Positions 1 through 64,000 of a stretch of 64,000 nt of DNA are shown piece after piece. Location: assembly GCF_018139145.2 (NCBI RefSeq), contig NC_059478.1, forward strand, positions 1,302,001 to 1,366,000. Reading direction: 5' to 3'. Made by a program: the position numbers and the translations under genes. Origin of the DNA: Gymnogyps californianus (Eukaryota > Chordata > Aves > Accipitriformes > Cathartidae). Within the stretch, counting starts at the first letter, position 1. Each line of letters begins with the position of its first letter. Below the pieces are notes generated by a model that was not told the origin of the DNA, did no database searches, and saw nothing but the letters and a program-made list of their open reading frames with translations.

Positions 1-1492
1 AGGAAGGCTATCTGAATGAAGAGAGTTTGTTGTAGCAAACATGGATTCCCAAGAGTTTTATCATGAACCATTCTTATACTCCAGGCACACTATTTTCTTG
101 AATGTCTCCCTAATTCTGAACTTATTTACACAGACAGATGGTATTTTCTCCATCTTCACACACACCAGGTAAATAATACCTACAAGTTTTTGAATCATTC
201 CTGGAAGGTTCTCCTCTGTTACAGGAACAATCACAGAAAATTTATCAGTTGTCTGTGTAGATTGAAATCTAGATGACATTTACAAAATGAAAATTTAGGT
301 CTCAGAAAGGTTAATAACTGTGATGTATACTCCTAAGACATTTATGTAATTTTCCAAAACAAATCCCTCTGAATGGAAGTAAAATATGTATTTAAAAATT
401 TATAATACTAATTTTGAAAATAAGTAAAAGTGGTAAAAACCTGCTGCTATAGATCTCTATATTTATTAATAGAGAACAAGAAATATTTTTATAATATTAA
501 TTTTAACTTATATGATCATTTGCTGTAAAATTATTTCAGAATTAAATAGCAATAACCTGTAGCTTTTAGTTGTTAGTGAATGCCTTTTTATTAGAGAATG
601 AGAGATACTTTCTTAAATAATGGATAAGAATACAGAACAAAAGTTCTTCAGGGTCTTCTAAATAGCTAGTTAGGCATTTCTACTGTATGTTTTAAGTATT
701 GCTCTACAAACAGCTCAATGGTAACTGCACAGTACAAGATTAAATGGAATTTCTAAGTGAGAGACATTTGATGAAAGAATTCATAAAATTGGAAATGGAA
801 AGTGTTCAGATTAGCCATTGCTACGCCAAATCCATCATTACACATTGCGGTAAACATGTAGTGTTTTCCCCAATCTAAACATATTTCCTTATCTGATAGC
901 TTTTAGCTGTTTCCTTTAAATCAGTTTATATTTATTCTATGGGCTGCACATTATCTTTCACCAAATATAAGAAACAGAAGTAAATTATTTGAACAAAATG
1001 GATTGTCACTGATTTTCAATTAAATCAAGAATAGCCAAGTCATTTTAGTTGTTGTTGCTAAGGAGACTCCCAATTATTTGTTGATAGAAGATTATTAGGC
1101 CAATCTTCTTATATTGTTATTACTCTACACTACCACATTCTTTGGCAGATGAACTTTAATCAGTTAAACAGTCAAATTCTTCAGGATAAGTACACTTTTG
1201 AAATGGAGTGAGGAAATTAGGGAACACCTGATGTCTGTGCAACAACCGCGTGCTCATGGGGATCTCAGGGTATGTCCTCCTGTGCCTAAGTAGTTTGCAT
1301 TGGCAGGAAAAGGAATATCAAAGAATAAAAGGTAGATGCAGAATGAATAGAATTTAAAAAATATATTTGCTTACAGAATTCTTTCCTTGAGCAGTACTTT
1401 TTCCCTTTTAACGGTAAGCATCTCCAAAAGCTAACATAAGACGTACAAGGACAGGTTAAAATCAGCAAGACAGGGGAATCAGGCACTGGACG

Positions 1493-1522
1493 AAACTAAA
1501 AACTAAAAACTAAAAACTAAAA
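1493..1522. repeat. Short tandem repeat, 7-bp unit (ACTAAAA)n
   Basis: About four head-to-tail copies of ACTAAAA are visible. It is a simple repeat with no sign of function. Confidence 0.9.
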
Positions 1523-3232
1523 TGGCCATATATTTGACATAAGTATGAGATGACATGTAAATTGAGCAAGGTCTGAATGTCATGAAAAAAACAAGATCAG
1601 TAGAAATTAGCATAATAACATTTTTAATGTTCAGAAAAAAACCGTATCATAATTACTGTATTTAAATTTCAGATGCATTTGTTCAGAAGAAAAGCTTATT
1701 TCTGCATCAAAATTGTTAGGCTCTCATTGTAGCAAACTGGAGAAATTTGCAGTTTTGTATTCTGAATAACACCTTGCTACTTTGACAAACATACGCTGTG
1801 TCCTGGGAAAGGCACACTGAAATTTCACCATCGAGAAAAAGGTCTTGAAAATGTTACTTCTCCCTAAGAAATTTTTGTGAAGTGAAACACAATCATGTTT
1901 GAAAACCCTTAGTGACAAATCCTAGCCATTGGCTATATGTATACTACATTATTCATTTCCACCCTATAGCAACTGATACAGGTTGTCATTAGTCAGATCT
2001 CTTGCCTTCAGGGCTTATGTTAAAATTGTTTATGGCAAGCAATTTCAATTAAGTGAATGAAGAACAGGTAACTGGAATTATTCTCTCCCTGAACAATGGA
2101 TCTTGCATAGCATAATGATGCATCACAACTTCACTTTTAACCTGGAGAGTCTTTTCTATGCAATTCAGGTTGGAATCTAAATTGAGTATCTGTTGACATC
2201 AACACACTTTATCTAAACGTTCATAGGTAAACCAGAATTACAAATATGACAGAATAATCCATGAATTTTGGTCTTTTTTAATGTAGTACAAGACTGCAGA
2301 GCTTTTTAAACTTTAAACCAGAATACACCTCAGCTTTATTAAAAGTTAAACAAAAGAAACTATGTAAGACAATATCAGGGAAGTACTATTTATATTACTA
2401 ATAATACAACTGCTAAAAGTTTAGGAAGGTGGGAGGCAAATGAAAGAAACATAGTATCAGGAAAGTAGCAGGGGAAACCAGGGAAGGTATGGGATGTGTC
2501 ATTATCCGTATGAGACTGACTGTGACAAGATTTTCAGGAGTTTTGTCTTATTGCCAGCTTCTAATTTTTTCATCCTTACAGACCATTTCATTCATGTCTA
2601 TATTTACATCATATGGACTACTTATTATACCTCAGTTATGAAGTTCTTGTATTGCTGGTTATGCCTCTCTGAAAACAATCGGAGATTGAATTTATCTATG
2701 CATCTCATCGTGACTTCAAGTCTTGTGATAACATGATAGCCACCAAACTGGGGTCTGGTTCATGTTCTGTCAAATACAGTGACAGAACCTATTTTAACAG
2801 GGACACAACCAGATCTGTTCTTAGTTCAGACCTTATCACTATTGTAAATCATTTAAAGTCACCTTAGCAAAATCCCTTTTCTTATTATCTTTCAATTAGG
2901 GTGCTATAAAAAGCAAGAAAATACAGTGAAATGTGCTCAGATACTCACTGAAATCATGAGTACTTTACGCACTGAAGAGACAGTACTCTGTGATGATGAT
3001 GCCATTTCACTCCTCTGCTAGATAGCTGGAGATCAGCTAACCCTGTATCAAAGTTGTGGATTTAATCAGCACTGTATCACTGTGGAAACCTTAAAGAAAC
3101 AACAGATTTCTGATGTCTACATTTGTATCAAATAAGTACAGAATGGTTAAATGGATGCCAATAGATACTAGAGGAAATTAATAGTTATATGGCCATTATT
3201 TGAAAACATGACTTCATAATTCAACTATGTTT

Positions 3233-3265
3233 TTATATATATACGGGGGAGAGAGAGAGAGAGAG
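3233..3265. repeat. Compound TA / GA microsatellite
   Basis: A short TA run is followed by CGGGG and about eight GA units. It is an ordinary compound microsatellite and likely polymorphic in length. Confidence 0.9.
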
Positions 3266-6200
3266 GTACGTTTCAATTATAAAGTGGGTAAAACCCTCAG
3301 AGCTCTTAGAAGTGCAGCTTTTAAATAAACAAATGTTTGACAGTTCAAACTGTTCTTTTAATTTGCAGCAGGGAATGTTAACAATATGTTGCACAGAGGA
3401 GAGAATGAAATGAGGACACAATTGCAATTCTGAGGCAAAAAGAGATAAGGATTTCATACAAGATACAATATCAATGGCAGAGCTGGGAATAGCCTTACTG
3501 TTCTTACTCCAGCTCCGCTGTTTTTTTTGTTGAACTCCCGTGGAAGCATTGTCTTCGCATGACATAAAGACAGAGTAGTATCCCTTTCCCAGAAGAAACG
3601 GATTTTGATTGCCAGCTGTTGGCAACCAAGGCATAATTTAAAAGCTTTAGCAACAACAGCATGGAACTCAGCATCTCCTGTATTGATAGGGTTTTGTACT
3701 TTTTACAAAGATGACAAACTAATCTTGTACGTCAATTTTTAATTTTAGTTACACCGACAAAAATGAATAATGTTAATCACGAATTCAGCAAAGTAACTCC
3801 AGACTTAATGCACAATTAGAAAAACCACAACTTTATTCAGAAGCTCACATATTCATTAAAGTCTATGTTTCTGCTTATTTCTAGAAATTGATATAGAACA
3901 ACTGCACAGCACAATTTCTACTTGTTTCAAACTTCCATGCACCAGCAGGTCAGCAGCATTGTCTTCTCTATAGGAGTCTAATTCTCTCCAGAAACCATCA
4001 CACTCCTAAGAGTTGAATTAAAACCTGGAGCCAAGCAAAGAACCAAATAATGAGGAATATCACCTCATCAGATCTTCCGATCCCTGTTCTGGAATCCCCG
4101 AGATCAAGAAGCATCCTTGAAACGCTTCTTTCCCAGTGAAGAAAGCTAATTCTTGCTACAGGGAAGGAACATGTCAAGCAGGGAGTCTTCCCCAACTACA
4201 GTTAGTGAAGGTGTTTCTTGCACATTCAGGCTTTAAAGCCTAAAGTGCTTTCCTGAACTCTTACCTTCTTTCCTCCTTTTCAACAACAAGCAAAGTAGGA
4301 GGAATTTCCAGTGTTCCCTAAAAGGACTAAAGAACTGTTGGCCAAGCAGAGAGATGAGCGTGACTCTATTCCAATAAACTAATTCTTAGCTAGCTTAGTT
4401 CAGCCCTATGAAATAGCACTTCCTGAAGCAACTATATATTTCTGTAGATACCCTGATGGCAGATTTTTCCTTAAAAAATCAAACACAAATTCTGGGCTGA
4501 TGATAGTGATGAGTTCACAAATTATTATTTTACAGAAATTTCATCACAACCTTTCATCTGTTACCTCTGAAATTTTTCACCTACATGTCTATCAACTTGA
4601 TCAAAATCACATGCTGCAGCTCTGTCAGTCATACTGACTGGTTTATTGTTTTAGGTCACATCAGTCAAAAAACTAAGACAAAATGTTATACATCTGTTTT
4701 AATAGTTTGCACGCAGTTTGCATAGTTTGCAAAAGGGTGCAATTGTTCTGTGAAAGTTTTATGGAATAAAAGGTTACACATACATGCATACATAAATCCT
4801 AGTGAAAATTAAATTTAAGTACCTTGAACTTCAGAGTGAAAATCACTGTTCTATGAATGATGAAAAAATCAACAGGTATATAATCTGAAAAACACTTATG
4901 CTATTCCTGTTAAAGATACTTTCACCTCTCTACTTCCAGTCTTTCCAAGTTATTTCCCAGGTTAATGTCTAGAATGTGTATTCTTGTTGTCTGCTGCATT
5001 CAAATATGCAATCATAATTCCTGACCAAAGGCAAAACAGAATCCACTTTTTCTAAAACAATGAATATTTTAGCAACTATATTAAGAAAAGGAATAAGTTA
5101 TTCGCATAAGTATTAACAAAGAGTAGCTGAAAGGCTCAGATGGGTGCAAATGATTTAATCTGAGAAATAATTTATTACTTGAGGGGACAAGTATAAAAGC
5201 AACATACTGTAAAATGCTCACACTTGTACTACTGCCATGTTAATCAAATGTTCTGTTTTTACAGCCCTGTCGGTGAATAATCAGGACTAATGATTTTACT
5301 CAAGTCTAAAATACTTTACCTTGCAGGCTGCAAGCTGCCAAGATGGAGGCTGCCCTTCATAGTGGAAGTTCATGACCTTGCAAGAATGAGATTTTTCATT
5401 ACACTCATTGAAATGTAATGCCATTAAAACAAATTTAATACATTCGTTTCAATTACATGGTAGTTTTATGTAAGATACAGTGTAGTTACATCGTGGAAGG
5501 GTTGGGGGTTTTTTTGTAACTCACTCCAATTCACGGAATTGGAATGATATTTATATGACAGATGCCTTTATTATTTTCCATTTGATATTTAATTTTTAAA
5601 ATATCTATTAGAATCCAGGTTACATTACCGAGATTATAATTACACTTTATTTACTCCCAGTAATATAATTGCTTTCTGGTCAAAAAGTGTAATTGCAGTA
5701 TAACTACTCTGAAATTTCTACTTGCTCATTACAGAACTGAAGGGAATGTTTTCACTGCTTACAGAATTTTGTATGGCAACAATAAGAGGCAAAAGAAGAA
5801 AGGTAATTTAAAATTTATTAAATATAAGAGATTATCTCCACCCCCCTGTGCTTTACTTATTCTCAAGTAATGGGAAGAGCAAGAATGAACGCAGTTTGAT
5901 CAGAAGTGTGAATGGGCTATCAGAATTAATGCAATATAAAAGCGGGAAGATTTAAAAGGCAAAAGAGAAAAGAAGCAATGCAGTAAACAGCAGTGCCTAT
6001 CCTGGAACTGAATTGAAAAATATTTACCAGAACAATTAAATTGTTGTGCATCCATTGATTTTGTTTCTTGACACAAAAAATAGATTGATGGTAAAGATGT
6101 ACTGAATCAAGAAACTATTAACTTCCTGTGGCTTCCTTTAATATTAAAAAAGGGCATCTGACCTAGGGTGTCCATTGGGCAAAAAGTTTTATCAGAAGTG

Positions 6201-9200
6201 GCACATGAGAGAATTATGTCATCAAAATCACAGCTGGTCTATTTTGATAAAAAGCCCAAACTGAGCTCAGGTTACTATTTATAACTGGGCCAAACAAAAG
6301 TAGCTGAAATGGAAATCAAAGCATGGAAAATGGAAAGCAAAGTTTAATCTGCTTTGTCTGGATCCATACCAAGATGTGCCTGGAACTACAGAGTGTTCTG
6401 TTCTAAAAGAAATTGTATTCTGTGGCTTATCCAAAAGGCATCAAGATTTGGTATGTTGCACTTTGCAATGAGCATAGAAAAGATATAATTCCATTTTTTT
6501 ATTAAAAAAAAAACCAGAAAAACCCACCTTATTTGTTGTAAAATGCCTCTTTTCATTGTACAAATGCCATCAAAGCGGAAGCTATCACTGGAACCTACAT
6601 CACTATTTGCTCCTTGTACCATGTTGAGTGATATAACATTTATTAGGAATGTTATTAGGAAGTCTTCCTCGAAATGTGTCATATCTGCTTAGCTGTCTGA
6701 CTAGTCTTTCACTGGCTGGTTGGCTGTCATCCGCTCTTTTAAATATCAGCTCATGAGCCAGCTGTTTTCACAAGCTGATTTCCACAGGGAAATGAGCAAT
6801 GTATATCCTGAAATTTTTTTTCAATAAAATAAATTTTAATTATTTTTTTCCTTCTCACATTAATGTAAATAGTGTATCAGGTCACCACAGGTTTTCTGAA
6901 AACCAGGAACAACTACATATATATGTATAGAAACATACCGCATAAACAGACACAATTCAGAAATGTGTAATGGGCCCTAAATCCACAGATGAGAATATGT
7001 TTCAGAATTTAGTAGAAGAGAAACTGTAGTAGGAAGGGGGGAGGAACAAGCAGCATATTAAAGGCTGCCTGAAGTGATTTTTACATTATTATCTAGTATG
7101 TTTTCTTGCAGAAAGTGTAAGATAATAAGGTATTTAAACAATATCGTTATCTTTCTTAAGAGTCCCCTTGATTTTAGTTATTCATTGTTACTACTATTTT
7201 TTCTTGAGAGATCATAAATCATGTTTTCTGCCTACTAGTAGACCATATTATATAGAGCTGCCTGAGAGCTAGTTTTAGCTAAGTGGACACTTTTCACTCA
7301 TATTTAACTGCTTGCTGTTTTTGTGGAAATGATGTTACCAACACTCATTTCACCTGAAAAGAAAAGCTTTTGAAATCTATGTTGTTTCTATACTGCATCA
7401 CTTTTGAGTTTTTTATATTCATAGATACTTGACGCTTACTAAAAAAAGCGGTACCAAGTTGCCTACAGTCTTTAGAATTATAGCAGACACCTATTTGTAC
7501 CTGTAGGTACCTAAATATCTTTGAAAAGATCTCATCTAGAAAATCTAATAACGTTTCCCTTTAAAAGTTCAGTGGAAAATGTTTCCTCTTAACAATGTGT
7601 GCGATATTGCTTGTCCTGTTGGTGCTCTCTTGTTAGTTGCAGATCATAAATCATTGCAAAATTACTGACAGGCTGTATCACTAACATGCTGTACCTTATT
7701 CTGGGACTTAATTATATCAGCAGCTGATGGCAACACCATCGAAAGGGGTTTGTCAGCATTTTCTGTACACATCCATTTTTTTCCAAGGTGGATGAAAACT
7801 TAATATGTCAGTAATTCCAAAATTGTATCTGCTTGAACAGACACAAAAGTTGTCAGTCAGGATTTGATTTTACTTGTCCAGAATATGTTTTAGTTTTACT
7901 TATTTATTTTTTCCAATAGGGATTGTGAATAATACAGCAACTTGTTTGTATTTTTGAAAGTTCCTATTAAAAAACTGTTCGGTATTTTTCACCTATTTAA
8001 ATACTAATTGTAGGTAAGAGAAATGGCTGTTGAATAATGAAGTGTTAAATACATTCAGTATATACACAAAAGTGCTCTAGGGTGGGAAAGAAAAAGTTAT
8101 CAAAAAAAATTACCTGCTAGCTATGCCTCCTGGGATCATAGTAAGTGAAATGACATTGTGATTTTTTAGAGAAATTTTAGAGAGTTGTGAAAAATCTAGG
8201 AGTCTTTACAGCAACATGCATTAATACAGACCATATTTCTTCCATGTTTGCACATGAAGTTTTTATTCATTTTGGATTTCTCCCCTGGTAATTTTTTTCT
8301 GTCATGCTGAGGAATTTATATTAATATAATATATACTGTAGGTGGTTCTTGTTCTAGAAATTAGGATTTTAATTTTCACTGTGATTAAAAACTTCAGCTA
8401 TTTCCACGCTGGTTCAATTTTTCTGAATGAGGCGGTATCTACAGCAAAGAGGATGGATTAAATCAGGTAGCAGAGATTACTTTATTGCTAAAATATCAAA
8501 TTAATCAACGAGACTCACAATTTGACACGTGGAAACAGTACTGATGGTGGTGAATACTAATTACTAGGTGTTGATAGTCCAGGGAAAGTGTCACTTATCG
8601 CATCAGTAGTAATAAAAGGAATCATATGTTGGACATTTTGCTGCCATTTCATTCTGCGATACCAAAGTCAATGAAAAGCATTGATATAGTTAGCTGTTGG
8701 CTCAGGATAATATCCATCTGGAGCACTCTGGCTAACACTGTTTTGTACCTGGGATATACTCCAAATTCTGTTTAACAAGAAAGACTTCTCAGTACATTTG
8801 GTAGAACCGCCTCTTCCACCTTCCTCAATCAATTTGCCTTGTGTGTAACTCTGCACTGTTTTTCTTTCGGTATATTTTGGACTGTTAATACATGTTCTTT
8901 CCTCAAAATTGTCACACCATACTAATGAAAATATTTCTGATGTTTTTTTCTATATTGTATCTGTTTCTGTGAGAGCTCTGCCACTGATGTTTTTTGTCTC
9001 AGTGAAGTCTTCCCAAGCTTTAATGCTGTAGTCACCATTCTTGGTCCTCTTCTCACCATATATTTAGTATAAATTGGCAACAATTAAAGGCTTAAGTGCC
9101 CAGTATTGTGAAAAAAGGCATTGTAGCACCTCAGTGCCTGTCCCTCAATGTGCAATGTAATATGCAGGATGCCAGAGTTGCCCAAATTACCTCCAAATGC

Positions 9201-10415
9201 TGTCTAAGGCTGCCTCCATGATGAGCAGTGGATCTGTCCAGACCCACGCAATAAAAAATATCATGTGTTTGTGGAAAATCTCAGATTCCTCCTTTCCTGG
9301 CCCCTTTTCTTTTGATATGCCCTGTTAAGGAGGCTGGAGGAAAACTTCCCAGAGCCACTACAAGCAAACAAGAGGCATAAGTGCCATAATAACTGGACAT
9401 TATGGAGAGAAAGAGAAAAAGCCAGGGTTCCCTGTGGATGCTGTGTTTAATACCTACCCTGATCCAGGGCTTAGACACCCCTCTTCACAGTCTCTCTTGA
9501 AGAGAAATCTGAGGTGCAGTTGATGGTAAACTCATGTAAACAGAATTGATCACTTCTAAACTGTAAACTAGCATTAACCTCTTTCCCATATTCACAAAGG
9601 ACAGAGTTTAATGACACATTTTTACTTATCCTTTGCAACACTGAGATATTACTTCTTGGACCAGTGCTCAGTCTCTTTATAATATGTAGTTATGTCTTTT
9701 TATTTGTTACATTCATGGGGAGACTTCTAACCCAGGCAAAGGGATACCCCAGTTCAATTTCCCAGTTCAATTTTACTCCAAAGGTAATAAAATCCATCCA
9801 CAAGACCTGTAGGTACCAGCTTTCACATCTCTCCAGTAGACAGCCTTATCTGCTCTTATAGCAGAGGTGATCTTCATCCATCCTACTGAGTTGGTCAAGG
9901 ACCGAAAAGAAACCCAAACTCCACAACATTAAAAATTCATTTTATGAAAAAGAACACATGACTTGCCTGCACAGTTATGTGAAAAACTCTTGTTTCTTGC
10001 TGGTGAGTATGGGATCGCTTCCTTCCTCGAACACTAATTACATTAATGCAAAATATCAAGAGTCTTTGGAGCAGAAACTGAGTCATGATCTCCCTTGCCT
10101 CCCCTTTGTACTCAGAATTCCTGTACTTGTCTTCCTGGTTTTTTGTTGGCCCAGCTTCCTCTCAGGCATGTTTGGTAGGCAAAAGGAAAACTTATTTTTC
10201 TCTGTGTAACATTTTTTTTTCCATGAAAACGTGGCCTCAAAGACCACAATTCTGCTCCATGTCATATTATTGCAAATTGGCAGCACTCTGGTTAACCAAC
10301 ATGTTTGTTCTGACTTTATGCTGCAGCTTTCAAAAGCAGAATTCAGCAAAAGAATTCACTTTTTAAAAAGATAAATTTTTACTTAAATATTTCATTTTAA
10401 CCTATATTGGTCTTA

Positions 10416-10420
10416 CAAGT
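10416..10420. repeat. Left target-site duplication (CAAGT) of the solo LTR
   Basis: CAAGT lies immediately before the first base of the LTR and is repeated exactly after its last base (11006-11010). A 5-bp duplication is typical of ERVL-type and some class I avian retroviruses; ERVK-type elements usually give 6 bp. Confidence 0.85.
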
Positions 10421-11005
10421 TGTTGTGGTTTAACCCCAGCCAGCACCTAAGCACCATGCAGCCGCTCGCTCACTCCTCCCCGCTCCCAGTGGGATGGGGA
10501 GGAGTCGGAAATAAAAAAGTAAAACTCGTGGGTTGAGATAAGAATGGTTTAATAACTAAAAAAAAATAAAATATAATAAGAACAATAATAATAACGAAAT
10601 ACAATAAAAATAATAATTGTAATGAGAGAGAAATAAAACCCAAGAAAAGGCAAGTGATGCACAATACAATTTCTCACTACTCGCTGACCGATGCCCCAGC
10701 AGCGATCTGCCCCTCCTGGCCAACTCCCCCCAGTTTATATACTGGGCATGACGTTCCATGGTATGGAATACCCCTTTGGCTAGTTCAGGTCAGCTGCCCC
10801 GGCCATGCTCCCTCCCAGCTTCTTGCACCCCTGCTTGCTGGCAGAGCATGGGAAACTGAAAAATCCTTAACTTAGGATAAGCGCTACTTAGCAACAACTA
10901 AAACATCAGTGTGTTATCAACATCATTCTCACACTAAATCCAAAACACAGTGCTGTACCAGCTACTAAGAAGAAAATTAACACTATCCCAGCCGAAACCA
11001 GGACA
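10421..11005 (-). mobile_element. Solo LTR of an avian endogenous retrovirus, TGTCCTGGTTT family (ERVL-like)
   Basis: This 585-bp element reads TGTCCTGGTTTCGGCTGGG at its 5' end and GGGGTTAAACCACAACA at its 3' end on the minus strand, so it has the TG...CA termini of an LTR. It is bounded by perfect CAAGT duplications. In sense orientation it has a TATA box inside CCCAGTATATAAACTGGG (plus 10729-10746). An ATTAAA poly(A)-signal variant follows (plus 10548-10553), then a GC-richer U5 end. No gag, pol or env sequence flanks it, so it is a solo LTR left by recombination between two LTRs. Open frames inside it are not coding. The family name is from memory of bird LTRs; termini, TATA box and duplication are seen directly. 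Confidence 0.93.
10734..10741 (-). promoter_or_regulatory. LTR TATA box (TATATAAA, minus strand)
   Basis: TATATAAA lies within the 18-nt interrupted palindrome CCCAGTATATAAACTGGG, about 270 bp into the LTR in its own orientation. That fits the U3/R boundary of a retroviral promoter. Any remaining activity is unknown. Confidence 0.7.
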
Positions 11006-11010
11006 CAAGT
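11006..11010. repeat. Right target-site duplication (CAAGT) of the solo LTR
   Basis: Exact copy of the five bases that precede the LTR, confirming its boundaries. Confidence 0.85.
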
Positions 11011-11934
11011 GTTATTTTTCTTCTCTTTTGCACTTATATTCACATGTGAGGAAAAGTATTAATTGGCAATACTACTGTATTAGAGAGACTTATATTTGAA
11101 AGACATAATCCATTCAGCTAGAGTATTTCATATGCTAATATAAGGAAAGGTAAAACAGCTTTCCAAAACGAACGAAATCTTGACAAAGATTTCAACTACA
11201 CAGATCTAGCCAGGCTTCCTACAGTTTTCTTCTATGGTAGTAATCAGCCTCATAACAAGGGCTGCAAAACTTTGGCAACACAATGAGAGCACAGCTGAAT
11301 CAAACCATGATAAATCACCAGGGATCTCATTGCAATGCTTATTATAGCTGTACCAAACGTGTCTGAGCAACTGAAAAATCAAATTAAGTCCTTGTGCATC
11401 TCAGGGGAAAAAAGCATCAAATGAAGCCCATAAAGGGTAACTACACAGAGCAGCATCATATTCTGCTGTCAGAATACTTTTCTGGCTTCATAAAAAATCA
11501 TATATTTTTTGTTTCTCGGAAAAGTGCCATCTCACAAAAGGGTGACGTTATATGAAGAAAAAAATAGTTAATGACTGGACTTTGTGTTACAGAAATCAGG
11601 TACAAGAAGCAAGGAAGAGTCTTCCTAACATGAGTTTGCCTCATAGGAGGAAATATGCTCACAGACACTATGACTTCAGTTCCTAATCCTCGTGTTCTGT
11701 TTCAGGCAAAGTTCTGTTTCAGTTAATCAGTTTCCTAAAGTAAGGAGCAAAGACCTGAGCTCTTATTTTGCTCAGAATGAGAGCACTGTGTGAAGATAAA
11801 GAAAAAGCTAAATCAAATTATATACTCTACACTTCTTTCTACTTCCTACATATTTTAAAAGCACTAACTTCAGTGGTGCTTTGTTGATAATAACAGCCAA
11901 AGATTGTCCATGTGGTATTTATACAAAATCAATA

Positions 11935-12180
11935 TTTCAGACGAGCCCAGATTTTCAAGTGATGAGCACTCCCTATGGGAAGCCAGGTTTTCAAAAGAAA
12001 TCAGATCCTCATTGGGGCACCTAGGTAGGGACCAGCCTTCTAAAAGTGCTCAGCTCTCAGCAGCAACCACTGCAATTCCATTAGAGAAATTTTCAAAGAG
12101 CTCTGTAACCTAAACATGAGCTCATCTGAACATGCAGGATGAGACCACATCCCCCTTGAAATCAGCGGGGATTTTGCCAC
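11935..12180. repeat. Probable ancient amniote interspersed repeat, unclassified
   Basis: The stretch contains CAGATTTTCAAGTGATGAGCAC, GGTTTTCAAAAGAAATCAG, TAAAAGTGCTCAGCTCTCAGCAG and, near its end, TTGAAATCAGCGGGGATTTTGCCACT. These phrases resemble an old dispersed repeat common in turtles, crocodilians and birds (TTTTCAAAAGTGCTCAGC and GAAGTCAATGGG phrases). The match is from memory and diverged, and I cannot name the family. Confidence 0.4.
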
Positions 12181-15100
12181 TCATTACAAATGAATCAATC
12201 CCACAAAGGGTTTACATCCCTTTAGCTGATTGTGGATGCTGAGCTTTTTGAATATTTCTGGCTTTGGTGCTTTTATCTGAAGGTCCCACAAAAGTTTTAT
12301 GAATGATTTTCATTATGATTCTCCATACTAGGAAAAGAAAAAAAAATCTATAATAATCCTGAAGTATTTGAGCTATGAAATCAACACAATTCTATAGAAT
12401 TGTAATGCAGCTTTTTAAAATGGATTAAGAACCTGTCCTATTGTGAGTAAGATACTTTTTCTTTCATTTAGTAAACATTTGGATAAAGCTCTATAGAAAC
12501 ATATGGCTGTATGTTAAATTACAGGTTATATTAGAAAGTCAGCATCATCCATAAGAATCAAGAGGTTAGCAGTGCCTTCATAGTGATGGTGGATAGAAAA
12601 CCATGTTTTCCCAGAACAAAATGGCATATCAACATTTCAGAGTCACAAACAAAATCTCAACAGAGAGTAACAGATTAGATGCAGAGTATGGTTTCCTGGC
12701 AGTATGCAAGCACCGATAGCCATGGACCCACACACTAGAATTAAGCATGTTTCCTCCCACCAGAATGAAAGACTACTCAATCTATTTCCTTTAGGACTTA
12801 ATTGTAAGGGACCAGAATCTAGAACAAGCTCTTCCAAATACTGATGACTTCTTGTCTATATATACTGGGAAGTTGGCATGCATATGGCTGATTTTCTTTT
12901 CTTGCAATAAGTCTTAAAGGAGCTCCACTGAGCCCTGAACCTAATTAACAAGTCAGTCTTTCCCCCCCACCCCCCCAAATGCATTCAGTGAAGCAATAAT
13001 CATTTAATGCGCTAGACAACTAAACTGCTTATGTAAAGCTGTTCTGTGGGCACATAGCAGGAATGGATCTGAGCCAGCACCCATGGCTCCATTATAATTG
13101 GTACTTATTTTAACTGCTCCTACATGCTACTTCAGTCCAGTTTCTAGAACTCTATTTTAAATCTTCCACTTGAGTATTTTAAATATGGACTAAACTTCAG
13201 GCAAATGGCAGTCCTGATACTCAATTACAAAAGAAATTAATCACATGTCATAACTGGAAAGGCACATGAAGTACAGCATATACCACAGCACACTGAATTG
13301 CTTACAGCAGGACACAGCTTCAGTTTCATCAATAAATCTCTGGGGATTTTCCTATTTCTACCAAACATAATTTGTGAATGAAAAACATTCCAACAGTTAT
13401 TTAAATGTACCGGAACTTTATGGCTGGAGTTTCATTATTTTATTAAACAGCATGTCATTAATTACCACTGGCACGTTTCTCCCATATACAGTAGCTGGAG
13501 CTGTATTTCACAGACGGAAGGCAGTAAATTCTGAATCTAAGATTAAAGAATGCAAATGATAGCTTGTGTTATGGTTTTTCAGAGTGTTACAATGTACACA
13601 AGACCATTACGCTGCCTGATGCTGTGTAGCATAACGTTAACAATTTACATTCATTTGCATCTCACTACAAACCTTCTGTGTTTAACAAGCAAGGTCAAAA
13701 GAATTCCCTAGGGAATAACTTCAGGACAGGAATGTTTCTTCCTAAGTTTATGGCAAATCACAGATGTCTCACACTACATAACCACTCAATATAAAGTGAG
13801 TTTAAAACACATACAGTGTAGTTAAGGCATTGTTTTCAAGCTCCGTAAACTACAAATATTTTGTAGCACAGTGAAATGAGTATTTACATTTGAAATTTCT
13901 ACAAATATGTAAGGAAAAGGTGACAGGAAATACTCAACATTAGGAAATTACTTTCAACTGAGAGAAACCTTATCAGATGGGTGTGAAAATCTTGTCAGAT
14001 GGAAATCATTATTCAAATACATATGTACAACTTTAGATTAGACCTCCTGGTTATTGTCTCTATTTTGGGCCCAGTTTAGCAGAATTTGCTGAGTGCAGCT
14101 GTGAGAGACAGCTTTTATGCTTCCTTAATCCTATTTTTAGTTTAAACAATGGCACAAACTACAGGATTATTTTGCAGTCACTGTGCTCCACCCTGGTCTT
14201 AGATTTTCCACAAAGCCTCTCTATTTCCAGGACTAGAAAACAACACCACTGAGGAACCCAGGGTGTTCTTAGCAATTCTAGGACATGTAGTTATTGAAAA
14301 GTATTGAGGTCACTACCATAAACGGTATATCAAAAGGCAGAGCAAGGTCTTCCAATTTATCTTGGGGCAGAAACATTTTGAAGCAAAAGATTTTTGTTGG
14401 TTTTTTCTGGATGGCTATTTGAAAGTTCCCGAGGTTCATAATTTTTAAGGAGCTGGGCAATTTACATGCATCAATTACTTGACCAGTGCAGTAGTCAGCT
14501 GAAGGAGAGGTAGATGATAATGCATGTTACACATCCTCTGAAGTAACTGACTTTTTATATGTCACTACATCAACATATTAATATAATTTTCAATCACGTG
14601 TTTTCACCTTGATTTTAGAGAAGAATAGGAAGTAAGCATAGCCGAAATCAGATAGCTTAGTACTGATACACCTCATGTTATATAGAGAAATAAAGCAATG
14701 AAAAATTTTATGAAGTTCTATAAGCAATTTTTGTCTTTCATAGAACAAGTGATTTGTCTTTGATATGATGAGGTATGATGCTACATTATTCCACTAATGA
14801 ATGGAATAATTTCAGATCTGAGCAACAGAACTGGACGTTAGCATTTTGTAGCAGCTAGCTATCAATTGACTTTTCAGCTCCTTTGAACTTGATGAAAACT
14901 GTTGCAATGACTTAAGGAGTTTGTTGAGTTTGTCATGCCTTTTCCTTCTTAGGATGTGCATCTGTTCCTGGCTCTAAAATAGGAGGAGAGAGATCTTCTC
15001 TGAGTGAGAAGTACATGATTTGAGAACTGCAAGCAATCTTCTGTTTTTAAGCTCCCTCCAGACTGGAAAGTGATTGACTGCTTTACTATATCATGTCTTA

Positions 15101-18100
15101 TTAATATAATTTATTAATCTAGTAATTCAGTTCAAGTTGGCACTGTATGTTGCCGAAAGGAATAAAATAAAAAGAGCATTGTGATAAAATATTATCATCT
15201 TGCCATCGCTGCAAATCTGAATGACAGCAGAAGTGAAATTCACATTGATGAACTGTTACGTATCTCACGATGACATGGTTACTATATCTTTAGGCCAAAA
15301 GACACACTGCACTGTAAAGGAAAGGGTACTCCCACAGTTTTAGAAATATTAAACTATGCTGCATGACTGTACTGCCTTGACAGCACAGCCTGACTGCCTG
15401 TAATAAATATGCAGCAGTTGTGAAATTACCAGGTTGTTGAATCAGTCATGGACACACACACAGAAATTTCTGAATTTCTTCCCTTCTCCTCAGCCAGATG
15501 GTCCTTTTTGAAAATAAGAAACAAAACCTGGAGCTATATGAACTATAATATTTCTCTCTTGATTTTTGGTATGGACCAGAGTGTCAAAGAGGTACCCTTT
15601 TTCTTCTATGCGAGAAACAGAGGCTTCAGTCCCCAAATCTGGGAACCCCAAAGATCTGCAAAAGTATGGCACAACTTTCCAGAAAAGCGGGAGAGCCTGC
15701 ATACAGTGCTAAACATCATCCAGAGTCAGCTGAAGGGGGCCTGAGAGCATTCAGATTTTTTGCTGTTGAGTTGGAACTGATAATGTTGAACAAACACAGG
15801 GTCCATGTACCATAAGGCAACCACAGCCTTCAGATGGCTGATGGTTTTGGACTCCAGGAAGAGCAGACCGCAAAATTCGGAGCTGCCTAATATTGGACCA
15901 TACCAGAACCAGAATTATGGTACGAAAAGTGGTCTTTATTGTGGATACTTCTAGTCACTGCTGCAGAGCCTGAAACATCCACAGAACTAACATGAACTCC
16001 AATTTCCCAGTTGTCTAGACCCAGAGATCACATTTTATTTCTGAAATACCATCTTCCAGTATTTCCTGCAGTGAGTCCTCTTTGGAACTTTTGAAGTGTG
16101 AGGGGATTTTATATTTTAAAAATATTTTAACATAAACCAAAATAATACTCAAAAAATGAAATTACTTCCACAGTGTGATTCCCCCCCCATTCAAGTTATG
16201 CAATCCTGTATCTATTGTACTTCAGTAATTTCCATGTACACAAACTGAGATTGTGCACCACTGTACCAGCATTCATAAAGATTTACCAGAATTTATTGCT
16301 ACTAATGAGATAGAATTGCTATATACCATGGCATTTTATGGTTTGTTTTCTTTTAAATGTTCACTTAACACTCCATATGCCCCAATGTGACCACCACTTT
16401 TTTCCACAGGTTGCAAAGGGATTTATTTTCACTGACTTGACTACACTGCAGACTACAGTGCAACGTAGCTAAGAGGAGTTGGTCTCGTTGTAAAATTACT
16501 TTGTTGGGGGACTGGAAGTAGTCCCTGATAACCCAGATCCCTTACAAGTTAATCTACTAGGCTTACCTTCATGAAGCAAAATACTGAGCAAAAGCTACAT
16601 TGGATCAACAGCATATGACTGGTTCATACTAGTTTACCATCTATATGATCATATGGTAGACTTAAAAGAAGAAAAATATGGATTTAAATTTTTTAAAAGA
16701 AAATCTATATTTCTTTCCTCTACCATAACAAAATTCTACTAATTAATTAACAGGATCTTTAACAGTGATATAGAGAGTTATTACATTCTGATGTGGCTCT
16801 TACAATGATAAATGTCTTATTGACAATAAATGGTAATATGGTTGAAGCAGTTACCATGTCCTATTACAAAAAGTTCTACTGCCCTTCAAAAAAAAAAAAG
16901 AAAGAAAGGGAACAAAGAGAGAAGTATTTTTCTTTCTGTAGAAGACCAAATTAACCCAAAGACAAGTATCCAGTGGTTACTGGCATTTTTGTTATGGGTC
17001 AATGACAAGTATAAATAACATAGTGTCTCTTAAAAGTTGCATGATAATGCTTTATGATGAAAAATATGATTACTCTTCATTTCATGTAATGGAAGACATT
17101 TTGTGTTTTCTATACTTGCATTTTTTCTGTGACGAATTTGATTTTTTCCTAATACATATCAGTTGTTTCTTAGTTCAATTATTACCCTCTTTCTCTCAAA
17201 AATTGTAGTATATTTTAAAAATTATTTTAATATTCTACAGCAGGAATATGAAGCACAGAATTAAAAACTGTTGCCCGGACTAATGCCAGTAAAACATCTA
17301 TGCATTTGAGGCGCTCCTCTGCCAAGGACTGGGGAGATACAGTTAATTGCCTGATCAGACTTTAGGTTAATTTCTACTATAGTGTATGCACTAAAAAAAA
17401 TTTAGATACCTGTAGTTAACTCATTCAAAATAAAACTATTAGTTTTAATAGGAACTCTAATAGTAAGACTAGTGGGGTCCTAATAATGACTTGATGAAAT
17501 GAAAAATGAAAAAAAAAAAAAAGAAGTCATTTTACTGAGATTAGAAAGCAATGTTGCAAAATACTTTTCAGTACATCTGTGAAGACCGTGGTCTTTGCTT
17601 CACAACATGATTTCTGTCCGGAAATCCTTCACAGCAAAAATCTAATGACATGAATCAATAAACTAATTTCATAGGACGCATTCATGACTCTGCTCTTATT
17701 CAAGCTGCCTGACTTTCCTGAGCCTTCTATTCTGATAACAAATAGGCAGCAGTATTTTTCCTAGTATAGATGTGAGAAATAATTCTATTACACCTGCTGC
17801 TCTTGCTAACCAATTAAGTCTATTAACAAAGTACAAGGATTGTATAATTGCAATTAAATGTGTGAACAAAGCTGAGACCACATATTGGCTCAGTGAAACA
17901 CACCTCCTTAGGAGTCAAAGTCTAAAAGATGAGAAGATTTTTTTCCTGTAGCTGAGTCAGAGGGAACATAAGACATTCATGCCGAGAAGCCACAGAAAAT
18001 GTCACAACGGACAGAGATCAAGGGGCTTTTATCTAAAAATCATCAGAGGGAAATCACTGCCTCATGTTTCCTTTGAATGTATTGATGATAATAATTTATA

Positions 18101-20160
18101 TCGTGCTGAATGCAAAAATGAGAGATTAATTGGTATAAACAAGGGTAGGATATGTCAATGTTTAAGGAGTCTACATGGAAGTCAGATTGTGCTCTGTTTC
18201 TATAATATATGATCAGGTAGCTGTTTCACAGATAAGTCTTATTTCCTCCTCAAATTTCTGTTACCACTACACTTTCTCCAGAAGTCATGTATAAACAAGG
18301 GAGGCAGGTAAGAGTGCTGGCTGCACAAGTCCTGTTCAGCACATCAGAGAATTTTTGAAGTCTCATGAGGTGACTGTGGTGGGCACTAGAGTTATTTTAG
18401 GCAGCTCAACATAGCAAATGAAGCAAACTGAAATTCCTCTGCAAATGAAGTTCTTCAAGTTAGGAATGATAAGATTTAGATTATCGATTTATTCCTTATG
18501 CTTCTATGTCACTCTTGGCGATAACTCAATGGACTAGAAAGATGAAAAGGACTGTGTGTGTTGAATGTTTTTCACACTGCTGGATTCTTCTCTCTTCTGG
18601 ATCAGACTTTCATAGTCAATGTAGAATAACTCTTGTGTGTTTCACTTAGCAAATCCGTATCTGCTCTACTTTAGTTAGGAGTTTTAAATAAAGAAAGAAA
18701 AAAGGAACTGTGTCGGTAGCCCTTTTGACCAATAGTATTGACAATCTTCCTCTTTTAAAATACATTTTTCTACTGTCAAAACAAATCATCTAAGAAAATA
18801 ACACCATTCATTTCAGTAGAAATTCAAGTCTGTAATAGTATAAATGACATATCTCTAGATTGCCGCTTGCCTCAGAAAATAGATCTGCAATAAAGCAAGT
18901 CTAATCCTTGAGAATTTATTTGTAGAAAATCCATCAGGTGTAATACTGAAAACCCTCTATCAACATCAAACATAAAGCAAGGCCTGTCTAAAGCATATGT
19001 AGTCAAAGTCAAGCCTTTTTTTCATAAAAATTACTTCTTTCTGAGAAGCCAGAAGGCAAAGCCTCCAGAAGATTTCTACTTCTGGGGGGTGCAAAAATGT
19101 TTTTCTTTAATTTAAACAGATGAAGATTTTTTTAAGCTTTTACATTCTTCAAAAAGCCTCTATGGCTGTCATCAATGTTATCTTTTGATCTAGGGCTTTG
19201 CAGTCAACATCTACAAGATTATTTTCAAGCAACATACTTCTTAAATGTTTCTGATTTTCTTTGATATTGAAAATACACACTTTCACAGGAAAGGCAAGAA
19301 ACAATGCTTGTCTTTCACTTATATCTTTTTCGTTTACCACATATGTTACCCCATGACTGGATCTGAACTAATTAGAAGAGATTTCTGGAGGGAAATGATA
19401 TCTTCCATTATTTGCGTGTAACTTTTTCTCCAGTATTAGTCCAAATGATGTAATTGGGAAAAAACAGATGGCTTTCAGGAGCAGGAGATTTTTAGTCCAG
19501 AAATGGAAGAATTTCTTTTTTCCATAGTCTGTTTCCATTTATGGGATGTTCATAAGTCAAAAAGCTTTCTGTTAATATTTGTGTAGATGTAGTACATGAT
19601 ATTTCACTAATTTGACTAAGCAATTAAGTACACAAGAGAGAGAAGTTTTTATGAAAGTAATTAGTACTTTCAAGCAGTTTTAGTTCCTGAATTAGAAGGT
19701 AGTGGGGAACACATTTGCAAACTATATTGTTGTGATAAATTCACAGTGGGTGGAATGTGTTATCAAATCAGCTGTTTTCTTTATCTTGCAATACAATGCC
19801 TACCAATGCATAAAACATAGACAATAGCAACTTATACTGAATTTGTAGAAAAAAATAATTGTGCAAATATAAATGCATAATTTAATGGAGTAAGTTCAAC
19901 TCTTCTTGCTAAGAATTTACTTATGTACATTATGGCTAACTAACAGCGTAGGTTAACTGTCCAAAAGCAGTTATGATTTAAACTTCAGAAACGGCTCCTC
20001 TTGTAGCGGCTTTGATATGTGTTTTCCACTTGTGATGTATTTTATTAACAGGAAGTCCATTTCAGCCAGAAAAACTCAGAATGGTTTGAACTGCAGATCT
20101 GGAATAAAAATGGTGTCATGAGACGGTCAATTGCACTTTCAAACGAATGAAAGATGGCAC

Positions 20161-20180
20161 ATATATATATATATATATAT
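20161..20180. repeat. (AT)10 microsatellite
   Basis: Ten uninterrupted AT units are visible. Confidence 0.95.
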
Positions 20181-20253
20181 AAAACCTATATTACATTATA
20201 AAGAAAAAGTAAATATTTTGAGCCTCAGTGTTCCCAGGAATAAGTAGGGGGGC

Positions 20254-20278
20254 GTTTGTTTTGTTTTGTTTTGTTTTG
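20254..20278. repeat. (TTTTG)n microsatellite
   Basis: About five TTTTG units, 74 bp downstream of the (AT)10 run. Confidence 0.9.
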
Positions 20279-22061
20279 CTGAGCTTTTTAGTCTTTCAGT
20301 GGTGTTATCGCACCTATATTTATATTCAGCTAGCAGCACCAAACAGTTTAAAAGACAGTCTTGTGTTTTGCCAGCAAGTATTTTATTCAGTACCAGAGTG
20401 GAGATTGCTTTAGCTTGGCTGTTCATATCCTAAAATGATTTAACTGGCCCTTGGGATGCTTTAAGAGCAGTGCATTTGATTAAATCAGCCAACACCAGTT
20501 AATTGCTTCTAAGATCCTAAAATGCCTAAGATACCAGAACAAAGGAAGTTCTTGTGGTCAGGTCTTGTTCTTTTACACCAAAAGGACCTTTTCTTTTCCA
20601 TGTGTCATTATGAATTTCATTAAATGAAATTTACTGAATAGCAGAAAAATTAAGAAAGACATTGTTCAGAATGATAAACTTGGATTGTCTACAACAGATG
20701 ATTAGTCATTTTATCTTTGTATTTTTCAGAAAAAAAGTACACGTCTTGCGCATGCAATTCAATAAGGGACTAGATATAAGGAACCAACATGTGCACTAAG
20801 AAAGCATAGAGCCACTATAAGATTTAAAATTATTTGACTACAAAGGGCTATTTTAATTTGCTTGTTTTTTTCAATATACTTTAGAAAAATATTTTTTAGT
20901 TTTTTTCAATATATTATAAGGACACATGAACAAGAGAGAGTGGAACAAATTTGAGAAAGTCAAATGAAACAGGAAAGGGTATTGAGTAGGAGGAAATCTT
21001 TCCCTCTTAGATAATTACAGGGACATTAGGGAGTTCCTTGTTCATAGCTGCAGTGGTGGAGGCATGCTATCAGAATAACAGAACTGTGTAAGAGTAGAGA
21101 TTTAGAATCTGCATGAAATTATTGAGGAAATAAGTTTCTCTAGATCTGCATGTTTGGCGCAACATATATTTGCATTAATTTATTTGAAGAATTGGGGCTT
21201 AGTATACTGCAATTGTGATGGATTGTTTTAATTTAAGACAACTATCAACCGTTTTAAAAGGTCCCAGACAATTTAGGTGGAAAAATCCCTACTGTGAGTA
21301 AAGTACATACAATAATAAAACTGTTTACTGTTGCTTTTACAATATGCTATAGAAAAATACAATTAAAATAATTGGACTATATAATTCAAATACCAGAGAT
21401 TCTAGGGAACAGAAATATCTTGCTCATCATCTGTGTTTTAAAACTGTCTGACATTACCAAACCATGACTAATTCAAATACTTAACATACTTTACATTTCA
21501 TCTTCATACACCTATACACTCATTCTTTTTTTGATCCCTTCCCTACTTAAATAACCCGTTAAATTTTCTAATGGCTTTGGTATAGCTATTAATAAATAGA
21601 TGAATCTACCCACTGAACAGTGAATTTTTACCAAGATTTTTTATGTACCATATCTTAAAAAAAGGTAGCAATTTTACGTCCTCAATTCCTGGCCAAAAGA
21701 ACACTTATTAATACTTTCACTCTTACACATTCATGTATGTGTACATTTGAGTATTGCTAGGGTTGGAGGTGGGAGAAGACATGATCTGCTATAGGAGTTC
21801 ATTACTATGAATCTGGGATTTCTTTTCTATTAGTCAGATTATTCAAGTCATTTAAAATTAGTGTCAGCTAGAAACCTACTGAAATGACTGTGAAAATGAA
21901 CACACACCATGTTACTTGGATTTCTCCTAAGAACCATGTTTGTAATGAAATGCCTAATTCACCCTAGACTTCTTGCGATAAAGCTAGACTGTGCAGTCTT
22001 GGGGAGGTGAGCCTTCTTGTTAAATTTATAGAGGGCTTAGCAAAGAGGACTACATTTGTCT

Positions 22062-22688
22062 TCACAGATTCACAGAATGGTTGATGTTGGAAGGGACCTC
22101 TGCAAGTCATCTGGTCTAACCACCCTGCTCAAGCAGGGCCACCCACATCCTGTTGCCCAGGATTGTGTCCAGATGGCTTTTGAATATCTCCAAGGACAGA
22201 GACTCCACAAGCTCTCTGGGCAAACTGTGCCAGTGCTCAGCCACCCTCACAGTAAAAAAGTGTTTCCTGATGTTCAGAGGGAACCTCCTGTGTTTCAGTT
22301 TGTGCCCTTTGCCTCTGGTCCTGGCACAGGGCACCACTGAAAAGAGCCTGGCTCCATCATCTTTAGAGCCTTCCTTCAGGTATTTATATACATTGATAAG
22401 ATCCCCCTGAGCCTTCTCTTCTCCAGACTGAACGGTCTCAGGTCTCTCAGCCTTTCCTTGTAGGAGACATACTCCAAACCCTTAATCATCTTTGTGGCCC
22501 TTTGTTGGACTCTCTCCAGTGTGTCCATGTCTCTCTTGTACTGGGGAGCCCTGAACTGGGCACTGCACTCCAGGTGTGGCTTCACCAGTGCTAAGTAGAG
22601 GGGAAGTATCCCCTTCCTCAACCTACTGGCAAAACTCCTCCTAATGCAGCCCAGGATACCATCAGCCTTCTTTGCACAAGGACACATA
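22062..22688 (-). mobile_element. CR1 LINE fragment, 3' part, minus strand
   Basis: This is a 5'-truncated copy of the avian non-LTR retrotransposon CR1. The plus strand begins with the reverse complement of the CR1 tail (TCACAGATTCACAGAATGG, then GGAAGGGACCTCTGCAAG). On the minus strand, 22376-22687 encodes a stretch with [28 protein letters not shown] and FSLEKRRLRG, the region just after the reverse transcriptase core of CR1 ORF2. The C-terminal part continues at 22116-22337 in a different frame (RFPLNIRKHFFTVRVAEHWH, SLPRELVES). The frame change and missing 5' half make it inactive. Retained similarity suggests moderate age. Confidence 0.95.
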
Positions 22689-24299
22689 CAACTCTTGTAT
22701 GTTTTAAAGTCTCTGAATCCATGACTAAGACTTCCAGATTATGTCATAACAAAGTCATTACTGGAGAGATTTATGATAACCACTCAGAACATAGGTTTGA
22801 GAGTACACCAAACTTGGGCACTAGGTTCTGGGGAACACATGAACCTCAATAGCTGAGAAAAAGTAAAAAAGAGAACAAGTATGTCAGATTTCATGTTACG
22901 TTTTGATTTCACCATTCTGGAAAGAGTAACCCTGCCTTCAAGGCAGTTTCCAAGAGAGTGTTTTTCAGGATCGCGTTACTTTACTTCCTTATCAACTTCA
23001 GGAACATGAAATTGAAAGAATTTGCAAAGGTATCACACTGCCTCATCAAGTAAGATAAAGATTGTTTCTCTTTATTTTTTTATGATTGATTTGAATATGT
23101 GAAAGCATTTGCCTGGTTTGATATTTGGGGGAGTGGCACTTGATCTTATGTGTCTTTCACAGAAACCAAAGACTAAGTAAAATCTTGTTTCCCCAAGTTC
23201 TTGAAAATTCTAATACTTACATGCTAAATAAAATACACTATTTAAAATTTAAAACAAAAAAGGTTTTTAACTTGAATTTGCATTTGAAGTTGCAAAAGCA
23301 GTGATAATCTAGAAACCTGAAGACCAATACAAGAACTTCATGCTATTTGTACAAACTTGAACGTGAGATTTCTTATCTCTGCTAAACAGGCCTCTGTAGC
23401 TCTTATTTCCTACTGTGTAACTCGAATTATGTAAAGCTGTTCTTACTAAAGGCTGTTCACTTCAGGTGGTGTCAAAAGCTGCTAGAAAGTATAAGTTACA
23501 TGAGGTTCTACTGATGCCTGCTGTAGCTCCAAAGGACAAACAAAAATCCTAAACAGAAAACTACTCTAGTATTTTACAAGTCTAGTCTTATCCCAAAAGC
23601 ACAATGTCAGCAGAAGCTCAAGTACATTTACTGATTAACAGTGGAATCAAAGAGATCACAGGAAGAGTGCTTTGAAAATGACCATTGACTGCCAAAATAT
23701 TGCCTGAACTTCACTTGAGGTGAAAGTTGGAAGCAAATCCTCATTGCCAGCATAACTTGGAAATATTCTTCCAGATACCTCGAAAGGATCAGTAACATTC
23801 CATATGAAATGCTAGAAACACATAGTAGTGAATACATGATTTTTTTCCCCTGCACCGGTATCTAAGTTTTGTTTCATGCTGGAGGCCTTATACTCATGTT
23901 GTTTCCATAACAACATGAAATAAAGCACAACTGAAGCTGTTTGTGTGAGGGTATGTGGAAGGAGAATGCCTGCGCCTTTAAAGGTATCTGGTCAAGGGCC
24001 TTTTTCAATGCAAAAAAGGGAAAAAAGAAAAGGAGGAAGCCATAAACAAGAACATACAAGGACTCAAACCGGAGCAACAAATGATACGGGAGGCAGTGAT
24101 GAGAACCAAACCTGGTCAGTCACACCAATTAATAAGGGCGTGTGAGAGTGTTTATTCCAGCGAGGTTATCTGGTCTGGGACCTCATAAATTGAGAAACTA
24201 AGGGAAAAAGGTAGAAACCAGAAACAAAATACACAGAGGCACAGACCTGACAAAACAAGCATGGAGAACAATGGCAAGAAACAAAGGTCACTACTTGCA
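22689..24299. other. Unique non-coding stretch
   Basis: Nothing gene-like is recognised. A small hairpin with 9-bp arms (CATGTTGTT / AACAACATG) and a 5-nt loop lies at 23895-23917. From about 23940 the sequence becomes purine-rich and less AT-rich, leading into the GC-rich block described next. Confidence 0.5.
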
Positions 24300-24660
24300 C
24301 TAATTGCTGGGCTATGGAGAAACTACAGGCACCGCTTCCAGGAAGATCAGCCTGGACTTTGCCACTGATGTGATTGTGAACGAGGGGGACTCAGTCACGG
24401 GCTGGGAGGGGTGCAGGAATGGATAGACCTGTACAAACCCATGGGGGCTGTGCAGAGGAAGGGGAGCTGAAAGGAAAAAGGTGAGTAGGCAGGAGGGGGT
24501 ATAACAGGGGCCGGGTGGGTCTAAAATGGGGCTGGTCAGTGTGCTTGTCTGGCTGAGCCTTGCGCCTGATCACTACAGTCTGTCCTGTCATCTTACATCT
24601 TCTTATTAAATCCTTTCTTCACTACCTCTCTGTGTATCTCCCTGTCTACCCAGTGTGTGT
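24300..24660 (+). mobile_element. Candidate decayed retroviral LTR (3' portion)
   Basis: A compact promoter-to-poly(A) layout is visible: TATAAC at 24500-24505, then about 100 bp, then ATTAAA at 24605-24610, followed by a pyrimidine-rich stretch (CTTTCTTCACTACCTCTCTG) and a GT-rich run. This is how the U3-R-U5 part of many avian LTRs is arranged. I could not define a TG start, a CA end, a target duplication or a tRNA primer-binding site, so boundaries are approximate. The alternative is an unrelated GC-rich segment. Confidence 0.35.
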
Positions 24661-25390
24661 GTGTGCTGCAAGGGCCAAGTGCCAGCTACAGGGAGGACTG
24701 GTGTGAGTGGACTGAATGCCAGCTACTGGAGTCAGACCAGGGGTGTAGGCACCCCTGGCCTGTGGTATCAGCCACTGGCACCAGTGGGGTCCCAGTGCAG
24801 CTACTGGCGCCAGTGGGGGTCTTTAACCTCCAGCCACAGGGAAGGGAACAGTGTGAGTCCCCAAAACCAGCTGCTGGGGGGACCAGTGTGAGTGAGGGGA
24901 GTGAGGGGCTCAGCACCGGTGGCGTGTATGCCCGGTGCTGGCTGCTGGGGGGTGAGGGTCTGTACCTCCCCCAAACCGGGTGCGTGTGGGGTGTGCATGT
25001 GTATTCACCAGCAAATTTCAAGCTCAACCAGCTGGCAAGTGGGGGACCCTTGGGTCCAGGGGGGACTTGCAAATGAGAAGTGCATGAGGGATGAGTTCCT
25101 GTTTTGCTAGCAAGCATTAAGCTGGACTAGCCAGCGAGTAGGGGATCCACGACGCCAGTAAGGAGGCCTGGGATCTGGTCAGAGGTGCCAGGAGGACAGA
25201 AGGGCCATGCCAGTGCTTGAGGGATCGGTGTGGCTGTGTGTCTCTGGAACACGTGCTCAGCTTCGTTACTGGTTGAACCTGCAGATGGGGAGGTGGCAGC
25301 TGCGCCCCTCAGCCTGGGTAGAGATCCTGGGTCCATGGGCACCAGGCTGGGGGAGGTGGCTGTGAGCTTCTCACATCACTTAACAGTTTG
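24661..25390. repeat. GC-rich low-copy repeat block, possible retroviral leader
   Basis: This block is far more GC-rich than its surroundings. It contains diverged repeats of GCCAGCTAC(TGG) and ACTGGCGCCAGT-like phrases, CAGTGTGAGT repeated at about 24850 and 24885, and several strong hairpins (24737-24758, 24772-24787, 24803-24814). Open frames of up to 143 codons occur on both strands but are composition-driven and overlap each other. I see no gag-like motif. Position downstream of a candidate LTR would fit a structured 5' leader; a decayed minisatellite is the alternative. Confidence 0.4.
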
Positions 25391-28300
25391 CAGCATTACT
25401 GAGGTACCTGTAAGAGCAAGAAGTCGTCACTCTGAATGCTCAGGATACCTTTAATATAGAGTTTGGGCCCATGTCCCATTACATTTAATACTGGATCGTC
25501 TATCAATTCTGCAGAAATTCCTCCCACCTTAGTCTTGCTTATATATAGACCAAAAATTTGATACATCAGTTCACTTTCCCAGTATGTATTTAAAGCTTTG
25601 TATATATCTATAGGTACGAAGAGAAAAAAGAACCCCAAACAGTCTCTTAATTTTAAATCTATATTAACATCTGTGGTGGTACAGTTAAGCATATAACATG
25701 AATCCTTTGGTTTTGATTCTGAACACTGAAGACATGCAGAGGAAAGGGCAGGAGAAAAATAAATGCACTTATTCTACTTTTATCAAGCCTATACTTTGAT
25801 TAACTATGACCTCATGAAATGTTGTCTTTTTGAAGTATTCAGAAGGTATTAGGTGTGGGGGAAAGTATACAAAAGAAACAGGAATATTAATCCTGTTAAC
25901 AGGATGTTAATCCCTCTTTGTGCTGAGAAAACACAATTACTAGTTACAATAGAAATAATTACTGAAGATACCAATGTAACTAAGGCAGCATTTTTTTTTT
26001 TCCTGCAAAAAGCTAGAAGGTCCTAGTTGAATCCCAAGTGCTATCCATCTGAAGGAAAGTCTTCTAAGAACATTACATGCACTTACCCACTGAAGCAATG
26101 AGATTTCGAAATGTCCTTCAGACATCCTTAATGGGAAAAGTTGATTTCTCTATGAGACTGTTAAATCTCAGAACATTCAGTTCAGCACTGAAAGAATGGG
26201 AAGACACAATTACTCACTACCTCCAAAACATCTAAGTGAGTTTCTTAGCATCTTATATAATCTTATAGCACAGTCACAGATAGAATCCAGTTCTCTGGGC
26301 ATTTACTGCTTTATTTGAAAGTCTCTTTTCTCTTCTTTTATTTCCCTGATCATTTATTTTGTTTTTCAATAATATGAAAGATATATTCAATAAACAATAG
26401 TGTTCCCTAGAACTTAACAATCTCATCCCACAAACCTACCCTATGTGCACTAGAAAACTAGAATGATATAAAAATCTCATTCTAAAAGCAGAACAAGCTC
26501 TTTTCTCCTTCTTCACTCATGTTTTCTTCTCCAGTGTGCATCTGGTTGTGCAAGGAATTGATAATACACAAAAGAGAAGAGTTGTGCACTTGGTTCAGGT
26601 ATCAGACCCCGCATCCTGAACGGCTTAGTGCAAACAACTCCAGCTTAGACTCAGATAAAACCCTGTTCAGAGGAAAGAATTTCTGATATTTAAAGTCCTC
26701 TACCCCTGGCTTTTCAGAGGACCGCTATTTGGATAACTTCATATTGATCTCCTTGGTGGAAACAAAAGGATATGGTTAACACAAAGGATGCATGTCACCC
26801 TCAATTTATAACCAAAGTAGATTAAGTCTTAAAAAGAAAAGGTCTTGGAATTATTTCATTGTGGACAAAACATCCTGTTTACTGATCATAACCTATTTTG
26901 TTCAGGACTACTTGCTTTCAGATGTTTGGGGTAGAGGTTTGGAATAGTGGTTCCATGTTGATCCATTATTTTGAATCCTTGTTGCACCACAGTAGTTTAC
27001 AGAACTGGACAACTTACAGTAGTGTCTTCCATACAATAGTTGTACAATTATATTAAATTAGTTCATTGGACTGTTTAATAAACAGGCACTGTTTCTGGTC
27101 AAATGATGAGAAAAAACTATTACCTTTCCTTTCAATGAAAATCAAAGCAAAGTAAAAGTAACGACCAGCATATGATTTCTCCCCTCTAGATACATTGGCA
27201 GGGTAAACACTAAGGAAAAATAAGATTGACACAACAAGAAATGGACAAGAGAATGTGGCATGAGAATGAATTTCAGATAGAAATTAGGGGCAGGACTGCA
27301 GTCATAGAAAAAGAATACGTTAAGGGTCTGGACTTTAAAGTCTATATATGTCTTCATGTATTAATTGATTTGATAGTACTGTTAACATTAAATCTTATCA
27401 TGTCTTCCCAAGCAACGTAGCAGCTAACACTGTTTTATATTTCGTTGAGTATTTAAGAAACAGAAACAACTGGGAGAGTTTGAGGCTGGTAAGTAGTATA
27501 CTTCTAAGTACTTTATGTTGGCTATCAATCCACCTGACTCTGTTGAACATCATAAACTAGGTCTTTGTTGCCAGAGATAAAGTGGTTCTCTCTCTTCTGC
27601 CAGCGGATGCCCATTCTGTAAATTCACAAATGAACACTGAAGAGCTGCAAATTGTTATTCCCTATCTAAAATGAAGCCAATTTCACCCCCTGTTACTTCC
27701 CTGTTGCTGCAGCAGCAGAGGAAATTATGGCTGCTCAATATACTGTTCTTGTCTAGAGCTTGATACTAGAGGCTAATACATAACTTATTTGTCTTTCCTC
27801 TCCTGTAACTGCTAATTAAACAATGCATTTGCTATAGTCTGCTTAAAGATACTTTGTTTCTTTGGGAGATCGGTCTTAAGAGGTTGTACCTGTAATTTTA
27901 CTTAGTATGCTAATCTTTTCCATATGTATATTTCTGATAGCTATATCAGCCTTTAATTTATTTACAGCTTGTGTAAATAAATTGTCTAGCCTTGTACCAC
28001 TGATTTTTCTTCCTGTGAGTTATATTTACTGTACTCATCACAGTAATGTCTTTGAAACAATTATCTTTAAAGTTCAGAACGACAAGAAAAATAAACAAAC
28101 ACGGATTGACAACCCAATTGGGCCAACACCACAAAATATACTCAGGAACATTTATTTGAAGAAAGGTAATTTCAATAATAGTATATTTGTCACTCTTCCA
28201 TGAGGTTTTAAAAGCATTTGAGAATGTAAATGTTTGTTTGTTTGTAAGTATGTTTATGGAAAATTGTTGAAAATATTCATGCGAATATTTATTAAGAGGA

Positions 28301-31300
28301 ATACCCAGATAACAGGCAGGTTATTTTAGGCATATAACAGGCAATTTGAATTATCAGGCAGATAATTTAAATGCATTTTTGCAGTGTCATCCACCGGCAA
28401 GTCTAAGTATCATGAGCAGAAATCAGTTAAGACCAGAGAGAATCCACGATGAAAATTTTGCTATAACTGAAATGATGAGTTCAAAAACCTGATCTAAAAA
28501 TCGCTGCTTAAAACAAAACAGAGGAAGAAGTTCCGGAGCAGAGTCTGTGAACTGAAAACTGCTCGTCAGGTTTGGTGAATACTCTCACCATGTTGTCACA
28601 CAGTCTACCTCTTGAAGGGGAAAGCAATACTTTTTGCTGGTGAATTGAACTCTTACCTCCAGCAGCATGGCTTCAAAAGGGTTGCAGATGAGAAACACAG
28701 TGTAACCCAGAACAGCCTACAAAGTTCTCCCCTTCCCTGCACGAGTTCACAAGCAGACACCACTAGCAGCTCCATTTTCTCTTCTTTTTCTGGGTAGCTC
28801 TTAAAAGGCATTTCTATTAAATCAACAGAATTAATATTTAAGATTAAAATTCTTCTCCTACAGTGGACTGCTAAAGCTAATTAACTTGCCTTTCCAGTAA
28901 CATTTCATCATCAGATGGAAAAAACAAGAACATAACCATTGAATAGCTGAAGGATCTTTTCCACACAACAAATATTCTATATGAAAATGAACTGCTCTAA
29001 TTCTTGTAAAATAAATGAAGGATTTTGAGGCCATTGGGATTTATACAGCCTACAGTTTGTGCCAACTAAATAAAGCCTATCAAAATTCAACTACGTGCCA
29101 CTTATAAATGGTAGAGGAGAATTCTGCTGTAGTGATGAAAAGCCTTCAGCACCTCGGCTTTTTTGCTTTGGGCAGTTAAGCAGATGATAAAAGGAGATAC
29201 ATTCACAACTTTACGATTGTGAATATATCGTTATGGTGACTGTTAAGACAGAACTAAAATCCTGTTGCTCGGCATAGGTCCTACTCACTGAGCTATGGAA
29301 AATCTCTTATAGTTGATGTCAGTACAGGACCTCTGACTCCAAGCTCAGCCATTCCTATCCCCCTCAGCTGGGCCAGGTATACACACAGCCATTTCATTGG
29401 AACATATTCCTGATACTGCTTATCTGCTGACTTGTAATAGTAGGTTTTAATCAGCCCAGACACTGCAGTTCACAGGTTTTTACTAAGGTAACATTTTCTG
29501 TGATAGTTTCATAAAGTAGATCAAAACTGGTGTGCCCAAATGCCTGAAAGACTTTTGGGAATAATATATATTTGGAAAAAATGGCACTTCCTTTGTGTTT
29601 TTTAATGAACCACAAGCATCTGAATTGAGTGATAAAAGTATTATGGAATTAGAATTACAAGATTTTCACTCATTTACATCTGTATTGTTTTCAGCTGCAT
29701 GTTTGCAAGTCACATTTAGGGAATGTTGCCAATACTGCAATAGCCTGAGGAACATTTTGGCTCAAACTCAGTGTGTAAAAATCCATGGAGCATTTTTGTA
29801 TACTAAATTGTCTCTTAAAAAATCCAGCAATACAGCAACTGAAGAAATGAAGAAATATGTGCCTTGAAAACCCATCAGCAGGTCTTCTTACATGGGTATG
29901 TTATAGTACATATTTTGTACCACAACCCTGTATATTGAAAATAGAGTATTCAAATATAAAAGCAGAAATGTTTGGTGCCCATTGATCACTGCTAATTTTT
30001 GTAATGTATCACAATTACATAAACACCTGTGCTAAATAACTTTGTGCTGATAATGGCTGAGAGCATGTACAATGTTCAATACTGCTCAAAACATTTAATT
30101 CGCTACTATTCCAAATCTTCTCAGTTTTTTTTCCCCTCTGTTCTCTTTAAGACTGCTAAAATTTCTTTAAGCCTATAGGGTAAACATACAGATTTTTTAA
30201 TGAAAGTTACATATATCAGACAATTGGATAGTTCAATTGGCACATCTACAAATAACTCAGCTGCTAAACCGGCTGAAGGGAAAAAAAATCTTGATTATCT
30301 TAATTCCTTTCTATTTTTCACCTATGTTTCAAGAATTTTACTACTATTACTCTCATGAACAGGTTTATTGGCTGCAACTGCTTGAATTCTAAGACAATTT
30401 CACCGGCGCTGGATGATGTTCTCAAATGCTGTCACATCAGCAAAACCTGGCCAGCTTGCCGGGAGGTACCCCACAGCACAACCAGGCAGCCTGTGGTTAT
30501 GCTTGGGCTGTTCAGTGCTGCGTTTACAATGCACAGCTGCTAGTCAGCTCTGTGGGGTAAAATCCATCCTGCATATTTTCAAGATAATAGTATTAAATCT
30601 TAGTGTTCTCCATGCAATCTATCCATAGTATTTTGCTTCTTTATGTCTTCTACAGGCAAAAAACATCACAGCACCTGCTTTTGACTGCCACATTTTGACA
30701 TATACTTTGTACTCCTAACCTCTGTCGGTAGAAAAGATAGTATGATCCTGCAGAGTGAAAAGAGACTATGCCAAGACTTAACCAGTGCACAGGCAGCTTA
30801 TTATCTGCTAGAGCAAACAGCTCAGATCAGTATTTCACACAGATGATGTTCAATGGCTTTATAACAGCCACCCCCTTCCTCATTCCTTTTATCGGTGATG
30901 CCATAATATAGGTTGTGGTGTTTCAAACACTTGATTCAATCTTAAATAGTTTAGAAGGGTTATCAGAAGTATGGTGTCTGCTACCTGAATACATTTTGTG
31001 GCCACTATGGCAATTCATAGATAGAGCAACATCCTTTCCATCTTCAGCAATGACTATTATGACTATTTTATTTGGAATGGTTTAGGGCATTTGACACAAT
31101 TCAGTTCTCTGTTGTGCAGAAGGTGAAACACTTACTCTAGAATTATTCCATGGTAATTTAGATAAATTGTTTGGGTACGAATTGGTTGGCTTTCAAGATT
31201 TTTATTACTTCTTTGTAGATGTACTTGACTTTTCTTACTCAGTTATAAACCCCACCAGGTTTAGGTGAGGTTTAGACTATCTGTAGATAATCTCTATCAT

Positions 31301-34300
31301 CTATAAGCTTGACTTTGTCAATCATGTGAAATTCAGAAAAATGTTACTAAAAATAATAATTAACCGCTAGATGTTTCCTGTGGCTTCTGCGTGATTTAGT
31401 TTATAAACCAAAAATGCTTATTTTCAAAGTCTTTTCAAAATTCAGACAAGCTTGGCTGGAAGCAGGTAGTGCTGTCAGCCCTTGTTTTCATTTTATCCTT
31501 AGAAGAGGGTTTAATAACTGTAACTGTTTTGAATTAGTCTTAGAATCTTTAGGATCTGCCTGAAATCCTGAAACAAGTGTTTCCTGTGTAACATCACATT
31601 GATTATAGGGGATTAAGCACTGAAAACCACAGTAGTTAAGAGAAATCATTCATATTACAGTGAGAAGCGTTAGCTGAAAGTGGGCCTGGTAGGCATGGAT
31701 AGTAGGAAAGCCACTAGTTGGGGCTTCATTTATACTCATGTGGTATCAAAATTTATAGCAAAATTTCTGTAGATGTCTTTCAGCAAAAGAGGCCTGAAAA
31801 GGATAGAGCTCACACCCTCTTTACAGTGTTAATGATGGCACTGGATGAAAAGTATCTTTTGTTTTCTATTTTTTTCCTTGTAGGGCTCCTTTCACTTGAG
31901 CAACTACTTTAGGGAAGATTTTTAAAAGAACTAGATGACCAAAAGCAAGTTATATTGGCAAGTTATATTACTGAAATCTTTATGCTTCTGAATATCTTAC
32001 TTTTTTCATTTTAATTGCCACTTTAAACAAGAAAAAATACCCTGTAAGAAATTATAAACATAACGATATTTAATCTTACCATCAATCCCAGAGAAAGTAG
32101 TTAGGTAGTATTAAAAAATCTCATCATGAGGCGTTTGATACTGTTACAATGAGCAGCAGCACTACAGGGAAATCAGCAAAAATAACTTCTAGAACTGATG
32201 CAAAAATTCAAAGATAAAAGTATGTTTGCTAATGAGGTGAATGAATTAATTCAAAGCGTATAATCAATGAAGTGACACTTGCCTCATTCCTCTGTCTGTC
32301 TCTTGCCATTATATGATACGGTAAACTCAGCACTTGGGGGAATTTGGACTGAAATGCATGAGAAAAATAGATTGATAGAGTAAGAAGACAAGTGCACTCA
32401 TGCTACATCCAAAACAGATCAGGTTAGTAAAATTTTGAGGTGAGAGTATTTGCTAATTACTGCTGCTTCTCAATGCATGTCTGTACTTAATATGCTATTT
32501 GAAAAGCAGTATCGCTCTATCCAGCATACAGAAACAGCCAACACAATTCACTCTGTTATATGAATTGCAGTGTGATCAAAGTGTTCTATGGGTACAGCAA
32601 ATATAAAACTTCTTTTTTCTATCTACCTCTAACTTCTAAGAAAAAATCATGAAGATAAAATGATGCAGAGAATTTAATAGTATTCGCCCCACATAACATC
32701 TAGAATAAAATAAAGAAAAAATGCAATAGGGTTTCATAGAACTATGTTTTTCTAATGAAGACATTTTCAAAATTATGGAAAAGAATCTTTTTCATTTCCA
32801 ATATCTTGCTTACTCTTTCAGCAGCAGCAGTTCTGATAGATAGAAAATAGAGTCACAGATCAACAAGTAAAGTTTTGGCAGCATCTTAACTCTAAAGCTC
32901 TGTCTGACAGAGACTCTCTCCACCCTGCTGAGCTGACTGGAATTTCACACAAAAGATTCAGGCTCCAAAACAGACCTTGTAAAAAAAAGATAAGCTACAA
33001 TTTTCACCTCCTTTTGTTTCCTAATTGTAAAATAGATTTAGTTGATTTCATGTCACTCTTTGGATTTAATGGCCTGATTCTTATTGTATCCAGGATACAA
33101 TTTATGTTAAATTTATAGTTTTTTGGTTTTGCCAAAAAGGTGTAGTGTTATGTTATTGTAGATATACATTTTTAAAAATCCTAGAGCATCTCTAACGGAA
33201 ACAGACAAAAAGTGCAAAAGAGAAACAGATTGGCAGGTGATACCTGTGAAAAATATTGGCTTTCCTAGCAGGGAAATCACAGCTAAATGTGATCAAGACA
33301 GTAGAGTCATGATTTTCCTGAAGAGTTAGAGGTCCTTCACAATAGTGCAGATTTAGTGTATAAAATGATGAGCCACAAATATAAAATATAATAGTCTTAG
33401 GTAAAACAATCAAACCAGTTCCCACAAAAAGAGAACTGGACTTTGAAAAAAGGAAAAAGAAAACTATTTAATCTCCCCAGGCTGATATGGCTGCAGATTT
33501 TCCTCATGCTTCACCAGGTTTTTCACTATTTGTATATTAACTACTGTGGCTATATCCCCTGATATATGACTCAAAAATGCCAAGTTGCATTTCAATTCAC
33601 CCCTTGACTCCAACTATCAACTTATCTGGCAAAAACAACTTATTTTAAGAATATGCACAACTGTGTAGACACAATTATATATAGGTTTTTGTGACATGTT
33701 CACTGTAATTTTCTGGAGAAGAAAAACAAATTGTAGCGCTAAATCAAGTTATATCCTCATAGACCTTACCCTTTGTGTAGCCACGCAGAGACTTGTGACA
33801 CCTATAAATTGAAATTGCACTAGTCAGGATATAATTATTATTAGCTTGCCTTGAACCCAAAGATGACTGTAATGAAACAGTGTAATGAACAACGGTATAG
33901 AAGTGTTTTGCATCAAGGCAATTGCACAGCCAGACACTATGCATAGGCATTTCATGTAAATATATGAAACAAGGTGACTAGATCACTGCTTTTATTTTCA
34001 GAGAGGTTGTAGGTCTCCTCCACATCAGGACAGATTAGAAGGAAAGTAGTTGTGTTACAAAGTAGAGACTATAATATATTATTTTTTCGCTCCAAATAAG
34101 CATTTTTTTTTTTTTAATAGTAGTATATTTCTATGAAAACTGTGGAAACCTATGAAAATTAGTCATCTTGTTCAGGTCTTAGATAATAAGATATTCTAGA
34201 AATCCTTAACATTAGGTGAATAAACTCCTAAAATATCTCTTAACACAGAATATGCCCCACAACACCTTAAATACAGTTTTCCACCTATGATGTAGAAAAT

Positions 34301-35180
34301 AGACTGAGCAAGAGAGAAACAATCACAGCACATGCAACCTCTACCATCTTCATTTAGCTGTCCAATACTTGGCTTTCCTTGGCAAAGGGTTCTGACCACA
34401 GAAGTAAATGCAGGCTTTTATAAATTTCTATTTACTGATTAAAGAAAACAGATGAAAAGGTATAGTAAAAGCAAATACTAAAGGCCTATTGCAAAAATAC
34501 TGATTTCACAGTTGCTTTGTGGAAGCCTTGTGATAATGTCTCATACATTGGCATCAAAAATCCCTGTTAAGATTTGTCTCAGAAACTGTAGGTGAAACCT
34601 GCTGATAATATGTGATTTAACACTGGAACTGTAATAGAGGCTTAGTAAGAACTATAAAAATGGCTTGGTTTTTACATGTGACTGCCTACATGAGAGAAAC
34701 CTCTTTTTAACATGCCGAAGGAAAACATTAAAAATCTGGAATTAAGTTCACAAAAGTTATTCCAAAGTGATTTTTTTTAATTCTCTTCCCCCTCAGAAAT
34801 ACAAGTCTCTATTAATCTTTAATGACCTATTACCTCTTACACTAAGGTTTCACTAATTGGCAACATTAGTTAAAAAGAAATATCTTTCCAGAAGATTAAT
34901 GTATGTTTTGTTTCAGCACATTTTGAAAATCTAGGGTTCTGTGAGGAAAAAAAAAGTCTGAAAAATACTATTCCTTTGAGACCTGTGCTGGCTTATTCAT
35001 CAAGGAGACAGAAAGGCAATATCATAAAATACCATGCAAGAGTGAAGATTGGGTTTTGGCGTTTAGATTTATTATTACAGTAACAGTATTGTGGGTTTTT
35101 TTCTTATCTGTACCCAGCATAGCAACTGTCACTAGACAAGTAAGGAAGAGGCAGTTCAGAAGCTGGATGAACAGTGAACA
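25391..35180. other. Unique AT-rich non-coding stretch
   Basis: No gene, CR1 or LTR is recognised. Open frames are under 100 codons. The frame at 29595-29867 (plus, 90 codons) carries a CQYC pair and a mixed composition but no domain I can name. A slightly GC-richer patch lies at 30390-30560. The 3' end approaches the polymerase relic, whose first recognisable block starts near 35182. Confidence 0.55.
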
Positions 35181-35777
35181 AAGATACCTTTTCTTTTGGT
35201 ACAGCACAACAAAAACAGAATTTGTGATACTCGTAGGTTGGCAAAACAATGCGTGACCCCCATCTTGTCAGCACCGTGGCCATGGCAGAGTGCCCTCCGA
35301 GTGGCCACCTGTGTCCTTACCACCAGGAAACACCACCACATATACGCATAAATATATATACATATATAGGGGTGTACAAATAGGCCTTGGCTATTGAAGA
35401 ACAAATTGATTGTTTGGCTATGATTTTATACAAGATGTGAAAGGCCTACATGGAAAAGCATCACAATTTTAAAAGTCTGAAGTACTGACTGTGCTATGAG
35501 CAGATTTATAACATAAACCAGCAGCAGTGTTTGTAGCCTGTGATCAAAAATCAAGCAGCAGAGCAGGTTTATATTTTCTATGATATGGAGTGTTTTCAGA
35601 AAACTGGAACACATCTGAAGTCTATTTCTGCCTTGGAGTTAGCATTGGAAGCACCATGGGCTGAAAAAGCAGCAGTAGAAAAGAAAGCTGAAGGAGAATG
35701 CTTTGTTTAAATGGGACGCCTACCTCCTAAACTTTATTTGATTGTTTATGAACACAGTTTTGGGGCTACACATGCGT

Positions 35778-36148
35778 TGCCCTTAACAACAAAGGATATC
35801 ATGGTAGCACCTTGTCAGACAGCTTCTGAAAGAAAAAAAGGACAAGCAGTTAATCCCCCATGGTGGTAAACTCCTGGGTATACGCATTCCCAGCATAAGT
35901 ATACATTTCATAGACTCTACATTTTTTAATGATTAAACTCATTAAACTCAACAATCCTCCCCAGATTTTGGAATTAAAGGGCTGCAAAGGTTACTTCACC
36001 CATTTTTTCAACACTGCTGAAAATCAAATTCATGTGTAGGCCCTCTTCCATTACCAGAGTATTAGAGGGCTGGACAGCATGGTGCTTGAGCCAAAGAAAC
36101 AGTTCTTATCATGGCACTCAGCTAATCAGGAGAAGATTCTTTCTTTAC
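35778..36148 (+). pseudogene. Polymerase relic, N-terminal exonuclease-region block
   Basis: One frame runs from ALNNKGYHG (about 35779) through FLMIKLIKL, ELKGCKGYFTHFFNTAENQ and LDSMVLEPKKQFLSWH to KEICQ near 36148. In relatives this region reads as a HN.KGYD block, a DSL.FL.M.L..LP block, a LKKGYFPH.FN..ENQ block and a D.M....R..F..WH block, in that order and at similar spacing. Several stops interrupt the frame, including a TAG at 36037-36039 right after QIHV. It is the longest single-frame run of recognisable similarity in the relic. Confidence 0.8.
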
Positions 36149-36158
36149 AGAAAGAAAT

Positions 36159-36760
36159 ATGCCAATAAGATCATACAGGAATGAGATTATAGTAATGACC
36201 CATCACATACTGTATAAGAAAGGTGAAAATGTGAAGATGGATTGCTCTGCAGATCGCTTCCTGAATACTACATTGTTCTCTACACACATGGCCACATGCT
36301 GGTTTATGTACATCAAACTTCTCCCTTCTGGTGGCTGTCACCAGAGGAAAAAGAGACATTTGACCCACTCTATTCAATGGCTTACACATGTGACCAGAAA
36401 AGGAAAATATTCAAAGTTTTCATGCATTATACAGCAGTGGGAGCCTACTCCTTGGATGGCTGTGTGGTCATTGATAGAGCACTGACATCTTCTGAATGCA
36501 ATGGGTGCATTTTCTCTGGCTATATCAAATACTACCATGAAAATCACTGGAATCTTCTGACAGGGGCCACCTTTGCATATTTGTATTACGTGCCACAACA
36601 AAATATGGGCCACCTGAAAAGACCAGTCTTTAATTTCAGGTCGTATGGGAACATGAATGGGCCTTCATGGCAAGAGCTCTTATGCCAAAGTGCCCACACT
36701 GTTCATCCCCAGAGATGCTCTTTTTGGTGGCAGGAAAAATGCCATCTGTTTGTCTCATAA
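36159..36760 (+). pseudogene. Polymerase relic, central Cys-motif block (two overlapping frames)
   Basis: Frame 36159-36485 carries KLLPSGG followed by LTHSIQWLTHV, matching the family's IIP.GGY...S..A..WL block. Similarity then moves to the frame open from 36242 to 36760 (172 codons, the longest non-CR1 frame on the plus strand), with YSLDGCVV at 36446 and ECNGCIFSGYIKYY at 36494-36535, then LLTGATFAYLYY. Relatives carry a VDGY block and an EF.GC..HGC..CY motif here. In this copy the Phe, His and last two Cys of that motif are replaced (Cys, Ser, Tyr, Tyr), so a metal-binding role is lost. The 172-codon frame is open by chance, not a gene. Confidence 0.75.
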
Positions 36761-37796
36761 AGCAGCGCTTGACTAAAAGTTCCATTACTGTGATATTACG
36801 TGTTCTGTCCCTAGCAAAACAATACCTCCTTGGGCATGTAAAAGTAATTTTTGAGAATTTCAGCACTCTAGTAGCATATTTCAGGAAGATCAAAAGACAA
36901 ATATACCCACCTCGAGGGCTCTTTTTTCCCTATTTCTGGACAGACTAGCATCAAACTATTGTTTTCCTTGTGCCACTCTTCTGCTGAAACCTGCGAGGCC
37001 ATCTGCACCCTCAGGGATGAACAAAGAGCCCTTGTGAGCACCTGGTGCATCCCAGGTCTGAACTGGTCTCTGGGGGCGATACATGTGATACTCTGCCATC
37101 TGGCGTTTTGAACAGGGGGTTAACAACCTTTTTTAAGATTACATAAACCTCCTTTAAAAGCAAGAAGCTTCAGACTATCCAGTCTCTTGGATAAATGCTG
37201 ACAGATATCTAAAGATGTTAATTATTACAGGCAGAAGAAGACACTGCTTTCCGGCGTGAGTGCATAAAGAAAACCCCCACAAAATGCCAAACAATTTTGA
37301 AACGCTCTGTGGGTAAATATGGAAATATAAATTCAATCTTCCCAACACCACCATTGTAAGAGAACCAGATGAGTTGTAGTTTCCTCTTTTCTCTGGCTCA
37401 TGTCATGTTGAGGATGCTGCCACTGTCTCATGGAAGCATGCCAAAGGATGTGTAACCCTGGAATACAGCACTAACATTTTTATGGCACCACACCGTACAT
37501 GTGGCTAGAGCTTTACGATCTCTTTAGATGCAAGACCATTGCCTTTACCTAGACAGACTTTGATATTCATGAGTTGCCTGGGTGACTGCATGCTATTCCA
37601 CCTCTTTTCAGGTCAATGACACTAGATGAGCAAATTGCTGAGTTCATGTCTTCAGGTCCCAGATCCTATGGCTACCTGCAGTCAAGGGAAAAGTCTAGAA
37701 GCTAAAGACTTCACTCTAAATGCAACTAGCAGGGAAAAGATCAATTTTGTGTCATTAAGGGCACTTGTGTTGGACTATGACATAAATCCAGAGCAG
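36690..37796 (+). pseudogene. Polymerase relic, GGR block and palm motifs
   Basis: PRDALFGGRKNAICLSHKA (36708-36764) is the best-preserved block and matches the (R)DA.FGGRTNA block of Maverick polymerases. HYCDITCSVP follows in the same frame after one stop; motif A in relatives is D.TSLYP, so the Asp is kept but SLYP is lost. Then come PPRGLFFP, the ERAL.GTW-like block, DYINLL-stop-KQEASDYP, NALW near 37301 (motif B position) and EFMSSGPRSYGY. SLEAKDFTLN (37692) is in another frame from SGPRSYGY. The YxDTDS motif expected near 37550 is not intact in any one frame. Confidence 0.78.
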
Positions 37797-37965
37797 TGAT
37801 GCCTCTAAAATGATCATCATGGATCAGTATCCCATCAGTAGGAACCAGGAGGAGTGGGAGAAAGAATCCAGCCCCCACCCCAGACACAGAAGATGGTCTA
37901 TGGCAAATGGGTATTGGCTACAATTTTCTGCAGCTTTTGGACATGCACTGGAAGCACGTTTTTTC

Positions 37966-38314
37966 CACATTTCTCGTAGGGTCTAGCAAATGTGGAAAAT
38001 GTTAATTTGAAAAAAGTTTTTTGGAGAATGCCAAAGACTTGCTCTCTATTAAGCCTTGGAACGTGGTGTGGTGGTAGAGTAGTCAGCAACTGCTGTATCA
38101 GGGGCTGCTCTGTAAATATCCTTTTATGAAATTTGTGGAGGACTTATTAAAAAGTCTTAGCAATAACCCCTTATTTCCACCTCATAAAATGTACAGGATT
38201 GTGATCAATGATTTGATGAATTCTGCCGGTGAGAGAAATTGAAAAAACCCTAACTTTTACTAACTGAGTGCATCGCAGGAATCTTAGCATCCTGTACATT
38301 GTACAGAATACAGT

Positions 38315-38350
<36 letters not shown>

Positions 38351-41300
38351 TTGTTGTTTCTTTGTTGCCCAGGGCAAGAAGACCCATACCATTTACTCAG
38401 CATAAAATACATGGTATTAAGAAGACCCAAGATAAGTTCTAGGCTGTATCCTGTATCCCTAGTGAGACAGATGTATCCTGGCAATATGGAAATTTTCTTC
38501 AACTTAGTAGCCATGGGCTGTGCAAGAAACTCGGAAAGAAAGTGATTGTTTCCAGGGGCAAGAGAGAAAAAAAATAATTTGAGAGTGACCAGTGAGAGTG
38601 AGCAGCAAGGTGGAATAGGTTATATTTCAGAGGGTCAAGGTTTACATTTCACAAAGGCTATAGTTTATGTATGTTATGTCTCTGTAAATGTATCAAACAA
38701 TATAGATGAAAAAGGAATGAGAATAATAAAATTTGAGTATGACTAAACACAGTGCTCTCCTGACACTGTTCTTTGAGGGTTAAATAAAACTGGAGGTGTT
38801 CAGTACTTCATGCAATCCACTTGTTTGCAGGGATTTTATGCAGAGTTACTATACATAAGTGAAGAGGGACAGAGAAAAGGAATGTAATTTCTTTTCACTG
38901 ATATGCTTTAAAAACATTGGAAGAAAAAATTATCTCCTAAAGATCTCTATATCCTAAATTAGATATAGAAACATTATTTCATGTGGGCATAGAGATATCT
39001 CTGAAGAGAAGTGCTGGAAAGACTCAGATCTAAATGCCACCCATCTTTGGAGGTATGGGTGCTGGCTGACTCTCTCATTTCATTATTAGGCTCTGCATTG
39101 TTTATTTAGTTAAAGTGTGGTTCTACCATGTTCTTCTTTCTTCCATTAGACTTTTTTTGTGTCTTCCTCTGGCTACTATAGAATTTCACAGGAGATAATT
39201 CATTAGAATCTTCTTTTTCCACTGTGACAATAAATTAAGTGGACACCACTGAATATATTTTCTCTTTCGCTAATTCTGCAAATAAGTGGAACTTTTACAA
39301 AGCTGTAATTTTCCAGAATTTAGTTTTTGTCATATTGTCAATTTAAGACAACAGAAAAATAGTCGATGTTCACATAAATGTTTGCAGTATATCTAAATAG
39401 TCTGCCAAGGTTTGAATATAGTGTGTTATTTTCAGAGCATAGTTATATATATTCAAAGCATACTGTACAGTGACTGAAACAGTTGGTTTGGCTTTCCACA
39501 CTGATCCATGGTAAGCAGCTCTAAATTCTTCTGTTTTTTCTTGAATCACCATTTTTCTCAGCAATGATATCCACAATTTATTGTCCCTGTCAATTTTGAC
39601 TTTGCATATGAGCACAAAGGCCATTTTTGACAAGGAATGTTTTTTCACACTTACGTCAAACTCAAGAAAGAGGGATTTGGGTAGGAGGGCATCTTGCTCT
39701 ACATCTGCTTTGAGCGTTTGCCCTACATGTCCTTTGAGAATACTTTTCTTCAGCCAATTAATAAAAATAATTTCAAAAATGATTAGGCTATCATAAATCA
39801 TCTTCCTTTGTGTTTTGGTTTTTTTTTTTCTTTCCCACAGGTATCATGATCCTATGTGTCCACAGATTTTACCTAACCTTTTATGTCAGAATTTCAACAA
39901 TATCTGTATTTCATAAGCAGGTCACTCAACTTCCAAAAATAAGAAATGTCTATGAAAATTATAATGCTTCAGAACAGTAATATAATCATAAAATTTGACA
40001 GTATTTCTTTGTAAATCATTCAACAGAAGCTAAATCTTACTAAATTCTGTCCTCGTAGTTACTATTTCATTTACTTTGATATGAAAAGTGTTGTACATGT
40101 ACGGCACTTTCTTCTGAATAGTTTGACTGTAGTCAACAATGTCACTTACAGAGGCTGGAGCAAATAAACTTAGGTATGAGTGAAACTCGGCCTGAGCAAA
40201 GATCAGTTTCTAGGATGCAGTTATGTCCTCCTGGTCCATATGTAGATGTTTGCACTGAAGGAAGATGCTTTCCTTCAGTGCCTTGTCAAAACGCACATAC
40301 TCTCCTCATATTAGGGAATGTAAGTCCTGGGAGATATCCTTGGAAATGGGTATATGCATATCTCATATCTGCAGGGAAGCCAGGTGGAATTAATGCTGCC
40401 TGAGCTTTCATAACAATTTCTATAACACATGAAGACCATATTGTAATACTTCCATGCTATTAAAAGGCTACGGGATATGCTTCTGCACAGGTTATTGTGC
40501 GGTATGAATTTTGACATTTCTGCAAGATTATTGAAGAAAAGAAGAGGACTAGGAAGCTTTGGATTTGTAGTTATACTGCATGCTGGAAAGGTGATGCACG
40601 GGGACATGTCCAGTACTGCACATTAAATCATTCCTCATCACCCTGCAATGTACACATTACTTTCTCATAAAACATTGGTGCAGATAATGATGTGATCTTT
40701 TATTGTTGCTGTAATCCAAGTCCAATTTATAATATTCTTCATATCCTGTGGTAACTACATCACATGTGTGGAGAGTCAATTACAAGTACCTTTTTCTCTT
40801 TTATGCATATTTTAAAAACATAATTAATAATAAAATATACTCAGCAATTTTATAGCTCTATTACTTCCCATTAAAAATAACAGGCTGCAACAGTATAAAA
40901 GGTGACCTATTCCCTGTGACAGTCAGACCCAATGGCACCATTGACTAGAACCATCTGGAAATGTTCTGCCAAAGCAAATACCACATTTTTAAAGTCTGTG
41001 CTACCAATTTGATGCATGGCTTCCCAAAGACAGTAAAAACTGACAGCTAAGCCTAGGATTCTACAGTCCACAGATGTGAGGAGTCCCTAATTATGTGTCA
41101 GTCCAGTGTCAGCGCTCAGGTTTCAGTAGCTTCACCTCAACAGAGGGAATCCAGCTCCCACAGTTCTGATATCATTATGAATTTGCAGTACTGGTGTTAC
41201 TATGAGACCCACCACAGAGCAAAATCTATGGAATTCAATACTATTATAAAATAAGATGTGTACATCTTACCTGTAAGCTAGGTGAATATACATGAGAGAG

Positions 41301-41849
41301 GAATATAGACAGAAAGAGCGAGCAAAGGGAAATCCTGAGAAAAGAATAGGTTATCATTACTCATACTTCAGTGACAATATCAGCTTTGTGTATCCCCTCA
41401 CTTCAGTTTATACTATCTAGCACCACCAAGCCTCGTTATGAACTATTCCAGGAAACTGACATAAAATTTTAAAAAAGAACCAATTTCCAGCAGTTTTGCA
41501 TTTTTTACATCCAGAAGAGCTTTCTTGATCCTGTTAAGGATAGCTCAACAAAGAAGCGTGTTGGCATGCTGCAGTGCAGAGGCTGGTACATCTTGCAGAA
41601 TATTGCTGCCAGACTGGGCGTGTTGTGAAATCAAGGATTTAATTTGATTGATAGCATGTAATCTGAACATGTAATAGCTTAACTGCCATTGAGTCTTACC
41701 AACATTGTGCCAAAAGAATTTTGTTTCTTTAAGAGGGATTAAAAGAAGAAATATGAGGCAGCTTTGGATGTGTTTATTCTTAATTCCTCTCCAGTACAAG
41801 GGGCAACCTAAGAAATGCGATTTGTGATCTAAAATTGATACGAAAGAAG
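37966..41849. other. Non-coding flank of the polymerase relic
   Basis: No further Maverick-type gene is recognised: no Walker A loop, no DDE integrase pattern and no protease motif. It holds the (TTGC)n tract at 38315-38355. A minus-strand open frame of 143 codons (39370-39801) is the only notable frame. It reads as a plausible mixed-composition protein with no domain I know, so it is not called a gene. Confidence 0.5.
38315..38355. repeat. (TTGC)n tetranucleotide microsatellite
   Basis: About nine TTGC units pass into TTGT units. Open frames across it read as runs of LACL or KQAS repeats and are artefacts. Confidence 0.95.
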
Positions 41850-41960
41850 GAATCACAGAATCACAGAATCATATAATGGTTGAGGTTGGAAGGGACCTAC
41901 GGAGTTCATCTGGTCCAATCCCCCTGCTCAAGCAGGGTCATTTAGAGACAGTTGCTCAGG
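41850..41960 (-). mobile_element. CR1 LINE 3' terminal fragment, minus strand
   Basis: AATCACAGAATCACAGAATC is the reverse complement of the octamer-repeat tail of CR1. It is followed by GGTTGGAAGGGACC-like sequence and CCCCTGCTCAAGCAGGGTCA, the hairpin-forming part of the CR1 3' UTR. Only about 111 bp is present, a severely 5'-truncated insertion. Confidence 0.95.
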
Positions 41961-42978
41961 AAATTTTTATGAATAAATAAAAATTCCAAAAAATGTGAGA
42001 AATTGATTTTCTACCCATTACCTTTTAAGTGTTTTTTGGCAAATTAATTAAAAGTTTGTTTAAATTTGCAATGATAATATGACAAAATAGATTAACTGAT
42101 TAGGGTGAGATTTACTTTCACGCTTGACTTCCCAACCATCCCTGTGATCTCAGGGTACGTGTTAAGCTTTTGTGATCTCAAAATGCATTTTGATCTGGAA
42201 AACCTAAAGAGGAGACCAGACCTGAATACCTATGTTGTCTTAAATTGAATCCTGAAGAAAAATCTGGAATAAGAGCTTTGATATTACTGCTACGAGCATC
42301 CCTTTTCCTCTATCCCCTTTCTTTTTCTTTGTTTAAAAATATACCACCTAACGACTGAAAAATATACCAAAACCCCAGACAAGTTGGATAAAGTGAGCAA
42401 GGCCTTTCTTTTTGCAATATTGCTCGTGGACCTAAGACCAGAAATGCAATTAAAATCAATATCTTGCCTAGTAGATGATAAAGCACTTGCACAAGTGTGT
42501 CTTTCTCCAGAGGCAAGATTGCAAGTAACAAGAATGCCAGAAAAAGAAGCTGCATGTTCCATCTTCACTTCTGTTTTCTCTACATTAATTTTGCTTTGTC
42601 TTCAAAATATCAGGATCTGACCTGAATTGCTGAGACCCATAGAAACATCTCAAGTTAATTTCTGCTCTTCAAAGGGACAGTATTTACCATGTTTACAATC
42701 TTAGTAAAGATATCCAGACTTCTTTATTTGTTTTACATCATATAAAAACTTTTAATCTAAAAGTAAGAAAAATAAGTATATTACTAGAAAGCTTCAATAT
42801 CTTCCAATTCAAATACCTCAACTTCCCCCTCTCTCCCCCTTAATATTTTTAAATAGTTAAAAATTGTTTTAATTATTAATTATTAAATATTTTGCTATGA
42901 CACAAAATATACCATAATCTCTTCCTGTTTTATTGTTTATGGGAGATTTTGATACCAACAAAATAAACACTGATAATG

Positions 42979-43022
42979 AAAAAAAAAAAACCAAACAAAC
43001 AAAAAAAAAACAAAAACAAAAC
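42979..43022. repeat. A-rich low-complexity tract
   Basis: A run of twelve A residues is followed by CAAA and CAAAAA units. It could be a decayed poly(A) tail, but no element body is visible next to it. Confidence 0.85.
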
Positions 43023-43668
43023 AGAGAGAGTGACAGTTAGGGATCTTTAGAGAGATCAAGGCACCAGTGAGGTAGGAGGAAAACCTGGTAAGGACAGAAC
43101 CATGGAAGCCCGGAAAAGACAAAATATCAAGAAAAGAAAGTCAGCTGCATGGAAGGCAGACAGCAGGGCAAGGAGGAAGAAAGGACACTGCTTTTGAGAT
43201 AAACTAGGAAGAGGTATGCACGTTTTAGTGATTTCAATTCAGTTATTGGATAGGAGAGGATTTAAGAGAATATTCTAGAAGAGGAACTCAGGGCCCTCGT
43301 CATAAAGGATTGCCTCAAAATCAGGCACACCAGACTTTAGGGCTAACATACGGATTGCTTTGCACATCTGCAGTTCTCTAAACCTCTGCGATACAACTTT
43401 CATGGCTTCCAGATTCTTTGTTGACAAGCTGGAAGAGTGGAAATCTTGGACCCATGGCACTTGGATTCAGAAAAGGAAGCTAAAAAGGCCCAAAAGTCCT
43501 TTTCATCCTCATGGTTGGTTCTTGTCAGCAGGAAGCCTGGCGACCTTGAGCTTTTTTCATCTTATAAAAATTCTTTTTTTATTGACTATAGTTTACTTAT
43601 GGATATAATGAATAAAACTTCTGTATTAAAACTGCAGAGAACCTCCTTTTCCCACTATGTTAGACATG

Positions 43669-43740
43669 AGAGATAAGATTTAGTAATCATTGTCTAGATC
43701 TACAAGAGACAAGATTTAGTAATCACTGTCTACATCTACA
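43669..43740. repeat. 36-bp tandem duplication
   Basis: Two adjacent 36-bp units, each starting AGAGA(T/C)AAGATTTAGTAATCA, differ at only a few positions. This is a recent local duplication. Confidence 0.93.
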
Positions 43741-46537
43741 GTAGCAAGTAATTTGCTACAACTGGAGGAGACCTGTAGAATAATGGAAAGGACCCAATGT
43801 CCAACAGCATACACATTTCAGGAGATTTTACTTCAGACATCTAGTCTGTGTACACTCACTGGTAGTTGGATCACAGAGTGCAGTGCTGGACTGTACTTCT
43901 CTGTTTAGCTCCATCTGAATGAAAGCCAACTCTAAGACTGCTCTGCAACATGACAGAAGATCATGTTGATGATCTTTCTATTGCTGATCAGTAGATTTGT
44001 TTTAAAAGCATATTCCTTACCCAAACTAAAGTAATAACATAGATACACCTATTGCCAAATTACCTGACTACCAGAGTGATTTTAAGTTACTTGAGACTTC
44101 TATCCATTGCTACGTAGTATGCCATTAAGCTCCCCTATATGCAGGTGATGAAAACAGCATGCAACACAGATTTTTTGATGGAAGACAAACTTTCAGAAGC
44201 TGAATTAGAAACACCTAAATGGCACTAAGATGTTTTTTGTAGAACAAAGGCATTTATAACAAACAGAACTACGCTCCAGTAAAATGAAATTTTTTTAAAA
44301 AATAATTTCACTGTTAACATGTAACTATCCTTAAAAATTTAATAGTTTAAATAAAGGTGTGATGCTGCCTGAGAGACGACCATTTAACAGATGTAAACTG
44401 ACCCTGCTAAAGTGATTGGCAGACCCAGACTCTTACAAATTGATGGAGGATTTTGCTTATTAAGTTATTATATTTTCCCCAACAGTAAAGTTAAAAAAAA
44501 GTCTACAAAGGGGCAGAAAGTGACCTTTCTTTCTTAGTGATGTTTTGTTCTATGCTTCCTTGGTCTTGTGAAACACACAGCTCTAGAGATCCTTTCTCAG
44601 TCATCATCATTCTCTCCTAAATATCTTGCATTTGCTCAATGCTCTTAAACCTTCAGAAGGGAAGGCAGGGAGCACAGACATCATGCTAAAGGCCTAGACC
44701 TCAGTTTCATTTTCAAGGCTCTTCACAAGGATCTGATCTTATTTCAAAGTCCATACTTCTGAAATGTTTAACCACATACTTAAGCACACAAAATATGCTT
44801 ATGGCTTTCAAAGAACATAAAAATATGGTTAAACATGACAATAGCTCCTGTCTTAAGAAAATACCAATGGGATTTTGCTTGGGATAAATACGCTTTTCCA
44901 GTTTGTCATTTTTAAGAAACACGATAGATTGGTGTCCTTAGTTATAATAAAGAAGAGTTTTCTTGATTCTGAGTTATTTATGATGTGTTCTGCCATTGAG
45001 ACGATTGTATTCACCTTTGTTAGCCTTTAATTTGATAAGCATAAAGTAGTTGCTAATCCCTACCTATATCCTCATCATTTCCTCACTTTTGCCAGTACAA
45101 TTTTTGTGGCACTATGCCTTGAATTGACTTGGAGAACTTTTTCAGGTCATTAATAATTCGTCAAAAAGAGGTTATAAATTATTGTCACTATGAATTTGAT
45201 TCTCTCCTGGCAAATGTTAAATTTCATTTGAAGAGAAGCAGAATTAGTGATGAAAGGACTAAATTCTTGGTCATTGAAACTCCTATTGTTTTCATCTACT
45301 TCATTTATTATTCAAATTGTTTGACCTTAAAGAAAGTACTGAGAACGCATTAGGTTCATCTTACTGTTCAGAAGATTTCAGAAATATAATGGCATATAGC
45401 TCTTTCTGGGAAGTAAGAAATGAACCAAGTAAAGATTCAATAGTAGAGACGAGAAGAGTGATTTCAACTGAGAGTCAGCTGTGAATAACTAATCCCAGGA
45501 TCAATCCAGAAATAAAGATGGGGATGTTCAGCAGAGTGAGAACAGACAAATTAGTGACAGGAGTAATGATTCAGCTGCCACACACTTTCATTGTAATCAG
45601 GGATTCTTGCATGGTTGAAAAAATAGCAATCTAGAGAACAGCACAGGAAATTCACAATTAATTGAAGATAGGTCAGAAAGGGATGCAAAAACTCAAACTA
45701 CTGAGGGTAGAAAATATAAATAGCATGAATGGAAATAGCATAATAGGAAAAATGAGCTCAAAAGGGAAAAGTCAGTATAGGAAATTATAATGAAAAGAAT
45801 GAAATGCGCTGAGAAATATAAAAGAACAATAGAATTTACACTCTTGCTGATTTACTGGTTCTGTGGTACACAGAAATGCTTTTTCTGATAAGATCAATAA
45901 TTTAATACAGGCAACAACTGACAAGACAGGAAAAAAAAGAAAAAAAAAAAAGAGACAGCAACAGGAATTCATACCCCAAGAGTCCTTCTGTAAGTAGCTG
46001 GAATAAGTTTCTTCATTTACAGGTGAGGAGTTCAATTAAGTCCTCCCAGCTAAAAACATCTAATGGGATTTTTTGCTTTATTGATTCCCCAACTGAGCAA
46101 CCTAAAAAATGTAACAGGTTGCTCAACAGAAAAAAAACTATCTTATTTTTTGAAAAAAAAGAAAATGAAAAAATGAAGTCAATAGATAGATGAATTCTTA
46201 ACCGTCCAATTTTACTGTGCTTACTTAGAGACAATCTTGTGGAGATTCATGAGGCTAATTCTATGAATAATACAATATGTTGTTACCACTCAGTGGTTTG
46301 TTTCTATTTATACGTATGTGTGTGTATAGATATGTGCAATCAGCTGCAATAATTAGGAACAAGAACTTGCAAGGTGGTGTTTTGAAGAGACACTGGATTT
46401 AGCATTTCAGACAGTTTCTGAAATCTGTTCACTTCTATCTACTGCTGCCAGCCATTCATTTTTGCCCTGTACTGCAGTTACTTCCCTCATTATAACTCAT
46501 TAGCTAAATATGAAAAACAGGGAAAAAACCAAACCCT

Positions 46538-46580
46538 ACAACAACAACAACAAAAAAACCCAAACAAATCAAACAAACAG
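46538..46580. repeat. CAA / CAAA-rich simple repeat
   Basis: Several CAA units followed by CAAA-like units. Low complexity. Confidence 0.85.
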
Positions 46581-47674
46581 AAAAGAAGCAATCCAGATTA
46601 AAAATAAAGCTTTGAATAAACAGTTATTTTTAACCTAAATCAATTTGGTAATCTGGTATAGTGTGGCTTCTCAAAATTGCAATAACACATTGAGGCAGCA
46701 AACAGTGATATGAGAAGGAGATCAGACTTAAGTTTACTTTACTGCTAGAGACTGGATTTCATCAAATTGCTTCTTCAGAAGAAAGCCTTTTATTAACATC
46801 CTTCAAAACAGCTGTCATACTGGTGAGAGTAAATCTTTTTTCTGTAAATCAACTGATTGTACTGTCTGACAGAATAGAAAAATAATTTGATCCCCTCAAG
46901 TAATGGTAATTTTTTTGTTAAAAGGTAGAGAAAAAAACACTCAAAGATACACATAAAAAAGGTATCAATTTTAAATCCCTAAAAAAGTAAGCAACCTTCA
47001 AACTGACAATCTGTTTCTTGAATCTAAGAAGGTTCTGAGACTTGGAAGGCTCTAAATCACAGAAATCGGTAAGTTTCTTAAAAATATTTTAAAGGACCCT
47101 TAATGTCAGTGTTGTGAACATGTCACTGTAACAAACTGACCTCTCAAGTTCTACTCCGTTAGTCCACATCCAGTATTTCTTGTCCCTAGTAAACCGTGTT
47201 AACTCTTTTTCTAAGTGTGTTATATCTTGTAGTGATCTGAACGTTCTTTATTCTTCTCTAAATCATTAATCTGTGTCTTGCTTTCTAAGGATACAGCAGA
47301 TCACATTTTATGGCCATAATATGTAACATGCCAGGATTATCTTACATATTCCAAAATGAAGGAGAGTAAATACAATATTTATTGACAAGTCTTTTTCTTT
47401 TTTTATGTGTTATCATCTTTATATAAGCGTACCTCATCAATAAATGAGATTTAATTCCAAAGGTGAATTTAATTCCAGAGAATGAGAAATACAATTTGTG
47501 TCCAGGAGACATTTGCTTGTGAAGCTACTTAATGCAAAAGTTCACTAGATATAGAAATACATGTGAGGATAAGTTAATTATACTTAGATGATTAGCTTTC
47601 TTTTGGAAAATTTGGCTGTTTGTACTTTAACTTTAATATTTCTTCAAAATTACGATAGTTGAGAAAATATCAAG

Positions 47675-48694
47675 CATTTGTCCAGATGGAGATCAGTAAC
47701 AAGTGATGTCCCTCAGGGGTCCATATTGGGACCAGTACTGTTTAATATCTTCATCACTGACATAGACAGGGGACCGAGTGCACCCTCAGCAAGTTTGCAG
47801 ATGACACGAAGCTGAGTGGTGCAGTTGACGCACCTGAGGGACAGGATGCCATCTAGAGGGACCTGGACAAGCTCAAGAAGTGGACCCATGTGAACCTCAT
47901 GAGGTTCAACAAGGCCAAGTGCAAGCTCCTGCACCTGGGTTGCAGTAGCCCCTGGTATCAATACAGGATGGGGGATGGATGGATTGAGAGCAGCCCTGCA
48001 GAGGAGGACTTGGGGGTACTGGTGGGTGGTAAATTGGACATGAGCCATCACTGTGCACTCGCAGCCCAGAACACCAACCGTATCTTGGGCTGCATCAAAA
48101 GAAGCGTGGCCAGCAGGTTGAGGGAGGGGATTCTGCCCCTCTACTCCACTTTGGTGAGACCCCACCTGGAGTCCTGCATCCAGCTCTGGAGTCCTCAGCA
48201 CAGGAAAGACATGGAGCTGTTGGAGCGGGTCCAGAGGAGGGCCACAAAAATGGTCAGAGGGATGGAACACCTCTCCTACGAGGAAAGGCTGAGAGAGTTG
48301 GGGTTGTTCAGCCTGGAGAAGAGAAGGCTCTGGGGAGACCTTATTGCGGCCTTTCAATACTTAAAGGGGGCTTATAAGAAAGATGGGGACAGACTTTTTA
48401 GTAGGGCCTGTTGCGATAGGACAAGGGGTAATGGTTTTACATTAAAAGAGGGTAGATTCAGACTAGATATAAGGAAGAAATTTTTTATAATGAGGGTGGT
48501 GAAACACTGGCACAGGTTGCCCAGAGAGGTGGTAGATGCCCCATCCCTGGAAACATTGAAGGCCAGGTTGGACGGGGCTCTGGGCAACCTGATCTAGTTG
48601 AAGATGTCCCTGCTCATTGCAGGGGGATTGGACTAGATGACCTTTAAAGGTTCCTTCCAACTCAACCTATTCTACGATTCTATGATTCTATGAT
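47675..48694 (+). mobile_element. CR1 LINE copy, 3' ~1 kb, plus strand
   Basis: This 5'-truncated CR1 retrotransposon begins inside the reverse transcriptase and ends in [40 protein letters not shown] (47709 on) and FADDTKL (about 47797) are the reverse transcriptase motifs around the catalytic ADD. They are in different frames, so a frameshift lies near 47775. A TAG interrupts the second frame near 47854. From 47890 the frame is open for 235 codons to a stop ending at 48597, covering the C-terminal region (FNKAKCKLLHLG, LGCIKRSVASRL, LERVQRRATKMVRGMEHLSY, FRLDIRKKFF, HWHRLPREVVDAPSLETLK). It is inactive because its 5' half is missing, but it is less decayed than the 22-kb copy. Confidence 0.96.
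47890..48597 (+). pseudogene. CR1 ORF2 C-terminal fragment (235 codons open)
   Basis: This is the open part of the CR1 ORF2 described with the element. In an intact CR1, ORF2 encodes an endonuclease plus reverse transcriptase that copies its own RNA at the target site. Only the thumb and C-terminal region survive here, without the endonuclease or full catalytic palm. The first Met is simply the first ATG after an upstream stop, not a real start. The frame ends shortly before the 3' UTR, as in the family. Confidence 0.9.
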
Positions 48695-51579
48695 TTCTGT
48701 TCTCAGAAATCTGTTTCTCTCTGTCAGGTCATGTAACACTAAATGGCAGTCTGTTTATCTTTAATTAACAAATTATTTCCTTCATCTTTGAACTCTATAA
48801 CATGCAGATCAAAAGATTAATTCTTATTGAGGTCCATATTGTATACAATGGCATATAAAATGGTGGCTGTCATGACAGTCTCAAGTATTCTTTAAAATCC
48901 ATTAATATAATACGATTATTGATGCCTCCTGGAGACAGTGGGTTTCACAGATAAATTATATACTATAAAAAATCACCCTTTCTAAAACTATTGTCAATTA
49001 ATTTTGCTATGTTTAAATTTCTTATCACATTTCTTAGAGTGGAAAAAAAGGTGATGACATTTTTGGTAGGCATGGCATAATTTTGAACACAAATGAGGAT
49101 AAGTAATTTTGTCCTTCCTAATTTCTCATCTTACACTGTTGTCATCTTACAGTAATTGTAAATGCTGTTTTGATATTTTTTTAATGTTTTTTTATCCTTC
49201 CCATCAATTTAATTCCTCATTTCCTTTTTCTCTTATTGTTATTACATATTGCCATGGAATCCCCCCAATCTTAATATTCAATTTTTTATATGTGTTCCTG
49301 AAGACTGAAACTTTCCTTATAATTTATCATACCGAATTTATACAAAGAAAATATGCCACATAGACTGGTAATAGTTAATAGGATAGAAAACAATTAAACT
49401 GGTATGCAGCTGCTTATACTAGAACAGCTCATGTCCCCACTGGAAAAAGGATGAACTAAAACCCCTGTGAGATTATTACACAGTTATGGCTCTGAACATG
49501 CCAAGAGTTATACTGGAAGGTCTATTGCAATAAACACCTGCCCCTCAAACCAAATGGAATCAGACTGGAATAAATATTTTCCCATAGGCAGCTCAAACTG
49601 TCTTGGCGGTGCAAAATTCATTCCTGACAAAAGAAGGGAAGTAATAGAAAGACTGAAGTCAGTCATAGCAATAGTCAGTGTGGCTTAAGGGAAATAACAG
49701 AGCTGGAGTGCTACAAAATACAATGGGACTATCCCTTCTCCATGATTTCATCCTTTTCTCTCTCTCCTGTTAAGTATTCAGCATAGAGGAAACCAACCAA
49801 GGAACCATCCTTTCTTTAGTCCCTATACACCATCACTCATCATTCCACACGGAAATATCTAAGTATTTCATGTAGCCCAGCTCTTTGTACTGCTGGCATC
49901 TTCTGCCTCTGCATCCAACACCTCCTGTGGAGGTGGATGGGTCCAGAAACAGAGGTGGATTACACTTACTAGAGGACTCTCAGAAGGAAAGGAGGGGCTT
50001 CGAGGACTGGAGGTTGTGTAGGGTGGAAGTGAAAGAGGGGAAGGGTAACTGTATCCTATCGGGGAACAGCAGCTGCTGTCCCCAGATATTGTTGTCCCTC
50101 CCATGGCAGCAGACAAATTTGTGCTAGAAGAGTTGATCTTCAGCTTCCTCCATGGGATGTGCAACAGATATGCTGCTGAATTCACTTTTGCTTACTACCT
50201 TGAGACAGCTGTGTAACCTCCATATAGAGGCAATACCAGAGAGCTGGGTTTTGAATCTCCACTGCACTGAACATTGCACAGCCACTTGTATCAGTGCTAA
50301 GCAAGTGTAAAAATGTTGTAAATCAGAAGAGTATTAATACCTGGAATTCACAGTAAGAATACCTATTCCTATACCCCAGGTGCAAAAATCAAGCAAAAAA
50401 CCATCATGCCCCTGAAAATTACGAATCCCTGACTACGGAGAAATGAAAAAAACATCCGTGAGATGAGCTAACCCCCCTCCTGCTCACTCCCACAATTTTT
50501 GATAAATGTGAAATGGATTATAACTGGACAAGGTATCCTATTGAAGAAAACTGATGAATATTTATTATATATAGAACTGGCTCCATGTTGAGTTTCACTA
50601 GCAATTGCTATCACCATGCTCAAAATCTATTAATGACATCAGTACTTTGTACTACTATCCCTCTCATTTCAGCAGCAAAATATGCTTGCCGAAGTGTTCA
50701 TTTCACATTTTTTCAATTCTATGCAATATAGTTTCACACTTCTTTCATTCACTGTGCTACACGAGATTTTACACTATGATGAGTGACCCTTGCTACCTTT
50801 TTCAAGAAACAGTCCTGAGCCGCGAAATCTTGATCTGGCTTTGACAGTAATTTCAAGGCATTTCTGGCATTCAATCATCCATAATTGCCATGTCACAAGT
50901 CACACATCACATAGAATAAATAACAGTCTTAGCTACATACCCTTAAACCAACCAGGTCTAAAAAAATTAAATAAAACTACTCTATTATTGTATGATAACT
51001 TAAAAGAAAAAAAGTTCTTTTATTCATAAGAAAACCTATTGGAATTAATGTTTTGAAAATTCTGACCTTTCAAAGATAGCATGATTGTTTTCTTAACCTG
51101 CTAAACTCAGAAATGTCCCAGAAAAGGCTCCTCCATTACGCTTTGTACCTATTTCCCCTGTGAGTTGGAAACAAACAGGGTAGCAATGGGGGAAACAGAT
51201 TCACAATTTGGATTTGAAAGACAAGTAGTTACTTACATTAAAATAGTTTTCCCTTGTATTAGGCCAGATCTTATACCAATTAACATCATAGGAAAAACTC
51301 CCTTAAACCTTCTGCTTAAAAGGATTTTTTAAAAGCTGGGTTTTTGTAAATCAATGGTTATCTTTGTTTTATTTTAAAGAAAAACATGGTATTAATGTTT
51401 GAATCTTTAGCCTCATTATAACTAGCATACTTGAAAGGACACACAAATTCCCAAAAGTATAAATAGGACACCTATTTTATTATTCATTCAGCAACATCTG
51501 CATTTTAATAGCTATGCCAGTGAAGCATCATTATCAAAAACAGGTAAAAGAACAAACATTGTCTCCCTGACAAAATACA

Positions 51580-51682
51580 TTTCTCCCCTTCTCTCCTCCT
51601 ATCTTCCTCTTTCTCTTTCCCTCTCCCTTTCTCCCTCTGCCTCTCCCCCTCTCTCTCCCTCCCTCCGCGCCCCTCCCCCCCA
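51580..51682. repeat. Polypyrimidine (CT-rich) tract
   Basis: About 100 bases are almost entirely C and T on the plus strand, ending in a run of C residues. Long homopurine-homopyrimidine tracts of this type can form triplex structure. It is otherwise low complexity. Confidence 0.92.
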
Positions 51683-52929
51683 ATCTTATTATTAGTAATA
51701 CAAGTGCCTCACTCACGGCATGTCAACCCCATGAACTAATCAATTTGAGGATGTTATCAAAGAGTATTCAGAGCTTCTGGGAAGGAAGCAATTGGCCTTG
51801 GCCAGGTGCTTAGCTAGTTCAACTGAGCCCAGTTAAGTTAGAGGTTATCACTCCACAGGGAATAACGAGTGATTATAAATTTGCAGATGTTGGAGACTGC
51901 TGAATCCAACAGATGTGAGGCTGCTTGTCCCCAGGTCCAGCCAGCAGTGAGGCTGAGCATGCACTTCTGACAGGCACGCACACACACACAGAGCAAGACA
52001 GATAACAACCCTTCCTTTACTGTTTCAGCGCAGAGGGAAGACGTTGGCGTGAGGAATCCTACATGAATGGAGGAGAATGGATCTGAGGGAAATCTGAGGC
52101 TCTTCAGTAATAAATTTGGGGGGAGGAGGGGGAATGAGAAACACATCGCTGCAGTGCCTTCTGGCCCAACAGAGGAAGTACGCTGAGAAACACTTCCAAG
52201 CAGCTTGCAGATGAGGATGCAGGAGCTACACTCCACTATGTTTACTTCATGATTCATCATCACAGAATATGCACCTTATAATCTTTGAGACAGAATTTAT
52301 GAACAATAAGGTTTTTCATCTCCTTGACTGATTGTATCATCTATGGACCGCCAATGGAAACAAGGGATTTTAATGAATTACAGAGAAAAAAATGTTTTCA
52401 CTGCCCTAGTATAATAAAACAGACATAAGTCTGTATTTGCAATGTACCCATTAGGTGATATGAGAATGTATCTTCCTAACGTTACACAAAGTTGATAGAA
52501 CAGACTTCTCTTTTTATTGGTAAGACTGGTAAGATAAAAAGAAAGCACAGTCTTTTATGCCATAAAGACTTACTTCCTGTTAATATTTTTCAAACAGTTC
52601 ATTACTGTTTATGATAGCGCAATTTGCATAAAACACTGAACGTACACACACACAATACAACCCAAATAATTCCTGTCCCAAAGGAACTGGGATCCAGCTG
52701 ATATTACAAATGAAAGCAACTAAAACACATGTGGAAATTAATTGTAAAAATGAAATACTTTAAAATGTAACAGTATCTATATAATACACAGACCTGATTT
52801 TTAAAAATTTATTTATTTTAGAAATGACCAAAGTGTCAAACCGTTTTGTATAAGTGTCTGATTTCAATGGATTTTTCACTGCCAGTTCTCGATGGCATTT
52901 CTGATAAGAAGGCTTTTCAGTGGAAACCT

Positions 52930-53052
52930 GCTAGGAGTATGGAGAATTTGTGTGGGATGTGGAGGATCTGCAGGGAGGTATTTGCTCTAAAGCAAATGGG
53001 ACAGAGACTTGAATCCAAGTTGCAGATGCATGCTCTGATTATTAGACTATTG
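52930..53052 (-). mobile_element. Probable tRNA-derived SINE relic, minus strand
   Basis: On the minus strand, TAGTCTAATAATCAGAGCAT (from plus 53049 leftward) resembles a polymerase III A box (TAGCTTAGTGGTTAGAGCA type). GGATTCAAGTC (plus 53006-53016) resembles a B box (GGTTCAAATCC). The spacing is that of a tRNA-like head. Amniotes carry old SINEs with such heads. The tail is not recognisable and the 5' boundary is approximate. Confidence 0.5.
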
Positions 53053-53419
53053 GCTGTTCTGAGAGCTTGTGTAAGGTTTAGGATTTTTTTTTTTTCCTTG
53101 TCAAAAGGCCCAGGTCCCAATTTAATGCAGACTGAAGATGTTTTCAAACATCACTTTGCTTCTACATCTCTGTTCTTTTCCAGCCAGCTTAACTAATAAC
53201 TTCTAAAATTATAGCAAATCCTCTTGTAGTTCAGCCAAATTAATGTTTATTCACCAGAGAGAAGAACATTCTGCAGAGACAAGGACAGCAGACATACAGC
53301 TTTTTTCCTGTCTTTATCAGAGAAGCTGTAGAGTTTCTTTCACTAACCCCTCCTAAAGGTCTGCATATTTTTTTTTTTTTCAGATATACATATTTATGTA
53401 GATAGCCTTCCACGCTTAC

Positions 53420-53424
53420 AGCTG
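53420..53424. repeat. Left target-site duplication (AGCTG) of the 94-bp LTR
   Basis: AGCTG directly precedes TGTCCTGG and is repeated exactly at 53519-53523. Confidence 0.85.
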
Positions 53425-53518
53425 TGTCCTGGTTTCAGCTGGGACAGAGTTAACTGGGAGGGGGGAGGGGGAAGCGGCTGCCTGGTGCTTAGTTGCTGAC
53501 TGGGGTTAAACCACAACA
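53425..53518 (+). mobile_element. Internally deleted 94-bp solo LTR, TGTCCTGGTTT family
   Basis: Both LTR ends are intact: TGTCCTGGTTTCAGCTGGG at the left and GGGGTTAAACCACAACA at the right, the same termini as the 585-bp LTR at 10.4 kb but in the opposite orientation. About 490 bp of the middle is absent, including TATA box and poly(A) signal. The join lies near GAGTTAACTGGGAGG. A perfect 5-bp duplication (AGCTG) flanks it, so it arose from a genuine integration and later, or before insertion, lost its interior. Confidence 0.92.
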
Positions 53519-53523
53519 AGCTG
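53519..53523. repeat. Right target-site duplication (AGCTG) of the 94-bp LTR
   Basis: Exact match to the five bases before the LTR, fixing both ends. Confidence 0.85.
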
Positions 53524-56500
53524 AATTCTTGGGGAGAACAGAAAAAATAAAAATTGATACTATTAATCACATAAATATTGAAATTGAATATTTTCTCTCT
53601 TAACTGTACTGAATACTTGAACTGCTTTTGTATTCTAATGAATTAGAAAGAATCCCCAAACTCACTGTCACTTAGATCATTCATGTAAAAACATTAGTTG
53701 TCAGGATCTGACATATCTTAGAATTTTTATATTCCTTTTCATGGGGCTATGAGGATCAAACTGAAGATCATAGAAATATAAGCTAGACAGCTTCTATATG
53801 GATGGGGAATGGGAAGACTAAGGCACTTTCTTAGTCAGAGGAAACAGAATCCCCTCAAGTAGAAAATAAAAATAACGTCCCCACATACTCTGTAAACACC
53901 TTATTGTACTCATTAGTCCTGCTTTTATCACCACTGATTTAGCACAAATCCAACAAAAATTATGAAGACCTTAAATACCATGCAGCATCCCGGTATTCAG
54001 ATGAAAACAGAGGAAAAAACAGACCTCAATTTTCAGCTCACCTTTAAAATAATATAATTTATCATCCTTTCATTAGAACTAGATTCACTTTTTTTAAAAT
54101 TTCTTTTTCCCAAATGCAGTCTTGAGGAATGGAATACAAACTTTGTGATTTAATATCTTTACTACTTTGTTTCTATGTATTTTTTGTAAGACTACAAGTT
54201 GCATGTTTTCTATTTCTTCTTTGAGCCACATTTAAGCAGTCTCCATAATAAATCTTTTCATCTGCATCTTCATAGAAATTAAAGAGTTTAACTACACAGC
54301 TACCACAATGAAAAGTGTGTGACCAAACTGCCAGGCAGTTTTCAAAGACCGAACATTCGTCCATTTATTCCTTTCAATCTTCTGAACAGTACAGCCCAAC
54401 AAGGAAACAGTTTAATTCCCTTCCCTAAAAAACTTGGCTTTGGATTTAAGTGAACATCAAGCATGCATCACCTTAACAATTACAAGTATTTAAAACCAAA
54501 ATGTTTGAAGTTCTTTTAATGATTTTTACTACAGAAAGCTAATACTTCAAGTTTTTCTCCACAAATAGTTTTAAAGAATAAGAAAGGCAAGATTTGTCCA
54601 TATTCTAGCAAGTAGCAATGGAGTTACTTATTCCAGAAGGATAATATTTATTTAACTTTTATAATTCTGACTGAAATGTAGCCTCCCATTACCTAAAGGA
54701 CAAATTTAGCTCATTAAGAAGATTTCAGAGAGTTAGGCCTAAATTATATGTGATCTCACGTATCACTGTTTTCTAATTTTCCCATTACCTTACTAGTGGC
54801 ACAGTAAAAGTACTGTTTTAACATGACCTTACAGTATCTTCTATTTGTTAGCTCTTCAACAATAGTCTGCACTGTTTGTATAATTATAAAATGAGCATTT
54901 TTATTTATTAAGTTGAAAAAAAATCAGTTTCATTCCTAGTGTTTGAATATGCAGTAGGATTTTTATCTTTTGCACAAATTTTTACTCTATTCTTTTTAAA
55001 TAAAAAATTCTCTTTATACATTATTTTATGTAACATGCCAATGGGGAAGAAATACAGCTTTAAACTTATGTTCTGAAACTTCCAAAATACTGATTTTCTA
55101 TAATATGTTAAAAGGACTGTGAAATGTCATTCACTTTGTTTTATGACAGTATCTAGAAGGATGTTTTATACTTTTTGATTTATGACTCTCGAAATTCATT
55201 CAAAAGCCACAAATTACTGTAAACTAAGCTATAAATAATCTAACTCATAGTCCATGTCTTCTAGACTTAAGTCATGATTTCATTATCCAGTTAGTTACAA
55301 ACTATTCTCTGCATTTCCTCTCCAGTGTACTTGTCTGCAAATGCATCATGACAGACATAATTGTACCCCAAACAGATCTGTAATCTTCATTATTAAAAAC
55401 TTCAAACATGTCTGAGGGAAAGTAAAAGAAACTGAGATACAGTAAAACAATTCAGGGAAAAGAAAAATAGCTTTTCCCTCACGAACTATTGTCCTTTTAG
55501 GGCTTGAACCAAAGAAAATGAAAAAATGTGCCTAAATTGACTTCAGTAGAGTTTGTGTCAGGTCTCTACAGGAACATTAATACTCATGCATCAAAAAAAA
55601 AAAAAAAGAGAAAAGGAATCTTCTAAAAATGTTCATAATCATTCAGCCTTTTTGTTTGATAATGTAATTGAAACTAAGGTCCAAATAACCATATTAAATT
55701 ATTGTACCAAATTATCTTTACACTTCTGAGACCCATGTTGTTCTCATTGTCACTGTAATTTGCTGTGATGGACAACAGACGGCACATTGGTTATTCCAAC
55801 AAAAGAATTTGATTTTACCACTGGCAAGTTCAGTTCTGCTCTTGGTGAACATGCACACGCACGGAAAGCCATCATTAATAATTTCAGTTATTGCATTGCT
55901 GCCAAGAAATAAATGTAAAGAGTCAACCCTGTCCTTCAGAAATAGCCTGTACTGAATTCCCAGCAAGGTTGGGTAATGAAGCTTGAATACAGTTGTTTAC
56001 TCATTTGGTGGCTACTTACTTCACTTCACACGGCAGACCTTTAAAGTCTAATATTTATTTGAATAGTAAATGGATTAAATGTGTTATTTCAAACCAATTT
56101 TTTTCCCTGTGCTCTAGCTGCTTCTTATACACAGATAAGTTATTTTCTAATCATGCTCTTTATATATTAGTACATAGGTTTTGTCTTGAAGTTCATACAT
56201 GAATATCCTAGACAGTACTCATAAACTCAGTATGTTGTTGTGTTGGGGTTTTTTTTTTCCCTTTTTAAAATAGCCTACTACTGCATTTAGAAAGCCAACA
56301 AGATAATAAATACATACAGAAAAGAATAAAAAACACCAAATTAAGTGCCGTAAGAAGAACCTCCAGCTGGGCTGTAAATTTCATTTACCCTCTTCTCTAA
56401 CCAACCACTGTAAGAGAACTGAAATGTAATCGAGAAGTAGTAGTAGCAGGTAGGAATCCATGACAGTCTTGTGGGATCTTTGAAGTCAAAAGTATTCATA

Positions 56501-57420
56501 AGCAGTCTATAGCTGTGTAGGTCATATTTCAAAAAACTTTTTTTCATGTTTTTATAATGTTAGAAGAAAAAAAAAAAGGGGAAATCCTTCTCAGTTTTAG
56601 CATGGGGAAAAGGACAGGTAATGCTTCTACATGGACAATTACAGAGAGGCAAAGCACTAATAGTGGTTTCTAGTTTGTCACTTAATGTTTTCAAATATTT
56701 CTGGTTGACAATTTCTTTTCTTTTTTCTTCCAAAGTAAGATATGTACCTAAATTTCCCTAACTGCTTCACTCTTCACAAGAGTGGTTTGACTAACGTGGC
56801 AGAAAAACTTTTAAGATTTTCATAAGAAATGAGAAATCATTTTTTCCAAAAATTTACATTCACATACAGCCACAAACTATTATAATGTGGACATTAACTG
56901 TCTTTGTATGATTCTTCCTGACTCTTTTTTTTCTGTTATTGTTGTTCTGCTATTGATTTTTCTTCATACCATATGGACATTATAATAAGAGATGAACCAA
57001 TAAAATTCGTTTATTATATATAGCAGAAAGGAAATGAGAGCTCCTGACTATAGCTTACGAAGGGAATGGGAGGATATTAAATTCTATAGAAAGTTGTAGT
57101 TGTTCTCCCACTATTGTTAAATGTGTTGCTAATTATCATGGGATATTAAATCTTGGTATCTATCAGCTTTTCACATGAATCCTCCCCACTTTTAAATAGC
57201 TTTGAGATTCATTACAGCATTTTAACAAAATACTGTACCATAGCTTTTTGTTGGAATTCACCAGTAACTTTGCTCTCAGATGGGATTTAAAATACACCAG
57301 CATGATTCTTTACCCCACCCTGGATGGAAGACACTGATCACAGTTTTTCTTTCCTTGATTTCACATTTGCCTAAGAAGGAAGAGAAAACAAATTCTCACA
57401 GTGAACTACACTTGATGCAT

Positions 57421-57472
57421 GATTAACAAAATAAGACCCTCCACAGGATTAACAAAATAAGACCCACCACAC
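57421..57472. repeat. 26-bp tandem duplication
   Basis: Two adjacent units start GATTAACAAAATAAGACCC and differ at two positions near their ends. A recent local duplication. Confidence 0.93.
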
Positions 57473-60400
57473 CAACTAGAATGAACAAAATTATGAATGT
57501 ACCAGAAAGCAAATATTTGGAACTATGTAGGTGGCCTTGAAAAACGTAATGATCGCCATCATCTTTCTTGACTGTTGCAACGTATGTTACAGGATGCAAA
57601 TCCATGTACAGTAAGAACACTGCTCTCAGGGGGATAATGAAGATGTAAGAAATAGAGCTCCTGGTGGTTTGTGAGTCTGTGGGAGGGTTTACAGGAGCCT
57701 TGTTCTAACTGGGAGGCTACAGCCAGGGTTGACCCTTTCCTGCGAGGTCTGCTTTCAGATGAGCCTTCAGTGTCTGGCCCAGCTGAGCTACAGTCCTGCT
57801 GCGTCATGCTGTGCCTATGGTCTTTCTATGCCACATATATTTCTGTAAGAATTAAGTTTTCTTCTAAAGCAAAATAAAAACGACCCAGTAGAAAAAAAAT
57901 TTGGAAAAAAGACTACCAAAATATTTGTCACATATAATAACACTATGACAAAGTAATTGCTTTTTGTCTTCATCTGTAATTTAATAAAATAGCATAGTTT
58001 ATCAAAAGTGCTGAAAAGTAAGCAGTAGATTAGACTGTTCCTCAACAATTGATTTTTTTCCCCAGTAGCTGATTTTAGACTTGTTTGAAGGAGACTATTT
58101 CAGTGTTTCAAGTCCCATTAAAATCCCTGGCAGGCATATGGCTGGTATGTTTTACACTATTTACAAAACACATGAGCAGGTTCTCTGACAGTCTTTCAGC
58201 ATTTTCTCACCAAAAACCAAAAAAGTACAGTTAGAAAACAAGAGAAACCACACAGACAAATTGTCTTTTGTTAGGACTGTACGGTATGTATAGTGATGAC
58301 ATGAGAAAGATGCCTAGTGTGCTGTGGGGCTCTAAATGCGGATTTTTCTGCTTTGTTTTCTCACTGACACAGAAGGAACTGTTAGAGTCACAGAGACTTC
58401 TCCAGTCATATGGCTGGAGAAAAAAATTAATTGTATAAAAACAATGAATAATTCAACTGAGAGAAATTAATCTCATATTCTTTTGATGAACGCAGTCTAC
58501 TTCGTTTTCATCTGTGGAAGTTAGTGAACAAACCCTGTTTCTTGACTTGGACTGTTCAAATTTATTTTATCATTAGCGATATACGCAAGTCCACCCTTGG
58601 TATAATTTTTTTCTGTCAGAAAAAAAAGACGCTAGCAGAGGCCAAAAGACAAATGAAGTTGAAAAACTATGCACATGGAGATACACAGCGGTCAAGAATA
58701 CATGGGGAATGGCTCTCTTCCATCAAACACCAGGGGGTTTAAGGTTTTTTTTAGCCTTTTATCAGAGGAGCAGTCTCTCAGATTTTTGTCTAACTACTGC
58801 TTTTGTCTAAATACTGTTGTGCACATCAGTAAAAATTATGAGAAGTATCATCTGTGTGTTGGAGTCATGTGGTAGGACTGTCCAGATTCATAACACACTC
58901 TTATTAACCTAGTTCAATCACACTAATAAACTGTGAAAATGTTAAAGGAAAGCAAACCCATTTTTTCCAACAGGAAACTAATGCTTAATCAAGAGTGCAG
59001 GGCAGAAGCCCTTCATTGATCGGTGCTGAACAACAGTTACTGAGAAAACAATTACTCCTCTCAAAAGCAAGGGGTCATTTGACATAAAGAAGTGATGGGG
59101 AACAAATGCAGGGGAAGTAAAAGATGTAATTGGCAAATGGATCCACTATGTGAAATTGTTTAACGTTGTAAATGACTTTGGTAAAATAATTCACTGAGTT
59201 GGAACCAACGAATGACGATGATAAAGGATGACAGCATCTTGCACGCACTTTGTCAAGTCACTGTCACACTTATAAACTCCTGAATGAGGAGACTGCAGTT
59301 GCCACAGCCTCACAGGCAGAAACCGGGGGAAGAAAATTGTGTGTCATCAAATACAAGAGGGAAATACTGTTCTCTTTAGGGTCGAGAGATATGAATTGGA
59401 CTATCAAAGCTCAGGTAAGCTCACTGTCTTCTAGTCAATGAGCAAAAAATATATTCACTCTTTCCTGCCACATGGAATTTGCTTTTAAACTTTTAAAAGA
59501 TTTGCTTAAAAAAAAAGAAAAAAGCTTTTAAAAGAATTGTGTTTTCCCATGACAAAGTACACAGTACATCTGTACAAGATCCTTTCCAATAGTGTCTAGT
59601 CTCTAAAAGTATTTGTTAAAGGAGCAATCATTTCTTAAAGAAGAGCAGCAGTGGAGTTAAAACCTTACTCACTCTTCCCATAGCTCCTTAACTTTAATTT
59701 CTTTCTTTAGTTTCTGCAGAATATTGGCAGATAATTTGCAGGTGAATGAATTTAAAAAGTTAAACCATATGATCACATTCAGAGTTTAAGAGTTTTCCTG
59801 TATGGGTTCTATAAATTATAAACCATGTTTCCAGTCTAATTTTGGAGCTTAGCTAACTTATCTAAACTGAGTACAGTAAGGACAGCCATATCCCAAATGG
59901 CTATCTAGAAAATGGGACAAAAGCCTCTATGACCTTGATTTGTTACAATGATCTAAATAAATGCCTAAATCAAAATGAGTGAAATACAATATCAAACTAT
60001 ACAAAAGCGTATACAGAAAGATATTTCTAATAAATCTCAAAACTAACTGACTTTTATTAGGGAAAAAAAAAAAAAAATTGCTGTATTTTCTGTAGCTACT
60101 CTACCTAACTAAATTTACTGGGAAGTTTAGCTGCAAGGTAGATGCAAAAGACACTAATGTTATAAAGTGATCTTGCTGTTAACTACGTATTCTCTGAACT
60201 CTGACTCATAAATGATATGTATAAATAACAAGCTGAAAAGAAGCAAACATTACAATTACATTTTCATTTTAGCATTTAGGTAGCTATTACAGATGGTCAG
60301 ATGACTACAGTTCAGGCACAAATTTGATTTCCAGAAGAAGTCTGATTATGATTCAATTAACCCTGACATAGCCACAAGGGTTTTTTTTCCCAATAAATCT

Positions 60401-60823
60401 AAGCAAATATAGTAGACAATTATGTTCTTACCAGGGCTACAATGGGAAAAAGCAGAAAGGCTTGGGGACCACAGTGGTGGTTCATCCTGTGAACACCTTT
60501 AAATTATACTTTAAAATCTATTGGTTTTGAGGAACAGAGTTTCATCTTTCCCTGTCCAGAAAAATTCTAAAGAATGTAAAAAGCCAGAAAACAAATGTTT
60601 CATTTGTATTTTAACTAACAACAACAACAAAAAAAGGCAAATTTGCAACAGCCTGACAAATAAGACACTTCTGAAAAATACTCTGGCTTAGAAGGCTTGT
60701 GCCTTTTCGTTTGGCTCCAATTGAACTTCCCCTTCATTAAACAATAATCTTTATGGAGAATTCCAATAAAGATGAAAAAAGAAAGATTCTGAAAAGAATG
60801 CATAAATAATTCTGGTTGCCTAG

Positions 60824-60903
60824 CTGTGGCAATGAATTCCTGCTTGTTTTGCCACTGAAGGGTGAATGCAACCCTTTGAGCAAATGGGAATTCATTATTC
60901 CAG
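60824..60903. other. 80-nt imperfect hairpin (pre-miRNA-like fold)
   Basis: Arms AATGAATTCC (60831-60840) and GGAATTCATT (60887-60896) pair perfectly. Inside them TTTGC pairs with GCAAA and AAGGGT (60858-60863) with ACCCTT (60871-60876) around a 7-nt loop. Outside, CTG and CAG extend the stem with wobble pairs. Size and fold resemble a microRNA precursor or a small palindromic transposon relic. Nothing shows that it is expressed. Confidence 0.5.
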
Positions 60904-63900
60904 TGACTGAGAAATGATCCACTTAAAGAACCTAATTGGTTCTACAACAGTGATTTCTTTCAAAGCACCATTTCCGGAAGAAACAACAAAAAGAAGACAG
61001 CTCTTTGACTAGTACAGGGTCTGCAGGGTACATTTGCCTTCCCATGTTTCAGCTTTAAAAAGAAAATGTCACACATACCCAGGACAAAGGAACAAAGAAC
61101 TAGTGTTTTAAAAGGTACAGAAATGTAGCAGGTCTTCCACTTCGTTCTTGAACAGTAAAGCTGAATTTCAATAAATATTAGTGCATGCTCATGACACTTG
61201 AACTGTCAGTAAGAAAGAAAATACTGTACTGATCACAGTTTCAACTCCTTTCAAGAGTGATCATTAGTAGCCAAAAGCTACTTGAACATTTTACTATGCA
61301 AATGAAAAGTAAATCAATATTATTTACCAGTAAGTGTTATAGAATAGGTGAATTAATATGCCCAATCTGCTGAAGCAAATAGAATACTGTCATTTATTTT
61401 TAACCTAATGAATTAAAATATGCAAGAAAGAAACTCAGACACACAGGTAGTTACAGACGGTTCTCATTTACAACTCAATAGTTACGCTGGAAGAATAAAA
61501 ATCATGTACTGATTGTTGCATTTAAATGCAGAATCTTAAACAAGAGTTTTTCTGGAGGCAAGGTGCAGGTCAGAAACAAATCTGATTGAGGTTAATGGAT
61601 GAATATCTATTTACTTCAAAATGAGCTTCAGAACAGGCCCCCACAGAACAACAAATTCACATTCAGACTGAAATCTGAGGAAAAACTTTCAGTTCTGTGC
61701 AGATTTGAGGAGTGATTTAATGCTATTTTTAGAATTAGAATGAGTGATACAAAAAGAGTTAATGCATTAGTTATGCATCATTTTCAATGTGTGCCCAGTC
61801 CCCAAAGAATATAATTGATATTAAATACTCAGATGATTGAAACAGAAGTCTCTCCATCCCTGTTATTCAATGCACATGTCAACACAGTTGTAATACCCCC
61901 AAAGCAACAAGAATCAGTTCTGTTTTCACAATGCACCTCAGTTTTTCCATTTGTGGCATCAGAGAGTAGTTTGGGTGGGTGGGTGGCAACAAGAACAGAC
62001 CACATCACTCAGTAACATAAAATCTAAAAATTATGTAGTAAGTGGGATAGCAATTTATATTCTATGACACACACATTCATGCATGACACAGCAACCAAGG
62101 CCCTACCCCTCTGGTCCAGTTTAGACCAGCACCACAGACCCAGAAAACACTTGTCTGGGACACTCGTGTCCCACCTGTAAATGTGTCAAGCCCTGGCTAG
62201 TGGCTCCACCATTTTGCACAGTGCTTCCACCTCGAGTACAAACATCTAAACAGTTTCACAGGCCCACGGATGTGTTATTTCCACCACCCTCTAGCCCAAG
62301 GGGCTATTGTTTTCAATATTTCTTACTTTCTGTATTAGATTGTCAGCACAAGCAACCAATGGCTTTGCTCATCCCATAGCTGATCCAATCTCTTTGACTT
62401 TCTCCATATTTAAATCCAATTATTAATTGTTTCAGAGGTTTCTCCTACCCTCTGGTTTCCTCCCTGAAGGTGTTACAAAAAGTGCAAAGTTTGTCCACTG
62501 CTGATATGAGCTCCAAACCAGAATAATCTAGTCAGCTAGGGATGGACAGGTGTTATCAAGGTCTTATCTGAATGATATCTTGATAGCAGATATGTCCTTT
62601 TGTCTGCCTCACATCTAAAAAGCTACTACACTGTTGAGGGCTTAGTCTTTTCTGAGCTCAATTCTGGACTTTGGCTTCAGAGACAATCAATTTAGAGACA
62701 CTCTGCCAGAAAGTGCATGGAAATAAAAAAGCTGGAGAAGCTTATTTTGTAATCTCAGTTTTTCTACGTAACCAAACTGCTAAGCAAATTGTCTTTTAGA
62801 GACCTGTACCTTGACAGTGGATCAGCATTTTGTTCCAAAACGAGTCTAGCCAATGGCTATTGAAAAGCACATACAGCAAGAAACCAAGAAATTCAAAGGA
62901 ACAAAGATGTGGCAACGGATTAGTGTTATTACTTACCTTGCAAAGGTTTTTTCGTGTTCAGTTGGGTATCTGAAGTTCACAAAGACCTGTGATACCGCAC
63001 CAGTGTGCTGCAGCAATCAGCTAGAAGCACAACAAGAATTTCAGGAGCGTATCTGAAATATGCTGAAAAATGCTTGGACTAGCCATCATGCCTGATATCT
63101 TGCTTATTTAGCATATGCTATATAACAGCCTAAAGTAAATGAAACTTCATTTGTTTTTATACTTACTGACTGAGCATACTACTAGCAAATAACTCTCATG
63201 CTTAAATTATTCTGTGACTGAAAAGTAGTTCTGCCTAATAGTTCATCACCACTGTAGCCACATTAGTATTTTTTGTTTCCATCTGTTGCAATAAAGTTAT
63301 ACCAGTTATGAGCTACTGAGTATAGAACAAATACAATTTTCTTTAACTTTTACTGGCTCAATTTTGAGGTAGTTCTGTACCAATCCAAAACTTCTAGTAG
63401 AAGTTGTCTAAGTTTTATGATAGACTGACTTATATCTGCACCTTATCTGACTTGTTTTACACTTCCTCCATTGCTTTACACTTACTTACACTGCTTTCAA
63501 CCAGTTGCTCACCTTAAATATGATGTTTACACTTACATCTTCAGGGAAAGCGGTGCTTCAACAGACAGATGAATCCAGTTATTTGAGAAAAGATATTGAA
63601 ACAATGCTCAAAAACAACAAGAAGGTGAAAATTTCTGCATGTCTATGTATTCTAACTAAAAATTTAGCTGAAGTCCACTTCAGCTGGTATGTCAGCCAAA
63701 GACAATTCTCACTACCCTTTCAATGACTACTTAATATTTTAAAAAATATGCCCCTGAAGGTATCGTCAATTCTAAATTACAATTGAGTTATGATGATTTG
63801 CCAAGTTACTGGTTTTGTGCAATCATACACCTCCCCTTCCCCAAAAGTGAAATGTTTTGCTTTATCCTCAGTGGTAGGTATTTAAACTAAAACATTTTAA

Positions 63901-64000
63901 CTAACAATTTCTAGCTAAGGGCTTTTTCATCAGTTTCCATAGCTGACCTGACATATATTGCAGGCGTCTGACTGTACCTGGGCGTTGGACTAGACAAGAA

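What the first reader, a model, noticed from the sequence alone, without database searches (positions are those of the whole stretch)
35182..37965. Endogenous Maverick/Polinton- or adintovirus-like DNA polymerase relic in a bird genome
At least ten short blocks typical of protein-primed family-B polymerases of Maverick/Polinton elements occur in the correct order on one strand over 2.8 kb, in all three frames. Chance could give one such block but not an ordered series including ELKGCKGYFTHFFN, PRDALFGGRKNA, KQEASDYP and EFMSSGPRSYGY. Such elements are large virus-like transposons; intact copies appear rare in birds, so a dated avian fossil would inform on when this lineage entered the germline. 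The sequence shows the blocks; family identity comes from remembered motifs; the viral origin is inference.
Basis: partly seen in the sequence, partly recalled or inferred. Interest (0 to 1): 0.88.

Follow-up and report, generated by a model that had tools for sequence, protein, structure and literature searches.

The report
Decayed Maverick DNA-polymerase fossil in bird
The window holds a heavily decayed copy of the DNA-polymerase gene of a Maverick (Polinton), a virus-like mobile element that once spread in this bird-like genome; such fossils are already known in birds, but this one has many relatives in the same genome, some with recognisable element ends.

Summary
Window 35382-38484 (+) aligns as DNA (64-81% per piece) with 14 of 15 other places of the same genome listed for Pfam DNA_pol_B_2. 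Four open pieces of those copies match Pfam (best 1.8e-19) and, at E<=1e-3, hit the 64-kb window only at 35755-37369, + strand. The window's own pieces are too decayed for Pfam; the naming goes through the siblings. Siblings carry inverted repeats around the polymerase, and some have AGTAGT ends and 6-bp target duplications, the printed vertebrate Maverick signature. The window keeps only polymerase and a faint left-repeat remnant, has the longest branch of the copies compared, and is broken by many frame-breaking gaps. Avian Mavericks, including polymerase relics in chicken and turkey, are in print: a new member of a known kind. Side finding: a 463-bp repeat-to-repeat element with perfect target duplication and 97% identical arms hints at later mobility. 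Orthology and dating could not be tested.

The parts
35382..38484 (+). relic of a Maverick/Polinton protein-primed family-B DNA polymerase gene, broken in all frames
   Evidence: blastn to 14 of 15 sibling places of the same genome; tblastn of four Pfam-positive open pieces
35286..35381 (+). faint remnant of the left terminal inverted repeat, abutting the polymerase
   Evidence: weak match to repeats of sibling copies; 0 of 500 random sequences reach its best or summed score; of 281 other window blocks 1 reaches the best and 0 the summed score; the C406 repeat shows no match here with the low-complexity filter on, the C263a repeat does at E 0.001
35576..35599 (+). block FYDMECFQ, N-terminal part
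   Evidence: matched at the same place in sibling copies
35971..36012 (+). block ELKGCKGYFTHFFN
   Evidence: matched in sibling copies L051, L054, L055, L064, L050
36530..36565 (+). block YYHENHWNLLTG
   Evidence: matched in sibling copies
36640..36660 (+). block VVWEHEW
   Evidence: matched in sibling copies
36708..36743 (+). block PRDALFGGRKNA
   Evidence: matched in sibling copies
37158..37181 (+). block KQEASDYP
   Evidence: KQEASGYP or KQEASGCP at the same place in five of the six best matches listed
37312..37335 (+). block GKYGNINS
   Evidence: weak matches in sibling copies
37640..37675 (+). block EFMSSGPRSYGY
   Evidence: matched in L066 and L050

Best explanation
The stretch is a dead genomic fossil. 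Long ago a Maverick (Polinton) element, a virus-like DNA element that copies itself with its own protein-primed polymerase and inserts with its own integrase, landed at this place in the germ line of an ancestor of this bird-like animal. The window copy then lost everything that could be recognised except the polymerase gene and a trace of its left end, and decayed by substitutions and frame-breaking insertions and deletions. Related copies of the same family elsewhere in the genome are better preserved and probably younger. Shown: polymerase homology, copy family, ends and target duplications in some siblings, decay. Inferred: insertion by the element's own integrase, relative and absolute age, the bird host, the absence of any present function.
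For: Pfam DNA_pol_B_2 in open pieces of four siblings, E 1.8e-19, 2e-12, 3.6e-12, 2.7e-12 (4 of the 6 pieces given). DNA homology of window 35382-38484 to 14 of 15 places, for example 2317 columns at 68.5% with C406. All 8 translated matches at E<=1e-3 fall in the relic. Inverted-repeat pattern: the same segment lies upstream in the same orientation in 11 of 13 copies and downstream inverted in 6 of 13. AGTAGT ends and target duplications as printed for vertebrate Mavericks. Decay: 43 gaps, 32 not a multiple of three, in the main alignment to C406; identity 77.6, 75.8 and 73.3% at codon positions 1, 2 and 3, close to even. Longest terminal branch of the two trees, 0.28-0.34 against 0.00-0.20 for the 9 and 8 siblings compared.
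Against: No window piece of the ten given reaches a polymerase family by itself, nor does the genome-wide Pfam search list the window. No other element gene was found in the window with the pieces I had, and no right repeat. No reference Maverick protein was available: the homology database was off and viral contigs gave nothing I could take for one.
Confidence: 0.94

Rival explanations
1. The window relic is a piece of an element that was already reduced to polymerase plus terminal repeats when it inserted: deletion derivatives, moved in trans by intact elements, spread through this genome.
For: C511:42229-46615 is 4387 bases with AGTAGT/ACTACT ends and a flanking duplication matching at 5 of 6 bases; the downstream gene of the C30 copies was not found there (other genes were not looked for). 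C3 has the right repeat about 125 bases after its polymerase match ends. A 463-base repeat-to-repeat element with perfect 6-base duplication lies in the same contig as the C511 copy.
Against: Three copies on C30 clearly, and a fourth in part, keep a downstream gene on the opposite strand, so the family was not polymerase-only as a whole; deletion after insertion would leave the same picture at C511. The window itself keeps no right repeat.
Confidence: 0.2
2. The polymerase comes from another protein-primed system (adenovirus, linear plasmid, other virus) and not from a Maverick.
For: DNA_pol_B_2 is a broad family; phrog_1907 'DNA polymerase' of phages also matches the C406 piece at 2.3e-10.
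Against: Inverted repeats with AGTAGT ends and 6-base target duplications around the polymerase are the Maverick signature in print.
Confidence: 0.03
3. The relic has been taken over by the host, for example as a regulatory sequence.
For: Ancient Polinton fossils with conserved, possibly regulatory sequence are reported in human (PMC9004415, passages).
Against: The window copy has the longest branch of the copies compared and its codon positions differ almost evenly from C406; no conservation data were available.
Confidence: 0.03

Closest known systems
Defective avian Mavericks of Barreat and Katzourakis 2021 (PMC8097293; passages and one section seen)
   Same: Decayed Maverick copies in birds; AGT-repeat ends and 6-base target duplications in the family
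   Different: This host and locus are not named, so I cannot say whether it is among their loci; here 14 further polymerase places were seen in one genome, of which C36, C406 and C30 75.06 Mb may be duplicates of one another
Polinton remnants of chicken and turkey, chromosomes 2 and Z (PMC4992247; passage seen)
   Same: Interrupted polymerase B frames, the best preserved on Z; here 4 of 14 siblings lie on C30, which may be Z
   Different: The window copy lies on C8 (37 Mb); orthology untested
Human/placental Maverick integrations (PMC9683012) and Paleozoic Polinton fossils (PMC9004415); passages seen
   Same: Very old, decayed Maverick pieces in vertebrate genomes
   Different: Other hosts and loci; there dated by orthology, here not dated

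Membership tests
Vertebrate Maverick/Polinton | protein-primed family-B DNA polymerase (pPolB) | tested here: met
   siblings by Pfam DNA_pol_B_2; window by DNA and translated homology to them, not by Pfam directly
Vertebrate Maverick/Polinton | terminal inverted repeats (46-1447 bases in print) | tested here: met
   in siblings: same segment upstream in 11 of 13 and inverted downstream in 6 of 13; in the window only a faint left remnant
Vertebrate Maverick/Polinton | end motif (AGT)2 // (ACT)2 | tested here: met
   in siblings: exact at 5 of 16 ends inspected, one mismatch at 2, not seen at 9; window: ends not found
Vertebrate Maverick/Polinton | 6-base target site duplication | tested here: met
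   two C511 elements: 6 of 6 and 5 of 6 bases; window: not testable, ends not found
Vertebrate Maverick/Polinton | second gene module on the opposite strand (integrase, capsids, protease) | tested here: inconclusive
   opposite-strand gene downstream of polymerase in three C30 copies and part of it in a fourth; no family model reached its cut-off (10 pieces Pfam, 4 pieces PHROGs, 3 pieces NCBIfam); capsid label recalled; not found in the window
Vertebrate Maverick/Polinton | retroviral-type integrase of the element | tested here: inconclusive
   integrase pieces near C406 sit among LTR repeats and were not tied to the element
Adintovirus | virion-forming relative, separated from Mavericks by phylogeny | not testable with these tools
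   no reference proteins could be obtained

The most novel reading that the evidence does not exclude
Maverick-type integration continued in this bird lineage until geologically recent times: short deletion derivatives such as the 463-base element at C511:38542-39004 (repeat arms 119 of 123 identical, perfect 6-base duplication; [quoted passage not shown]
Probability: 0.12. Interest if true: 0.7.

Novelty: new member of a known kind. Interest (0 to 1): 0.38.

Why it matters
A decayed copy at a fixed place on a large contig, with the longest branch of a family seen at 15 places of one genome, is a locus that can be dated by orthology across birds and so help settle when Mavericks died out in birds. 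Sibling copies with ends and target duplications may show how the elements shrank, and whether short derivatives moved late.

Tried and rejected
Reference polymerases: five degenerate DNA patterns made from window blocks, with alternatives allowed at some positions, gave 21, 0, 24, 0 and 2 stretches in viral contigs; one more, with one recalled residue, gave 1. Looking at all 48 matched stretches by eye I saw none that I took for a Maverick polymerase. The search for related loci with a sibling piece: 4 stretches, none confirmed. Tblastn of two window pieces against phages: no match. Solved structures: no match for two of three window pieces and one at E 0.47 for the third; one at E 0.24 for a polymerase piece and one at E 1.5 for a downstream-gene piece, none of them a polymerase or capsid.

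'U', a 1.16-kb repeat next to several copies, looked like an element end but starts TG, ends CA and occurs many times in the fetched loci: treated as a retroviral LTR and dropped. I first took the family for polymerase-only; the opposite-strand gene in C30 copies corrected that. Integrase, reverse-transcriptase, kringle and kinase pieces near C406 were attributed to retroelements and a host gene, not to the element.

A genome-wide copy count by DNA, a test of C30 as Z (DM-domain genes), an adenain-type protease search and a count of the 463-base element could not be made: the genome search answered once and was busy.

Full report
1. The observation. Ten single window pieces scanned against Pfam gave no polymerase hit even at E 10, so the window alone is too decayed to be named by a profile. 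KQEASGWP, close to one of the blocks, also occurs in 24 of 24 viral contigs that matched a pattern made from it, in an open frame of another kind, so single blocks are not proof.

2. Siblings in the same genome. The window is G000:C8:1302001-1366000 of a 1.24-Gb genome in 542 contigs. A search of that genome with Pfam DNA_pol_B_2 listed 24 rows at E<=10, at 15 places by my grouping, 11 of them with a row over the family's cut-off; the window's place is not among them. At DNA level the window's 35382-38484 aligns with 14 of these 15 places; the one without such a match is C30:43555461 (L068), whose only matches in the window lie in repeats. Examples: C406, 2317 columns at 68.5%; C3, 2506 columns at 64.7%; C30 near 73.44 Mb, up to window 38318, with a further piece to 38484. 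Of six open pieces from siblings given to Pfam, four match DNA_pol_B_2 at 1.8e-19, 2e-12, 3.6e-12 and 2.7e-12; two do not. The relic is therefore a real polymerase fossil and reaches 38484.

3. State of the relic. In the main alignment with C406 there are 43 gaps, 32 of them not a multiple of three; over 2087 compared bases the K2P distance is 0.295, and identity by codon position of C406's open frame is 77.6, 75.8 and 73.3%. In two MAFFT/FastTree comparisons of 10 and 9 sequences the window is 68-75% identical to every other copy, the others are 73-100% identical to each other, and the window has the longest terminal branch, 0.28-0.34. The trees are unrooted and many nodes are weak, so 'oldest' is an inference. 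With a recalled avian neutral rate near 2e-9 per site and year these numbers point to something like 70-150 million years for the window copy; this is a guess with wide error, not a date.

4. What kind of element. A 1.5-kb segment upstream of the C406 polymerase occurs upstream in the same orientation in 11 of 13 copies (C406 itself counted; the two without it, C97 and C263b, had only short flanks) and downstream in inverted orientation in 6 of 13; the 14th place, C166, was not in this comparison. I set aside a 125-base stretch at its edge that is a dispersed LTR end and matches in many places and both orientations, and one short inverted match within C36. This is the pattern of terminal inverted repeats around the polymerase. 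Outer ends: of 16 ends inspected, 5 show exactly AGTAGT (C36, C30c, three in C511), 2 have one mismatch (C163, one in C511), and at 9 no motif is seen where the alignment stops. At C511:42229-46615 the element is 4387 bases long, begins AGTAGT and ends ACTACT, its repeats align over 354 columns at 74%, and it is flanked by TCTGTT and GCTGTT, 5 of 6 bases alike. At C511:38542-39004 a 463-base element runs from AGTAGT to AGTACT between perfect GTCCCC duplications, with arms 119 of 123 identical. Inverted repeats, (AGT)2 // (ACT)2 ends and 6-base duplications are printed features of vertebrate Mavericks (PMC8097293, section 7 read, passages).

5. Other genes. Three copies on C30 clearly, and the fourth there (56.05 Mb) in part, carry downstream of the polymerase a shared stretch whose frames on the opposite strand are alike between copies. 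No family model reached its cut-off (10 pieces against Pfam; 4 against PHROGs; 3 against NCBIfam). I recall its character as that of a Maverick capsid protein followed by a small virion-core-like protein; this rests on memory alone. An opposite-strand second module fits the printed architecture. None of 13 pieces of this stretch finds anything convincing in the window (best E 0.38). The window shows no right-hand repeat with the repeats tried. On its left, 35286-35381 resembles the repeat of siblings: no random sequence of 500 reaches its best or summed score, and of 281 other 200-base blocks of the window, known repeats left out, one reaches the best and none the summed score; with the low-complexity filter on the C406 repeat shows no match there, though the C263a repeat does at E 0.001. 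I call it a faint remnant.

6. Where the siblings lie. Of the 14 matching places 4 are on C30 (85 Mb), 8 on scaffolds under 2 Mb, and one each on C1 and C3. Some are not independent: the C36 copy and the C30 75.06-Mb copy are about 100% identical where compared, and C406 97-98%. C30 is out of size order among the numbered large contigs (C4 85.5, C5 72.3, C8 37.1 Mb), which makes it a candidate Z chromosome; kringle and tyrosine-kinase frames near the C406 copy remind me of a receptor gene that I recall as Z-linked in chicken. Both points are inference; the planned test could not be run. Chicken and turkey polymerase relics on chromosomes 2 and Z, best preserved on Z, are in print (PMC4992247, passage).

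7. Novelty. [quoted passage not shown] Placental and Paleozoic fossils are known too (PMC9683012 and PMC9004415, passages). One search on Maverick, non-autonomous, terminal inverted repeats and bird listed 10 of 14 papers, none of whose titles is about short Mavericks in birds; I opened none of them for it. The finding is a new member of a known kind. Its more unusual part lies outside the window: the 463-base element with nearly identical arms, which could mean late mobility, or arm homogenisation by gene conversion.

Noticed in passing
window 10414-11009 and 53423-53520: Copies of one dispersed LTR-like repeat (I3 reads TTGTTGTGGTTTAACCCC...), very frequent in the fetched sibling loci; I recall it as an avian endogenous-retrovirus LTR.
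   Followed up: partly
window 22062-22687, 41851-41961, 47696-48703: Pieces of a LINE-like repeat with a 246-aa open frame (47857-48597 +) that I recall as CR1; the same repeat is common in the sibling loci.
   Followed up: partly
L087:6443-6905 (C511:38542-39004): 463-base element of two Maverick-type repeats with perfect 6-base target duplication and 119 of 123 identical arm bases; its middle reminds me of an LTR piece (recall).
   Followed up: partly
C36 about 121700-139600 and C406 about 223300-242900: The two scaffolds share long collinear stretches, most at 93-96% identity, around the polymerase copy, so one may be a duplicate or sex-chromosome counterpart of the other.
   Followed up: no
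L062, L063: The C36 and C30 75.06-Mb polymerase copies are about 100% identical in the compared stretch, which may be an assembly haplotig rather than two insertions.
   Followed up: no
L022-L045: KQEASGWP occurs in a conserved open frame of 24 viral contigs (I recall family-A phage polymerase), a caution for motif-only calls.
   Followed up: partly
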